Origin: a virus | Length of the DNA stretch: 43,594 nucleotides | Reading direction: 5' to 3' (one strand) | IMG/VR virus record: IMGVR_UViG_3300021197_000558 | Location: 1 to 43,594 of that record | In this document: piece by piece, positions 1-43,594 of the stretch | Numbering within the stretch: the first letter of the stretch is position 1 | Layout of the letters: every line of letters starts with the position of its first letter | The notes under the pieces: model-generated | The model's database searches: none | Told to the model about the DNA's origin: nothing | What the model saw: the letters and a program-made list of their open reading frames with translations, nothing else | Position numbers and translations under genes: made by a program

Positions 1-2000
1 TATTTACTCAAAGGTACTCCCAACAACAATTCCAAACTACCTATATCTGGAGTTTCTATATCGTTTAGATATTCTAGAGTTGGTCCACTGTTGGTGAATG
101 TTCTTACTGAGTACCAGAAGTTATCCAACTTGTTAGGTTTAGAAGCAGTCACTCTGTCTACGAACTGACCTATAGCAAGACCAGTCTGAGTTGAGCCTAC
201 AGGTGCAGTCAAGTTGACAATTCTATTACCACCTACTGTTACTCTTTCTATTTTGCCTTGAGCGTTAGTGGCTACAAAACCAATAGCACCATCGACAGGC
301 TGTCCAGACTGAACATCTACTTCACCATAGTTATCTTCAAGCCAGATATCTTCTAAACCACCTTCAAATCCATGGAAGATATAAGCTCTTGAGAAACCGT
401 CACCGCTGTCGTTCTTACGCATCTCATTGCCGAATACTCTAATACCTGTTGCGAATACACGAGCCACCTGGAACTGATTACCAACATAAACACCTCGATG
501 AATACCCGTTCCATCAGGACATTCAAATTTATTATATTTGACAGTCATGTTTTTAACAGGTCCGTTTTCATCACCAGCAGAAACACCTCTGGTTCCTATG
601 CGGATAGCGGTTAATTCCAAACCAGTATTGATTGAACCAACAGCTAAATTTTCACCAGTATTACCTTCTATCACTGTGTCTTCACATGATAGAATTCGCA
701 TTATACCCCCATAACTATAATTACCTTCAAAATGGTTGAAGCTGATAGTACCTCCTTTTGATCTAGCTTCTTTAGGTGAATGCTGATTCATCATATCAAT
801 ACCACCGCCATAGAAAACACCTTGTGCGATATTTGCAATAATGCGATTATAATCAATATTGAATGTAAACAGACCTCCAGCAACGTGTATCGGATACCAC
901 ACGTTATCAGTACAATCATTATGAGTACATTCTAGATTGGTAATATCTCTTACAAAGATTGCCGCCCCTGTTGTAGATGTCAATTCATTACTTTTAATAG
1001 TAACATTGTCAACATTATCAACATATAAGGCATGGGAAACAATAAGGTTGTTAGTACCTGTCAAACCATCAGAATTGTTTAAATTTTCAACTCTGTTGTT
1101 TAAATATTTATGATTTTTAAACTTAGTAGTACCATCGCCACCAAAGAATCCATACTGATTAGCAGTTAGGGTATATACCAATCCATTTCCGTTTTGCCCT
1201 ACGTTTTCAACGTGAACATCGTTTGTTTCAAAAGAAAGAGCTTTACCACCTGTAGTCCCCAAATCAGGAACTAAATATGTTTCAGTGGGTGAAGCAGCTA
1301 CCCAAGCCAGAGGCGATGAACATACGACAGGTGACGTTATACGAATAGCTCCAGGTGTATCTGAAGGGAATCTTGTAGCGTTCACCCAAGTTTCAAAAGC
1401 AGCGGTATCATCTTCAACACCGTCGGCTATCACACCTGCGACTTTGAAGTTAGCTGTTTCTGGATTGAGTAGTCGTAACTGAACACCGCTAGAACTATTG
1501 TCTAAATATGTGAACCCGTCATCTGTTCCAGTCGCAGCCGCCACTACGACATATTTAGCCTCACCTTTATCACCGACTGTTTTTCTACCGCCAGTCATGA
1601 CGATATCGCCTTCCACCAAAATAGAAGAGTCTATAGCTGCTTCAGCAGTTAGGAAAGTTATTTCTCGCTTATAGCGTTCCCAATTAGTACCGCCATCAGA
1701 AACAGGGTCGTTGCCATTTTGTTCAACGATAGCCTTATATAGTGCTGAGTCGCTACCTTTTACAATAGCTCCAACAGGATAAGAGGTGTCGGTGTCCCAT
1801 ATACCTATACCCTGTTCATTTATGTAAGCTAATCCTTGAGTGAATAACTGTTGTAAGAAGTTAAAATGCTCAAAAGGAGGAACTTCAGCTTGCCATCCGG
1901 CATTGAATTTTCCTGGTGTTGTTGTATCTGGATCCACCACGTTAGCAGGAGGAGCGCCATTAGCCCAGACACGAGTTAAGTCGGGTTTTGTTGTTGCCAT
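1..2000 (-). CDS. Tail spike with right-handed beta-helix, N-terminal 666 residues (gene continues at 43405..43594)
   Basis: An open frame runs from an ATG at 2000 to base 1 with no stop, and continues in frame through 43594 to a stop at 43405, giving 729 residues in a circular genome. The N-terminus (MATTKPDLTRVW...) is a virion-binding part. About residues 50-110 hold a carbohydrate-binding-like segment (YPVGAIVKGSDSALYKAIVE). Near residue 200 the motif ADGVEDDTAAF is the hallmark that opens pectate-lyase-type beta-helices of phage spikes, and an Asn/Gly-rich repetitive body follows. The family binds and often cleaves surface polysaccharide. It follows the DUF2612 baseplate gene with a 13-bp gap, the usual place for a receptor-binding protein. 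Whether it is an active depolymerase cannot be told from sequence. Confidence 0.88.
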   Translation of the reverse strand, partial: MATTKPDLTRVWANGAPPANVVDPDTTTPGKFNAGWQAEVPPFEHFNFLQQLFTQGLAYINEQGIGIWDTDTSYPVGAIVKGSDSALYKAIVEQNGNDPVSDGGTNWERYKREITFLTAEAAIDSSILVEGDIVMTGGRKTVGDKGEAKYVVVAAATGTDDGFTYLDNSSSGVQLRLLNPETANFKVAGVIADGVEDDTAAFETWVNATRFPSDTPGAIRITSPVVCSSPLAWVAASPTETYLVPDLGTTGGKALSFETNDVHVENVGQNGNGLVYTLTANQYGFFGGDGTTKFKNHKYLNNRVENLNNSDGLTGTNNLIVSHALYVDNVDNVTIKSNELTSTTGAAIFVRDITNLECTHNDCTDNVWYPIHVAGGLFTFNIDYNRIIANIAQGVFYGGGIDMMNQHSPKEARSKGGTISFNHFEGNYSYGGIMRILSCEDTVIEGNTGENLAVGSINTGLELTAIRIGTRGVSAGDENGPVKNMTVKYNKFECPDGTGIHRGVYVGNQFQVARVFATGIRVFGNEMRKNDSGDGFSRAYIFHGFEGGLEDIWLEDNYGEVDVQSGQPVDGAIGFVATNAQGKIERVTVGGNRIVNLTAPVGSTQTGLAIGQFVDRVTASKPNKLDNFWYSVRTFTNSGPTLEYLNDIETPDIGSLELLLGVPLSK

Positions 2001-2013
2001 ATTTATTCTCCAG

Positions 2014-2718
2014 TTAGAATATTAAGTTACCAAATTTACCGCCCTGATTAGGGTTGCTTAGTGACCCAAGTCCCGCGCTATTTGGCACTCCTTGGAATCC
2101 AAAAAAGTTACTACTGTCAAATTCTGTAACATAAGTCGCTTGAACACCAGCAGTTTTTGGAATTATATCTGTATCTAGCAATATTGATTTTTCGTTTAAT
2201 CCTAATTTCTTACCGATACTTACTTCATACCGAGTATCGCCATCTACAAATAACACTAAAGGTGAATCAAATATATATCTTATTTGTGCGATTATGTCTT
2301 CAGGTGTAGAAGCTGTTGAGTTTCTGGCTATTCTAGCTTTAATGAACAATCTATATTCATCATCGGTAAGTTGTCTTATACCAGTTGTTATTTCATCTAC
2401 GAATTTAAATCTACCACCTACAGAAGCATCTGATAAAGTACCAAACGGCTGAGCTTGAGGGTTATCAAAGAAACCAAAGTAATCAAATATTTCAGCGTCT
2501 ATAAATTCGCGAGACTGACCTACTATAGAACCTAGTATATCTAGCTGGACACCTTCGGCAGTATCTATCCATCTTTTTTCAAGTAGGTCACAATAAACTT
2601 GTTCTAAAGTATTGGACTCAATTAACAGCGCTCTTATATAAGATATTAAATTGGTAGACTCTTTAAATTCTGTAGCGAGTCTACTTATAGCTAATTCTTT
2701 GTGATCTATAGTGTTCAT
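2014..2718 (-). CDS. Baseplate protein, DUF2612 family (gpI-like)
   Basis: 234 residues. The N-terminus (residues 20-65, ...TLEQVYCDLLEKRWIDTAEG followed by VQLDILGSIVGQSRE) is the recognisable DUF2612 signature, and a Gly/Asn-rich C-terminus (GLGSLSNPNQGGKFGNLIF) follows. DUF2612 proteins take the place of P2 gpI in simple myovirus baseplates and link the gpJ wedge to the tail fibre or spike. The start overlaps the end of the gpJ-like gene by 4 bp, and the spike gene follows directly. The Phe/Gly-rich repeats near residues 75-105 and at the C-terminus (FGFFDNPQAQPFGTL, FFGFQGVPNSAGLGSL) resemble each other and may be spike-attachment surfaces. That last point is inference. Confidence 0.85.
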   Translation of the reverse strand: MNTIDHKELAISRLATEFKESTNLISYIRALLIESNTLEQVYCDLLEKRWIDTAEGVQLDILGSIVGQSREFIDAEIFDYFGFFDNPQAQPFGTLSDASVGGRFKFVDEITTGIRQLTDDEYRLFIKARIARNSTASTPEDIIAQIRYIFDSPLVLFVDGDTRYEVSIGKKLGLNEKSILLDTDIIPKTAGVQATYVTEFDSSNFFGFQGVPNSAGLGSLSNPNQGGKFGNLIF

Positions 2719-3890
2719 GAATTCACCGTTATATTAATCACTAGGAAATTAGATGTTTCTGTAGCACTTATTGGAATATTTGAAGTTACTACCGGACTAG
2801 GTGAAGTACCTATACGCAAGGCATCAATTTCATGCCCTTGAACAGAGTTGATAGGCGTGTATAACCTAGTATAAATAACATCGTCAGCAAGAGAGAAACC
2901 TCTACCCGCTATTAAATCACCGTTAGCATAATCTACGATAGCTTGTTTAATAAGGTCATCACCGTTAGCTGGATATTCTGCAAAGGTTGTTAGATCAACT
3001 TCTACATAGATATCAACAGTAGTCGGTCTAGAAAAAGATATGTCGTGAGGTATACCTTGACTATCTATAATTTGTGTTGTAGTGCTACCGAAAGATAAAA
3101 TACCAGCGGGTTTTTTGAGCCAGATAGCATTCGCAATATCTTCATCAACACCTCCAACCGCAATAACTTGGAATGAATGAGGTGGTAAGCCGTTTCCGTC
3201 AACAGCGTTTGTATCGTTTTCTAAGACGACTGTTTGTGTAACCCCTGGAACATTAGCTACAGCAGCAAAAATAGCGTCTATGATCGCCTGAGCGTCTCTA
3301 GCAACCGATTGTTCGCGACGAGACCTAAGCTCTACATCAGTTTCTTCATTGGTTCCAATATCAGCGTCGGCTAAATTATTAGCTGTTGACCAACCTGTTA
3401 TCGGTGTGTCTATAGAAGTTATCGTACCTGCTAAAGCTTCAACAGGTCCAGATATAACTGAAGCAGCAAAGACAGTACCGTTACCACCTCCATCAAGTGT
3501 TACTTGTGCTTCTGTAGAAAACTGATCACCTGTGTCGCTAGTGCTTACCAAACTTCCCAATGGAATAGTTGTCCCCGCTGTCCCTGTTAAGGTTAGCTGA
3601 GCTCTTGAAGAAGTTGCTGGTAGGCGAGTGATACCGTTTAGCTGAACCAAGTTTGAAAGAGTTACGCCAGTAGCCGATGAAGGATTAAAAGCATTATATG
3701 AATCCTCAGCAATTTCCCATAGATTTGCATTGGACTCAGAAATAGTACCGTTGACCTGTCCGTCAGGTGACTCTGGAGACACATTAAAATTATCGCCGAA
3801 TATACTTTTAACTTCGGCATTCAGTTCTTCCAACAACTGATCTAAGCGTTTACGCTTGAACCCTTCTGGGGATATACCGAAATCAGACAT
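2715..3890 (-). CDS. Baseplate wedge protein, gpJ-like
   Basis: 391 residues, matching the baseplate J-like family (PF04865) in layout: N-terminal GFKRKRLDQLLEELNAEVKS, a low-complexity Ala/Thr/Gly-rich beta middle (LTLTGTAGTTIPLGSLVST) and a C-terminal part with DIYVEVDLTTFAEYP and NGDLIAGRGFSLADDVIY. This protein forms the wedge ring around the hub. It overlaps the gp25-like gene upstream (8 bp) and the DUF2612 gene downstream (4 bp), so the three are translationally coupled. Family assignment rests on residue pattern and gene order. Confidence 0.88.
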   Translation of the reverse strand: MSDFGISPEGFKRKRLDQLLEELNAEVKSIFGDNFNVSPESPDGQVNGTISESNANLWEIAEDSYNAFNPSSATGVTLSNLVQLNGITRLPATSSRAQLTLTGTAGTTIPLGSLVSTSDTGDQFSTEAQVTLDGGGNGTVFAASVISGPVEALAGTITSIDTPITGWSTANNLADADIGTNEETDVELRSRREQSVARDAQAIIDAIFAAVANVPGVTQTVVLENDTNAVDGNGLPPHSFQVIAVGGVDEDIANAIWLKKPAGILSFGSTTTQIIDSQGIPHDISFSRPTTVDIYVEVDLTTFAEYPANGDDLIKQAIVDYANGDLIAGRGFSLADDVIYTRLYTPINSVQGHEIDALRIGTSPSPVVTSNIPISATETSNFLVINITVNS

Positions 3891-4248
3891 TTATTGTTAC
3901 CTTTTCATTATCTATCACACCGTAGGATGTTTCAGCAGAGAAAGAAACATTTAGCTTCCTAGTAGACCCACCTTCGTAATCCATAGAAAACTCTAACAAT
4001 CTTTCAACCTCGGGCGTATTTAAAATCCTAGATTTGAGTATTGACTCTATATTAGCTAAATTCACAGGCTTTGTAAATATTTGCTGGAAGTAAGGTGTAC
4101 CCGCTTGTAAATCTAAAAACCATTCTTCCAAATAGAATAGAAGTCTGGTTCTAACGTGCTGAACTGCTTCAGCTCCATCAGATACCAGTTTTAATTGACC
4201 ACCTTGTATAATGAGGTCATTGTTTGAATCTAATGCTCTACCGATCAT
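3883..4248 (-). CDS. Baseplate wedge protein, gp25/gpW-like
   Basis: 121 residues, the usual length of gp25-like sheath initiators. The stretch VRTRLLFYLEEWFLDLQAGTP followed by YFQQIF, then ILNTPEVERLLEFSMDY, fits the family, in which an EWF-type motif near the middle is conserved. It sits on the hub and starts sheath polymerisation. It overlaps the spike gene by 4 bp and the gpJ-like gene by 8 bp. Adjacent gpV-, W- and J-type genes in this order are standard for P2/Pam3-like baseplates. Confidence 0.85.
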   Translation of the reverse strand: MIGRALDSNNDLIIQGGQLKLVSDGAEAVQHVRTRLLFYLEEWFLDLQAGTPYFQQIFTKPVNLANIESILKSRILNTPEVERLLEFSMDYEGGSTRKLNVSFSAETSYGVIDNEKVTINV

Positions 4249-4964
4249 ACTGGAGCTCCTGTGTTAGACACCGGACCGTTAGGGGCAGTCGGTGAACCTG
4301 TGTGAGAATGAGTATCACTGATATCTTTACCGTTTGAAGTAACTGTTCCAGACAAAGCGCTTGAACCAATCACTTCTAAATTACCTAATATCTTGACGTT
4401 ACCAGTGAAGTCGGCATCGGGTGCGTCTACTGTGACCTTAGTATCTGCTTTTAATTCGGCAGTACCATCAGTTAACAATTTGAAAGATACAGTACCGTCA
4501 TCCTTTTTAAGTTCAACATTGGTATCGTCGTAGTTTGGAACTTTATTAGGTAGTGAGGATATTCCTACGAAAGCAGTCGCATCGCTCAAAGAATGAAATC
4601 TTCTAGCTCCAGGAACTTTAACTGTTCCGAACTCATGCCAGTTGTCAATAGAACGTTCACAAAACACCAATAGACATTCATCACCTTTAACCACTGGGAA
4701 TGTCAGTGAGAAACCGCCACCTCTTGGAAATTGAACTGGTACATTTATCAGAAGAGGTAGGTCTGAAGGAACTAATATTTCAGTATCTCCATCACGAGTT
4801 ACGAATATTCTTCTAATAGCTGGTTGTACTGTAGCTAACTGTTTTTCAGCATCGAACGATTCAACTATTCCAGGCATGGAAGTATGAAGATCTTTAAGCC
4901 TAGCGTCAACTCCCTGCTTTATATTAGCGGCTAGGGTTGCTAATGATGAACTCTTATCACCCAT
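4245..4964 (-). CDS. Membrane-piercing baseplate spike, gp138-like
   Basis: 239 residues. Residues 15-110 (GVDARLKDLHTSMPGIVESF, then LATVQPAIRRIF and VVKGDECLLVFCERSIDNWH) match the OB-fold domain of phi92 gp138/P2 gpV-type spikes. Residues 145-205 are a repetitive beta-prism (VELKKDDGTVSFKLLTDGTA, KADTKVTVDAPDADFTGNVK). The C-terminus carries DTHSHTGSP: in gpV and gp138 a tip HxH motif binds an iron ion, and this one probably does the same. The protein caps the hub and pierces the outer membrane, which supports a Gram-negative host. Confidence 0.87.
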   Translation of the reverse strand: MGDKSSSLATLAANIKQGVDARLKDLHTSMPGIVESFDAEKQLATVQPAIRRIFVTRDGDTEILVPSDLPLLINVPVQFPRGGGFSLTFPVVKGDECLLVFCERSIDNWHEFGTVKVPGARRFHSLSDATAFVGISSLPNKVPNYDDTNVELKKDDGTVSFKLLTDGTAELKADTKVTVDAPDADFTGNVKILGNLEVIGSSALSGTVTSNGKDISDTHSHTGSPTAPNGPVSNTGAPV

Positions 4965-5838
4965 TTATAATCCTACCTTTTACAGATGAAGTCCAATCCC
5001 CTTCACGAGAATCCCCTTTAAACGTAACCTCTTGGATTTTATAGGTTCCTTCGGCTGTAGTACGTTTTATATTTCTAAAGAATAAATTACCCAATTGGAT
5101 ATCGGCATTTACTGATTCTATTTTAAATGCTTTATTAGGTAAAAGCCTAGGATTTAATAGAGAAACTACATCAGCACCTATTTCAGTAACAATGGGGGAA
5201 CCTATCATACCTGTAGCAGCACTTATAAGAACAGCTTCATCGCCTTCTAACGGGCTTTCAACAGGCGTTATGATTACTTCCCCATCTTGAATACTCCAGT
5301 CAAATCCATACTCATCTGCAAAACCATCCAATATATCTTTGGAAGATCCAGATAATGTTTGACCTCTAAGTTTATCAGCCACTTGAGGTAATCCGTTTAT
5401 GACGCCAGTGGTTACTTCTTCAAACGATTTTAACACTTCTTCTATAGCTGCGCTGATAGTCACGTTTTCTGTAAATGTTTTGTTGAACGTGGCATTCTGC
5501 CAGTCACGTTCACCATCACCTGCATAGATAGTTATCAATCTATCAACGCCTATTTTAGATTGAAATACGTTTCTTATTTCACCTTTAAAAAGTAAACGTA
5601 CATCACCCTCATAACCTGCATTCAAAACAATCTTTGTGAATTTCTTTTGCAATGTTGAAAGGGTATCTTCGTTAGGGTTATAAATGACAAGCCTACATAA
5701 GTTTGGAAAGCTGAGGATGCTTTTCGTTATTTCAAAATTAACTCTTAAGTCATTTATAATACGAGCTTCACCGTCATCGGGAATTATAGTTAGCTCGTAG
5801 ACTCTTTTATATTGTCTAGCCACCAGCGACCTCTTCAT
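4957..5838 (-). CDS. Baseplate hub protein (gp27/gpD-like)
   Basis: 293 residues. Order and fold pattern fit a tail hub of the gp27/late-control-D type: a beta-rich N-terminus (YELTIIPDDGEARIINDLRV), a middle with DWQNATFNKTFTENVTISAA, typical of hub domains that position the spike, and a C-terminal TYKIQEVTFKGDSREGDW ending the ring domain. It overlaps the gp138-like spike by 8 bp and the plug-type gene by 23 bp. The name is from position plus these weak motifs. Confidence 0.78.
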   Translation of the reverse strand: MKRSLVARQYKRVYELTIIPDDGEARIINDLRVNFEITKSILSFPNLCRLVIYNPNEDTLSTLQKKFTKIVLNAGYEGDVRLLFKGEIRNVFQSKIGVDRLITIYAGDGERDWQNATFNKTFTENVTISAAIEEVLKSFEEVTTGVINGLPQVADKLRGQTLSGSSKDILDGFADEYGFDWSIQDGEVIITPVESPLEGDEAVLISAATGMIGSPIVTEIGADVVSLLNPRLLPNKAFKIESVNADIQLGNLFFRNIKRTTAEGTYKIQEVTFKGDSREGDWTSSVKGRIING

Positions 5839-6130
5839 CGGTAAGTAAGAATAACTTAGCTACTGTTCCCAAGTTATCCTTAGAAGCATCCATGTTAGAT
5901 TGGTCTAAATTTACGACATAGGCGTTTTCAATAGGAAGGTTATATTGTTTCAATATGTCAACACCTCCCAACAATGAAACACCGATAACTATATCAACTC
6001 CAGATTGTGAAAAAGATATAGACCAAACACCTGTTCTTGAATTCAATATAACTCTACAGTCATAAGCCTGTCCGCTTAAGATAATTGAAAACAATTGTTC
6101 AGGACTAGAATTTAAAGGGACTTCTATCAT
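5816..6130 (-). CDS. Baseplate plug protein, DUF6983-like
   Basis: 104 residues. I use the ATG at 6130, where the upstream stop and this start overlap as TAATG and an AGGTGG site lies 5 nt upstream; a longer form would need a TTG start. The small beta protein (MIEVPLNSSPEQLFSIILSG, then YDCRVILNSRTGVWSISFS) looks like the plug/initiator proteins next to the hub in Pam3-type baseplates. The motif Y-x-x-R-x-x-x-N-x-R-x-G-x-W is the strongest clue. It lies between the Dit-like and hub genes, as expected. Confidence 0.7.
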   Translation of the reverse strand: MIEVPLNSSPEQLFSIILSGQAYDCRVILNSRTGVWSISFSQSGVDIVIGVSLLGGVDILKQYNLPIENAYVVNLDQSNMDASKDNLGTVAKLFLLTDEEVAGG

Positions 6131-6744
6131 TATCCACCTACCCAATCAACAACTGATTTTAATACAGACCTGTTCGTAGCTTCTGGAGGGGTTACAGGTT
6201 CTTGTCTTCCGCGTTTTTCTGGCGAAGTACCTTGTTCTCTAGGGGAACCTTGTTCCAATTGATCAGGATCTAATTTTACGATTTGAGATTCTGTTATCAG
6301 AACTTCTTCAAGGTTCAATACCATGGAAACTATTCTAGAGGTATCTTTATCTTGAGATGTTGATAAGCTGGTTATCACCATGTTCTGATAGAGTTTTAAT
6401 TTTGTTTGAACTTCTATTGGTTCACGTTGCTCCATTAACTGAACCATTGCATTATAAGCCGCATTACTACGAGTTATATTTTGCGTTGTAGAAGTTCCGA
6501 ATAAACCTGTAACTAAATCAACAATCTGACCCAGAGCGGCTGTACCCAATGGCGTATCACTTACCTGAGCTACTATGTTTATTCTTTTAGGTTCTATAAT
6601 AGCATGGTCAGTAATATCTGCACCCAATTCAACAGGGTTCTTAGTAAGTCTTATTTGATTAGTATGGGTTTCACTAAGAACACCGTCTAACTCTATACCG
6701 CCTATAGATTTCTTAGTTCGTATAAATAAATTTTCAAAAGCCAT
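6130..6744 (-). CDS. Dit-like baseplate protein
   Basis: 204 residues. The N-terminal half (SIGGIELDGVLSETHTNQIRL, NPVELGADITDHAIIEPKRI, then PIEVQTKLKLYQNMVITSLS) has the pattern of the Dit-like N-terminal domain family found just after the tape measure in many simple myoviruses. Residues 165-195 are Pro/Glu/Arg-rich and probably disordered. Its start overlaps the tape-measure stop by one base. A structural role at the tail tip is inferred from family and position. Confidence 0.75.
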   Translation of the reverse strand: MAFENLFIRTKKSIGGIELDGVLSETHTNQIRLTKNPVELGADITDHAIIEPKRINIVAQVSDTPLGTAALGQIVDLVTGLFGTSTTQNITRSNAAYNAMVQLMEQREPIEVQTKLKLYQNMVITSLSTSQDKDTSRIVSMVLNLEEVLITESQIVKLDPDQLEQGSPREQGTSPEKRGRQEPVTPPEATNRSVLKSVVDWVGG

Positions 6745-8129
6745 TATTGATCCACCGCTGTATTTAGGTCTTGAGAAGTTTGTTGAAATACATTTAGAAC
6801 AGCGTCTGCAATGTTTTCAGCAGTATCAGCACCTCCCTGAACAACTATCTCAAGTTTGTCAACAACTGTTGAGGCAGTGTTAGAAATACTCTGACCTAAT
6901 TCTGGTATTAAGCCGCCACCACCTACCTCAACTAAACCAGTAACATCTCCAAGGAACCCTGGAATATTTCCTAAGAATTCTTTAAAGTCATCAAACGTAG
7001 CGTTACTGAATAAATCTATAATTTTAGACCAACCGTCAAATATCATTGCTGTCAAGTCAGCTATAGTTGCAAATATAGCAGCGACGACCCTAATTTCATC
7101 AGCCCATTCTGGGAACTTTTCAATCATGTCCCCAATGAAACTTTCACCGCCTTCAAAGAATGCCTTAGCATCCTCAGCTAGTAGAGCCAGAGCAGCGACA
7201 CCAGCAGCGATTAAAGCTGGGAGCAATAGTGCAGCCGCATTAGCAGCCAAAGCCGCCACAGACAGCCCTTTGAAGAGCGTAATTAGCGTCATTACATGAC
7301 TTACTAAACGCATAGCCAGCCAAGCACCTGTCGCTATAACAAGGAGCTTAAGAGCCATCGTAGCCTTATCTATCCAGTCAGGTAAGTTTTGCTCTATGAG
7401 TTGTCTATTGGTTTTCCACCACTCAATAAAACTATCTGTCATTTCCTGAATGATAGGAACGAACTGTCTAGCAAGTGTTCTTGAAACCTGTTTAACAATA
7501 CGCCATAAATTTGTCAAGGAATCTTGAAACTCTGCCGCTGCTTCTGCATCTTCAGCAGTAGTAACTCCTAACAACATAGCTTCGTCAGTCAGCTCGCGTA
7601 TCGCATCTGGTCCTTGTTGTAAGAGCCTTATGGAATCACGAATGCCGAGCTTATCAGCTAGTTCTATTTGTTGGGATTTACTTAGACCTTGGAAGCGTTG
7701 GGACACTTCCAACATAAGGTCGCTAGTCTTTTTAAGATTACCGTTGGAATCGGTGGCGGATATACCTAGTAAACCGAAGGCTTCAACACCACTACCTACA
7801 CCTCTAGCCGCTTCAGCAGCCCGTACAGCCAAACCTCTTAGAGAAGTGACCATACCATCTGCTGAACCGCCTGAACGTTCCAGTGCAAATTGTAAAGCGT
7901 CTATGTTTTCAACGGTATCGCCTATTTCATCAGCGAGCTTACCTTGTTCATCAGACGCTCTTGTTGAAGCAATAGTAAGTCCGGTGATAGCGACTGCTCC
8001 TGCGACAGCCGCTTTAGCTAAACCCTTGATGACGCCTGTCGTTTTACCTACGTCTTCTTTAAACTGTTTCATCTCCTTCGGGTCATATTCAAACCCGAGG
8101 CCGACTAGCAGTTCATCAATTATAGCCAT
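6744..8129 (-). CDS. Tail tape measure protein
   Basis: 461 residues. It starts with a short soluble region, then a hydrophobic helix (GLAKAAVAGAVAITGLTIAS, about 35-55), heptad-like helical sequence (residues 60-230), a strongly hydrophobic stretch (about 260-320, AALAANAAALLLPALIAAGV), and a Gly-rich tail. This composition and its place after the frameshifted chaperone identify a tape measure. With about 1.5 angstrom per residue the tail would be about 70 nm, a short contractile tail. The start follows the stop of the chaperone fusion directly (TAGATG) with an AAAGGG site about 9 nt upstream. Confidence 0.93.
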   Translation of the reverse strand: MAIIDELLVGLGFEYDPKEMKQFKEDVGKTTGVIKGLAKAAVAGAVAITGLTIASTRASDEQGKLADEIGDTVENIDALQFALERSGGSADGMVTSLRGLAVRAAEAARGVGSGVEAFGLLGISATDSNGNLKKTSDLMLEVSQRFQGLSKSQQIELADKLGIRDSIRLLQQGPDAIRELTDEAMLLGVTTAEDAEAAAEFQDSLTNLWRIVKQVSRTLARQFVPIIQEMTDSFIEWWKTNRQLIEQNLPDWIDKATMALKLLVIATGAWLAMRLVSHVMTLITLFKGLSVAALAANAAALLLPALIAAGVAALALLAEDAKAFFEGGESFIGDMIEKFPEWADEIRVVAAIFATIADLTAMIFDGWSKIIDLFSNATFDDFKEFLGNIPGFLGDVTGLVEVGGGGLIPELGQSISNTASTVVDKLEIVVQGGADTAENIADAVLNVFQQTSQDLNTAVDQ

Positions 8130-8749
8130 CTATTTCTTACCCTTTGGTTTAGGAGCTTGACTTACTTTCAAGTCAAGCAACTCATTCATAAGCATTACAT
8201 CCTCTATAGAATAAGTTCCGTCCTGAAGTTCTTTTAAAGTACACATCGGAGGGTCTGATAACATTGGCCGATGAAGAAAAGAATCAACATTTGGAAACCT
8301 ATTTTTATCTATAGATTTTCCTTCATTTTGGCCAGAAAGCGGTCTGCTAACTGGCCTTTGAATAAATTTGAGTAGTTCACCTGTAAGACGAATACGAAGA
8401 CCTTATAGACCTCCAATAAATCATCCCCTGAAAACAACTCGTTAAACGAAGATTCTGTGATACGCTTACCATCACATGCAACACCGACAACACAATTCTT
8501 CATAAGAGCTACTAACTCTTCAGGGGAATTGCTTTTGAATAATGTTGATAACCCTTCTGAAAGAGCTTTCGCTTCTTCCTGTTCAGTATTCTTTTTATCT
8601 TTTGATGGAGAACTTCCCATCAGGCTAGCTATGGATGCTCCGAACGCTTTCGCTAAACGAAACTTCATAAGCATAGATTTATCAGCAGGCCACTGAGTAA
8701 CACTGTACTCATGATCACCTATTTGTTTTGTTTCTGTATTACAAGCCAT
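8130..8749 (-). CDS. Tail assembly chaperone, -1 frameshift long form (gpGT-like)
   Basis: Reading the zero frame from 8749 through the TTA codon at 8365-8363 (129 codons) and then slipping back one base opens a frame that runs without a stop to a TAG at 8132-8130, adding 77 residues (206 in total). The added part begins IQRPVSRPLSGQ, contains MCTLKELQDGTYSIEDVMLM, and ends in a Lys-rich KPKGKK tail. It fills an otherwise empty 177-bp gap exactly and ends next to the tape-measure ATG, as T-domain extensions do. Slippage efficiency is unknown. Confidence 0.85.
8309..8749 (-). CDS. Tail assembly chaperone, short form (gpG-like)
   Basis: 146 residues and mostly helical. It lies between the tail tube and tape-measure genes, where tail assembly chaperones are found. 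Residues 50-70 (SPSKDKKNTEQEEAKALSE) are a charged linker and the C-terminus (SNLFKGQLADRFLAKMKENL) contains the frameshift region. A GGAG site lies about 7 nt before the ATG at 8749. In this family the short form is made in excess and a -1 frameshift yields a longer form; both coat the tape measure before the tube polymerises. The frameshift signal is annotated separately. Confidence 0.85.
   Translation of the reverse strand: MACNTETKQIGDHEYSVTQWPADKSMLMKFRLAKAFGASIASLMGSSPSKDKKNTEQEEAKALSEGLSTLFKSNSPEELVALMKNCVVGVACDGKRITESSFNELFSGDDLLEVYKVFVFVLQVNYSNLFKGQLADRFLAKMKENL
8330..8369 (-). promoter_or_regulatory. Programmed -1 ribosomal frameshift signal
   Basis: On the minus strand the heptamer A AAT TTA (8369..8363) fits X XXY YYZ in the zero frame (codons TCA AAT TTA). 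Six bases later comes GGCCAG (8356..8351), which pairs perfectly with CTGGCC (8335..8330) across a 15-nt loop. Slippery heptamer, 6-nt spacer and hairpin together are the canonical -1 frameshift arrangement. Confidence 0.88.
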
Positions 8750-8762
8750 TATAAACTCCGGT

Positions 8763-8853
8763 CCAGTTTACCCGACCAACAAGTAAGATCCGAGGGAGGC
8801 TGTCTAAATTAGGCCGGGATCATCAAGACAGATAACCCTCCCTCGGAAACTGG
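8763..8853 (-). repeat. Nested three-part inverted repeat between tube and chaperone genes
   Basis: Three nested perfect arms fill the intergenic gap: CCAGTTT (8763-8769) with AAACTGG (8847-8853), TCCGAGGGAGG (8789-8799) with CCTCCCTCGGA (8837-8847), and CTGTCT (8800-8805) with AGACAG (8826-8831). The outer and middle right arms share base 8847, so they pair fully only one at a time at that base. No T-tract follows in the direction of transcription. An attenuator, mRNA-processing or stabilising structure between the abundant tube message and the chaperone is more likely than a simple terminator. Confidence 0.7.
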
Positions 8854-9276
8854 TTATGCTCCGCCTAAGTGAAGCAAATCTAAACGCTCAACAGTTACCA
8901 TCCACTCTTGAGAGTTAGCGTTTGTACCTCGTGTCATAGAAGCTGGTCGGTTAATATAACCTTGAGTGCCAGACCCCAAATCATTTCCACGAGTGTCTTT
9001 AAATTGCACGAAGATAGGAATAAAAGCTCCATTCTCTTGTGCGTTAATTAAGCCTGACAAATAGGCATTAGAGTCAGAAGACTGCATTAGTCTAAAAGTA
9101 ACAGTACCTGAACGGTCTGCACTAATAGATACTGTCATCTCACCATCTGTCCCAATCTTGTGAGCAGCAGAATCATTCAACCGCTCAAGAGCGATGACAT
9201 CGTCACCCTCGTCAAAGCCGCTAATTTCAACACCGTTCACAAGCAATAGGGTGTCTAGGAAGCTATACTCTTTCAT
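8854..9276 (-). CDS. Tail tube protein, DUF3277
   Basis: 140 residues. The pattern YSFLDTLLLVNGVEISGFDEG, DRSGTVTFRLMQSSDSNAYL and GNDLGSGTQGYINRP is characteristic of DUF3277 (PF11681), the tail tube family that pairs with DUF3383 sheaths. The gene lies 12 bp after the sheath gene. It forms the inner tube through which DNA passes. The start is the ATG at 9276 with a GGGGAA site upstream. Confidence 0.9.
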   Translation of the reverse strand: MKEYSFLDTLLLVNGVEISGFDEGDDVIALERLNDSAAHKIGTDGEMTVSISADRSGTVTFRLMQSSDSNAYLSGLINAQENGAFIPIFVQFKDTRGNDLGSGTQGYINRPASMTRGTNANSQEWMVTVERLDLLHLGGA

Positions 9277-9288
9277 TAGAAATTCCCC

Positions 9289-10767
9289 TTATCGCTCGAA
9301 AATACCGTTAATCTGGACACTATGAATAGCACCAGCACCCAACACAACAAAACTCAAACCTGGATAATGACGTGCTTCTTTGTCAGACTGGTTAATATCT
9401 TCAACCGGAATAACAATAGTCTTATATCCATTTGGTAAGAATTCACCATCAATGGTTTCGCCTGGAGCAATAAGTCCGTTACGAACAGCTTCATCCAAAG
9501 CTGAAATAACTTGTTGCTCAATAGCCGCGATACCTTTGTTAGTATATGGAACCTTTGTGCTACGAGTAAGTAGATATCCGAACACATTAGTTTCAATAGC
9601 GTTTTGCAACCAGTCAACACCGTGTACTTCATCAAAGAACACACCGTTAGCCATGAAGGACTCAGCGAACATATCACTAGCGCCAACTTCAATCAATGCG
9701 TTGGCAAACTTACTATCCAGAACTGACTTCTGGGATTGAGTCAATTGCTCAACTGTAATTCCAGGCATCTGTTTGAACTTCAATGTGATGGTACTATTTA
9801 CCTGACTGAAATTAACAGTAAATGCACGACCTAAAATAGAAGCCGATGGATATTGATCAGGGAAAGAACTATATGTCGTCATGGTACGACGTAAGTTCTT
9901 AGCAGCCAGCACAGAAGCGATATCATTGGTTGTAACGCTATCCAGAACATCTAAGTCATTGGATGTATTACCAAATACTTTAACTCTTGCTTCACACCAG
10001 TCAGCAGCCGCTTCAACAGCATCTTCAGTATTGATTACAACACCGTCACGAACTTCTTTAGTGAAGAGTAATCCGTACCAGTCTGAATCGATATTCTGAA
10101 TTGCGTTTAGTGACGCTGTGATTGTTTCTGCTGCTATACCATCTGTCTTAGTACCTTCACCTTGACGCATTTGCAGTAAGGAAGAAATATCAGTACCAGT
10201 AGTAGGACTAACAGGTATTAAGAAACTAACGGTTGATGTGATACCTGTTGTACCTGAGTTGATGAAGAAACGGGTTCCATCATGAACACAAGTCGCAGCG
10301 GTATAACCACCAGTAGCAACAGCCTGAAGAGCAGTCTGTATGGAAGTAGCTATGTCGTCAAGGGTTGTTTCGGTATCAGTGAAGTCAAGCCCTGTGATGT
10401 CTTGAGCATCACCGTCAATACTAATAGTAAAGCTACCATCAGCAACGGCTAACAAAGCTGTCGCATCTGTTACAGCACCGCCTCGTAATTGAGCAGCTTG
10501 ATCAGTTGGGTATCGGGTGGATACTTTCAGTGATGTGGGTTTTGGCTGTTGACTAAAGTAAGCAGTCGCAGCCGCAACGACCTCAGAATTTGCAGGCCAG
10601 TCGGCAGTCACACCGTCCAAGTTCTGGTACGAACGAATTCGTTCAGCAATACCGATAACACCAGTTTCCGCAGTAACGATGTTAAGAGTGCCGAACCCTG
10701 CTCGTGCCGGAAATGGAGCACCGATGGCGATGCTGACATTTACCACGCTAGAAACTGGGATTGTCAT
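9289..10767 (-). CDS. Tail sheath protein, DUF3383
   Basis: 492 residues. The N-terminus (VVNVSIAIGAPFPARAGFGTL) and the sequence AATAYFSQQPKPTSLKVSTR are typical of DUF3383 (PF11863), the contractile sheath of this phage group. Residues 110-230 look like an inserted domain (ITGLDFTDTETTLDDIATSI), and the C-terminal VEDINQSDKEARHYPG region gives the strands that interlock subunits. Presence of a sheath establishes the myovirus morphotype. It follows the tail terminator gene by one base. Confidence 0.92.
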   Translation of the reverse strand: MTIPVSSVVNVSIAIGAPFPARAGFGTLNIVTAETGVIGIAERIRSYQNLDGVTADWPANSEVVAAATAYFSQQPKPTSLKVSTRYPTDQAAQLRGGAVTDATALLAVADGSFTISIDGDAQDITGLDFTDTETTLDDIATSIQTALQAVATGGYTAATCVHDGTRFFINSGTTGITSTVSFLIPVSPTTGTDISSLLQMRQGEGTKTDGIAAETITASLNAIQNIDSDWYGLLFTKEVRDGVVINTEDAVEAAADWCEARVKVFGNTSNDLDVLDSVTTNDIASVLAAKNLRRTMTTYSSFPDQYPSASILGRAFTVNFSQVNSTITLKFKQMPGITVEQLTQSQKSVLDSKFANALIEVGASDMFAESFMANGVFFDEVHGVDWLQNAIETNVFGYLLTRSTKVPYTNKGIAAIEQQVISALDEAVRNGLIAPGETIDGEFLPNGYKTIVIPVEDINQSDKEARHYPGLSFVVLGAGAIHSVQINGIFER

Positions 10768-10768
10768 G

Positions 10769-11305
10769 TTATTGCACCTCTATATTGAAGTTATAAATTA
10801 AGCCACGAGTCTGAAACTCACCCGCCATATCTACAGTTTCTATAGACCTGACAATATCAGTATCGGTTCCCACAGCACTTAGAAAAATGTCAAGCTGACC
10901 TCGTTCTTCCCATCCGTTTTCTAAAGCTTCAGATATTTCCCTAACTTCAGATCTACGAATTAGACCGATACCAGCTTCACGAAACAAAGCCTGTACAGAT
11001 TCCCGTACAAGCCCGGAATGAACTTTCCTAGCGTTGTCTATAGAACTATCTCTATAAAATCCTATAGACATCATTATTTGGCGCATTCCTTTAGAAGTGT
11101 TATCCAAGTCTGAATCTGTAATTCTATTTTCATATTCAAACTGTTCCCACCCTAATCCGGTATCGCTAACAAAATCAACATCACCGTAGTCACCTGTTGG
11201 TCTTGGAGCATCTTTTTGTTTAGCCTTAATGGTATATCCTGGAGATGCTAAAAGCAAGTCCACCGTATCCCTAATAAGTTTATTGATTGTTTCTTCTAAA
11301 ATCAT
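10769..11305 (-). CDS. Tail terminator / neck protein (LIC_12616-like)
   Basis: 178 residues. The sequence GYTIKAKQKDAPRPTGDYGD, then IGFYRDSSIDNARKVHSGLV and FREAGIGLIRRSEVREISEA, fits the phage neck terminator family annotated as LIC_12616. The gene sits immediately upstream of the sheath gene and overlaps the head-completion gene by 4 bp. The protein is expected to cap the growing tail and dock it to the head. Confidence 0.8.
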   Translation of the reverse strand: MILEETINKLIRDTVDLLLASPGYTIKAKQKDAPRPTGDYGDVDFVSDTGLGWEQFEYENRITDSDLDNTSKGMRQIMMSIGFYRDSSIDNARKVHSGLVRESVQALFREAGIGLIRRSEVREISEALENGWEERGQLDIFLSAVGTDTDIVRSIETVDMAGEFQTRGLIYNFNIEVQ

Positions 11306-11658
11306 TGGTCACGAGCTCCGAATGAAGTGGTATGACCATAAGCATTCCAGTCACCACTAGATATAAGTTTATATTTGAATCCCTTATATAGAACGGTATC
11401 AGCTATAGTCCCGTCTCTATCTTTAGTTGTAAATAAAGGTTTCTTAGAAATAAACTTACGGATATCTTTATCGCGCTCACCTTCAGGTAAGTTTTGAAGC
11501 TCATCTGGTGATGGTTGCTGAACACTACACATAGTCTTAAATGTAGATACAGCTCCTTTTTGATAAAGTCCATCAACATAACCGCCCCCTGAACTACGTT
11601 CAACGGTTACTATTTCAGCGGTATCTGTGCATAATGCTTCTGAAACATTTATAGGCAT
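11302..11658 (-). CDS. Head closure / head-tail stopper protein
   Basis: 118 residues. A small beta-barrel-like protein with VERSSGGGYVDGLYQKG near the N-terminus and DTVLYKGFKYKLISSGDWNAYG near the C-terminus, a pattern shared by head-closure (stopper) proteins of this myovirus group. It overlaps both neighbours by 1-4 bp and lies in the expected order: adaptor, neck, stopper, terminator. Function is assigned by order and weak similarity. Confidence 0.68.
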   Translation of the reverse strand: MPINVSEALCTDTAEIVTVERSSGGGYVDGLYQKGAVSTFKTMCSVQQPSPDELQNLPEGERDKDIRKFISKKPLFTTKDRDGTIADTVLYKGFKYKLISSGDWNAYGHTTSFGARDQ

Positions 11659-12110
11659 TAGTCTTCAACCTCAAATGTAATTGATTGTCTTAAATGACCT
11701 GTATCTACCAAAGGCGTTCCTTCCCTGGATTTTAACTCTGGATCAATACCATCTGATATTCTTTCCTGAACGTCACCTTGTACTTGTAATCCTATTAAAG
11801 CTAAGGCTTCCTTCTTTGTAATCTTACCGTCTACAATCTTCTTAGACAGCTTTTTGAAGAGCTGTCTATATTTTCTACGACCTGCTTCAACAGTCGCTCT
11901 TAAAAAGCTTCGTTGAGGAATGTTTCTAGCAGGGCTACCGAATTCATGAACAGCCCCCACCATTATCACCGAAGTACCATCAGGATAATCGTTAGCCCCT
12001 TTAGGAAGCCCAACCTTGACCAAATCTGGACCTCTCAAAGAAGCTGCTAATTTTTCTATTTCTTTAGCCGCTTTCTTAGGTGATTTGATTACTTTGGTTT
12101 TTGACTTCAT
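11658..12110 (-). CDS. Neck / tail completion protein, HK97 gp10-like
   Basis: 150 residues and basic. The segment KVGLPKGANDYPDGTSVIMV, AVHEFGSPARNIPQRSFLRAT and TPLVDTGHLRQSITFEVED carries the EFG-x6-P-x-R-x-FLR and LVDTGxLRxSI signatures of gp10-like and phage virion morphogenesis proteins. These proteins act in the neck when heads and tails join. It overlaps the DUF4054 gene by 4 bp. Confidence 0.82.
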   Translation of the reverse strand: MKSKTKVIKSPKKAAKEIEKLAASLRGPDLVKVGLPKGANDYPDGTSVIMVGAVHEFGSPARNIPQRSFLRATVEAGRRKYRQLFKKLSKKIVDGKITKKEALALIGLQVQGDVQERISDGIDPELKSREGTPLVDTGHLRQSITFEVED

Positions 12111-12502
12111 AAGCAGTTAGCCACCGCAACACCTACAAAACAGGTATTTCTAATATTTAGGAACTGTTGTCCATAAGTTGTTCCCATGTAGAAGTCATCA
12201 AGATCAGAACGGTCTTTAGCAACAACAGCACGACTAACCGATACACCGCCAGCCGTTTTAGAAGACACTGGTCCGGCCTTTACGGAGCTATCACCTGCTT
12301 CACTACCCGTACCTACCGTCAACAGATGCGCGGCTAAATAGGCTTGTGCGTAGTCGTATTTTCCGCACCAGCGGTTCTCATCTGTTCCCATGTAACAGTT
12401 AGCAGCGTCATCAAGAAACAACTGTATGCGTGGATCAGTGTATTCAGTGTCGTCAGCAAATTCTGGGAACCTGATTCTAAATGTCGCTACATCTGTCGCC
12501 AT
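12107..12502 (-). CDS. Head-tail connector, DUF4054
   Basis: 131 residues. FRIRFPEFADDTEYTDPRIQ at the N-terminus, DDAANCYMGTDENRWCGKYD, and YAQAYLAAHLLTVG are the recognisable DUF4054 (PF13262) pattern; a YGQQFL motif ends the domain. The family is the adaptor that binds the portal. Four cysteines are present, which is unusual for an adaptor and may reflect local structure only. Confidence 0.87.
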   Translation of the reverse strand: MATDVATFRIRFPEFADDTEYTDPRIQLFLDDAANCYMGTDENRWCGKYDYAQAYLAAHLLTVGTGSEAGDSSVKAGPVSSKTAGGVSVSRAVVAKDRSDLDDFYMGTTYGQQFLNIRNTCFVGVAVANCL

Positions 12503-12508
12503 AATTAA

Positions 12509-12940
12509 TCACCCTTTAGTGAGCTTGAATATAAGGATGGCAGCTAGTATTCCGGCTACCCATTTTAAGACTTCTTTACCAATATCTCGCTGACCTTTGA
12601 TAACGTCTTTACTGGATTCAAGCTCGTCTACTTTCTTTCTAACACTAGCTACTTCTTCTTGAACATTGGTAATAAGTCTTTCTACTGAATTCTTATCACC
12701 ATAGCTCGCTTGCCATAATTCTGTATCGTGAAGTCTTCTATCATGACTGTCAAGCCTGTTACCATAACGTGAAAGAGCTTGCTCGTGATTGTTCACTCTT
12801 TCTTCTAATCTAACTACTTCTGATAGTTTAGATTCAATTCCTGTCAGCCTTTCGGATATGGAATCTAAGGTCTTCCATAACCTTGTCTCTGACAATTCAT
12901 TCACGTTAGATAAACCTCTTAAGTCTGGCCTTTCACTCAT
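12509..12940 (-). CDS. Coiled-coil, C-terminally membrane-anchored protein (XhlA-like?)
   Basis: 143 residues. Residues 20-115 are heptad-rich (LDSISERLTGIESKLSEVVR and following) and the last 20 residues are one membrane helix (VLKWVAGILAAILIFKLT) with a KG end, so the protein should be tail-anchored with its coiled coil in the cytoplasm. The layout resembles XhlA-type lysis proteins but is longer. It sits among head and neck genes, far from the endolysin, after its own terminator and palindrome. It could be a lysis helper or a membrane-bound assembly or exclusion factor. Confidence 0.6.
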   Translation of the reverse strand: MSERPDLRGLSNVNELSETRLWKTLDSISERLTGIESKLSEVVRLEERVNNHEQALSRYGNRLDSHDRRLHDTELWQASYGDKNSVERLITNVQEEVASVRKKVDELESSKDVIKGQRDIGKEVLKWVAGILAAILIFKLTKG

Positions 12941-12957
12941 AACGGTTATACTTCCCC

Positions 12958-13001
12958 TTTAAATTGTGCATAGTGTGTATAAAACCTATACACAATTTAA
13001 A
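12958..13001. repeat. Nested palindrome upstream of the coiled-coil gene
   Basis: Outer arms TTTAAATTGTG (12958-12968) and CACAATTTAAA (12991-13001) are perfect. Inner arms TGTGTATA (12974-12981) and TATACACA (12987-12994) are also perfect, with a 5-nt loop. The right arms overlap, so the two hairpins exclude each other. It lies between the terminator at 13005 and the start at 12940, so it is a candidate operator. A poor promoter (TTGTGT, 17 bp, TATGCA) also overlaps it on the minus strand. Confidence 0.6.
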
Positions 13002-13004
13002 AGA

Positions 13005-13024
13005 GCCTCAGCCGAAACCGAGGC
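13005..13024 (-). terminator. Rho-independent terminator after the capsid genes
   Basis: On the minus strand GCCTCGGT and GCTGAGGC pair as 8 bp (two G-U) around a UUCG tetraloop, followed by TCTTTT. It lies just after the stop of the gene ending at 13032 and would insulate capsid genes from neck genes. Confidence 0.75.
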
Positions 13025-13031
13025 GTCTTTA

Positions 13032-13331
13032 TTACTTACCTTCGCCCTTCTTAGCTTTAGGCATAGGTGACGACTTTGACTTAGCTTTAGTATCAGGAGC
13101 TTGTTCAAGCTCTAGATCATCAACCTTGTCACCGAAGTCAATACTACCTTCTTTCTTAAGCTGAGCAACATAAGGATCAACAGTTTTACCGTCTTTAGAT
13201 ACGAATGCTTCCCAGTGGGCGTCTTCAACTACGTTGAACCCTGGAGCGACACGTACTGTTACACGATTACCGTTTTTCCCAATACACTTGAGGTTATACT
13301 GACGAGCAGTATTGTTTTTGATCCCGGCCAT
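13032..13331 (-). CDS. Hypothetical protein next to the major capsid gene
   Basis: 99 residues. Residues 1-60 (QYNLKCIGKNGNRVTVRVAP, then WEAFVSKDGKTVDPYVAQLK) are compact and beta-like. The last 25 residues are a Lys/Ala/Pro-rich tail (TKAKSKSSPMPKAKKGEGK). It lies 3 bp after the major capsid gene and before a terminator, a slot often used by small head-vertex or head-assembly proteins. I do not recognise the family and assign no function. Confidence 0.7.
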   Translation of the reverse strand: MAGIKNNTARQYNLKCIGKNGNRVTVRVAPGFNVVEDAHWEAFVSKDGKTVDPYVAQLKKEGSIDFGDKVDDLELEQAPDTKAKSKSSPMPKAKKGEGK

Positions 13332-13334
13332 GAT

Positions 13335-14378
13335 TTAAATCCCCGTTGCAATAGCTAGTGAAAGAGGGTAGTAGATATTCAAACCACCTAAGCGTGAACG
13401 TCCAGGAACAACGAACTCAAGGTTCTTTTGCTGAACAGGAAGCATTTCCCATTCAACCGGAACTTCAAGCTGAAGCTTGTCTGGGTTACGGTCATAAGCA
13501 ACCATAGCATCAGAAGCTAACAGAGGATTGTTCGCAGCAGCACATTCATTAACAGGGATAATATCTTCCATGCTGTTCAGGTATGGGCTATTCTGCACCA
13601 AATACTGAGCAATGGTTGTATCGGTGTTAGAAGAACGTGGAGTAGACATAATGTAAGACCACTGATTAGGCGGAAGGAGTAACGTGTTACCCTGTTCAAC
13701 CATCTTAGTGGTTTCAAAAATGTCAGCAAACAAATCATTGACGTCAAACAAAATTTCGTCAGGAGTTTTGTTCACCCACTCTGTACCAGAACCTGGATTG
13801 ACTACCGCACCAGTAGGGATATTCGGGTTACTGAACAGTCCAGGAAGACCGCTAGTAGTATCACCGAAGAACGCTACATCATTAACCACTTGTTCATTGG
13901 AACGACGAGCAGCATTAGCACGACGTTGATCAAGTGCAGCACCAGTCAGTTGAGACGCTTGAATTTCATCAAGGTTGTAACCGTAAGAAATACCTACGGA
14001 ACGAACTGGGATGGTTGTTTCTTTACCTGCAACATCAGCACGAGGCAAGTCATCAGCATAAGCGTTGATGATTTTAGCCGCACCTGATTGGTCATAGGTA
14101 CGATAAGTGATAGACGTAATACCTGGACCACCTTCGTTAGAAACAGGGAACAACATACGAGCCTTCAGTTCAGCATAGCGAACGTCATAACTACGAGCTT
14201 TGATAAGTTCCAACTGACGCTGGAAGAAGAACGCACCGTCAGCATCAACAATACCGTTATTCAAAGCAGTTACGACAGCACCGTCCAACTGGACTTGTTT
14301 GTTGTCTTTAGTGGTTACAGTTCCGATCATGCCGTCAAAAGCAAGGGTAGAACCGTCACGAAGAGTAAATTTTTTCAT
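13335..14378 (-). CDS. Major capsid protein, DUF2184
   Basis: 347 residues, within the usual range of HK97-fold capsids. The pattern ITSITYRTYDQSGAAKIINA, YADDLPRADVAGKETTIPVR and YGYNLDEIQASQLTGAALDQ, plus RSNEQVVNDVAFFGDTTSGL and a C-terminal GRSRLGGLNIYYPLSLAIAT, matches DUF2184 (PF09950). This family is the major capsid protein of several myoviruses and siphoviruses. It follows the cement and protease genes in the standard head-gene order. No N-terminal delta domain is evident; the scaffold is probably the separate DUF2213 protein. Confidence 0.93.
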   Translation of the reverse strand: MKKFTLRDGSTLAFDGMIGTVTTKDNKQVQLDGAVVTALNNGIVDADGAFFFQRQLELIKARSYDVRYAELKARMLFPVSNEGGPGITSITYRTYDQSGAAKIINAYADDLPRADVAGKETTIPVRSVGISYGYNLDEIQASQLTGAALDQRRANAARRSNEQVVNDVAFFGDTTSGLPGLFSNPNIPTGAVVNPGSGTEWVNKTPDEILFDVNDLFADIFETTKMVEQGNTLLLPPNQWSYIMSTPRSSNTDTTIAQYLVQNSPYLNSMEDIIPVNECAAANNPLLASDAMVAYDRNPDKLQLEVPVEWEMLPVQQKNLEFVVPGRSRLGGLNIYYPLSLAIATGI

Positions 14379-14392
14379 TATTCAGTTCTCCC

Positions 14393-14872
14393 TTATGCGC
14401 CAGCAGTAGTAGCTGAAGAATCAATACGAATAACTGCAAGCTCGCCAGCAGCGGCAACAGTCTCCCACTGAGCGCCATCAAGCTGAGTTTCACCAGCGGC
14501 AGCAGCACCAGCATCCAGAACACCTGTAGCGTCTGTATACTTAACCGCATCACCTGGATTACAACCAGCAGGACAAACAGCCCAGATATATCCATCACGC
14601 AGGATACCAGCGGCTTCTTTTTCGTTCCACTGAATAGCACCAGTGTTCGCAGCACCTTCTTTATCAAGTGAGCGAATAGTAATACCTAGAAAATCAGTAC
14701 CACCTGCAACGATTTGACGTTCTTTGTTAGTACCACGACTAACGACAACACCAAAACCAATTCCAGCTACTGTTTCAACGTCACGTGAAACAATGTCGTG
14801 CGGAGCTTGAGCGTAGACCAAACCCGCATAGGCTTTAGGTTGCTTGATTGAGTATGAAGTTTGAGCGCTCAT
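14393..14872 (-). CDS. Capsid cement / decoration protein
   Basis: 159 residues, rich in Gly, Ala and Thr with short beta segments. KAYAGLVYAQAPHDIVSRDV, the sequence GGTDFLGITIRSLDKEG, then GYIWAVCPAGCNPGDAVKYT and TGVLDAGAAAAGETQLDGAQ are typical of phage cement proteins of the DUF2190-like type. It sits between the protease/scaffold and major capsid genes and overlaps the former by one base. Its likely role is to stabilise the expanded capsid. Confidence 0.78.
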   Translation of the reverse strand: MSAQTSYSIKQPKAYAGLVYAQAPHDIVSRDVETVAGIGFGVVVSRGTNKERQIVAGGTDFLGITIRSLDKEGAANTGAIQWNEKEAAGILRDGYIWAVCPAGCNPGDAVKYTDATGVLDAGAAAAGETQLDGAQWETVAAAGELAVIRIDSSATTAGA

Positions 14873-16020
14873 TATTTAGCTCCTCCTTTCCAAGCATTTT
14901 GACTATCAGCCATCATCTTTTCACGGGCGATGACGTCAGTCGGACGATTGTCAACATCTTTACCGTCGTTGTCCTTAACCTGTTGGCTAAGAGCATCGTC
15001 AAGTTGTTGTTGACTGTTATTTTCAACTGATTCCACTAACATATCAAAACGAGCGTTAATGTAATCCGCAGAAACAGAATCCAACTGAACATTAGGGCAT
15101 TTAGCAGCAACCACTTCGCGACGAAGAGTGTTAGCATCTTTACCTTCCCATTTGACATCTGGAGCGACCTTACGAACTGTGTCTACGACAGCAGTGCGCT
15201 CAGTTACCAGCTTATCAAGGGTATCGGCAGTTGGGATTTTAGATTTAGCATCATCAAGTTTGGCCTTCAAAGAATCTTCGGTTTTCTTGGCTTCTTTAGC
15301 CTTTTCTTCCATTTCATCTTCTTTAGCTTCTACTTCATCAGCTTTCTTTTGGGCTTCTTTCTCAGCATCTGAAACTCGTGCTTGCAGTTTACCAACCGCT
15401 TGAGCAGCTTGATCAGATACCTCAAAGTCAACCCCATCAATGGTGATTTTAGCCATAGTGACTGTATCTCCTGTCATGGGTAAGTTGTCGGCCACTCTGC
15501 AAGCAGGTCCAGCGCGACCACGTTCAACGATAGCAATGTGATTGCCCTTAATGTTCCTCTGGATGGCGTCGTATTGCTCACCGTCCGGAGTAACTCCTGA
15601 AGTCCACTCGATATCAGCGGTATACCCATTAGAAAGCTCAACCTTACCGCTCTCAATGTTTTTAATGGCATCACCGTCGGTAACGTGTAGAACTGTTTTT
15701 GCGAACATCCCGTCACGAGCAATTTCAGGTCCGGACATTCCGACACTGTATTGCTTAGAATTGCTAGGACTAACTAACTCAGGGGGATGATTATTTGTAA
15801 CAGGTTTATTAGCGAAAGACTGTAGTGAATCATCATTGAACACTTCCTCTTCTGGGCGGTATACTCTGATGACTTCTGTTGGGTCTCTATCTGTAAGACC
15901 CATCTCTACCGCTAGATATTCCTGAATACCAGTACGAGAGATACGAGCAGGGACTTTCAAGAACCCCTCATCGGTATACTCTCGTTCTGTTGTTATTTTC
16001 AGTCTATCTGCTAGAAACAT
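14872..16020 (-). CDS. DUF2213 prohead protease with C-terminal scaffold region
   Basis: 382 residues. Residues 10-180 match DUF2213 (PF09979): RTGIQEYLAVEMGLTDRDPT, then SFANKPVTNNHPPELVSPSN, VELSNGYTADIEWTSGVTPD and NHIAIVERGRAGP. The VTNNHP and S-N-G-Y motifs supply the His and Ser expected of a serine-type prohead protease. Residues 205-270 are a long charged coiled coil (QKKADEVEAKEDEMEEKAKE) and probably act as internal scaffold. One protein appears to carry both functions, so no separate scaffold gene is needed. It is preceded by a promoter-like sequence at 16047-16075. Confidence 0.88.
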   Translation of the reverse strand: MFLADRLKITTEREYTDEGFLKVPARISRTGIQEYLAVEMGLTDRDPTEVIRVYRPEEEVFNDDSLQSFANKPVTNNHPPELVSPSNSKQYSVGMSGPEIARDGMFAKTVLHVTDGDAIKNIESGKVELSNGYTADIEWTSGVTPDGEQYDAIQRNIKGNHIAIVERGRAGPACRVADNLPMTGDTVTMAKITIDGVDFEVSDQAAQAVGKLQARVSDAEKEAQKKADEVEAKEDEMEEKAKEAKKTEDSLKAKLDDAKSKIPTADTLDKLVTERTAVVDTVRKVAPDVKWEGKDANTLRREVVAAKCPNVQLDSVSADYINARFDMLVESVENNSQQQLDDALSQQVKDNDGKDVDNRPTDVIAREKMMADSQNAWKGGAK

Positions 16021-16046
16021 TTACGGATCCTTTGGTTTTAAATTCA

Positions 16047-16075
16047 ATATTATTTTATGTTCTGTCTAAACACAA
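16047..16075 (-). promoter_or_regulatory. Sigma-70-like promoter before protease/capsid genes
   Basis: On the minus strand TTGTGT (16075..16070), a 17-bp spacer and TAATAT (16052..16047) lie just before the start at 16020. The spacer length equals that of the other phage promoters. Confidence 0.55.
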
Positions 16076-16099
16076 GTTAAAGACCTAACTTTCATCCAC

Positions 16100-16921
16100 T
16101 TAAACCTTAATAATGGGTTGAGCTACACAACGACACTGAATATCCTGACCAGGATGTCCGGTATCTTTAGGTGGATCGTCCCATCTAAATACCTTACCAT
16201 TTTTAGATCTATGTGAATCCCGCACCCTATCATCACCAGCGGTTCGCCAAATATACTCTTCAACACCAAGGTTCTGTTGACGTTGTTGATTCAATGCTGA
16301 GTTGAGTTTAGATGTTTGGTCACGAGCTATCAACTTAGCCCGTTTAGTCGTAGACTTACCTGTCTTCATAATTTGCTGAATCATTGATCCAGCAGTGTTA
16401 CCCTGAGTAGTACCTGTGAAGACAATAGTTTCTATCTTCTTAAAATACTCTTCTGGAATGGAACGAATCAAGCTAACATTTTCACGAGTTGTAGCAACCA
16501 GTATATCTTCCAGGTTTTCATTCTGGATAACGCTCTGTAGATTAACACCTACGCTTTCTTCAATAGCTGAATAGAAACGTCGCTTATTAGCATCGTTGGT
16601 ATTCGTTGTGAATGAGTTAGCAACTATTTGAGCGTTCTGGTTAATATCTACATAAGCTCTTCGTAGACGGTTAAACGCTTCTTCAAGTGTACGGGCATAA
16701 GCATCGTTCACATATTCAGGTTGAAGCTGACGCAGAAGCGGAACAATCTGTGTAGCCACATCTTTCCGTAACTTTTTAGTAAGAAGATCCAGTTGTCTAC
16801 GGTACTTCACTTCCGGATTCTTCGGGGTCTTTACTGGACGCCCTTTCCTCTTCTTCTCCTTCTTCAACTTCCCGTTCAGTTCCAAGGATATCTGTGTCGG
16901 TATCGGTGTCAAAGCCATCAT
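16100..16921 (-). CDS. MuF-like minor head protein
   Basis: 273 residues. The N-terminus is very basic (KLKKEKKRKGRPVKTPKNP). The C-terminal domain (residues 160-270) is of the phage MuF type (PF04233): TTQGNTAGSMIQQIMKTGKS, KRAKLIARDQTSKLNSALNQ, then RTAGDDRVRDSHRSKNGKVF and a terminal GHPGQDIQCRCVAQPI. MuF proteins bind the portal and act in head assembly or are ejected. The first 125 bp overlap the portal gene in another frame, far more than the usual 1-20 bp here. An AGAGGAACC site precedes the two ATGs. Confidence 0.9.
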   Translation of the reverse strand: MMALTPIPTQISLELNGKLKKEKKRKGRPVKTPKNPEVKYRRQLDLLTKKLRKDVATQIVPLLRQLQPEYVNDAYARTLEEAFNRLRRAYVDINQNAQIVANSFTTNTNDANKRRFYSAIEESVGVNLQSVIQNENLEDILVATTRENVSLIRSIPEEYFKKIETIVFTGTTQGNTAGSMIQQIMKTGKSTTKRAKLIARDQTSKLNSALNQQRQQNLGVEEYIWRTAGDDRVRDSHRSKNGKVFRWDDPPKDTGHPGQDIQCRCVAQPIIKV

Positions 16922-18245
16922 CTGGTTCCTCTAGTTCTTCAATATCCTCATCAGTGATATTTGTGTATGTGCCATCTTGTTTCAATTCTTTGGCTACAGT
17001 AGCCTCGCTAACAATATCACGATCAAGATACAAGGCATCGCGCTGAGCATTTACAAATTGAAGATCTGCTTGCTCTTTGGGTGTCATTTGGAATAATGAA
17101 TTAAATTCATAATCCAAATCCGTGTCTTCAGCAAGACCTAAACTACGAGCCATGATTTCATCAAAGTAATCTAACTTAGGCTTATAGTCTTTCTTCTGTG
17201 CAGAACGTACCGTGTCATAATAGTTCTTAAGGTCACCCTCACCAGTAGCGTTCAAGCCACTTGCAGAAGACCCTAGAAGACGTGTGGCAGGAATATCACT
17301 AGCAGCACTAAGGAACAAGGCGTAACGGTCTAATAGGTCGGGCAGACCGCTAAATGTGTTATTCTTAGTTTGGAAATCTTCCTCATTATCTAAAAGCATC
17401 ATATTATTGAAGCTTTTCATCATACCTGCTAATGTGAAACGCTTACGAAGCAGTGACTCACCGTCAGCGGTTTGAAGATATCCCATCAAACCTTTAACTT
17501 TCATGATGTCTACGTTTGTCTCATATACCATACTAGCAGCACCATCAGTCGTGGTGTTGAAGTTGGTAAGAGCTTCATAGATACGACTCAATACAGAATC
17601 AGAATAATAGTTGTTACGACGGAACTCATCAAACGGAAGTGGGATACCGTCAAACCGTAACACACGACTATGATGAATCTTAACGCTTGTTTCATTAAAG
17701 CGGTAAAACTCAGGCATGCCAAAATTCTTATCCATAGGGTCAGTAATAGGTACGACTTCCGCATTACTAACACGGTGGCGGTCAATTGCTTTAATGTGAC
17801 GTAGACTACCTTCTTTTAACTTAGTAACGTCAAGAGGTTTATCTGGTGTTTGCCCATCATCAATAGACATAACGATAAACGCTGTACCATACAGTCGCGC
17901 CCATTTATGAGCAGAATTAAAGTTTCCGGCAAGATCCAAACGGTCTTCTTCATCTTCCAATAGCTTAACTGTTTCAGGCTCGATATCACCAGTGAATTCA
18001 CGCCATTCACGGGTCATGTCATCAGGGATAATATCTACGACCTTACCAGCTAACCAATCGGTTCGGTACATAGCATTCAGTTCTTCCTGAGCACCATCGG
18101 CTGATAATTGTTTATTATTGACGAACCGTGAGTGGTGTCGTTTATCTTGTTCAGTACCTAACTGAGCGACGAGGTTTTCCAGGCCATCTTTAAGTTTCGC
18201 CTCTTCGTCAGATAGGATCCTGGCTTCTTGAACATTTTCGCTCAT
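16797..18245 (-). CDS. Portal protein, DUF1073 family
   Basis: 482 residues. AMYRTDWLAGKVVDIIPDDM and TREWREFTG near the N-terminus, HSRVLRFDGIPLPF, and the loop SAASDIPATRLLGSSASGLN followed by ATGEGDLKNYYDTV, are diagnostic of DUF1073 (PF06381) portals. The portal is the dodecameric channel at the packaging vertex. The last 50 residues are extremely acidic (DDGFDTDTDTDILGTEREVE and beyond) and share their DNA with the basic start of the MuF gene. The start has an AGGTGA site; a conserved upstream element lies at 18332-18379. Confidence 0.92.
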   Translation of the reverse strand: MSENVQEARILSDEEAKLKDGLENLVAQLGTEQDKRHHSRFVNNKQLSADGAQEELNAMYRTDWLAGKVVDIIPDDMTREWREFTGDIEPETVKLLEDEEDRLDLAGNFNSAHKWARLYGTAFIVMSIDDGQTPDKPLDVTKLKEGSLRHIKAIDRHRVSNAEVVPITDPMDKNFGMPEFYRFNETSVKIHHSRVLRFDGIPLPFDEFRRNNYYSDSVLSRIYEALTNFNTTTDGAASMVYETNVDIMKVKGLMGYLQTADGESLLRKRFTLAGMMKSFNNMMLLDNEEDFQTKNNTFSGLPDLLDRYALFLSAASDIPATRLLGSSASGLNATGEGDLKNYYDTVRSAQKKDYKPKLDYFDEIMARSLGLAEDTDLDYEFNSLFQMTPKEQADLQFVNAQRDALYLDRDIVSEATVAKELKQDGTYTNITDEDIEELEEPDDGFDTDTDTDILGTEREVEEGEEEERASSKDPEESGSEVP

Positions 18246-18331
18246 ATTAAGTCACCTATTAAGTTGAAGTTATAAAGGTTAGGTTTGAAACCACCTATTA
18301 CCCTGTATAGCAATTATTTCTATATTAAAAG

Positions 18332-18379
18332 TTTTTCTTATACATTAAAAGGTAAAGCTAGAAACTAGCTAAACTAACT
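18332..18379 (-). promoter_or_regulatory. Conserved 48-bp upstream element, copy A (before portal operon)
   Basis: Minus-strand layout: AGTTAGTTTAG (18379..18369), 19 bp, then TTTAATGTATAAGAAAAA (18349..18332). Both blocks and the 19-bp distance recur exactly at 24509-24556. TATAAG could serve as a -10 box, but there is no -35 match at 17 bp (GTTTCT), so activator-dependent transcription is likely. A 6-bp hairpin AGCTAG-AAA-CTAGCT (18356-18370) is unique to this copy and could end upstream transcription. Confidence 0.65.
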
Positions 18380-18919
18380 CTAAACACCTTTTAATTGAAA
18401 GAAACCGTCTATACCGCAATTATGTTTATTAAGAGCGGACAAATTATCATTAATTCTACAGCCAAAAATATCACCGTTATCTCCATTTAAGATAATACCT
18501 TCAGAATATTCAAACAATGTAAAATCATAAATAGCAAGTCGACTAGAACCAGAAAGTTCTACAAATTGAACATCAGACCCTATACTAAAGAAATCAGAGG
18601 CTGACTTTATAACTGGTGTCAACGGTATTTCCTGACCATCAATAATAGTATAGAAAGTCACACCATTAGCAAGCGGTCCAGATATAGAACCGTAATCATC
18701 AACTCCTGTATTACCTGCGTCGCTTATTGTGAATTGAACTTTATTGACAGAAATTTGCCTATTAGCTTCAGCTTGAAAATAAAATTCTTGAGGTGTTACT
18801 GAACCGTCTACATCCATATCGGGGCTACCGCTTAACGTCCCATCATTAGTAAACGGTCTTTGAATTGGGAATTTACGAGAATCTGTTATTCTACCGTAAG
18901 CGTTTCTTAAAGAACTCAT
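18380..18919 (-). CDS. Hypothetical protein between terminase and portal
   Basis: 179 residues, almost all beta-prone with many Asp/Asn/Ser/Gly (GTLSGSPDMDVDGSVTPQEF, then YFQAEANRQISVNKVQFTIS, DAGNTGVDDYGSISGPLANG, SRLAIYDFTLFEYSEGIILN). The jelly-roll-like look and the reference to a vector-valued quantity at regular intervals resemble virion surface or decoration proteins, but I do not recognise a family. It has a good AAGGAAA site and its stop abuts the conserved element before the portal gene. A virion role is a guess from position. Confidence 0.7.
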   Translation of the reverse strand: MSSLRNAYGRITDSRKFPIQRPFTNDGTLSGSPDMDVDGSVTPQEFYFQAEANRQISVNKVQFTISDAGNTGVDDYGSISGPLANGVTFYTIIDGQEIPLTPVIKSASDFFSIGSDVQFVELSGSSRLAIYDFTLFEYSEGIILNGDNGDIFGCRINDNLSALNKHNCGIDGFFQLKGV

Positions 18920-18948
18920 AGTTTATTTCCTTCTTGTAGTTGTCCGGC

Positions 18949-19695
18949 CTACATTGAATTGGAATTATAAAGCATGTCTTCAAATACTATCAGATCCTCA
19001 ACGGCATCCATTGTCGGGTCTATCTGGTCATCATGCTTATGCGTCATTAGCGGTGTGAACTTTCTAAACTCTTCTTTATAGTCATGTAACCATTCAGCGT
19101 TCGCTGGAAGATGAATATAATTAGCAGCAAAGTATTTCACAACACCCATCGCCCGTAGAACCTTGTCAGTGTTACGCTGTATAGGTTCAACAGGAATAAA
19201 ATAATCTTTCTTGATAGATTGTATTAAAGAACTTCCTGAACTCTTATCTTCAATCTTTACAACTTGTGCTCCCATTGGTTTAAACTGTGTCGGTTTATGT
19301 TTATTCCAAAACTCTACCAGTTTAGATTCTAATTCCGGAGCTTCCCATTTACCTCGGAATTGATCAACAAGAAATATTCCTTTAGTCATTGATCTAGCCC
19401 AAAGCTGAAACACACTATAGTCATTTCGCTCAGCGGTTTTCTGTGCGGTATCCCCATAGATACGGAGTAAGTCTATGTCGGCTGGGAGCACATCATAATA
19501 CTTCCAATACTTATCCTTGAACATACCGCCACCCAAAGGACTCGGGTTTTGTTGATACTGACTAGCGAATGTGTACTTATCACCCTCTTCTAAGATGCGT
19601 AGTTTTTGAGCATCCTGTTTAAACGCCCATAGGGGGATATTTAAGGGTACTTGTTCTGGACATAGGGTAAGTATAGCGTCTGTACTAAAAAGCAT
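18949..19695 (-). CDS. terL: Terminase large subunit, C-terminal nuclease part
   Basis: 248 residues if translated from the ATG at 19695, which has GGAG 6 nt upstream; the open frame extends to an ATG at 19731. PLWAFKQDAQKLRILEEGDK and YTFASQYQQNPSPLGGGMF are the classic linker of large terminases. RNase H-like nuclease residues follow: YGDTAQKTAERNDYSVFQLW (first Asp), VKIEDKSSGSSLIQSIKKD (second acidic pair) and HDDQIDPTMDAVEDLIVF (last Asp). The ATPase half is encoded just upstream in another frame. Either this is a genuinely separate polypeptide or the two are joined by +1 frameshifting or bypass; see findings. Confidence 0.85.
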   Translation of the reverse strand: MLFSTDAILTLCPEQVPLNIPLWAFKQDAQKLRILEEGDKYTFASQYQQNPSPLGGGMFKDKYWKYYDVLPADIDLLRIYGDTAQKTAERNDYSVFQLWARSMTKGIFLVDQFRGKWEAPELESKLVEFWNKHKPTQFKPMGAQVVKIEDKSSGSSLIQSIKKDYFIPVEPIQRNTDKVLRAMGVVKYFAANYIHLPANAEWLHDYKEEFRKFTPLMTHKHDDQIDPTMDAVEDLIVFEDMLYNSNSM

Positions 19696-20554
19696 AAGGT
19701 ACTCCGCTGTGAAGAGCCTGTAGAATACCATTTAGGTCTATACGTCTACCGTGTGTATAATCTTCCGGATATTTACGGTTAATTTCTTCCTCACTCAATA
19801 GCGTGGGAATAGTTAAGTGATGCCAAACATCTCCCGAACCACCTTTAAGAAGGTAGCCAGAAAGGTCGTCTTCGTGAATACGTTGCATGATAACGATCAT
19901 TGGGACCGTCTCTACAGCAAGACGTGAACGCATAGTATTATTGAAACGGTTGTTAATAGCAGCACGTTTAACGACAGAATAAGCGTCATCAGGCTTCACA
20001 GGGTCATCAATAACAAAGGCTCCAGTGAAGCCCTCTTCCATACGACCAGCACGGAAACCAGTAATCTGACCACCAGCAGCAGCCGCCATCATACCGCCTC
20101 CGTCTTCCGTGAACCATCGTTTCTTACCTTTGGTGTCAACCCTGACATCCATAGGCCAGAGTTCTTGAAATTCTTGTAGATTGATAGTCTCTTTAATTTT
20201 GGAAGAGTTTTCCTGAGCTAGGTCGGCAGAATAAGAAGCGTGAATATATTTGGAACGTGGATTTAACGCCAAACCACGAGCAATGAAATTCAATACAGCC
20301 TGTTCAGTCTTGGTATAACCTGGAGCAATATTGATAACGAGCCTGTTAATCTTACATTCATAAACAGCTTGAAGGACATATTCAATCACATAATGATGCC
20401 AGTTACGAAGCATCTTTGTCCCTTCACGGTGTTTAAAGAAATACCTCATGAACTGAATACCGTCATTTTCAAGCATGTACTTCAGCATTCGCTTTTCATT
20501 AAGCGACCAAGGTTCCATATCATCAGGAGTTATTATAGGGCTAGAAGTCGTCAT
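19685..20554 (-). CDS. terL: Terminase large subunit, N-terminal ATPase part
   Basis: 289 residues from the ATG at 20554 (AAGGAG 8 nt upstream; overlaps the small subunit by 14 bp). Walker A is the degenerate NIAPGYTKTEQ, Walker B is GAFVIDDPVKPDD, and IMQRIHEDDLSGYLL is the coupling motif that follows. RNWHHYVIEYVLQ and YIHASYSADLAQENSSKIKE are typical of the family. The frame ends at TAG (19687..19685) soon after YTHGRRIDLNG, just where the linker to the nuclease should begin. The protein pumps DNA into the prohead. Confidence 0.87.
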   Translation of the reverse strand: MTTSSPIITPDDMEPWSLNEKRMLKYMLENDGIQFMRYFFKHREGTKMLRNWHHYVIEYVLQAVYECKINRLVINIAPGYTKTEQAVLNFIARGLALNPRSKYIHASYSADLAQENSSKIKETINLQEFQELWPMDVRVDTKGKKRWFTEDGGGMMAAAAGGQITGFRAGRMEEGFTGAFVIDDPVKPDDAYSVVKRAAINNRFNNTMRSRLAVETVPMIVIMQRIHEDDLSGYLLKGGSGDVWHHLTIPTLLSEEEINRKYPEDYTHGRRIDLNGILQALHSGVPYAF

Positions 20555-20945
20555 TAAACTTCTCCTTAAATAATTCAATCTCTTCTTCGTTCAACGGGTT
20601 ATCTTGAACTGATGCGGAACCTGAATTACCACCATTGACTTCAACTTGTTTACGCTTAGCATGTAGGTATTCGGCGAGAGTTTTACTAGCAGTGATAGAT
20701 TCGGACAAGGTAACAGTGTGATATTTGAAACGGTTCATCACATGATCAACAATCTCGTTCCAGTCACCTTTGGATAATTCACCATTGGTAAAAGCGTCAA
20801 TCTCCATAATGAGTTCATATATGGATGAAAGTCTACGAGGGTCTTGCCCGTTCATCACCGCTTCTAAAAAGACAAGGGGATCCTTCGCTTCACCCTCATG
20901 GATGAGATCCCTTAAATCTTTAATTGAAAGCGATTTGTGTGGCAT
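20541..20945 (-). CDS. terS: Terminase small subunit
   Basis: 134 residues. The first part has short helices (SIKDLRDLIHEGEAKDPLVF, then LEAVMNGQDPRRLSSIYELI) and the end carries SKTLAEYLHAKRKQVEVNGG, a Lys-rich stretch typical of terminase small subunits that recognise the packaging site. It overlaps the ATPase gene, and a sigma-70-like promoter lies at 20980-21008. The ribosome binding site is weak. Confidence 0.83.
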   Translation of the reverse strand: MPHKSLSIKDLRDLIHEGEAKDPLVFLEAVMNGQDPRRLSSIYELIMEIDAFTNGELSKGDWNEIVDHVMNRFKYHTVTLSESITASKTLAEYLHAKRKQVEVNGGNSGSASVQDNPLNEEEIELFKEKFNDDF

Positions 20946-20979
20946 AGGTTCTATCTACATTTCCGGCTGTATTGCCTTC

Positions 20980-21008
20980 AATATAAATTAGAACCCTGTA
21001 GAAGTAAA
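20980..21008 (-). promoter_or_regulatory. Sigma-70-like promoter before terminase genes
   Basis: On the minus strand TTTACT (21008..21003), 17-bp spacer, TATATT (20985..20980), in the gap upstream of the terminase small-subunit start at 20945. Confidence 0.68.
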
Positions 21009-21028
21009 TTTAATTGGAAGAAGTGGTG

Positions 21029-21331
21029 CTATAAATCGTCAGGACAATAAGGATAATCGTCCTCAGAAGGTTCTTCTAATTCAAGCTGTAGATATTCACC
21101 TGGATTATAATGTTTGGCTTCAATGTAGCACTCAGCCTCATTAATAGATTCCTGACCAGTCGCAACATCACAATGTCCACCAGCGTTACAGTTACAGAAC
21201 TGACAAGCTGAGCGCACATTATAGAAATAGAATTCGGCAAACTCTGAACCAGTGCAACGTCCACCAATACGGTGAGGGAACTTATAGGCCGAGCAATCAC
21301 ATATCGGCCTATCGTCGTGTTTACGACTCAT
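21029..21331 (-). CDS. Small cysteine-rich (zinc-binding) protein
   Basis: 100 residues with eight or more Cys/His in pairs: ICDCSAYKFPHRIGGRC, SACQFCNCNAGGHCDV, and AECYIEAKHYNPGEYLQLEL. The acidic C-terminus (EEPSEDDYPYCPDDL) ends the protein. The spacing suggests one or two metal sites, but I do not recognise the family. It overlaps the upstream zinc-ribbon gene by 11 bp. Confidence 0.65.
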   Translation of the reverse strand: MSRKHDDRPICDCSAYKFPHRIGGRCTGSEFAEFYFYNVRSACQFCNCNAGGHCDVATGQESINEAECYIEAKHYNPGEYLQLELEEPSEDDYPYCPDDL

Positions 21332-21725
21332 TGTCTTTCAACTTAAAAGGTTTGACATAACATCTGCAATTTATATGTTGAGGAGCTTTATATTTAATAG
21401 CTACTTTATTCACTTTCTTAAAAGTAGATCCAAATTTACCAAATGTTATCAACCATAGAAACACTTGAAGCCAGTTTGAAGATTCTATATCAGCAGTACC
21501 TATCAACTCTTGCTCAATCTTAATTTTATTTTGTTCTTCACGAGTAAGCCATAATTGTCCATTCCACTTGGCCGAACCAGATTTCACAACTTGACTACCA
21601 CAATCTGGACAAGCGTTTACCGGATGTAAATCTTCATACATACCTGTTAATTCACAGTTGGTACATTTACAGATATTCCAATAACCTCCATTATATCCGT
21701 AATAAGATGGTTTCAAATGTCGCAT
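21321..21725 (-). CDS. Zinc-ribbon protein with C-terminal extension
   Basis: 134 residues. A ribbon made by CKCTNC and CPDCG (residues 19-44) is followed by TREEQNKIKIEQELIG, then a hydrophobic stretch (WLQVFLWLITFGKFGSTFKK) that may touch the membrane, and a Cys-containing basic end (HINCRCYVKPFKL). No function is evident. It abuts its neighbours (1-11 bp overlaps) and belongs to a run of small leftward genes expressed before the terminase genes. Confidence 0.65.
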   Translation of the reverse strand: MRHLKPSYYGYNGGYWNICKCTNCELTGMYEDLHPVNACPDCGSQVVKSGSAKWNGQLWLTREEQNKIKIEQELIGTADIESSNWLQVFLWLITFGKFGSTFKKVNKVAIKYKAPQHINCRCYVKPFKLKDNES

Positions 21726-21925
21726 TACTGTTCTCCTGTTTTATAATAGAAATCACCGTCAGGAGTCACCTCACGTACAGCCAGCACAACACCATTGGAA
21801 ACCAGCTTGACAGTCGCCTGTTTCTTACCTCGGATGTTAGAACGCTTGAAACTACGCTTCTCCGATACCGGAATATTAGGGTTGAAGAGTATATCCTCAA
21901 ACTGCTCTTTAGTGATTGACTGCAT
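21725..21925 (-). CDS. Small hypothetical protein
   Basis: 66 residues: MQSITKEQFEDILFNPNIPV, then SEKRSFKRSNIRGKKQATVK and LVSNGVVLAVREVTPDGDFY. It is basic in the middle with a C-terminal beta-hairpin look. An ACAGGAG site precedes the ATG, and a strong promoter at 21955-21983 starts just upstream, so this is the first gene of a leftward unit. Function unknown. Confidence 0.68.
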   Translation of the reverse strand: MQSITKEQFEDILFNPNIPVSEKRSFKRSNIRGKKQATVKLVSNGVVLAVREVTPDGDFYYKTGEQ

Positions 21926-21954
21926 AACTGTGACTCCTGTATTAACTTGAACTC

Positions 21955-21983
21955 AGTATAGGTCAGGTTTACATAGAACGCAA
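21955..21983 (-). promoter_or_regulatory. Sigma-70-like promoter of the GAGTTCAAG type
   Basis: On the minus strand TTGCGT (21983..21978), 17-bp spacer, TATACT (21960..21955), then GAGTTCAAGTTAATACAGGAG-type leader. The same leader follows promoters at 28.3, 31.8 and 40.3 kb on the other strand. Confidence 0.78.
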
Positions 21984-22157
21984 GAATATTTCTAACTGGA
22001 TCAGTTTAGCATCCTTAAATGACTCAACTACAACAACCACCCTATCGTCATCATTTAAAGTAAACTGACCTTCGCTACCTTCTTCTATATGAATGTTATC
22101 ACATGTCGTCTGCATGTCGTTCACCAAGTAGTTTACCAAATCTAGGTATTCCATCAC
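21969..22157 (-). CDS. Small acidic hypothetical protein
   Basis: 62 residues if started at the GTG at 22157 (or the ATG next to it at 22154), which overlaps the ligase gene by up to 59 bp; the ATG at 22115 would give 48 residues and a 17-bp overlap. The body (MQTTCDNIHIEEGSEGQFTL, then NDDDRVVVVVESFKDAKLIQ) reads as a real small protein with a strand of five valines. Start uncertain, function unknown. The promoter at 21955-21983 overlaps its 3' end. Confidence 0.55.
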   Translation of the reverse strand: MMEYLDLVNYLVNDMQTTCDNIHIEEGSEGQFTLNDDDRVVVVVESFKDAKLIQLEIFLRSM

Positions 22158-22956
22158 GGCTTAGTTCCTGATAGCTGAACTTGTATAGACGACCATATAG
22201 GTTCTCACGGTTGTCCCACATCTCCTTCTTGATAGCATCGGTAAATCCAGGTCCGAACCCTACCTTGAATTGAACACCGTTCCAATCCATAACACACGAA
22301 CCAGAAGTATCAGCAGGTACTTGACCGTCTTTGGCTGATGACCGTTTAGCATGTCCGAGTTCGTCACGTTCAAGTTCGTTAGTGTTTGTCATCTTCTCAA
22401 TGATTTCAACCAGTGTAGCCTCGTCATCAAAGAACCGCTTAACCTTCAGCAGAATACCCTCTTTAACGGTAGAACGTCCGTGCTTATATTTGCCGTTTGG
22501 TTTACGGAGCATAACACCTTCGTAGCCCTCGTTAACACACTTGTCCAGGTAGGCTTCCAGTTTTTCTTCATTATTGATTTGCACTGGCATTAGTACTCTT
22601 ATTCTAGGATGCAGTTCATCCCATTCCATGTTGTCAATTCTATCTTTATAGCCTGCACCCATTATGAAAGAATCAAATACATGATAGACAAAATCAGGCT
22701 CACCATCGCGCGACATAATACCAGATGATACAGCGTTGAAGTCACCGTCTAACATAAGCTCACCATCTAGACCATTAAGTCCTTTGAGCTGCTCTTGAAC
22801 AAAGTGGTTAGGGATAGGTTTCATAGTGCGTGACATTGCTACACCTTCAACCATTAAACAACGAATCCCGTCTAGCTTGGGAGTAGCTAGTACGGGATAT
22901 TGGATTTTCTCATAGTCGGCTTTCTTAGCTAACAAAGGTTGTATAACTTTAGTCAT
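22099..22956 (-). CDS. ATP-dependent DNA ligase
   Basis: 285 residues. Nucleotidyltransferase motifs in order: I, KLDGIR with the adenylated Lys at 27; III, LDGELML; IIIa, DFVYHVFDSF; IV, EGVMLRKP; V, LLKVKRFFDDEA. A C-terminal OB-fold part (MDWNGVQFKVGFGPGFTDA) closes the enzyme. It is short, as phage ligases often are, and has no N-terminal DNA-binding domain. It seals nicks during replication and repair. It overlaps the DUF4031-like gene by 8 bp. Confidence 0.93.
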   Translation of the reverse strand: MTKVIQPLLAKKADYEKIQYPVLATPKLDGIRCLMVEGVAMSRTMKPIPNHFVQEQLKGLNGLDGELMLDGDFNAVSSGIMSRDGEPDFVYHVFDSFIMGAGYKDRIDNMEWDELHPRIRVLMPVQINNEEKLEAYLDKCVNEGYEGVMLRKPNGKYKHGRSTVKEGILLKVKRFFDDEATLVEIIEKMTNTNELERDELGHAKRSSAKDGQVPADTSGSCVMDWNGVQFKVGFGPGFTDAIKKEMWDNRENLYGRLYKFSYQELSRDGIPRFGKLLGERHADDM

Positions 22957-23224
22957 TATCTATTCCGAAGTGTTTTCTAACACGTTTAATGAATTCAAAC
23001 TGTTTAGTAACATCGTCACCATAAACAGCTCCCAAGTTTCTAGCTATTTTAGCTTTAGATTTACTGATGATATAGAATGGATTTGTACCGTCACCATTAA
23101 AAGTAGTTACGTCCAACTTCTTAGCCATTTCATGAAGCTCTTGTTCATTATCAGCAACCATTATCCAAGGTTTAGCACCATCAGGCATAGTTATGTTGAA
23201 ATGATTATAAACATAAACTGACAT
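22949..23224 (-). CDS. DUF4031-like protein
   Basis: 91 residues. YNHFNITMPDGAKPWIMVAD, then NEQELHEMAKKLDV and the segment NPFYIISKSKAKIARNLGAV, follow the DUF4031 (PF13223) pattern of a short N-terminal strand, a D-x-x-x-ELH helix and a K-AxxxGA end. The family is common in phages beside nucleotide- or DNA-metabolism genes and has no established role. It is coupled to the ligase gene. Confidence 0.65.
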   Translation of the reverse strand: MSVYVYNHFNITMPDGAKPWIMVADNEQELHEMAKKLDVTTFNGDGTNPFYIISKSKAKIARNLGAVYGDDVTKQFEFIKRVRKHFGIDND

Positions 23225-23484
23225 TAGTGAAGTTCTCCTTTTATTTCTATCTCACGAACCTTACCTGGAGTAACGTAAATTCCCTCAATACCTTCAGCTC
23301 TACAACGTAGTTCAAGGATAGGACATTCTTTATCTTCACGTACGATAACAGGTGGGATACCAAATTGAATACACAATAGTATCAATGGATTAAGTGGTTG
23401 CACCTCACCTCCACAATGAGTACAGGTGGTATCTTCATCGGTGATAGTGTTGGTGCAATGTGGACAGCTTATTTCTTTAGACAT
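23224..23484 (-). CDS. Zinc-ribbon protein
   Basis: 86 residues from the ATG at 23484, chosen because AGGAGAA lies just upstream; longer forms would overlap the next gene. The N-terminus is a double-Cys ribbon, CPHC and CTHC (residues 7-24). The rest is a beta-strand protein with a Cys near the middle (DKECPILELRCRAEGIEG, YVTPGKVREIEIKGEL). No family recognised. The stop and the DUF4031-like start share one base. Confidence 0.68.
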   Translation of the reverse strand: MSKEISCPHCTNTITDEDTTCTHCGGEVQPLNPLILLCIQFGIPPVIVREDKECPILELRCRAEGIEGIYVTPGKVREIEIKGELH

Positions 23485-23494
23485 TAGTATTCTC

Positions 23495-23716
23495 CTATTT
23501 GTGATTCCACCAAATACGAACACGAGTTACAGCCAAATGACCAAACCCATATAGAAACAATAAGCTTCCCCATGCTATAGAGTGTTTATCCTGAGTCTCA
23601 CCTGTACCCATCAGTATGAGTATAAGGCCGACAGCTATAAACGTCCATGCTATCAGCTTGTTGAACTTCAACCGTTTACCCGTTAGCTGAGTTGTCACTA
23701 CTGTTTCTTCTTTCAT
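23495..23716 (-). CDS. Small two-helix membrane protein
   Basis: 73 residues with two membrane helices: LIAWTFIAVGLILILMGTG (24-42) and IAWGSLLFLYGFGHLAV (47-63), short polar ends and a C-terminal WWNHK. The stretch between them is brief, so it is a hairpin in the inner membrane. It could be an exclusion or holin-like factor; nothing decides. It overlaps the exonuclease gene by 4 bp. Confidence 0.68.
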   Translation of the reverse strand: MKEETVVTTQLTGKRLKFNKLIAWTFIAVGLILILMGTGETQDKHSIAWGSLLFLYGFGHLAVTRVRIWWNHK

Positions 23717-24252
23717 GATTTATCTCCTAATAGTTTATTCCACATCATTGTGATGTAACTAGCCTGAAACTTAGCATCTTCTAGCGCATTATGACAGCCT
23801 TTTCTGTTTGTCGTCTTATTAAAACCACCACGAGCTGACTCGTACATGTCTAACACTGTTCTGCAGTCACGGACATTCCAAAACTTCCAAGGGATTTCAA
23901 TACCGAGTTGTCTATAAGCGTGTTCAAGACATGAGATGTCAAATGTTGCACCGTTACCCCATACCTTACAGTCTTTCGGGAGCCACTCTGCAATGGTGAT
24001 TAGAGACTCTTCTAGTTCGTCTAAACCATTAAGAGCATCGCGAGCCTCTTTAGACTGTTTTGACCACCACTCTTGAGTATCCGGACAAATGAAACGATCC
24101 TGGTTTTCCCAGTCGAGTTCCATATAGAAAGTCTCTTTGCTGACTTTACCGTATCGTGGATCAAAGATCACAGCTCCGATACTCACAATAGCCATTTCAG
24201 GAACCTTACCCATCGTTTCAAGATCTATCATTACGTGTCTTAGTTTCTGCAT
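23713..24252 (-). CDS. DEDDh 3'-5' exonuclease
   Basis: 179 residues from the ATG at 24252 (GAGGT upstream; a GTG one codon earlier is possible). DEDD residues: D10 and E12 in HVMIDLETMGKVPEMAIVSI, the third Asp in WGNGATFDISCLEHAYRQ, and H-x4-D in HNALEDAKFQASYI. The length and the DPRYGKVSKETFYMELDW region match phage exonucleases of the Rv2179c-like type. A role in degrading nucleic acid or supporting replication is likely, as the gene is first after the candidate origin. Confidence 0.87.
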   Translation of the reverse strand: MQKLRHVMIDLETMGKVPEMAIVSIGAVIFDPRYGKVSKETFYMELDWENQDRFICPDTQEWWSKQSKEARDALNGLDELEESLITIAEWLPKDCKVWGNGATFDISCLEHAYRQLGIEIPWKFWNVRDCRTVLDMYESARGGFNKTTNRKGCHNALEDAKFQASYITMMWNKLLGDKS

Positions 24253-24445
24253 CACTGTTTACCTCAAAGTTAGTTTGTTAGTTTTTAAGCGTTGATATTA
24301 CCAGTCTGAGCTCTAGAGTTCAAATTAGGTAATATTTAAAGCCAGTTAGTTTTCGGATAGCCCAGTAACCACGAGGGATGCAGAGCATTTACCAAAACTT
24401 CTTAAAATATTAATTCCTTATAAAACAATAGCTTACCAATGGGTT

Positions 24446-24555
24446 GTTAGTTTAGGTGGGTTTTGATACATACATTAAGGGTATATAGAATTTAATTTAG
24501 AATAATTATTTTTCTTATACATTAAACTATATACTTCAAACCCACCTAAACTAAC
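24446..24555. repeat. 18-bp perfect inverted repeat with AT-rich centre
   Basis: GTTAGTTTAGGTGGGTTT at 24446-24463 is the exact reverse complement of 24538-24555. The 74-bp centre includes a second pair of arms, GTATATAG (24481-24488) and CTATATAC (24527-24534), and the repeated word TACATTAA. Confidence 0.88.
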
Positions 24556-24556
24556 T
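24509..24556 (-). promoter_or_regulatory. Conserved 48-bp upstream element, copy B (before exonuclease-terminase genes)
   Basis: Same two blocks and same 19-bp distance as at 18332-18379: AGTTAGTTTAG (24556..24546) and TTTAATGTATAAGAAAAA (24526..24509), minus strand. The block sequences agree at every base while the 19-bp spacer differs, so selection on the blocks is likely. It sits inside the right half of the dyad. Confidence 0.65.
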
Positions 24557-24567
24557 GAATTCCCAGT

Positions 24568-27168
24568 TTACCAGTCATCATCTGTGTCAAATTCTTCGAT
24601 AACCTCATCAAGTAAGTCACCTCCATACAAATAAAGTCTGTTACCACTTGATTCTTTCTTCTTCAACCCAAGGTTTGCCAAGTCGATATAGAAGTTGTTA
24701 CGACCTTTGGGTTTGATCCCAGAGTTGTCACACCAGCGTTCATATCTTTTGTATACGACTGATGCAATTTCCATCCGATGATCTGGGTCGTTAGTTACCA
24801 CTATGTTTTCTTTGACGAATCTTACAACATTATTAGCTTCGCACAACCATTCATCCTTAGCTGCTAGACAAGAAGGCGGAGGTGAGAAGTGACCTCGGTT
24901 AGCATAGCGTTGATAACCTTCTAACATAAAGTTCAACACGCCTGCTAACTCTTCTTTGTCTTCAAGTATTTTGCGAGCACGATTGGAGTCTGCACTACCA
25001 CTCTTGACAAATTGTCTATTAAATGGAATAACGTTCGCGCGACGTACCGTCCCTTCACTGGTGTCTTTAATCACTGGGAAGAAGTTACAGCACATTATCA
25101 GCGACCCTATATAGTTGAAGCTAAACGTGTCCTTATTCTTAGGGTTAGCAGTCATCTTAGTATTTTCAGCCAGCATTTTAAGACCGCTATCATTGAGGGC
25201 TTTACCAGCCTTTAACTCTTGGATAACGACTGCGAGTTTACCTACTAAGTCAGTAGTGATATGACTGTTACCGTAACCACCACCAGTACCGAGAAGTGAT
25301 TCGTCTGCACTGTATAACGCCTCACCAAGAATACCGTCAATAACCTTAATGATCGTTGACTTACCGTCACCACCTGGACCTCTGAACATCCACCAATTAG
25401 CGTCGGGCTTATATGGTTGAATAATGTACCCCATTACTTCACCGAGGTAACTTATCATTTCATCACGGTCAGGGAACAGGTCGAATATCTCCTCAAGCGT
25501 CTGTAAGAATAACGGACACTTAGCACTAGGATCATAATCTACCTTTAAGCACCGAAGCTGATAGCTGCGATAGTTGTGCGGTTTAAGACTATGAGTACCG
25601 TCTTTGTTAATCCATACCTCACCATTAGAACAATTGATAACAGGTAGATAGTGATCAGTATTAAACAGACGTGACGTGAGTACCGATGAACGCATCCGAA
25701 TACCTTTAACCGCATTCTGGACAAGAGTTACTTCATTAGTCTCTATTTCCATTTTGGTTTTTAAGGTGTCAAGCACACCATAAACAATCTTACCAAGATA
25801 TTCATCAGACATAGGTTTCCAGTGTGTCTTATGGAAAGCCCAGATTTGTCGGTTAGGTTCAGTGATAATATGTTTACCCTTTTTAAACACTGTTTCAATA
25901 GTAGTGTTAGAAAGGATTTCTGTTACCGAGTCAAGTATTTTAGCGTCCAAGGCTTTCAGGCGTTTGTTAATAGCAGCCTGTGACATTACCTTAGCATTAG
26001 TAAGGATTTCCTGAGCCTCAATACTTTCCTCTAACGATGCCGCCTTAATCAGCCGGATACACTTCATCTTTTCTTCCATAGGTGAAGTCTTAGACAGTTC
26101 GTTAGCTGCTTGTATTGCTGCACCTTCAACACCGCCTTTATCCTTAGGAACCTCCATGATATCCGCTATTTCAATTTCACTCGCGGCTTGTTTGGCTTCC
26201 TTGAGCATCTTGGCTTCTTCACTATCTTCCTCATCCATTTCTGAGAAATCAGTTTGTGTGCCGAACTCAAGTATTGCCCGAGCATCAGCCATGTCCTCAC
26301 CGTGTTGTTTAAGCTCACGGATAAGCGATGCAGCGGTACGAGTAACTTCCTTACTGTCATCTAGCGATTCCCAGCGATTACGGATCTTGTTTTCATCACC
26401 TTCAAACTGAGTATCAGACAACGACCAATCCAGAAACTCTTCAATACCATCACCAGCGGTAGCATGATGAGCAGCCATCATAATCGGCTCCCATGTATCA
26501 TTGCTATCGTAGTCGTTGATATCAAGTTTACTAAGGATTACATCGTAAAGCTGAGTTCCGTTAAACGCTCCGTAACCCGACTGATAATCTTTATCGGCCA
26601 GTTTGTCACGTTTAATAAGGAATAGGAGTTCTTCCGGTACTACAGGGCGAGGCGCTTCGTTTTCCCATACATAATAATCACCGTCAGGGTGCTTACTACC
26701 AGCGGCGACAACATAACCACCTTTCTTTTTAAAGTCAACACCAGGAAGGTTATCAACACATTTACGAATCAACTTATAGTCAACGTCATTTGGTAAGGTG
26801 CAATAAATGTGATAACCACCCCCACCAGTACGGACAACAGGTAATTCCCAAATGAGTTCTTCAAAGTCAAAGAAGCCGAACAACTCAGCTATCAGTGCTT
26901 CTGAATCAATAGTGTCTGAATAGTTACGAGGGTCAAGATCAACGATAAGTTCTTGTTCACCTATACGATAGCCTATGTTATACCCATTATCTATCCAGTG
27001 TTTTAACTGCTTAGCGTCTTGCTTATATTGCTTGGTGTTCCAATCATTGTGGATAGGCGTCTTACCACGTTGATCACCCTTAATCATCTTATTCCAAGTG
27101 TGAAGCGGTATAAGCTCACCCTGGATATTATCAGTATAGTGTTTTAGTTGTTTTGAGTTGTAGTTCAT
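24568..27168 (-). CDS. PrimPol-SF3 primase/helicase fusion
   Basis: 866 residues. Residues 30-185 are an archaeo-eukaryotic (bifunctional primase/polymerase) domain: DLD at 77-79, GGGGYH with H120, and VDFKKKGGYVVAAGSKHPDG. Residues 220-290 (WEPIMMAAHHATAGDGIEEF) look like a PriCT module. The C-terminal half is a D5/P4-type SF3 helicase: Walker A GPGGDGKST (597-605), Walker B KLAVVIQEL, and a sensor/arginine-finger region SLIMCCNFFPVIKD plus TVRRANVIPF. One protein thus can melt and prime the origin beside it. The start at 27168 has a GGAGG site. An acidic linker (MDEEDSEEAK) joins the halves. Confidence 0.92.
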   Translation of the reverse strand: MNYNSKQLKHYTDNIQGELIPLHTWNKMIKGDQRGKTPIHNDWNTKQYKQDAKQLKHWIDNGYNIGYRIGEQELIVDLDPRNYSDTIDSEALIAELFGFFDFEELIWELPVVRTGGGGYHIYCTLPNDVDYKLIRKCVDNLPGVDFKKKGGYVVAAGSKHPDGDYYVWENEAPRPVVPEELLFLIKRDKLADKDYQSGYGAFNGTQLYDVILSKLDINDYDSNDTWEPIMMAAHHATAGDGIEEFLDWSLSDTQFEGDENKIRNRWESLDDSKEVTRTAASLIRELKQHGEDMADARAILEFGTQTDFSEMDEEDSEEAKMLKEAKQAASEIEIADIMEVPKDKGGVEGAAIQAANELSKTSPMEEKMKCIRLIKAASLEESIEAQEILTNAKVMSQAAINKRLKALDAKILDSVTEILSNTTIETVFKKGKHIITEPNRQIWAFHKTHWKPMSDEYLGKIVYGVLDTLKTKMEIETNEVTLVQNAVKGIRMRSSVLTSRLFNTDHYLPVINCSNGEVWINKDGTHSLKPHNYRSYQLRCLKVDYDPSAKCPLFLQTLEEIFDLFPDRDEMISYLGEVMGYIIQPYKPDANWWMFRGPGGDGKSTIIKVIDGILGEALYSADESLLGTGGGYGNSHITTDLVGKLAVVIQELKAGKALNDSGLKMLAENTKMTANPKNKDTFSFNYIGSLIMCCNFFPVIKDTSEGTVRRANVIPFNRQFVKSGSADSNRARKILEDKEELAGVLNFMLEGYQRYANRGHFSPPPSCLAAKDEWLCEANNVVRFVKENIVVTNDPDHRMEIASVVYKRYERWCDNSGIKPKGRNNFYIDLANLGLKKKESSGNRLYLYGGDLLDEVIEEFDTDDDW

Positions 27169-27179
27169 CCGAACCTCCG

Positions 27180-27413
27180 TTACAGGTCAGGACGAAGACG
27201 TGATACCGGAAACTCTTTAAATAGAGCCGGATGCCTCGCTACAAGGTTCGCACCGTCTTTACTAATTAGCCCTCTATCCACCCAACTATTAATAGTAGGT
27301 AGTGGTTTGCTAAGCATCTTTGCTAAGTGGGTTCGCCCACCAGCGTATTCTATAAGCTCTTCTAAAGCCGCTTTACGCATGGCTTTGAGCTGGTCTAACG
27401 TATATGGGAACAT
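27180..27413 (-). CDS. Small HTH DNA-binding regulator
   Basis: 77 residues. The HTH is AGGRTHLAKMLSKPLPTINSW (residues 24-44), with a preceding helix (LDQLKAMRKAALEELIEY) and a following wing-like part; the layout is that of Cro/YdaS-type proteins. It has a near-perfect AAAGGAGG site. It is first in the leftward arm and faces the divergent control region, so it probably represses or switches both promoters there; see the repeated TTTAGGGGTTG-like sites. No partner gene for lysogeny is present. Confidence 0.8.
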   Translation of the reverse strand: MFPYTLDQLKAMRKAALEELIEYAGGRTHLAKMLSKPLPTINSWVDRGLISKDGANLVARHPALFKEFPVSRLRPDL

Positions 27414-27439
27414 AAGGCCTCCTTTAATTGGTGAGTGTC

Positions 27440-27468
27440 AGTATGCGTTATGTTTTAGGGGTTGTAAA
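27440..27468 (-). promoter_or_regulatory. Leftward promoter at the divergent point
   Basis: On the minus strand TTTACA (27468..27463), 17-bp spacer, CATACT (27445..27440), reading into the HTH gene. Confidence 0.75.
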
Positions 27469-27534
27469 GTACATTATTCTAAAAAGGCTATTTAGGAAAT
27501 GCAGATTTAAGGGTTGCATTCCATTTAGGGATTA
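27454..27534. promoter_or_regulatory. Three repeated operator-like sites in the divergent region
   Basis: TTTAGGGGTTG (27454-27464), TTTAAGGGTTG (27506-27516) and TTTAGGGATTA (27524-27534) are in the same orientation. The first overlaps the leftward promoter, the second the -35 box and the third the spacer of the rightward promoter. The neighbouring HTH protein is the natural candidate to bind them. Confidence 0.55.
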
Positions 27535-27542
27535 GCTATAGT
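27514..27542 (+). promoter_or_regulatory. Rightward promoter at the divergent point
   Basis: TTGCAT (27514-27519), 17-bp spacer, TATAGT (27537-27542), followed by a leader with AAGGAG before the start at 27606. Confidence 0.8.
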
Positions 27543-27605
27543 GACATCACTGGCATCAAACAGTAAGCCAGTTAAACAGATAACCAACCTATTAAGGAGT
27601 CAGTA

Positions 27606-28238
27606 ATGACCAATCAAGTAACTTATGCAATTGACCTAACACCTGAGAACGCAGAGAAGATTGACCAAGTCAATCGTATCTTATTGGGTGATAGCTATAC
27701 TGCTGAAACCCCTAAGCAACCAGCTAAACAGGGTAAGTCAACAACAGCCGTTGATGACCAAAACGCACCAGACCCTGAAACTAATAAAGCAGCATCAAGC
27801 CTAACCCTGGATCAGGTCAAACGCGCTGCTAAGAAGGCTAAGTCGACACATGATGAAGCCTTTGCTAATAGCGTCCTGGATAGCTTCGGTGTTAAAGCAG
27901 GCGCAAGTCTTGGTCGCCGTATGTCCGCTATTGACGAGTCTGACTATCAGGCAATCGTTGACGCTTGGGTAGCAGGTCCACAAACAGAAGCCACAAGTGA
28001 TGAACTAGAAGACGATCTAGACGACGGTTTAGGTGATGATGACCTTGATGACGGCTTAGGCGATGATGAGTCTGAAGTAACGGCTGAGGCTGTTAAGACT
28101 GCTCTTAAAGCCTATGCTAAAGAAGTCGGCCGTGACGAAGCTAAAGAAATCATGACTAAGAACGGTGCAGCCGCATTGAGCAAAGTTGACGACTGTACTC
28201 CGGATCAGTTGAAAGCTATGTTTGCCGCATTGGTTTAA
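27606..28238 (+). CDS. Acidic hypothetical protein with two related helical domains
   Basis: 210 residues. Two domains share a pattern: residues 68-125 (LTLDQVKRAAKKAKSTHDEA, then NSVLDSFGVKAGASLGRRMS) and residues 158-210 (VTAEAVKTALKAYAKEVGRD, then IMTKNGAAALSKVDDCTPDQ). Both follow V-x-x-A-x-x-x-A near the start and a FG/NGA turn before a short helix. A nearly all-acidic linker made of a 9-residue tandem repeat (DDLDDGLGD twice, 28011-28064) joins them. It is the first gene of the rightward arm with an AAGGAG site, so it is likely abundant early. Function unknown. Confidence 0.75.
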   Translation: MTNQVTYAIDLTPENAEKIDQVNRILLGDSYTAETPKQPAKQGKSTTAVDDQNAPDPETNKAASSLTLDQVKRAAKKAKSTHDEAFANSVLDSFGVKAGASLGRRMSAIDESDYQAIVDAWVAGPQTEATSDELEDDLDDGLGDDDLDDGLGDDESEVTAEAVKTALKAYAKEVGRDEAKEIMTKNGAAALSKVDDCTPDQLKAMFAALV

Positions 28239-28245
28239 CATTACC

Positions 28246-28273
28246 AACCCTGACAGCTTCGGTTGTTAGGGTT
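28246..28273 (+). terminator. Terminator after the first rightward gene
   Basis: A 12-bp stem (28246-28257 with 28262-28273, two G-U pairs) closes on UUCG. It is followed only by ATTTC, so termination may be partial. An overlapping second inverted repeat, TATTTCACAA/TTGTGAAATA (28273-28282 and 28306-28315), lies next to it. Confidence 0.65.
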
Positions 28274-28299
28274 ATTTCACAAGCGTAGCGATTTAGTCC

Positions 28300-28328
28300 T
28301 TGCTTTTGTGAAATAGCTAGGTAATAAT
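28300..28328 (+). promoter_or_regulatory. Rightward promoter of the GAGTTCAAG type
   Basis: TTGCTT (28300-28305), 17-bp spacer, AATAAT (28323-28328), then GAGTTCAAGCTAAACAG and a leader with AGGAA before 28364. Confidence 0.72.
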
Positions 28329-28363
28329 GAGTTCAAGCTAAACAGTTAAACAGGAAACCAGTT

Positions 28364-29098
28364 ATGTCTAAGTCCAATTCCCGCATTATTGAAAAGATGA
28401 AGAAGCTTCTCGCAATGGCCGAAGGTAAGGCTAACGAGAATGAGGCTATGACAGCCGCTCGTCAACTTCATGCACTACTCGCCAAGCATAATATCTCAAT
28501 GGATGAACTACACGAATCAGGAGATGAGGAAGTAGTTGGTCAAGAAGGTGAGGTGGAACGTGACCGTCCTTGGAAGCGTATGGTGGCAATGTATGTCGCC
28601 AAGTTATATTTCTGTGAGTTCTACACCAGTCAAATCGGCAGCCGTAAAAGTCAATATATGTTTGTTGGTACTGAAGCTAATAGAACGTTCGCAATACACA
28701 TCTTCAAGATGGTAGTTAAGGTTATTGAACGTGAGTCACGTGCTGAAAGCCGTAAGATATACGGTAAGAACAATTCCAGTTTCGTACGTTCATTCTGGGC
28801 TGGTGCTAAAGACCGTATTATTGAACGCTGTAAAGAGTTGATGGAATCAGCTAAAGAAGGTACTCTTGAGGATGAGGAAGGTAATACTCTTCCAGCACTG
28901 CTTTCAACTTATGAACGTAACCAATTACAAGTAGAAGGCTGGATTGATGAAAACTTAAAGTTGAAAACCAAGTCAGCAAGAACTCGTTCCAATAACCCTC
29001 TAGGTAGAAGTAAAGGTCGTGAGGCTGGTGGTCGCGTACAGCTTTCTAGAGCTATCCATAGTAATAGTTCACCTAAGTTAATAGGCAATGGAGGGTAA
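28364..29098 (+). CDS. DUF2786 domain protein
   Basis: 244 residues. The N-terminus (KMKKLLAMAEGKANENEAMT, then AARQLHALLAKHNISMDELH) is the DUF2786 (PF10979) signature, a small helical domain common in phage early genes. The middle (VAMYVAKLYFCEFYTSQIGS, then YMFVGTEANRTFAIHIFKMV) is the fold that usually follows it, and the Arg-rich end (NNPLGRSKGREAGGRVQLSR) may bind nucleic acid. Biochemical role unknown. Its stop lies inside the ribosome binding region of the next gene. Confidence 0.82.
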   Translation: MSKSNSRIIEKMKKLLAMAEGKANENEAMTAARQLHALLAKHNISMDELHESGDEEVVGQEGEVERDRPWKRMVAMYVAKLYFCEFYTSQIGSRKSQYMFVGTEANRTFAIHIFKMVVKVIERESRAESRKIYGKNNSSFVRSFWAGAKDRIIERCKELMESAKEGTLEDEEGNTLPALLSTYERNQLQVEGWIDENLKLKTKSARTRSNNPLGRSKGREAGGRVQLSRAIHSNSSPKLIGNGG

Positions 29099-29099
29099 T

Positions 29100-29423
29100 A
29101 TGTTTGAATCAAATATGTCCCAGCAAGATTGGGATAACTATTTAGCTGAGTGGAGGGAGTCTTTCAATTCTACCACTCAACCTAAAGAGCCAACTCCTAA
29201 ACAGTCCAGAGAACCTATTGCTTCCGGTAAGGATTCTAAAGTCTACAGCTATATCCGTAAGGTTAGAAGTACAGCTAAGGCGACATTCTTTCTAACCGAA
29301 GACGGTATAGCTGGTAACTTTGGATTCTGGTGTCCTAAAGCGGCGATTCTACAAACTAAGAAAAATGAGGTAGAAATTGCTAAATGGTGTAAACTGAAAT
29401 TTATTGAATATGTGGAGTATTAA
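29100..29423 (+). CDS. Hypothetical protein
   Basis: 107 residues from the ATG at 29100, chosen because GGAGG sits 5-6 nt before it; an in-frame ATG at 29088 is also possible. N-terminus MFESNMSQQDWDNYLAEWRE, a Pro-rich linker (TQPKEPTPKQSREP), and a C-terminal beta/helix portion (STAKATFFLTEDGIAGNFGF, then WCKLKFIEYVEY) that resembles small phage proteins without assigned role. It follows the DUF2786 gene by one base and precedes the DUF2800 gene by two. Confidence 0.65.
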   Translation: MFESNMSQQDWDNYLAEWRESFNSTTQPKEPTPKQSREPIASGKDSKVYSYIRKVRSTAKATFFLTEDGIAGNFGFWCPKAAILQTKKNEVEIAKWCKLKFIEYVEY

Positions 29424-29425
29424 AG

Positions 29426-30679
29426 ATGGCCGATTTGGTTGAAGAAAAAGCACACGCACGACTATCACCTTCAGGTGCGAAACGCTGGATGACTTGTCCA
29501 GGTTCTATTCAGTTAGCTGAAAAGCTAAATATTAAAGACAAGACTTCTAAGTATGCCGCTGAAGGTACTGTTGCTCATGAAGTTCATGAATTATGTCTAG
29601 TTAAAAATCAACAGGCGAAAGAGTATCTAGGTCGCGTTATTGAGGCTGACGGTATGAAGTTCAAGGTCAATCAGAACATGGTTGATGCTGTTCAATTAAG
29701 CCTGGATTATATCCATGAGCGAATTGAAATGGCTGAGATAATGGGTCAACGTGTAGAAATACAGGTTGAAGTCAGAGCTTCTCTTGAGTATCTGGGAATT
29801 CCAGGGTTAGATGGTGGTACTTCTGATGTCATCTTATTGTTCTGGGAAGGTGATCAGTTAGTTGAAGTTGAAGTGTTTGATTACAAACATGGAGCAGGAG
29901 TACCCGTTGATGCTAAGGATAATCCTCAAGCTATGTCTTACGGATTAGGTATTGCGGCAGAATACAATCTTAAAGGTGAAATACCTGTTAAGATTACAAT
30001 ATCTCAACCTAGAGCTTTTCACCCAGAAGGGTTGATTCGTAGTTGGGATACTAAGGCTCAAGAACTTATTACTTGGCAAGATGAAGAGCTTGTACCAGCC
30101 GCCAAAGCAACTCAAGATCCTGATGCTCCCTTAGTACCTAGTGACAGTGGTTGCCGCTTCTGTAAAGCCGCTGGAGACTGTCCAAAGTTGTTTGAGCGTA
30201 CTCAGGAAGTAGCTATGATGGACTTTGATGACCCAGAGCCACAACTGCCTGATGTCTTAAAACTATCGGCTGATCAAAAGCGATTCGTTATGGATCATGC
30301 GGCTATGTTACGTTCATTTATTGTAGCGGTTGAAGACCAAGTTAAATCAGAAGTTGATCACGGGAGTAAGGAATACGAAGGTCATTATAAGCTTGTACGG
30401 AAGACTACTCGTCGTAAGTTTATGGAGGATGCTACGGACGAACTTGTATCTCCACTATTTGATCATTTAGAACACGAAGATATTTATGAAGAAAAGTCAC
30501 GTTCCATGACTGAAATTGAACGTCGTCTTAAGAAAGCCGTTGGAACTAAAATGGCGAAAGAAATTATGGCTGACATTACCACTAAGCCCGAAGGGGAACT
30601 GGTAATAGCACCAACTACTGACAAGCGTAAAGCTGTAGAACCTACTATTGTCAGTGACTTTACAGGCTTAGAAAATTAA
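29426..30679 (+). CDS. DUF2800 Cas4/RecB-like PD-(D/E)XK nuclease
   Basis: 417 residues. LSPSGAKRWMTCPGSIQLAE at the N-terminus and the motif AAEGTVAHEVHELCL are the usual start of DUF2800/Cas4-like nucleases. Active-site pattern: GLDGGTSDVILL (Asp), then VEVFDYKHGAG (Asp...Lys), and QAMSYGLG. A terminal cysteine cluster (CRFCKAAGDCP), with an earlier Cys in WMTCPGS, suggests an iron-sulfur site. Next to the ssDNA-binding gene, it is the likely recombination/end-processing exonuclease, though the usual annealing partner is not evident. Confidence 0.87.
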   Translation: MADLVEEKAHARLSPSGAKRWMTCPGSIQLAEKLNIKDKTSKYAAEGTVAHEVHELCLVKNQQAKEYLGRVIEADGMKFKVNQNMVDAVQLSLDYIHERIEMAEIMGQRVEIQVEVRASLEYLGIPGLDGGTSDVILLFWEGDQLVEVEVFDYKHGAGVPVDAKDNPQAMSYGLGIAAEYNLKGEIPVKITISQPRAFHPEGLIRSWDTKAQELITWQDEELVPAAKATQDPDAPLVPSDSGCRFCKAAGDCPKLFERTQEVAMMDFDDPEPQLPDVLKLSADQKRFVMDHAAMLRSFIVAVEDQVKSEVDHGSKEYEGHYKLVRKTTRRKFMEDATDELVSPLFDHLEHEDIYEEKSRSMTEIERRLKKAVGTKMAKEIMADITTKPEGELVIAPTTDKRKAVEPTIVSDFTGLEN

Positions 30680-30687
30680 GCCATAAT
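30659..30687 (+). promoter_or_regulatory. Rightward promoter before the ssDNA-binding gene
   Basis: TTTACA (30659-30664), 17-bp spacer, CATAAT (30682-30687). It overlaps the end of the DUF2800 gene. Confidence 0.72.
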
Positions 30688-30740
30688 AACCACGACCAAC
30701 AGGTCAATCAAGTTAAACACAAAACAGAGGAAACAGTCTA

Positions 30741-31289
30741 ATGGCTAAAGTAATCATTCAAAACGTTCGTTGTTCTTATGTATTCGTAACCGAGCCTCGC
30801 AAGGGCGAAAACGGTGAAGATGGTAAGTATTCCCTTCAGGTCATTCTACCGAAAGACCACGCACAAGTCAAAAAGGTCAAAGCAGCTATTAAAGCCGCTG
30901 CTGAAGAAAAGTTTGGCTCCAATGTTAAGATGGGTATGCTGAAGCTTCCGCTCCGTGATGGTGATGAAGAACGCGAAGGTGAAGAATACGAGGGTTGTTA
31001 CTTCCTAAATGCGAACTCTGCTCGCAAACCTGGAATCGTAAATCGTAACAACGAACCTGCTGACCAGGATGATTTGGAAGAGTATTGTTATTCCGGTGCA
31101 TATTTCCACGCATCTGTCAACTTTTACGCCTACAACTTTGAAGGTAAGAAAGGCGTCGCAGTTGGTTTGAACAATGTCATGCTTCGTAAGAAAGGTGAAC
31201 GTCTTGATGGTGCAGTTGCCGCCACAAGTGAGTTCTCTGATTTTGCAGATGGGGATGACGAAACTGACAACGGTGATGACGACTGGTAA
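30741..31289 (+). CDS. Single-stranded DNA-binding protein, Enc34 family (DUF2815)
   Basis: 182 residues. NVRCSYVFVTEPRKGENGED, then YSLQVILPKDHAQVKKVKAA and AIKAAAEEKFGSNVKMGMLK, with YCYSGAYFHASVNFYAYNFE and VAVGLNNVMLRKKGERLDG, match PF10991, whose OB-fold member is Enc34. The C-terminus is acidic (DDETDNGDDDW), as in other ssDNA-binding proteins that recruit partners. It has its own promoter and terminator and is probably made in high amounts. It protects ssDNA in replication and recombination. Confidence 0.9.
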   Translation: MAKVIIQNVRCSYVFVTEPRKGENGEDGKYSLQVILPKDHAQVKKVKAAIKAAAEEKFGSNVKMGMLKLPLRDGDEEREGEEYEGCYFLNANSARKPGIVNRNNEPADQDDLEEYCYSGAYFHASVNFYAYNFEGKKGVAVGLNNVMLRKKGERLDGAVAATSEFSDFADGDDETDNGDDDW

Positions 31290-31300
31290 ACAGTTGAGGG

Positions 31301-31328
31301 GAGGGGCTTCGGCTCCTCTTTCTTTATT
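31301..31328 (+). terminator. Rho-independent terminator after the ssDNA-binding gene
   Basis: GAGGGGC (31301-31307) and GCTCCTC (31312-31318) form a 7-bp stem with UUCG loop, followed by TTTCTTTATT. Confidence 0.88.
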
Positions 31329-31541
31329 ATGAATAATGACAATCAAATGTGGACTTGGACTTTAGATATGTGTATTGCCGCATATATGCACCGCGACCCA
31401 GATACTCAGGTTCGTAGAATGGCAAAACGCTATAAGAAACTAACAAACAATAAGACCACACAACGGACGCTTAAAACCATTATAAAAAGTTCAAGGCCGT
31501 CCTTAGTGGTTAAGGTAGCCTATGATGAACTCACCACTTAA
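31329..31541 (+). CDS. Small basic hypothetical protein
   Basis: 70 residues: MNNDNQMWTWTLDMCIAAYM, then HRDPDTQVRRMAKRYKKLTN, NKTTQRTLKTIIKSSRPSL. Basic and helical with repeated Lys/Arg, so nucleic acid binding is possible. The ATG follows the terminator directly and has no clear ribosome binding site, so it would be translated poorly or from a different start. It overlaps the next gene by 20 bp. Confidence 0.5.
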   Translation: MNNDNQMWTWTLDMCIAAYMHRDPDTQVRRMAKRYKKLTNNKTTQRTLKTIIKSSRPSLVVKVAYDELTT

Positions 31542-31857
31542 CCAACTTCCACAAGCCGGAACCAATGGTTTAAGACCTAGCGATATAAGCCCGTATAAAC
31601 ACCGTTCCCCCTCTGCTAAGCGACAAGCCCGTGACAAGGCTGTAAGCGTCCTACAGCGGCTAGTATTAGGCCGTACCGAAACCTCCATATTACCGCCTCA
31701 CCTAATAACCGAACTTTGGCACAACACACCTAATAATGGACTAAAAACATCCAAATTAGTGCTCTGGGACGCCTTTGATGGCGGTACTAACTTCAGGTTA
31801 GAAGAAAAGTCCCGAATTAGTCAAGAAAGTGCTTGCAGGCTCATCCATGATGAGTAA
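31522..31857 (+). CDS. Hypothetical protein
   Basis: 111 residues: SDISPYKHRSPSAKRQARDK and AVSVLQRLVLGRTETSILPP, then HLITELWHNTPNNGL and DAFDGGTNFRLEEKSRISQE. Basic N-terminus, mixed C-terminus. An AAGGT site lies before the two ATGs. No family recognised. The promoter at 31833-31861 overlaps its last codons, which suggests a separate unit begins after it. Confidence 0.58.
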   Translation: MMNSPLNQLPQAGTNGLRPSDISPYKHRSPSAKRQARDKAVSVLQRLVLGRTETSILPPHLITELWHNTPNNGLKTSKLVLWDAFDGGTNFRLEEKSRISQESACRLIHDE

Positions 31858-31861
31858 TAAT
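31833..31861 (+). promoter_or_regulatory. Rightward promoter of the GAGTTCAAG type
   Basis: TTGCAG (31833-31838), 17-bp spacer, AATAAT (31856-31861), then GAGTTCAAG. The -10 region and leader match those at 28.3 kb over TAATAATGAGTTCAAG. Confidence 0.75.
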
Positions 31862-31928
31862 GAGTTCAAGGTTAAGCAATACCGCTTAGCCCCTAAAACA
31901 GCTAAACAGTTAAAACAGGAAAACAGTC

Positions 31929-32558
31929 ATGAATACTAATCTTACTATCCGCACCGAAGCCCAAATCACTGAGCTTAAACTGTCTGAAATTACCGCTATC
32001 AACAATGAGTTCGCAGTTGCTAACGGTACTAAAGAAACCAAGCGTTTCGGCACTAAGCCAGCGGCTATCAAAAAGTGTCTAGCAAATCAGGCGGCTTATG
32101 TTGAACAGCGCGACCAATACCTAGCAGACAATAAAGATCCAGTTGAAGACTTTATCGAACAAGGCGGTGAGGTTACACAATGTCCTCCGCAAAAGAACCC
32201 TAAGCAAAAAGCACCGACTTCTAAAAGTGCCTTGTTATCTACTAAGGGTTCCAAAGCCAGCGGCGAACGCAAGCCAGCCAATTCCTTCTCAATGAATATC
32301 GGTGGTTCACGTATTGTATATGACATCCCGACTACTTTGGTGTCAGTTGTTAAAACTACCGATAAAACTGAATCAATGGTAGGTATGCTCATCCAGGCAA
32401 TTGAAGCCAGTTTGGAACCGACAGTTGAAGAAGTGGCCGAGCATGTTGTCACCAACTATAAGCGTCCTAAAAGTGCTAAAGAAGTTGACCGCTCGTTCGT
32501 AATCCGCAAGATTAAACGTGCTGTTCAAAAAGGCTTCTTAAAATTAGAAACTGCTTAA
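31929..32558 (+). CDS. Putative DNA-binding protein with C-terminal winged helix
   Basis: 209 residues. N-terminal domain (residues 12-55, ELKLSEITAINNEFAVANGT, KETKRFGTKPAAIKKCLANQ) has the L-x-x-x-x-A-I-x-N-x-F/KRF pattern of phage nucleoid-type proteins. A Lys/Ser/Pro linker follows, and residues 148-207 (SMVGMLIQAIEASLEPTVEE, VAEHVVTNYKRPKSAKEVDR, IRKIKRAVQKGFLKLE) look like a winged helix. It shares this plan with the next gene. A regulator or chromosome-organising role is possible. Confidence 0.68.
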   Translation: MNTNLTIRTEAQITELKLSEITAINNEFAVANGTKETKRFGTKPAAIKKCLANQAAYVEQRDQYLADNKDPVEDFIEQGGEVTQCPPQKNPKQKAPTSKSALLSTKGSKASGERKPANSFSMNIGGSRIVYDIPTTLVSVVKTTDKTESMVGMLIQAIEASLEPTVEEVAEHVVTNYKRPKSAKEVDRSFVIRKIKRAVQKGFLKLETA

Positions 32559-32566
32559 TTTACAAT

Positions 32567-32596
32567 AGGCTCTGGGAAACTGGAGCCTTAATTTTG
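32567..32596 (+). terminator. Terminator with GAAA loop
   Basis: AGGCTCTGG (32567-32575) and CTGGAGCCT (32580-32588) pair over 9 bp with two G-U pairs and a GAAA tetraloop; TAATTTT follows. It ends the message of the winged-helix gene. Confidence 0.78.
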
Positions 32597-32605
32597 GAGA
32601 TTATT

Positions 32606-33259
32606 ATGTATTACGCTATAGACTTTGACACAAGGTCAGTTGAATCAAAAAGCACCGACGGTGAGTTACTTGCCGCTTATGTTCTTGATAACAAGTTGAC
32701 AGCCGCTATCGCCTTAGTTGATAATGAGGACGAGCTTTGTTTACAACTAAGTCTAAACGAAATGCAAGAGCTCTCCAATAATTTAGGCGGTAATAAGCAG
32801 TACGAAGGTGATGAACAGGCTGCTGAATGGTGCTGGCGATTACTTGAACAAAGTCAAGACGATATACCTAATTTCACAAAGGCGTTAGGTAAGCGTTTAT
32901 TAAAAGAAGCCGATAAGCGTAACCGTGATGTCCCAGAGGCTATGGGCGGACCTAAGAGCCGTAAAAATACAGGCGATGTAAATGCCGAAGCCAGTACCAC
33001 AAAGCCAGCCAGGAAGCGTAGAACGTCTTCTAAACCTGCTGGTAAACGACCAACAGATGCAACAGTGCTAACCATTGGTAAACAACCTAAAGAAAGCACT
33101 GTGCTCTTTAAAGTATGGCAAACCGTTGAGGATAACCTCGGCGATATGTCAATAGGTGATATCGTGGTAGAATGCGAGCTAGATGAGCAGCAATGCCGCA
33201 AACAGATATCACGCTGTATCCGTAAAGAAGTCTTAATTAAAGTAGAGGAAGAGTTATGA
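32606..33259 (+). CDS. Putative DNA-binding protein with C-terminal winged helix, second copy
   Basis: 217 residues from the ATG at 32606 (TTTGGAG 6-7 nt upstream). N-terminus MYYAIDFDTRSVESKSTDGE, a central basic, Ala/Pro/Lys-rich linker (TTKPARKRRTSSKPAGKRP), and a C-terminal winged-helix-like part (STVLFKVWQTVEDNLGDMSI, then EQQCRKQISRCIRKEVLIK). Same plan as the previous gene, with an unrelated N-terminal domain. It is coupled to the kinase gene by an ATGA overlap (33256-33259), so it heads the DNA-modification operon. Confidence 0.65.
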   Translation: MYYAIDFDTRSVESKSTDGELLAAYVLDNKLTAAIALVDNEDELCLQLSLNEMQELSNNLGGNKQYEGDEQAAEWCWRLLEQSQDDIPNFTKALGKRLLKEADKRNRDVPEAMGGPKSRKNTGDVNAEASTTKPARKRRTSSKPAGKRPTDATVLTIGKQPKESTVLFKVWQTVEDNLGDMSIGDIVVECELDEQQCRKQISRCIRKEVLIKVEEEL

Positions 33260-33828
33260 TATTAAATATTCGGGGGACAAGTGGTTCAGGTAAAACCACT
33301 CTTATCCGTAAATTCTTTGAGCTGTGTGACAGCAAAGAAACCATTCAACCAGCCGACAGCAAGAAACCAAAGGGTTATAAATGCTCTTACAAAGGTGAGA
33401 CTATATTTGTTGTTGGGTCGTACGAAAATGTCTGTGGTGGTTGCGATACCGTATCCACGCAAGATGAAATTGAACAGTTGATTGAAGACTATGCGTTTGA
33501 CGGTCATGTACTGTTTGAAGGCTTGTTCATATCGCATATCTACGGACGTTATGCTGAGATGGCTAAGCGCGATCCAGATAACTTTGTCTTTATCATGTTG
33601 GAAACCCCGTTTGATACCTGTATGGATCATATTAGAAAGCGTCGTGAAGCTTCGGGTAAATCAACAGAACTTAAAGACAGCGTCTTTAACAATGCTCGTA
33701 AGACCTATGAGTCAACCTACCGCATTCGTAAGAAGCTAACAGCGGATAACCTTACTTGGGAAGAGTTACCATTGGAAAATCGCTTTCAGTTGTTTGAAGA
33801 GCTTCTAGACTTTTATTTGGGAGTGTGA
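33256..33828 (+). CDS. P-loop nucleotide/DNA-base kinase (5-hmdU DNA kinase candidate)
   Basis: 190 residues. Walker A is GTSGSGKTT (residues 7-15) and the acidic Walker B-like strand is HVLFEGLFIS (about 84-93). A Cys-rich signature GSYENVCGGCDTVSTQDEIE (54-73) and a LID-like basic region (CMDHIRKRREASGKS) complete a thymidylate-kinase-like fold. In phages with hypermodified thymine, a kinase like this, encoded next to the HMUDK-helical/aGPT-PPlase gene, phosphorylates 5-hydroxymethyl-dU in DNA. Context (next gene and TS-like gene) makes that the leading reading; a dNMP kinase is the alternative. Confidence 0.78.
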   Translation: MILNIRGTSGSGKTTLIRKFFELCDSKETIQPADSKKPKGYKCSYKGETIFVVGSYENVCGGCDTVSTQDEIEQLIEDYAFDGHVLFEGLFISHIYGRYAEMAKRDPDNFVFIMLETPFDTCMDHIRKRREASGKSTELKDSVFNNARKTYESTYRIRKKLTADNLTWEELPLENRFQLFEELLDFYLGV

Positions 33829-33829
33829 T

Positions 33830-34678
33830 ATGCTTACTCCAAATCAAGAACAACTTATTTACTGGATAACTGAACGCGAGTCTATCCGTAAGAAGAAAGA
33901 AGCTGGTCTTCCTGCACCTTGGTCAGATAACCCTGTGATGCAGGTGACCTATTTTTGCAATGTGAACCGTGAAGACGATAAAGTCACCAAGTGGATACGC
34001 CAGAACTGGACTTACCCTTGTGACACATTGGGTGAGGAGTGTGCTGAGTATTATGATTTCGCTATGATAGTAGCTCGTATCTTTAATCTACCTTCTACGC
34101 TTGAAGAGCTTCAGCAACCGATAGAAACTTACCATTGGTTAGAACATGCGGAAGAGGTATTTCATGACCGCAAGGCACGAGGCGATAATATATGGAACGG
34201 AGCATATATTATCTCAACGAATGGTAAGAAAATGGATAAAGCTTCTTATTGTTTGATACTTCTAGAAAAACTTGCAAAGTCACATAAAATCACGCATAAT
34301 TGCTCTACGCTTAAAGAAGCTCATCAAGCACTTATGAAGGTTGAAGGCTTGGCTAGTTTCCTAGCTGCTCAGGTGGTGGCTGATCTCAAGAATACTGTAG
34401 GTCATCCACTAAATAAGGCTGAAGACTGGTTCACATTTAGTGCTCCAGGTCCAGGTAGTCTTAGAGGGCTTAGTTGGTTCTTTGAAGAAAAGGTATCAGC
34501 AAAGAATTATCATGCGAAGATTAAAGAGGCTTACGAAATATTAGAGTTCGAGTTACCAGAAGAAATACTTGAATTCTTATGTTTCCAAAACCTTCAAAAT
34601 TGTTTCTGTGAGTATGATAAGTTTATGCGGGTAACAAACGGAACAGGTCGTTCAAAACGTAAATATAAAGGTAACTAA
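33830..34678 (+). CDS. DNA base hypermodification protein (HMUDK-helical / aGPT-PPlase-like)
   Basis: 282 residues. The N-terminus YWITERESIRKKKEAGLPAP, WSDNPVMQVTYFCNVNREDD and KVTKWIRQNW is the signature of the family annotated 5-hmdU DNA kinase helical domain / putative DNA base hypermodification protein (PF18723; related to alpha-glutamyl/putrescinyl thymidine pyrophosphorylases). The residues W, E-R, P-W, F-x-N-V-x-R-E-x-D-K-V-T line up as in known members. HhH-like patterns occur near KVEGLASFLAAQVVADLKNT, and GPGSLRGLSWFF ends the core. In the M6/ViI pathway such enzymes replace the pyrophosphate on hmdU with an amine or amino acid. The acceptor here is unknown. Confidence 0.85.
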   Translation: MLTPNQEQLIYWITERESIRKKKEAGLPAPWSDNPVMQVTYFCNVNREDDKVTKWIRQNWTYPCDTLGEECAEYYDFAMIVARIFNLPSTLEELQQPIETYHWLEHAEEVFHDRKARGDNIWNGAYIISTNGKKMDKASYCLILLEKLAKSHKITHNCSTLKEAHQALMKVEGLASFLAAQVVADLKNTVGHPLNKAEDWFTFSAPGPGSLRGLSWFFEEKVSAKNYHAKIKEAYEILEFELPEEILEFLCFQNLQNCFCEYDKFMRVTNGTGRSKRKYKGN

Positions 34679-34679
34679 A

Positions 34680-35699
34680 ATGAAAGTATTAAATGTAAGA
34701 AACGCGATTGAAGCATTGGGTCAGGGTATCCATCTAATCAAACATGGCGGTGAGCACATTGACAGCCGAGCAGGTATAACAATTGAAGTTCCGTCACCAG
34801 TAGCCACAACATACAGTAATCCATGGGAACGTGTGCTGATTAGTAAGGTTCGTGACGCTAACCCATTCTTTCACTTGATGGAAGCTATGTGGATTCTAGC
34901 TGGTCGTGAGGATGTTAAATTCCTTACTGAATTCAATAAGCGTATGGGCGATTATAGCGATGATGGTCAAGTGTTCAATGCGCCTTATGGTTATCGCCTG
35001 CGGAACGGTAATTGTAACGCTCAGTTGGATCAACTGTCTGAAGTTATAAAACTACTAGAGCGTGATCCAAACAGTCGCCAAGCAGTCTGTCAAATTTGGG
35101 ATGAAGATGACCTTGTTCATACCACTAAGGACAAGGCTTGCAATATGTCTATAGTATTCCGCATCCGTAATGGTAAGCTCTGTATGACGGTCTATAACCG
35201 TTCTAACGATATGATTTGGGGTGCTTACGGTGCTAACGTGGTTCAGTTTAGTATTATCCAGGAATACGTCGCAGCTCATCTGGGATTACCCCTTGGTGAA
35301 TATACTCAGGTTAGTAACTCTTACCATATTTACACTGAAGATGCTGGCGGTGCTGTATGGGATCGCTTAAAAGATAATTATGACGGTTACTCAGCTATTT
35401 ATGATGAAGCTATTCATAACACTGTTTATATGTTGCCGCATGACATACCAGCGTTTGAACATGATATCCGTCAGTTCTTTAACGCTTATGACCAATTCGG
35501 TATTGAAGAACTCGGTGAACTTCGTTGCTGGCAATCACAGTATTTCAATCAGTTGATCATGCCTGTACTTTGCATCTACTTGATTCACAAGCAACACGGT
35601 CCAGAACAGGCTTTGAAGTACACTCACACCATCTTAGCAGATGATTGGAAGTTGGCGTGTGAAGATTGGCTTACTAACCGCATGGAGGCTCGTAAATAA
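34680..35699 (+). CDS. Thymidylate-synthase-like dUMP hydroxymethylase
   Basis: 339 residues. The TS fold is clear: catalytic C154 in DKACNMSIVFRIRNGKL, phosphate-binding R174-S175 and D177 in VYNRSNDMIWG, N186 in GAYGANVVQFS, H216 and Y218 in VSNSYHIY. C-to-R (20) and N-to-H (30) distances equal those in E. coli ThyA (C146/R166, N177/H207). N186 is kept, the residue that reads uracil; T4 dCMP hydroxymethylase has Asp there. Asn155 replaces the His that follows the catalytic Cys in ThyA. These features and the neighbouring modification genes favour 5-hydroxymethyl-dUMP formation rather than dTMP, but plain thymidylate synthase cannot be excluded. Confidence 0.85.
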   Translation: MKVLNVRNAIEALGQGIHLIKHGGEHIDSRAGITIEVPSPVATTYSNPWERVLISKVRDANPFFHLMEAMWILAGREDVKFLTEFNKRMGDYSDDGQVFNAPYGYRLRNGNCNAQLDQLSEVIKLLERDPNSRQAVCQIWDEDDLVHTTKDKACNMSIVFRIRNGKLCMTVYNRSNDMIWGAYGANVVQFSIIQEYVAAHLGLPLGEYTQVSNSYHIYTEDAGGAVWDRLKDNYDGYSAIYDEAIHNTVYMLPHDIPAFEHDIRQFFNAYDQFGIEELGELRCWQSQYFNQLIMPVLCIYLIHKQHGPEQALKYTHTILADDWKLACEDWLTNRMEARK

Positions 35700-36202
35700 T
35701 GAATATTCGCAATATACTTCATAGCGGTGACGTGGTTCGCTTTCATAACCATGTTGGTATTGATAAACAGAAGACCTCAGAACACCAGTGGGGCGTCGCA
35801 CTTATTGTTGAGCATATTTACCCAGAAGGTTCCAAAGCATTGCTTCTAGCCGCTCTTACGCACGATGCAGCGGAATACTATATGGGTGATATTCCTGCAC
35901 CTGTTAAGTGGGATAACCCTGAGCTGAAAGCAATGCTTCAGCAAATGGAACGTAAATGGGAAGAGCGTAATGGTGTAGATTTTGACTTGCATCATGATGA
36001 GCACGTTGTTCTTAAAATGGGTGATACCCTTGAGGGAATGTGGTTCTGTGTTCATCAAGTACGTCTAGGTCACATTAACGCCAAACGTCCGTTCCGTAAA
36101 TGGCGTACATTCTTTCACGATACCTTTTCAAGTTATCAGGAAAAGTATCCAAAGGCGTTTGAACTTTACACCAATCTAATCCAAGAAATGGAGGAGCTAT
36201 AA
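35699..36202 (+). CDS. HD-domain nucleotidase (YfbR-like)
   Basis: 167 residues. H29 (TSEHQWGVALIV), H55-D56 (ALTHDAAEYYMGDIPAPVK) and D109 (VLKMGDTLEGMWF) form the HD metal site; E59 and D64 fit the dNMP 5'-nucleotidase YfbR family. Such enzymes dephosphorylate deoxynucleoside monophosphates and could remove host dTMP or shape the pool for the modified nucleotide. The ATG is joined to the stop of the TS-like gene (TAATG) with GGAGG upstream, so they are co-translated. Confidence 0.85.
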   Translation: MNIRNILHSGDVVRFHNHVGIDKQKTSEHQWGVALIVEHIYPEGSKALLLAALTHDAAEYYMGDIPAPVKWDNPELKAMLQQMERKWEERNGVDFDLHHDEHVVLKMGDTLEGMWFCVHQVRLGHINAKRPFRKWRTFFHDTFSSYQEKYPKAFELYTNLIQEMEEL

Positions 36203-36945
36203 TGGGTACTTATATGAATCCTGTCAGCGATATTCAAACCGAAGATATTTTGGATAGTTTGAATTATGATGAAGAAACAGGTATTTTCACTTGGAAGAAA
36301 TCACGTGGAAACCAAAAAGCAGGTTCGCAAGCTGGTACTATCGACGGACATGGCTATATCTGTATTCAGATAAATCGTAAACCTCATAGAGCTCATAATA
36401 TAGCTTGGAGGTTTGTCAATGGTGTTTGGCCTAAATATTCTATTGATCATATTAACCGTGAACGAACTGACAATCGTATTATTAATCTTCGTGATATACC
36501 TTTCAATGAAAACTTGGCTAATTCCCCTAGAAGTAAAGGCGGTAAAATAGATGCTATCCAGATAGGCGGTGATCATTATAAGAATCACGCTTACCAACAT
36601 TGGAACATGGTTTGTGATACCGATCTACCTTATATTCTTGGATGTGCTACTAAATATGTCAGCCGATGGGAAAATAAAAATGGTATTGAAGACCTTCGTA
36701 AATCTATTCATTATATTGAAAAGGCCGATCAAGAAGTTATTTTCGCTGAAGATAGTAAAGAATTCCGTTCCTACTATAGATTATTCTTAACTCAATTTGG
36801 TGAGTTTGAACAACAGGTTTTAGAATTTATCTACGAAGGGTTATATCCTGAAGCTGTGGAACTCATTCGTGACCGTATAGACGAAGCTGAGTGCGGTCCG
36901 ACTGCAAACTATGTTGATCCTGACAAAAATTACATCCGAGGTTAA
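36202..36945 (+). CDS. HNH endonuclease fused to DUF3310
   Basis: 247 residues. Residues 25-110 form an HNH homing-type nuclease: WKKSRGNQKAGSQAGTIDGH, YICIQINRKPHRAHNIAWRF, then SIDHINRERTDNRIINLRDI with the DH...N...N pattern. Residues 115-175 are DUF3310 (DAIQIGGDHYKNHAYQHWNM, YILGCATKYVSRWENKNGIE, DLRKSIHYIEKA), usually a stand-alone protein beside phage nucleotide-metabolism genes. The two parts follow without a gap in one frame. The homing-type nuclease appears to have invaded or fused to the DUF3310 gene. Confidence 0.83.
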   Translation: MGTYMNPVSDIQTEDILDSLNYDEETGIFTWKKSRGNQKAGSQAGTIDGHGYICIQINRKPHRAHNIAWRFVNGVWPKYSIDHINRERTDNRIINLRDIPFNENLANSPRSKGGKIDAIQIGGDHYKNHAYQHWNMVCDTDLPYILGCATKYVSRWENKNGIEDLRKSIHYIEKADQEVIFAEDSKEFRSYYRLFLTQFGEFEQQVLEFIYEGLYPEAVELIRDRIDEAECGPTANYVDPDKNYIRG

Positions 36946-36946
36946 T

Positions 36947-37492
36947 ATGTCACTCTTATCTTATAATTCACTAGTCAGTCTTGTTGAGGCTGGTATTATC
37001 ACCGCTCCAATGGAACATATTAGCGGAGCCAGTATTGATATCACTGTAGGTGATGATATCCTTATTGAGAAACCTATGTCGCAACAATATGTCGTTGACT
37101 TACAGGCCAAACAATCACTGGAATTACGTCGCCATCGTATCAACGAAAAAGGTTTCCGTCTTTATCCTGGTCAGTTCATACTGGCTACCAGTAATGAAAC
37201 TTTCAACTTACCAAATACAGTCGCGGCTGAGTATAAGTTGAAGAGTTCATTAGCTCGTTCAGGGCTACAACACATGCTCGCCGGATGGTGTGATCCTGGT
37301 TGGAATAATTCCAAGTTGACACTTGAACTCAAGAACGTAACCCAGAATCATATTCTCCTAATTAAACCTGGAATGAAGATAGGTCAGATGGTGTTCTGGG
37401 AGTGCGAACCTGTTCCTGAAGAACACAGTTACGCTGTTAAAGGTCAATATAACGATCAAGATACTGTAACTGAGAATAAGGGTGTGCGATAA
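36947..37492 (+). CDS. dcd: dCTP deaminase
   Basis: 181 residues from the ATG at 36947 (CGAGGT upstream; an in-frame TTG lies earlier). S100, R104 and E127 (KSSLARSGL and LTLELKNVT) reproduce the S111-R115-E138 spacing of E. coli Dcd. ISGASIDITVGDDILIE opens the trimer fold and GMKIGQMVFWECEPVP closes it. Forming dUTP from dCTP supplies uracil nucleotides for the TS-like enzyme. dUTPase activity (bifunctional) cannot be ruled out, because dUTP must be lowered to dUMP somewhere. Confidence 0.87.
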   Translation: MSLLSYNSLVSLVEAGIITAPMEHISGASIDITVGDDILIEKPMSQQYVVDLQAKQSLELRRHRINEKGFRLYPGQFILATSNETFNLPNTVAAEYKLKSSLARSGLQHMLAGWCDPGWNNSKLTLELKNVTQNHILLIKPGMKIGQMVFWECEPVPEEHSYAVKGQYNDQDTVTENKGVR

Positions 37493-37498
37493 TGGTTA

Positions 37499-37524
37499 GG
37501 CGGCTTCGGTCGCCTTTGTTCTTT
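37499..37524 (+). terminator. Rho-independent terminator after dCTP deaminase
   Basis: GGCGGC (37499-37504), UUCG loop, GTCGCC (37509-37514), then TTTGTTCTTT. It separates the modification operon from the polymerase gene; the polymerase start lies only about 10 nt beyond. Confidence 0.88.
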
Positions 37525-37534
37525 GGAGCTTAAT

Positions 37535-39409
37535 ATGAAATACGATAAATTGGTAACATGCGATATAGAGTGTTTTCGCAACTATCTCTTGATAATGTTC
37601 AGGAGAGTGATAGATGGTAAAGTTATTTACTTTGAAAAGTTTAATGATTCACCATTGAATATTAAGAACGTTCTACATATTCTTAATAAATATACAATCA
37701 TAACCTTCAACGGTAACAAGTATGATATCGTTATGATTGAGGCGGCTTGTGCTGGCTTCAATAACGAGACGTTGAAGAAAATAAACAACCTGATAATTCC
37801 TTCGGATGAAGATAAAGCTAAAGGTGTGAAAGGGTTGCAACCTTGGCAAGTTAGAAAACAATGTGGTTTCGCTGCGTTGAAAATAGATCATATAGATTTA
37901 ATAGAAGTAGCACCTCTAAAAGCAAGTCTTAAAATCTATGCTGGTAGAATACACGCTCCCCGTCTTAAAGACCTACCTATCCATCATGATGCTACCATAG
38001 CTGATTCTGACAGACCTGCATTGATAGAATATTGTGGTATAGATAACGAGGATACTGAGCTACTGTTTAAACAGTTAGAATCCGAATTAGATCTACGTTC
38101 AAATATGAGTGATGAGTATGGTGTTGATGTTCGTTCCAAGTCAGATGCTCAAATTGCCGAAGCGGTTATTAAGAAGGAGATGGAAGAAAAATATGGATTC
38201 ATTCCTAAGCGACCTAAAGTTGCTGTCGGTACTGAATATTATTACCAAGGTCCTGACAACCTAGTATTTGAAAGTGAAATACTTCAAGATGTATTTAGGC
38301 AATATACGACACGTCCATTCGTAGTTGGGAATAGCGGTCATGTTGAATTTAACTTTGAAATGGTTGAATCTGACCGTAAAAAGTCAGGTAAGAACAAAGG
38401 TGAATTTCCTGACAATAAAAAGAAGCTTCAATTTGTTATTGGTAATACCAAATATACTGTCGGCACTGGTGGTCTTCATAGTTGTGAAAAATCAACACGT
38501 CATACTAATGAAGAAGGTATATTGCGTGATTACGATGTGGCTAGTTATTACCCGCGAATAATTTTGAATAATAGGTTATTTCCAAAACATATAGGTGAAC
38601 CATTCCTAGACATTTATAACTCTATTGTTGAGCGACGTTTGAAAGCTAAGCGTGAAGGAAACAAGGTAGTTAATGAAAGCCTTAAAATTACTATTAACGG
38701 CTCCTTCGGTAAGTTTGGTTCCAAGTGGTCTTGTTTATATTCCCCTGATCTTATGATGCAGGTAACAGTGACAGGTCAGCTCAGCTTACTGATGTTGATT
38801 GAACGTTTGGAAGCAGCAGGTATTTCTGTCGTCAGTGCGAATACTGATGGTATCGTTACTAAGATGACTAAAGACCAAGAAGCTACCGCTCAGTCTATTG
38901 TTAGTGATTGGGAATTTGAAACCGATTATGAAATGGAAGGTGCTGACTATATAAGCCTTAACAGTCGCGATGTTAATAACTATATAGCTATTAAAGAAAA
39001 GAGCACTAAAGGTAAGGGAGCTTACTCTGATCAGCGCGAGCATTTCTACAGCCTTAGAAGTAACCCTAGTAATGATATTTGTACGGAGGCCGCTAAAGCG
39101 TTTCTACAGACTGGTAAGCCTGTTGAAGAAACCATCCGGGCATGTAGTGACATTACAAAGTTTTTAACGCTTAGAACCGTGAATGGCGGTGCTGTAAAGG
39201 ACGGGGAAATTATTGGTAAGGCTATCCGCTGGTATTATGGGGCTTATGAGCTTGACGCTATATACTATAATACAAATGGAAACAAGGTTCCTAAGTCAGA
39301 TAATGGTGTTCCACTCATGGATTTACCAAAGGAGTTTCCTGATGACGTAGATTTCCCTTGGTACATTAACGAAGCGAAACGCATATTAAAAGATACAGGG
39401 TGGAAATAG
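37535..39409 (+). CDS. Family B DNA polymerase
   Basis: 624 residues from the ATG at 37535 (TTTGGAG upstream). Exonuclease: D10-E12 (CDIECF), N59-D64 (TFNGNKYD), and Y165/D169/D172 (YCGIDNEDTE). Polymerase motif A DYDVASYYPR (D333), motif B LKITINGSFGKFG (383-394), motif C ANTDGI (D437), where the first of the two usual acidic residues is Asn. The enzyme is shorter than host PolB and lacks a protein-priming TPR insertion as far as I can see. With the PrimPol-SF3 protein and ssDNA-binding protein it forms a largely self-sufficient replisome. Confidence 0.93.
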   Translation: MKYDKLVTCDIECFRNYLLIMFRRVIDGKVIYFEKFNDSPLNIKNVLHILNKYTIITFNGNKYDIVMIEAACAGFNNETLKKINNLIIPSDEDKAKGVKGLQPWQVRKQCGFAALKIDHIDLIEVAPLKASLKIYAGRIHAPRLKDLPIHHDATIADSDRPALIEYCGIDNEDTELLFKQLESELDLRSNMSDEYGVDVRSKSDAQIAEAVIKKEMEEKYGFIPKRPKVAVGTEYYYQGPDNLVFESEILQDVFRQYTTRPFVVGNSGHVEFNFEMVESDRKKSGKNKGEFPDNKKKLQFVIGNTKYTVGTGGLHSCEKSTRHTNEEGILRDYDVASYYPRIILNNRLFPKHIGEPFLDIYNSIVERRLKAKREGNKVVNESLKITINGSFGKFGSKWSCLYSPDLMMQVTVTGQLSLLMLIERLEAAGISVVSANTDGIVTKMTKDQEATAQSIVSDWEFETDYEMEGADYISLNSRDVNNYIAIKEKSTKGKGAYSDQREHFYSLRSNPSNDICTEAAKAFLQTGKPVEETIRACSDITKFLTLRTVNGGAVKDGEIIGKAIRWYYGAYELDAIYYNTNGNKVPKSDNGVPLMDLPKEFPDDVDFPWYINEAKRILKDTGWK

Positions 39410-39415
39410 TTCTTA

Positions 39416-39449
39416 TATGGGGTTTACTTTTAACTTAGTAGACCCCATA
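39416..39449 (+). terminator. Hairpin after DNA polymerase, overlapping a promoter
   Basis: TATGGGGTTTACT (39416-39428) and AGTAGACCCCATA (39437-39449) pair over 13 bp with one G-U and an 8-nt loop. It follows the polymerase stop and ends in ATTACTTC, a weak T-tract. Its arms also contain the -35 and -10 boxes of the next promoter. Confidence 0.7.
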
Positions 39450-39451
39450 AT
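39423..39451 (+). promoter_or_regulatory. Rightward promoter inside the hairpin
   Basis: TTTACT (39423-39428), 17-bp spacer, CATAAT (39446-39451). Same spacer as the other promoters. Confidence 0.65.
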
Positions 39452-39504
39452 TACTTCAACAGCTAAACGGCTGGGATCATTAATCAAACATATAGGTGAA
39501 CACT

Positions 39505-39864
39505 ATGTCAAACAAAATGGACGAACTTAAGAAAATCAACGCTCAGAAAAAAGAATTGGCTGAGAAGCAAAAAGCACTTCGTGAAGAGCTTGATGCTACT
39601 AAAGAAGAGCGTAAGCAAGCCCGTACAGCTAAGTCTGAAGCCCGTAAACAAGCCCGTGAAATTAAAGGTAATCTTCGCGACCTTACTGCAACTGTATTAC
39701 CAACCTTTAAGAAAGGTACAGTTGAAGAAGTTGAACAACTGGCTGACAACATCATGGAAGTTGCTTCTGAACTGGCTGGTACTATCCGCAAGTTCGCAGA
39801 TGCTTCTAAAGACCCTGAAGTTGAAGGTGAGTCTGAAACTGAAGAAGCTGGTGACGACCTGTAA
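39505..39864 (+). CDS. Coiled-coil hypothetical protein
   Basis: 119 residues from the ATG at 39505 (AGGTGA upstream). Residues 1-60 are highly charged and helical (KINAQKKELAEKQKALREEL, then KEERKQARTAKSEARKQARE), and the end is acidic (VEGESETEEAGDDL). It may dimerise and bind nucleic acid through the Lys/Arg face; that is inference. It has its own promoter and terminator, so it is probably well expressed. Confidence 0.75.
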   Translation: MSNKMDELKKINAQKKELAEKQKALREELDATKEERKQARTAKSEARKQAREIKGNLRDLTATVLPTFKKGTVEEVEQLADNIMEVASELAGTIRKFADASKDPEVEGESETEEAGDDL

Positions 39865-39885
39865 AGGTTGTTCACATAGCACCGG

Positions 39886-39912
39886 AAAGGCTGAGCATTG
39901 CTCGGCCTTTTT
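39886..39912 (+). terminator. Strong rho-independent terminator
   Basis: AAAGGCTGAGC (39886-39896) and GCTCGGCCTTT (39900-39910) form an 11-bp stem (one G-U) with a 3-nt loop, then TTT. The VRR-NUC start follows 5 nt later. Confidence 0.9.
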
Positions 39913-39917
39913 GCGTT

Positions 39918-40262
39918 ATGGATACTAACGAATTCCTATCAAGAGCCACCAAGCGCAAAGCCAAAAGAGCCGAAGTACAAGAGATAGATATTGAAAAGGC
40001 TTTTTGTAAGTATGCTGATAAACTAGGTTGTAAAGCTCTAAAACTCATATTCCTAAATAAGAAGGGGTTTCCTGACAGAACTGTAATTTGTAAAGGCGGT
40101 CGGGTGTTCTTCATAGAGTTTAAGAAAAAAGGTAAGAAGCCATCACCAGCTCAGGTGATAGTCCGTAGAATGCTTGAATCGTTTGGTTTTGAATATTATG
40201 TATGTGACGCCAAAGGTCAGGCAGAATCCCACCTAGACAATTTCCTTGCATTTGACGAATAA
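39918..40262 (+). CDS. VRR-NUC endonuclease
   Basis: 114 residues, the size of stand-alone VRR-NUC proteins (PF08774). Active-site pattern: D53 (KKGFPDRTVI), E67-x-K69 (RVFFIEFKKKGKKPSPAQ) and Q79. RMLESFGFEYYVCDAKGQAE is the usual end. It acts as a structure-specific or Holliday-junction-like nuclease in phages. The start has no clear ribosome binding site and lies 5 nt past a strong terminator, so its expression may depend on read-through. Confidence 0.86.
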   Translation: MDTNEFLSRATKRKAKRAEVQEIDIEKAFCKYADKLGCKALKLIFLNKKGFPDRTVICKGGRVFFIEFKKKGKKPSPAQVIVRRMLESFGFEYYVCDAKGQAESHLDNFLAFDE

Positions 40263-40274
40263 CTGACGCATACT
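40246..40274 (+). promoter_or_regulatory. Rightward promoter of the GAGTTCAAG type
   Basis: TTGCAT (40246-40251), 17-bp spacer, CATACT (40269-40274), then GAGTTCAAGCTAAATAG and a leader with AGGAA before 40309. Confidence 0.75.
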
Positions 40275-40308
40275 GAGTTCAAGCTAAATAGTTAAACAGG
40301 AACTCAGT

Positions 40309-40725
40309 ATGACACGCATAAACCTAGTAGATCCATCTCAGCTGACAGATAAGCATCTTATGGCTGAGTATCGTGAACTCCCTCGTATATTTACCGCTGT
40401 TCTAAAACTGCAAGAGCAGGGTAAAAGCCCATCTGACGTAGATATCCCTGATCAATATGTACTTGGAAAGGGTCATGTTAAGTTCTTCTACAATAAAATA
40501 GGCTGGTTACGTTTGCGTTATGAACGTATTCGTAACGAGCTAGTTATGTCTAGAGGTTACGATTTAGATAAGTCTTTATGGCGTTCAGTAACCCAGAATT
40601 CATATAATATAACCGCTGATTGGAATACAACATATACGCCGACACCAGAAGAAATATATCTTAATATGGTTAGACTATGTAAGCGTTCCAAATTGGCTAA
40701 TGTTCTTAAGGAATTACATGAGTAA
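40309..40725 (+). CDS. denV: Pyrimidine-dimer DNA glycosylase/AP lyase (T4 endonuclease V-like)
   Basis: 138 residues, the same size as T4 DenV (138). The start MTRINLVDPSQLTDKHLMAE and the following YRELPRIF are near-identical in pattern to T4: T2 (catalytic N-terminal Thr after Met removal), H16, E20, R22, E23 and R26 are all present. YVLGKGHVKFFYNKIGWLRL also follows T4. It excises UV-induced pyrimidine dimers. The C-terminus differs from T4 and lacks its WYKYYGKAIYA end. Confidence 0.9.
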   Translation: MTRINLVDPSQLTDKHLMAEYRELPRIFTAVLKLQEQGKSPSDVDIPDQYVLGKGHVKFFYNKIGWLRLRYERIRNELVMSRGYDLDKSLWRSVTQNSYNITADWNTTYTPTPEEIYLNMVRLCKRSKLANVLKELHE

Positions 40726-42154
40726 GATTTGGAAACCCCATGCTTACCAAAGGACAGCAATTTCATTCTTGCTGTCTAACCCTCGTTCAGGTCTGTTTCT
40801 AGATCCTGGCCTTGGAAAGACGTCTACCAGCTTAGCCGCTATCAGAATATTGAAATACGCTGAACAGATCAAAGGTGTGTTGATGATAGCACCTTTACGA
40901 GTTGTTTATAGTGTTTGGCCTGGAGAGATAGATAAATGGGGTAACTTCAAGAACCTTAACCACACCATTCTTCATGACGACACTAAAGCCTCTATATGGG
41001 GTAAGCAAAAAGACCTATATATTATCAACCCTGAAGGGCTTGAATGGCTTCATGGCGAATTACTGGCTGGTTTAAAGGCTGGTAAGAAATGCCCGTTTAA
41101 CTGTTTGTGGATTGATGAAAGTACCAAATTCAAATCGCATGATTCTACCCGATTCGGTTTTGTCTGTGATATGCTTCCTCTGTTTAAACGTCGCCACATA
41201 ATGACAGGGACACCAGCTCCAAAAAGTCTGCTTGACCTATGGTCACAGATGTATATTCTTGACGAAGGTAAAACGCTCGGTAGAAACTATTATGAGTTCC
41301 GTAAGAAGTATTTTCAATCCAACGACTGGAATAAATATAGTTGGGAGATAAAAGATTTCTCGGCAGAAAAGATCCATGATTTAGTTGCACCAATGGTTCT
41401 TGAAATGTCGGCTGATGATTATCTAGATATGCCTGAATTGTTGTTCAACGATATACGGGTTGAGTTGCCTGCTAAAGCTATGTCCCACTATAAGAAGATG
41501 GAAAAGGAATTCTTCATAGAGTTAGATGGTTCAGAAGTGTCAGCAGAAGCAGCCGCTCAAGCAAGTGCTAAATGTCACCAAATAGCTAATGGTCATGTCT
41601 ACGAAGATGTGCCTGAAGGTCTTGACGAAAATGAAGTCAGGGCTTTCAAACGTACAAGAAAAGCTATCTATGTTCACAAAGCTAAGATTGAAGCCTTGCG
41701 GGATTTAATAGACGAGCTTAATGGTAAACCGCTACTTATTGCCTATCATTACAAGCACGATTTAAAGGCTCTCAGAAAGCTTCTAGGGAAGGATATACCA
41801 TATATTGGGAGTGGTGTATCACCAAGCCAAGCAAAGTCCATAGAAGCCGGTTGGAACGCTGGTAAACTGCCGATATTATTAGGACACCCTGCGAGTATGG
41901 GTCACGGACTAAACCTACAGGAATGTGGAAGCGATGTTTGCTTTTTCAGTCTTACTTGGGATTTGGAATTATATGAACAATTCTTCCGTCGTATATATAG
42001 GCAAGGTGTAAAAGGTAATAGAGTTAGAGTGCATCACTTGATAGCTGAACACACTACAGATGAAGCCATGTTACTCCGCTTGGGTGAACGGGCAAGGGAG
42101 CAACATGACCTCAGAACAGCTCTTAAGAAATATCGGAAGAGTCTTCGTCAATAG
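40718..42154 (+). CDS. SF2 (SNF2-like) helicase
   Basis: 478 residues from the ATG at 40718 (AAGGA upstream; it overlaps the DenV-like stop by 8 bp). HAYQRTAISFLL (Q motif), Walker A DPGLGKT (29-35), WIDESTKF (131-138, an IDEST variant of DEAH), MTGTPAPKS (motif III), GHGLNLQECGSDVCF (motif V) and QFFRRIYRQG (motif VI). Phage enzymes of this type act in replication restart or recombination. It ends the rightward arm at the convergent junction; the last 32 bp overlap a leftward small ORF. Confidence 0.9.
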   Translation: MSKIWKPHAYQRTAISFLLSNPRSGLFLDPGLGKTSTSLAAIRILKYAEQIKGVLMIAPLRVVYSVWPGEIDKWGNFKNLNHTILHDDTKASIWGKQKDLYIINPEGLEWLHGELLAGLKAGKKCPFNCLWIDESTKFKSHDSTRFGFVCDMLPLFKRRHIMTGTPAPKSLLDLWSQMYILDEGKTLGRNYYEFRKKYFQSNDWNKYSWEIKDFSAEKIHDLVAPMVLEMSADDYLDMPELLFNDIRVELPAKAMSHYKKMEKEFFIELDGSEVSAEAAAQASAKCHQIANGHVYEDVPEGLDENEVRAFKRTRKAIYVHKAKIEALRDLIDELNGKPLLIAYHYKHDLKALRKLLGKDIPYIGSGVSPSQAKSIEAGWNAGKLPILLGHPASMGHGLNLQECGSDVCFFSLTWDLELYEQFFRRIYRQGVKGNRVRVHHLIAEHTTDEAMLLRLGERAREQHDLRTALKKYRKSLRQ

Positions 42155-42242
42155 GGTTGTTATGGTGAATCAGCTTTCCAATAAAGATAGCAAGTGGAAA
42201 GCTGAACACTAACCACAATATAATCCACCAGTACCAAGCCAT
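42123..42242 (-). CDS. 39-residue membrane protein at the end of the lysis genes
   Basis: A frame of 39 residues begins at the ATG at 42242 that overlaps the stop of the preceding membrane protein (TGATG), with AAGGAAG 7 nt upstream. The protein is one helix (WYWWIILWLVFSFPLAIFIG, residues 3-22) with a polar, acidic end (HHNNPIDEDSSDIS). Its tail overlaps the helicase gene on the other strand by 32 bp. Coupling to the lysis genes suggests a lysis accessory protein. No family recognised. Confidence 0.62.
   Translation of the reverse strand: MAWYWWIILWLVFSFPLAIFIGKLIHHNNPIDEDSSDIS
42170..42205. repeat. 11-bp perfect inverted repeat at the convergent junction
   Basis: TCAGCTTTCCA (42170-42180) and TGGAAAGCTGA (42195-42205) with a 14-nt loop. 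No T-tract follows on either strand. It lies between the helicase stop and the leftward small gene and could act as a bidirectional transcription barrier. Confidence 0.6.
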
Positions 42243-42496
42243 CAGTCGTCTTCCTTATGAGATTCAGCTAGGTTGCTGATTCCTTTCCATATAGCAGCAA
42301 ATACAGCAGCCGCCAGAGTAGCAACAGCACCCATCGTTTGAGCAGGTGATAACTCGCCGCCTTTTTCAAGTATAGCAACAAGTCGGTACATGATATCCAC
42401 AGACGCCATTAGTAACAATATTGTCGCTATTCGCATCTGACGTAATGTTTTGTGAATAGGCTGTTGAAATATAAAGCCAAACATCTTTTCCATCAT
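42242..42496 (-). CDS. Small two-helix holin-like protein
   Basis: 84 residues from the ATG at 42496, which overlaps the upstream stop as ATGA; a GTG at 42505 and another ATG at 42493 are also possible. Helix 1 is ATILLLMASVDIMYRLVAIL, helix 2 is QTMGAVATLAAAVFAAIWKG, and a charged end (NLAESHKEDD) follows. Two helices, small size and place after the endolysin and 3-helix genes fit a holin. Which of the two neighbours is holin and which antiholin is unknown. Closely spaced starts (MMEKM) could give two forms. Confidence 0.72.
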   Translation of the reverse strand: MMEKMFGFIFQQPIHKTLRQMRIATILLLMASVDIMYRLVAILEKGGELSPAQTMGAVATLAAAVFAAIWKGISNLAESHKEDD

Positions 42497-43005
42497 GGGT
42501 TCCACTTATCCAATAGTTTGTCAAATTGCTTGCTTGATCTGGCTGCAAAGTACCAGCCGACAGCGGTAGCTGTGAGACCTGTAACAGAAAGAACAACTAT
42601 ACGATAAAGCCCCAATACTTCCTCAGGCTTAAATGCTGTTAGACCGCCTGTAAGCGTTTCTAAAGAATCTAATATCATATAGGTTTGGTACATCAACACG
42701 CCAAGTATTAACGGCCTAATGAGACTCTTCAGTGCGTCTGAAAACTTACTGGTTGATTTCTGACTAACTTCAAACGCTTTAGCCTCAATCTTTTCTACCA
42801 GTAAACTCCCAGCGACCTTGGCTTCCTCAATACCCATTCGGGCGACTTCAATAGTAGCGTCAGTTCGGGCTTGGATCATATTGACTTCATGGTCAAACTT
42901 CATCTTCATATTTTCGCGCTCTTCCCGTTTACCGAGATAGCCAAAAATACCACCGACAACTGAACCAAATCCAGCCGAACCCAATATGTCCAAGAACCAA
43001 CTCAT
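42493..43005 (-). CDS. Putative holin, 3-helix (GTA-holin-like)
   Basis: 170 residues. A hydrophobic, Gly-rich N-terminus (LDILGSAGFGSVVGGIFGYL), a long charged coiled coil (residues 25-75), then two membrane helices (PLILGVLMYQTYMILDSLET and YRIVVLSVTGLTATAVGWYF) ending in AARSSKQFDKLL. The Leu-Arg-Pro-Leu start of helix 2 and the W-Y-F-x-x-R-S end resemble the 3-TM holins of gene-transfer agents. It lies 2 bp after the endolysin gene. Family match is moderate. Confidence 0.7.
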   Translation of the reverse strand: MSWFLDILGSAGFGSVVGGIFGYLGKREERENMKMKFDHEVNMIQARTDATIEVARMGIEEAKVAGSLLVEKIEAKAFEVSQKSTSKFSDALKSLIRPLILGVLMYQTYMILDSLETLTGGLTAFKPEEVLGLYRIVVLSVTGLTATAVGWYFAARSSKQFDKLLDKWNP

Positions 43006-43007
43006 AA

Positions 43008-43394
43008 CTAATCCACCAATTCCACGTGAGGGTAATCTTTAAACGATTTCCAAAGACCGCCCCACTTTAGTTTATAACCAAGGATAGAAGCTGCTTGTAA
43101 GAAAGCAGCCGCAACCATCGCAAGATGTTCGGTATCCCAACTGGCCTTCCCATCAACAAATGCGTAGAAATCAAGAGCCTTTCCGCTTTGGTGACGACTG
43201 AGCTTATTGTAACCATCAGCCTTTGATTTACCGTCTAGGTAAAGTTCATTCTGACGTTCCGCTGTACGTTTACCAGAATCAGCAGGATGACCGAAATCAA
43301 CTACAGTGATCTGGATAGCCAGATCACTGATTTCAACTAAGCGAGGGTCTACACCCTCACGTCGCTGCTTAGATTTAGATGATAATTGATACAT
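43008..43394 (-). CDS. Endolysin, M15-type peptidase
   Basis: 128 residues, similar in size to T5 endolysin. Zn ligands H68 and D75 (SRHQSGKALDFYAF), and H123 with acidic D120 (SFKDYPHVEL), match the M15C D-Ala-D-Ala/L-Ala-D-Glu peptidase pattern; T5 endolysin uses H66, D73, H133 and D130, with the same D-to-H spacing of three. It hydrolyses peptide cross-links in Gram-negative peptidoglycan. No signal peptide is evident, so release needs the holin-like genes that follow. It starts 10 bp after the spike stop. Confidence 0.92.
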   Translation of the reverse strand: MYQLSSKSKQRREGVDPRLVEISDLAIQITVVDFGHPADSGKRTAERQNELYLDGKSKADGYNKLSRHQSGKALDFYAFVDGKASWDTEHLAMVAAAFLQAASILGYKLKWGGLWKSFKDYPHVELVD

Positions 43395-43404
43395 ATATTA
43401 CCTA

Positions 43405-43594
43405 TTATGAAGGGTTATGAGTGTTAGCACCAGCACCGTCATTCCAGGTACTATTTGGATTTCCGCCTGTAGCATATACAGGCTTATTTAAGTCTGAGTT
43501 AAACACTTGTTTACCTTCCCATTTATTCTGAGTATTGATATTATCACTTATGGAATCAAGTTCAGCAGTTGTTCTAACCTCACCTAATTGGCGA
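43405..43594 (-). CDS. Tail spike, C-terminal 62 residues (gene begins at 2000)
   Basis: In the minus strand, base 43594 completes the codon left open at 2..1 (TA+T = Tyr), and the frame goes on for 62 residues to TAA at 43407..43405. The end reads RQLGEVRTTAELDSISDNIN, then TQNKWEGKQVFNSDLNKPVY and ATGGNPNSTWNDGAGANTHN. W-E-G-K-x-V-F-N and N-K-P-V-Y-A-T-G...W-N-D-G-A-G are common closing motifs of tail spikes and fibres. This shows the window is cut inside one gene of a circular map. Confidence 0.88.
   Translation of the reverse strand, partial: RQLGEVRTTAELDSISDNINTQNKWEGKQVFNSDLNKPVYATGGNPNSTWNDGAGANTHNPS

Follow-up and report, generated by a model that had tools for sequence, protein, structure and literature searches.

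The large terminase of the virus examined here, one of a group of uncultured tailed phages that share the arrangement, is very probably made as two polypeptides, an ATPase and a nuclease, from two overlapping genes whose arrangement suggests translational coupling. This reading, which had been one of several options in a first-pass annotation of the DNA, draws on the presence of two open reading frames, a conserved start codon embedded in the 3' end of the first, the conservation of and selection on the tails at either side of the break, and the lack of an intact copy in the record. The two proteins presumably partner and are active.

The terminase genes of the window

The DNA analyzed, called the window below, is a virus record of 43.6 kb. 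Its gene set is of the myovirus type and includes genes for the tail sheath, tape measure, portal, a head protein, primase, DNA polymerase, helicase, ligase and thymidylate synthase. Two overlapping minus-strand frames encode its large terminase, and the first-pass annotation had placed them correctly. The ATPase gene (20554-19685) runs from an ATG at 20554 to a TAG at 19687-19685, directly after YTHGRRIDLNGILQALHSGVPYAF, and encodes 289 aa (33.1 kDa); an in-frame TTG also lies upstream, at 20578. A Pfam search with the ATPase half gave no match, and the protein matches the terminase large subunit profiles phrog_38 (E 1.5e-48) and phrog_4758 (E 5.1e-57). The nuclease gene (19695-18949, minus strand) is read in the +1 frame relative to the ATPase gene, from a conserved ATG at 19695 through IPLWAFKQD to 18949, and encodes 248 aa (28.9 kDa); the longest open reading frame in this register begins at an ATG at 19731, a codon that is not conserved. 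Its product matches Terminase_6C (E 8.7e-12) as well as phrog_38 and phrog_5573, and six acidic residues of this RNase H-like half (D82, E149, D150, D222, D223 and D226), which we take to be catalytic, are invariant in an alignment of 42 sequences. Placing both activities on one polypeptide is usual for large terminases (TerL), if not strictly required, and is found neither in the window nor in any of the 49 junctions of its type described below.

The two genes share an 11-nt overlap, ATGCTTTTTAG (19685-19695, minus strand), which contains both the start of the nuclease gene and the stop of the ATPase gene. The GGAG and ATG that had been pointed out earlier as a potential start for the second protein are indeed present, with the Shine-Dalgarno-like GGAG (19705-19702) located 6 nt 5' of the ATG at 19695. 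The open reading frames that flank the terminase pair (20541-20945 and 18380-18919) have no Pfam or PHROG match, although by eye both seem to have counterparts in a fused relative, L208; the former occupies the small-terminase position. Elsewhere in the window genome, an open reading frame at 36202-36945 contains an HNH_3 domain.

Conservation of the split

Relatives were collected by scanning IMG/VR with each half and by adding fetched genome and phage loci. Among 152 loci that have both parts of the terminase, 105 are split and 47 are fused, and the split loci reduce to 55 unique junctions, the window included. These comprise 49 junctions of the window type, five with another break position, and one locus (L044) whose nuclease frame is broken again past the start, through error or decay, and which was excluded from the counts of 49; loci fetched later were screened and likewise kept out of these counts. 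Since the break recurs in 55 unique junctions, 49 of them of the same type, the terminase split noted in the first-pass annotation is real and far beyond chance. The window-type split is retained down to ~70% protein identity, and when 12 records of 40-47 kb (the window and 11 relatives) were searched with the phrog_38 profile, each was found to contain one ATPase stretch, one nuclease stretch and no intact copy.

By sequence, the nearest cultured phages are <60% identical. In eight of the nine cultured loci that were fetched, the terminase is annotated as one CDS of about 1.46-1.53 kb, and the ninth, ENT47670, has a terminase region without an annotated CDS. Helicobacter phage KHP30 was considered as a cultured split case and rejected, as its annotated terminase is one CDS; Salmonella phage 36 has a 293-aa terminase record, and no terminase is annotated within the stretch examined (1-10000). 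A deposited 286-aa protein that is 67% identical to L208 over 280 columns appears from this match to be the ATPase half of a window-type split. A scan of bacterial and archaeal genomes identified two distant fused relatives, both from one Desulfovibrio.

Start of the nuclease gene

The sequence suggests that ribosomes would terminate ATPase synthesis at the UAG and restart at the overlapping AUG to produce the nuclease, with help from the nearby ribosome-binding site. The arrangement expected of a coupled gene pair, a conserved start within or beside the upstream stop, is present across the group. In the 49 unique window-type junctions, 48 nuclease genes begin with ATG and one (L045) with GTG. 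Counted to the end of the ATPase stop, the ATG lies 11 nt ahead in 43 junctions and 17 nt ahead in L047; in L052 it overlaps the stop as TAATG, at another frame offset, and in three (L008, L097 and L030) passenger genes come first. The ATG takes its A and T from a Tyr codon, which is TAT in 46 of 46 cases, against a TAT share of 59% in these genes. Clustering the nuclease sequences at 90% identity, which leaves 27 clusters, gives TAT in 24 of 24; both figures are uncorrected for a tree.

The 16S tail pairs more strongly ahead of this start than it does on average within the gene itself in 45 of the 47 window-type junctions that had a control, the other two (L006 and L022) being no better than that average. 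With the second split type counted in, just 9 of 54 junctions rank within the top 5% of windows from inside the same gene, and the evidence for ribosome binding is modest. The G-rich stretch ahead of the start also encodes conserved Gly residues. The start codon, ATG in 48 of the 49 junctions, is thus the strong signal, and the ribosome-binding site, outstanding in only 9 of 54, is a supporting one.

Sequence added at the junction

An alignment to homologues, proposed earlier as a check, was run and shows extra sequence at the break. Short-linker fused relatives, with sequences such as GIPIEYDLPPGPLW, have 27 nt between two reference points that are 109 nt apart in the window and mostly 106 or 109 nt apart in the other window-type junctions, so the extra length is 82 nt. 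An insert of 91 nt had been proposed from the words CTAAAT (19735-19730) and TTAAAT (19644-19639); these are indeed 91 nt apart, but as a repeat they are only 6 nt long, are not listed in a repeat search and are missing in relatives, so that the repeat is not meaningful, and an insert with these two words as its borders is not supported. An 18-nt imperfect direct repeat (83%; 19635-19652 and 19767-19784, 132 nt apart) also spans the junction and is probably due to chance.

Two protein segments at the junction are missing in the short-linker relatives: a C-terminal tail of the ATPase, NGILQALHSGVPYAF (19688-19732, minus strand), and an N-terminal head of the nuclease, MLFSTDAILTLCPEQVPLNI (19636-19695, minus strand). 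With the 11-nt overlap excluded, the ATPase tail has a pN/pS in its own frame of 0.39 (29 sequences) or 0.43 (14 sequences), as expected of purifying selection on the codons that precede the overlap, and the nuclease head has values of 0.61 and 0.62 in its own frame. When tail and head are read in shifted frames, pN/pS is 0.86-2.34 and many of these readings contain stops. Both tails of the so-called insert therefore evolve as protein, each in its own frame, a pattern not easily reconciled with a bypassed gap, an intron or a scar. RNAalifold detected no conserved RNA structure among 43 junctions of equal length, and a hairpin predicted over the GGAG of the window has pairing that is not conserved.

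In three relatives the junction holds whole genes, and in each of these the nuclease that follows has its own ATG. An endonuclease gene between the halves is missing in the window and was found in 2 of 49 junctions: L008 and L097 contain an HNH_3 endonuclease open reading frame that overlaps its neighbors at both ends, with its start on the ATPase stop and its stop on the nuclease ATG. These two cases are separate, nested tips in the trees, which speaks against the HNH gene as the cause of the split and makes its insertion look later. The junction of L030 (3872-4485) contains an Rz-like spanin open reading frame (E 0.001), an overlapping frame with what we read as a lipoprotein-like start, and a small membrane-like open reading frame; a position between two terminase genes is an odd location for a lysis set.

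Alternative readings of the junction

Several other explanations, most of them raised by the first-pass annotation, bear on the same sequences. A programmed +1 frameshift, in which the Phe tRNA would slip one base at UUU-UAG to give a fused terminase, either alone or beside the two short proteins, seems unlikely. TTT-TAG followed by T or C is present in 42 of the 49 unique junctions, the CTT-TAA and CTT-TAG of L041 and L045 would likewise permit a slip, and the fused product would have 40 residues from THG to PLW, equal to the natural fusion L208. However, TTT-TAG is missing in the remaining seven junctions, the slip site is lost in L047 (CTC-TAG) and L052 (GCC-TAATG, at the other offset), and no slip site is common to all members. 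In addition, a slip would be unworkable where whole genes occupy the junction, since it would join the ATPase to the HNH protein in L008 and L097 and to the spanin-like protein in L030. The ATG and its TAT codon are also retained though a frameshift would not need them, and no stimulatory RNA structure is conserved. Judged from the motif, some +1 slippage at TTT-TAG is possible. The probability that the break is a sequencing error or a gene in decay is negligible, for although one base would restore a single frame, the 49 unique junctions, the purifying selection and the lack of a second copy in 12 of 12 records all oppose it, and sequencing error is excluded by the conservation of the split.

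It is also very improbable that the junction is an intron or intein, or a scar left by a mobile element since lost, and that the coding sequence is rejoined in the RNA or the protein. HNH genes do occur in the junction of two relatives, and excerpts of published work describe phage terminases with introns or an intein, in ICP1 (PMC10448857) and in Campylobacter phage IBB_35 (PMC3322345). Against this, the extra stretch is <100 nt, its tails are conserved protein, the window has no Rfam match at the gathering score, and the nested position of the HNH cases makes that insertion look later than the split. The last of these readings, a ribosome that hops over an untranslated stretch in the manner of T4 gene 60, has scarcely any probability: the supposed borders, 91 nt apart, do share AAT, but the stretch between them is translated in two frames under selection, the border words are not conserved, and the 100-nt stretch folds no better than shuffled sequences (z 0.80). 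The features of a gene 60-type bypass, namely an untranslated gap, matched take-off and landing codons and a hairpin, are thus not found here. With both sides translated and neither conserved flanking repeats nor conserved RNA structure, the scar and the bypass proposed earlier both lack support, and two coupled genes remain the preferred explanation.

Position of the break in the predicted structure

The predicted model of the fused terminase L208 (70 rows, pLDDT 88.7, pTM 0.82) was used to place the break in the fold. Searches of solved structures by sequence gave no match for the joined reading of the window or its profile, and only weak, unrelated rows for L208. ATPase-domain crystal structures of the T4 and P74-26 enzymes align to the L208 model from residue 21 up to 349-355, and nuclease-domain structures align from 349-355 onward. 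The window break maps to about 306-307 of the model, next to a disordered stretch (residues 297-305), and therefore lies about 45 residues inside the ATPase domain. A lid subdomain of the ATPase is named in passages of the D6E paper (PMC5727402), and the part of the domain that holds the break would correspond to this lid, the helix assignment being our inference from the model. The cut thus appears to lie inside the motor part and not between motor and cutter.

If this assignment holds, the break would fall in a flexible loop of the lid, and the nuclease protein would carry the last two lid helices, in a segment (19540-19635, minus strand) that matches the last part of the lid subdomain in the L208 model. 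The nuclease protein would then have to bind the ATPase protein, completing the lid that couples ATP hydrolysis to movement, and it probably does so in trans. When the nuclease protein is modeled alone, residues 1-60 have low confidence (block means 46-62), which fits a dependence on the ATPase protein without being proof of it.

Origin of the split

The window type forms one group, with SH-aLRT support of 93 in the nuclease tree and 100 in an ATPase tree from which six distant fused rows were excluded. L208 encodes a fused terminase in a single 547-aa frame, with the extended linker at the same length of 40 residues and no ATG at the break position. A single frame with the same linker of about 30 residues in all relatives had been named earlier as evidence against a split; L208 has such a frame, but the 49 window-type junctions do not. 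Concatenated trees place L208 as sister to the split group, with support of 99 for the two together and of 93 for the split group alone, and a careful concatenated tree of 32 rows gives the split group support of 94/72. Tests do not reject topologies that nest L208 within the split group (p-AU 0.25, 0.34 and 0.09), so L208 is favored, not proven, as the pre-split form. It may be proposed that the lid loop of a fused terminase, already lengthened as in L208, underwent a frame change, that the enzyme survived because a restart codon was already in place, and that mobile or passenger genes later entered the harmless junction in some members.

A second type of split was found in L065, L067, L138, L140 and L149, and in a later find, L218. 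Here the break is ~20 residues earlier, after WHHL-LP, with a restart before AI(P/S)IE; roughly 300-400 nt lie in the junction of L065, L140 and L218. Each of the six records has one piece of each kind, and the restart site is poor in four of the five tested. The different break position and the fused rows that lie between the two types in the trees point to an independent origin of this second split. On balance, we lean toward a two-chain motor in which each unit is a heterodimer with a lid finished in trans, and in which cuts in the lid arose at least twice and opened a site for homing endonucleases and lysis genes.

Other loci bear on how the halves are combined. The fused L128 and L130 have a nuclease 64-65% identical to that of the window and an ATPase only about 40-41% identical, and terminase halves seem from these values to have been exchanged between lineages. 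The cultured phages L156-L163 have an ATPase ~49-56% identical to that of the window, and none of the eight appears among the loci counted as having both parts, a pattern that hints at exchange at the same border. L212 contains a nuclease gene with its own start (389-1141, MEFSAGDI...); neither the 388 nt that precede it nor the rest of its 9,367-nt record contains an ATPase.

Implications and comparison with known systems

The large terminase is a single-gene marker of tailed phages and is usually described as one chain. Passages of a jumbo-phage review describe the large subunit as universal in jumbo phages and the nuclease domain as a universal feature across the Caudovirales (PMC7824862). 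Half-length PHROG families and split essential phage genes are already known; a two-gene large terminase, as the sequences indicate here, appears to be without a published description in the open-licence part of PMC, where our search found no paper. PHROG 4758 (243 aa, the ATPase part) and 5573 (250 aa, the nuclease part) match the window halves, have lengths that fit the second split type, and are labelled only 'terminase large subunit'.

One advantage of a naturally divided terminase is that its halves can be mixed, titrated and mutated apart, so it could serve as a ready-made test of how the lid transfers force between ATPase and nuclease. The split also suggests how an essential enzyme can come to be encoded by two genes with no mobile element behind the change. 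In addition, it is a warning that such phages may look incomplete to gene finders and marker-gene surveys, or that one of the halves may be overlooked.

The window shares some features with several known systems. RF2-type (prfB) genes use a +1 frameshift with a pyrimidine-rich codon before the stop, and the window also has such a codon at this position; unlike prfB, the window type has no slip site in all of its members and has a conserved start codon of its own. Friedrich et al. reportedly described, in 2007, a 'genes-in-pieces' ribonucleotide reductase split by a homing endonuclease, which we take to be the one named MobE. As in that case, an essential phage enzyme would be made as two chains, and L008 and L097 have an HNH gene in the junction; in contrast, the window and 46 others of the 49 junctions have none, the HNH cases are late tips, and the likely cause of the window-type split is a frame change in a lengthened loop. 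Like the single-chain TerL of T4 (gp17), D6E and Pseudomonas phage KPP23, the window has an ATPase half and an RNase H-like nuclease half that match the corresponding profiles, as well as a portal gene nearby, and the predicted fold of the fused relative L208 agrees with these enzymes. It is unlike them in having two genes and, by implication, two chains: the KPP23 terminase, about 55% identical, is encoded by one gene of 1,509 nt, where the window has two.

Follow-up and report, generated by a model that had tools for sequence, protein, structure and literature searches.

The window analysed here is the whole 43,594-nucleotide stretch of the IMG/VR virus record IMGVR_UViG_3300021197_000558, which is classed as linear; marker spacing in a relative suggests a near-complete genome. 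Six genes at 33256-37492, all on the plus strand and abutting or overlapping one another, form a cassette with the boundaries that the sequence-only reading had assigned, and the family calls made there hold in the Pfam search. The genes encode, in order, a predicted P-loop 5-hmdU DNA kinase (KIN, 33256-33828, 190 aa), the HMUDK_hel protein (HEL, 33830-34678, 282 aa), a thymidylate synthase (TS)-like dUMP hydroxymethylase (34680-35699, 339 aa), an HD-domain 5'-deoxynucleotidase (35699-36202, 167 aa), a fusion of HNH with a DUF3310/T7 gp1.7-like nucleotide-kinase domain (36202-36945, 247 aa), and a dCTP deaminase (36911-37492, 193 aa). On the same strand, a PolB-like DNA polymerase gene follows at 37523-39409 (phrog_1252, 4e-185; weak PF03175 match), and a gene conserved in relatives lies directly upstream of the kinase slot (32594-33259). 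Among cultured phages, DNA-level searches returned matches to the dCTP deaminase only. The genome scan detected HEL in only five MAG contigs from five unrelated groups, which do not settle the host.

The TS-like enzyme matches PF00303 with 85.8 bits and shares 41% identity over 270 aa with gp29, the dUMP hydroxymethylase of SPO1. Its active site had been read correctly from the sequence: the residue after catalytic Cys154 is Asn155, where E. coli TS has His, and Asn186 is the uracil-reading residue. In 83/83 related sequences, this Cys and the Asn that reads uracil are conserved. Moreover, the Trp at the TS W80 position is missing, and among PDB entries the CMP hydroxymethylase MilA ranks first (99 bits vs. 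60 for the best TS). On these grounds, assignment as an ordinary thymidylate synthase was rejected. The missing Trp was also considered as a universal mark of hydroxymethylases and discarded, since T4 gp42 aligns with a Trp there. Homology thus supports the predicted synthesis of hmdU by the cassette.

The HD protein has a YfbR-like Pfam match (PF12917, 42.7 bits, 6e-11), M6 (gp59) and relatives carry its gene at this position too, and it is probably a nucleotide-pool enzyme. The fifth gene combines HNH_3 (PF13392, residues ~4-113) with the DUF3310/T7 gp1.7-like domain (PF11753, residues ~114-247), and its PHROG matches are annotated as 'nucleotide kinase'. The fusion noted earlier is therefore present in the window, but its HNH part is strain-specific, because relatives have the ~134-aa DUF3310 part alone. 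The dCTP deaminase (PF22769, 120.5 bits, 9e-35; TIGR02274, 107 bits, cut-off 92.8) would be the source of the dUTP/dUMP precursor, and the polymerase is presumed to incorporate hmdU.

KIN scores 27.9 bits against PF18748 (HMUDK_HMUD1), a marginal match at a cut-off of 27, and AAA_33 is also matched; the kinase of relative L003 scores 25.4 bits, under the cut-off. That the KIN score barely passes counts against the explanation favored below. The Pseudomonas phages RaNi and PaMx11 have a kinase with 35% identity to KIN. The Walker A motif GTSGSGKT and the GGCDT, EG, and RR motifs are kept, with G7, T8, G10, G12, K13, G61, G62, D64, E88, G89, R129, and R130 invariant in 12 sequences. The AF2 model (pLDDT 89.3) shows a P-loop kinase fold, for which thymidylate and adenylate kinases tie as matches, and the PDB sequence search gave no match. 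In the Bacillus phage SBSphiC, an SP10-like phage taken to represent SP10, a KIN homologue is fused to HEL. Because PaMx11 has a glycinyltransferase that acts on 5-phosphomethyl-dU (5-PmdU), as named in PDB entry 8z2n, 5-PmdU is probably made by kinases like this one. KIN would accordingly place a phosphate on the 5-hydroxymethyl group of hmdU within DNA.

The 282-aa HEL protein had been placed in an HMUDK-helical/aGPT-PPlase-like family, and the profile search proposed for it matched PF18723 (HMUDK_hel) at 140.8 bits (7e-41, cut-off 25) over profile positions 5-276 of 281. PF18723 is its sole Pfam match, with no hit to PF18724, the profile of the amino acid:DNA transferase ADDT; the PDB sequence search returned nothing. 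Based on the AF2 model (pLDDT 92.3), the closest solved fold is that of the PaMx11 5-PmdU glycinyltransferase 8z2n (VIA Z 12.3, 214 residues, rmsd 3.6), followed by DUF2419 and DNA glycosylases; Ogg, Mag1, and EndoIII reach VIA Z 8-10, and Z values below 13 are common for helical models. Plain Foldseek gave no significant match (best E 0.27). Structurally related viral models include ADDT proteins, a relation carried by structure, as the HEL-ADDT profile comparison was not significant. The helical half of the earlier assignment stands, while a group-transferring enzyme is not supported: this candidate was rejected because PF18723 is the helical partner of the kinase, fused to the P-loop kinase in SBSphiC. 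HEL is thus read as the helical partner of the kinase, probably without a group-transferase role, and its possibly DNA-glycosylase-like predicted fold suggests a base-flipping protein that probably presents hmdU to swappable writer enzymes.

We searched for enzymes that could replace or tailor the phosphate. ADDT (PF18724) has no match in the near-complete window genome or in eight relatives, whereas the same search found it in 7/7 control phages (M6, ViI, phiW-14, Lydia, Ab18, RaNi, and Sonora). The Pfam families listed for the scanned ORFs of the window include no PLP, radical SAM, FAD, or acetyltransferase tailoring enzyme, which bears out the earlier remark that no PLP or radical SAM gene is seen, and the window contains no detected glycosyltransferase gene. 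KIN also occurs without ADDT in records L038 (38.8 kb), L098 (43.8 kb), and L100 (38.7 kb), and on the HEL tree no fewer than six changes are needed to explain the kinase-only state.

In close relatives, the TAGT glycosyltransferase takes the slot of the kinase gene, with the same genes on either side and usually accompanied by a radical SAM gene. Of 72 non-redundant HEL loci, 47 have TAGT upstream and nine have the kinase; in phages without the kinase, HEL is mostly accompanied by glycosyltransferases. The gene at 32594-33259 is kept in three TAGT-bearing relatives (L004, L006, and L008) and is therefore not specific to the kinase type. These observations raise the possibility, held here with slightly less than even confidence, that HEL is a module of general use, which flips hmdU and presents it to exchangeable writers: the kinase alone would give a finished, negatively charged 5-phosphomethyl-dU in the window phage, and TAGT would give a glycosylated hmdU like base J in many uncultured phages.

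Taken together, the cassette suggests the following pathway. The dCTP deaminase would supply dU nucleotides, and the TS-like enzyme would turn dUMP into 5-hmdUMP, in a nucleotide pool tuned by the HD phosphatase and the gp1.7-like domain. The phage polymerase would then insert hmdU opposite A. Once the DNA is replicated, KIN would phosphorylate its hmdU to 5-phosphomethyl-dU, with HEL flipping and presenting the base, and the phosphorylated base would shield the DNA from restriction. Neither an amino acid:DNA transferase nor a tailoring enzyme was detected, so the pathway probably ends at the phosphorylated base; with every known phosphate-swapping gene missing, the finished genome may carry phosphorylated bases. 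We regard this whole account as moderately probable. The sequence-only reading had proposed that T is replaced by hmdU and an unknown group is then added, and that the final base may be simple or new. Its hmdU synthesis and 5-hmdU DNA kinase find support in homology, and the simple alternative fits, most likely as phospho-hmdU itself, while the further group is unsupported given the absence of ADDT. In SP8 hmdU DNA, kinase treatment alone confers resistance at several TG/TC-containing restriction sites (PMC7653180). Transcription of a phosphorylated hmU template by E. coli RNA polymerase is only 37% of normal (PMC6457204). No RNA polymerase gene was found among the scanned ORFs of the window, and such a cost to the phage counts against a phosphate end product. 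The linear class of the record also counts against the favored account, although the genome is probably near-complete.

A phage transferase that escaped recognition, or a host enzyme, might replace the phosphate with another group. All characterized HEL-bearing phages searched also have ADDT, and several window ORFs are without a family match, including 31929-32558 and 32594-33259; the possibility of such an enzyme weighs against a phosphate end product. However, ADDT is absent from all nine genomes of the lineage and from the three further KIN-bearing records, and the gene preceding the cassette also occurs in TAGT relatives, leaving this full hypermodification rather unlikely. The resemblance of the HEL fold to the 5-PmdU glycinyltransferase, together with the ADDT proteins among related models, likewise speaks for HEL itself transferring a group to phospho-hmdU and against the favored account. 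Nevertheless, the profile similarity to ADDT is not significant, HEL and ADDT coexist in M6, ViI, and phiW-14, and no phosphate would arise in the kinase-less phages where HEL mostly accompanies glycosyltransferases; we consider a transferase role for HEL improbable.

A reading in which KIN acts on the nucleotide hmdUMP and virion DNA contains plain hmdU, like that of SPO1, is about equally improbable. The tie of the KIN fold with thymidylate and adenylate kinases and the weak PF18748 score would suit a nucleotide kinase, but SBSphiC has a KIN homologue fused to HEL, SPO1 lacks HEL, and a gp1.7-like nucleotide kinase domain is already encoded downstream. Finally, membership of the TS superfamily would allow the TS-like enzyme to make ordinary dTMP and leave the DNA unmodified, although the Asn replacing His after the catalytic Cys, the missing Trp, and the highest similarity to SPO1 gp29 and MilA make this very improbable. 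Phosphorylation of hmdU in DNA by the kinase remains our preferred reading. In sister phages, the TAGT found in the KIN slot is itself a decorating enzyme, a point in favor of this reading.

Phosphate on the base has been described as an intermediate and has been produced in vitro. Within the open-access literature searched, we found no description of a base phosphate as a finished natural DNA modification; if it is the end product here, no hypermodified thymine could be simpler, and the base would be strongly acidic. The writer-swap pattern gives HMUDK_hel, a large and poorly understood family, a testable role. It also leads us to predict that glycosyl-hmdU phages form a class represented almost exclusively in metagenomes.

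Compared with known systems, the window shares its core with the thymidine hypermodification pathway of Pseudomonas phage M6, the Abidjanvirus Ab18, and PaMx11: P-loop kinase, HMUDK_hel, dUMP hydroxymethylase, HD phosphatase, gp1.7-like gene, DNA polymerase, and deoxycytidine deaminase. The order from kinase through HEL and hydroxymethylase to the HD gene is that of Ab18 and near that of M6. In contrast, the window has neither the additional ADDT, PLP, and radical SAM genes of M6 nor the ADDT, FAD, and acetyltransferase genes that immediately precede the kinase in Ab18. The PaMx11 glycinyltransferase (gp46/PUGT) resembles HEL in predicted fold, while HEL differs from it in lacking a PF18724 match and significant profile similarity to ADDT. 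SPO1, whose DNA contains hmdU only, has a homologous hydroxymethylase but neither HMUDK_hel nor the PF18748 kinase, both of which the window has. The described TAGT of T6-like Durham phages is linked to glucosylated cytosine (PMC13390438), whereas the hydroxymethylase in HEL loci reads uracil; in sister phages TAGT sits in the same operon at the place that the kinase occupies in the window.

By its gene content the window resembles a myovirus genome. On the minus strand lie genes for the sheath, baseplate, portal, head protein, terminase, primase and ligase; the plus strand carries an exonuclease, SSB, the cassette, a polymerase and an SNF2 helicase. The record start cuts through a tail-fibre gene; little sequence seems to be missing, since two markers spanning the record ends, as computed from their positions, are 4372 bases apart in the relative L007 versus 4501 in the window. 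The six co-directional ORFs that the sequence-only reading placed at 33256–37492 were all found exactly there, and Pfam upheld their families. These are the P-loop 5-hydroxymethyl-dU (hmdU) DNA kinase KIN (33256–33828, +; PF18748, 27.9 bits, cut-off 27), the 282-aa protein HEL (33830–34678, +; PF18723, the match that reading had proposed to seek, 140.8 bits), a thymidylate synthase (TS)-like enzyme (34680–35699, +; PF00303), a YfbR-like HD protein (35699–36202, +), an HNH_3–DUF3310 fusion (36202–36945, +) and a dCTP deaminase (36911–37492, +). In the fusion, HNH is N-terminal to DUF3310 and looks like a recent homing-type acquisition, because the close relatives L002, L003, L004 and L006 have the DUF3310 part alone. 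Near the cassette, 40309–40725 encodes a DNA glycosylase for pyrimidine dimers, a member of the T4 endonuclease V family (PF03013, 7e-14).

The TS-like enzyme shares 41% identity across 270 residues with SPO1 gp29, an established dUMP hydroxymethylase, and its best solved relative is the CMP hydroxymethylase MilA (99 bits versus 60 for the best thymidylate synthase). Against E. coli TS, the proposed active-site residues were borne out: Cys154 and Asn186 are kept, and Asn155 occupies the His position. TS Trp80 is absent. Likewise, the catalytic Cys and uracil-reading Asn are kept in 83/83 related loci, and Trp occurs at the aligned position in 0/83. The missing Trp supports a predicted hydroxymethylase but falls short of proof, because T4 gp42 carries Trp there.

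The name of PF18723 refers to the helical domain of 5-hmdU DNA kinase. Bacillus phage SBSphiC joins PF18748 (35–193) and PF18723 (312–597) in a single 636-aa protein; KIN and HEL are two separate genes in M6, ViI, Ab18, Sonora and the window. KIN keeps the Walker A motif and all the group's other invariant residues and is 35% identical to the PaMx11 kinase; its AlphaFold model folds like a P-loop kinase and matches polynucleotide, adenylate, gluconate and thymidylate kinases equally well (Z about 13). Additionally, hmdU DNA kinases (window 33256–33828, M6 gp54, Ab18 ORF12, YuA gp13) are called "terminase small subunit" by PHROG 800 and many RefSeq phage records, apparently a propagated misannotation. 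For the confident HEL model (pLDDT 92.3), the top VIA match was the 5-phosphomethyl-dU glycinyltransferase of PaMx11 (Z 12.3 over 214 residues, rmsd 3.6), followed by queuine-salvage DUF2419 (Z about 10) and DNA glycosylases (Z 8 to 10). Because plain Foldseek gave no significant match for this model and sequence profiles did not link HEL to the amino acid:DNA transferase ADDT (PF18724), the apparent HEL–ADDT kinship is only structural and moderate.

The most interesting outcome is that writer enzymes are exchanged around a constant core of HEL and hydroxymethylase. In L004, L006 and L008, KIN is absent, and a TET-associated glycosyltransferase (TAGT) followed by a radical SAM/SPASM gene takes its place (L004:1015–2818, L006:8201–10004, L008:8201–10004), which suggests a sugar-bearing, further altered hmdU in these sister phages. 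L007 has TAGT plus a small ORF in this slot; L005 lacks KIN and shows only the TAGT end, at the contig edge. The order HEL, hydroxymethylase, HD, DUF3310 and polymerase is unchanged in the TAGT-bearing relatives. On the HEL tree, the well-supported clade of the window (n=8) comprises five members with TAGT and three with kinase. L002 shares with L010 the 46.7-kb contig IMGVR_UViG_3300038566_000026, probably a join of two strains, since its ends overlap at only 86–88% identity.

A broader search of viral contigs recovered at least 504 relatives of HEL. Among 72 loci, non-redundant by a simple ungapped comparison, the region within 2.5 kb upstream of HEL holds TAGT in 42 (labelled by BLAST to seeds, many with Pfam or PHROG support), TAGT plus radical SAM in 5, radical SAM without TAGT in 4, a kinase in 9 and none of these in 12; a hydroxymethylase lies within 4 kb downstream in 68. 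The KIN-only state requires at least six changes on a quick HEL tree, with the labels of L040, L092 and L101 coming from short contigs; L038, L098 and L100 are KIN-bearing records of 38.7–43.8 kb without ADDT. L090:9950–13282 and L095:9950–13606 (71- and 110-kb viral contigs) show another arrangement of the same module, HEL-TAGT-HD-hydroxymethylase. Writer-slot proteins of 317–382 aa (L065:8839–9987, L086:9027–9983, L102:8986–9987, L105:104–1057) gave no Pfam or PHROG match, and by eye their N-termini resemble GT-B glycosyltransferases. Directly 3′ of HEL on a 59.8-kb viral contig, L085:10825–11607 is weakly sulfotransferase-like (Sulfotransfer_3, below cut-off), a possible sulfated-base writer.

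As for the pathway in the window, dCTP deaminase would supply the dU nucleotide, the hydroxymethylase would make hmdUMP, pool enzymes and the polymerase would put hmdU into DNA, and HEL would flip the base for phosphorylation by KIN. With no transferase found, the pathway should stop at 5-phosphomethyl-dU, the substrate named for the PaMx11 transferase in PDB 8z2n. Other transferases may exist, and the marginal kinase score is a further weak point; among the families listed for the 36 remaining window ORFs, Pfam matched no glycosyltransferase or acetyltransferase and, in agreement with the sequence-only reading, no PLP or radical SAM enzyme. A third weak point is the cost to transcription, as phosphorylated templates are reported to reduce transcription by E. 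coli RNA polymerase (PMC6457204).

Compared with known systems, the cassette covers hmdU synthesis and the kinase, one half of the pathway, and lacks the transferase half. Homology supports the earlier proposal of hmdU synthesis, and also a 5-hmdU DNA kinase; the further group that it proposed is not supported. ADDT, the family whose members exchange the phosphate on hmdU for another group, is present in Lydia, M6, ViI, phiW-14, Ab18, RaNi and Sonora, and a search of the window and eight relatives found none. SPO1, whose DNA carries plain hmdU, yielded neither HEL nor ADDT. By analogy, phosphate alone could protect the DNA, because phosphorylation of SP8 hmdU DNA by 5hmdU DNA kinase suffices to block several restriction enzymes at TG or TC sites (PMC7653180).
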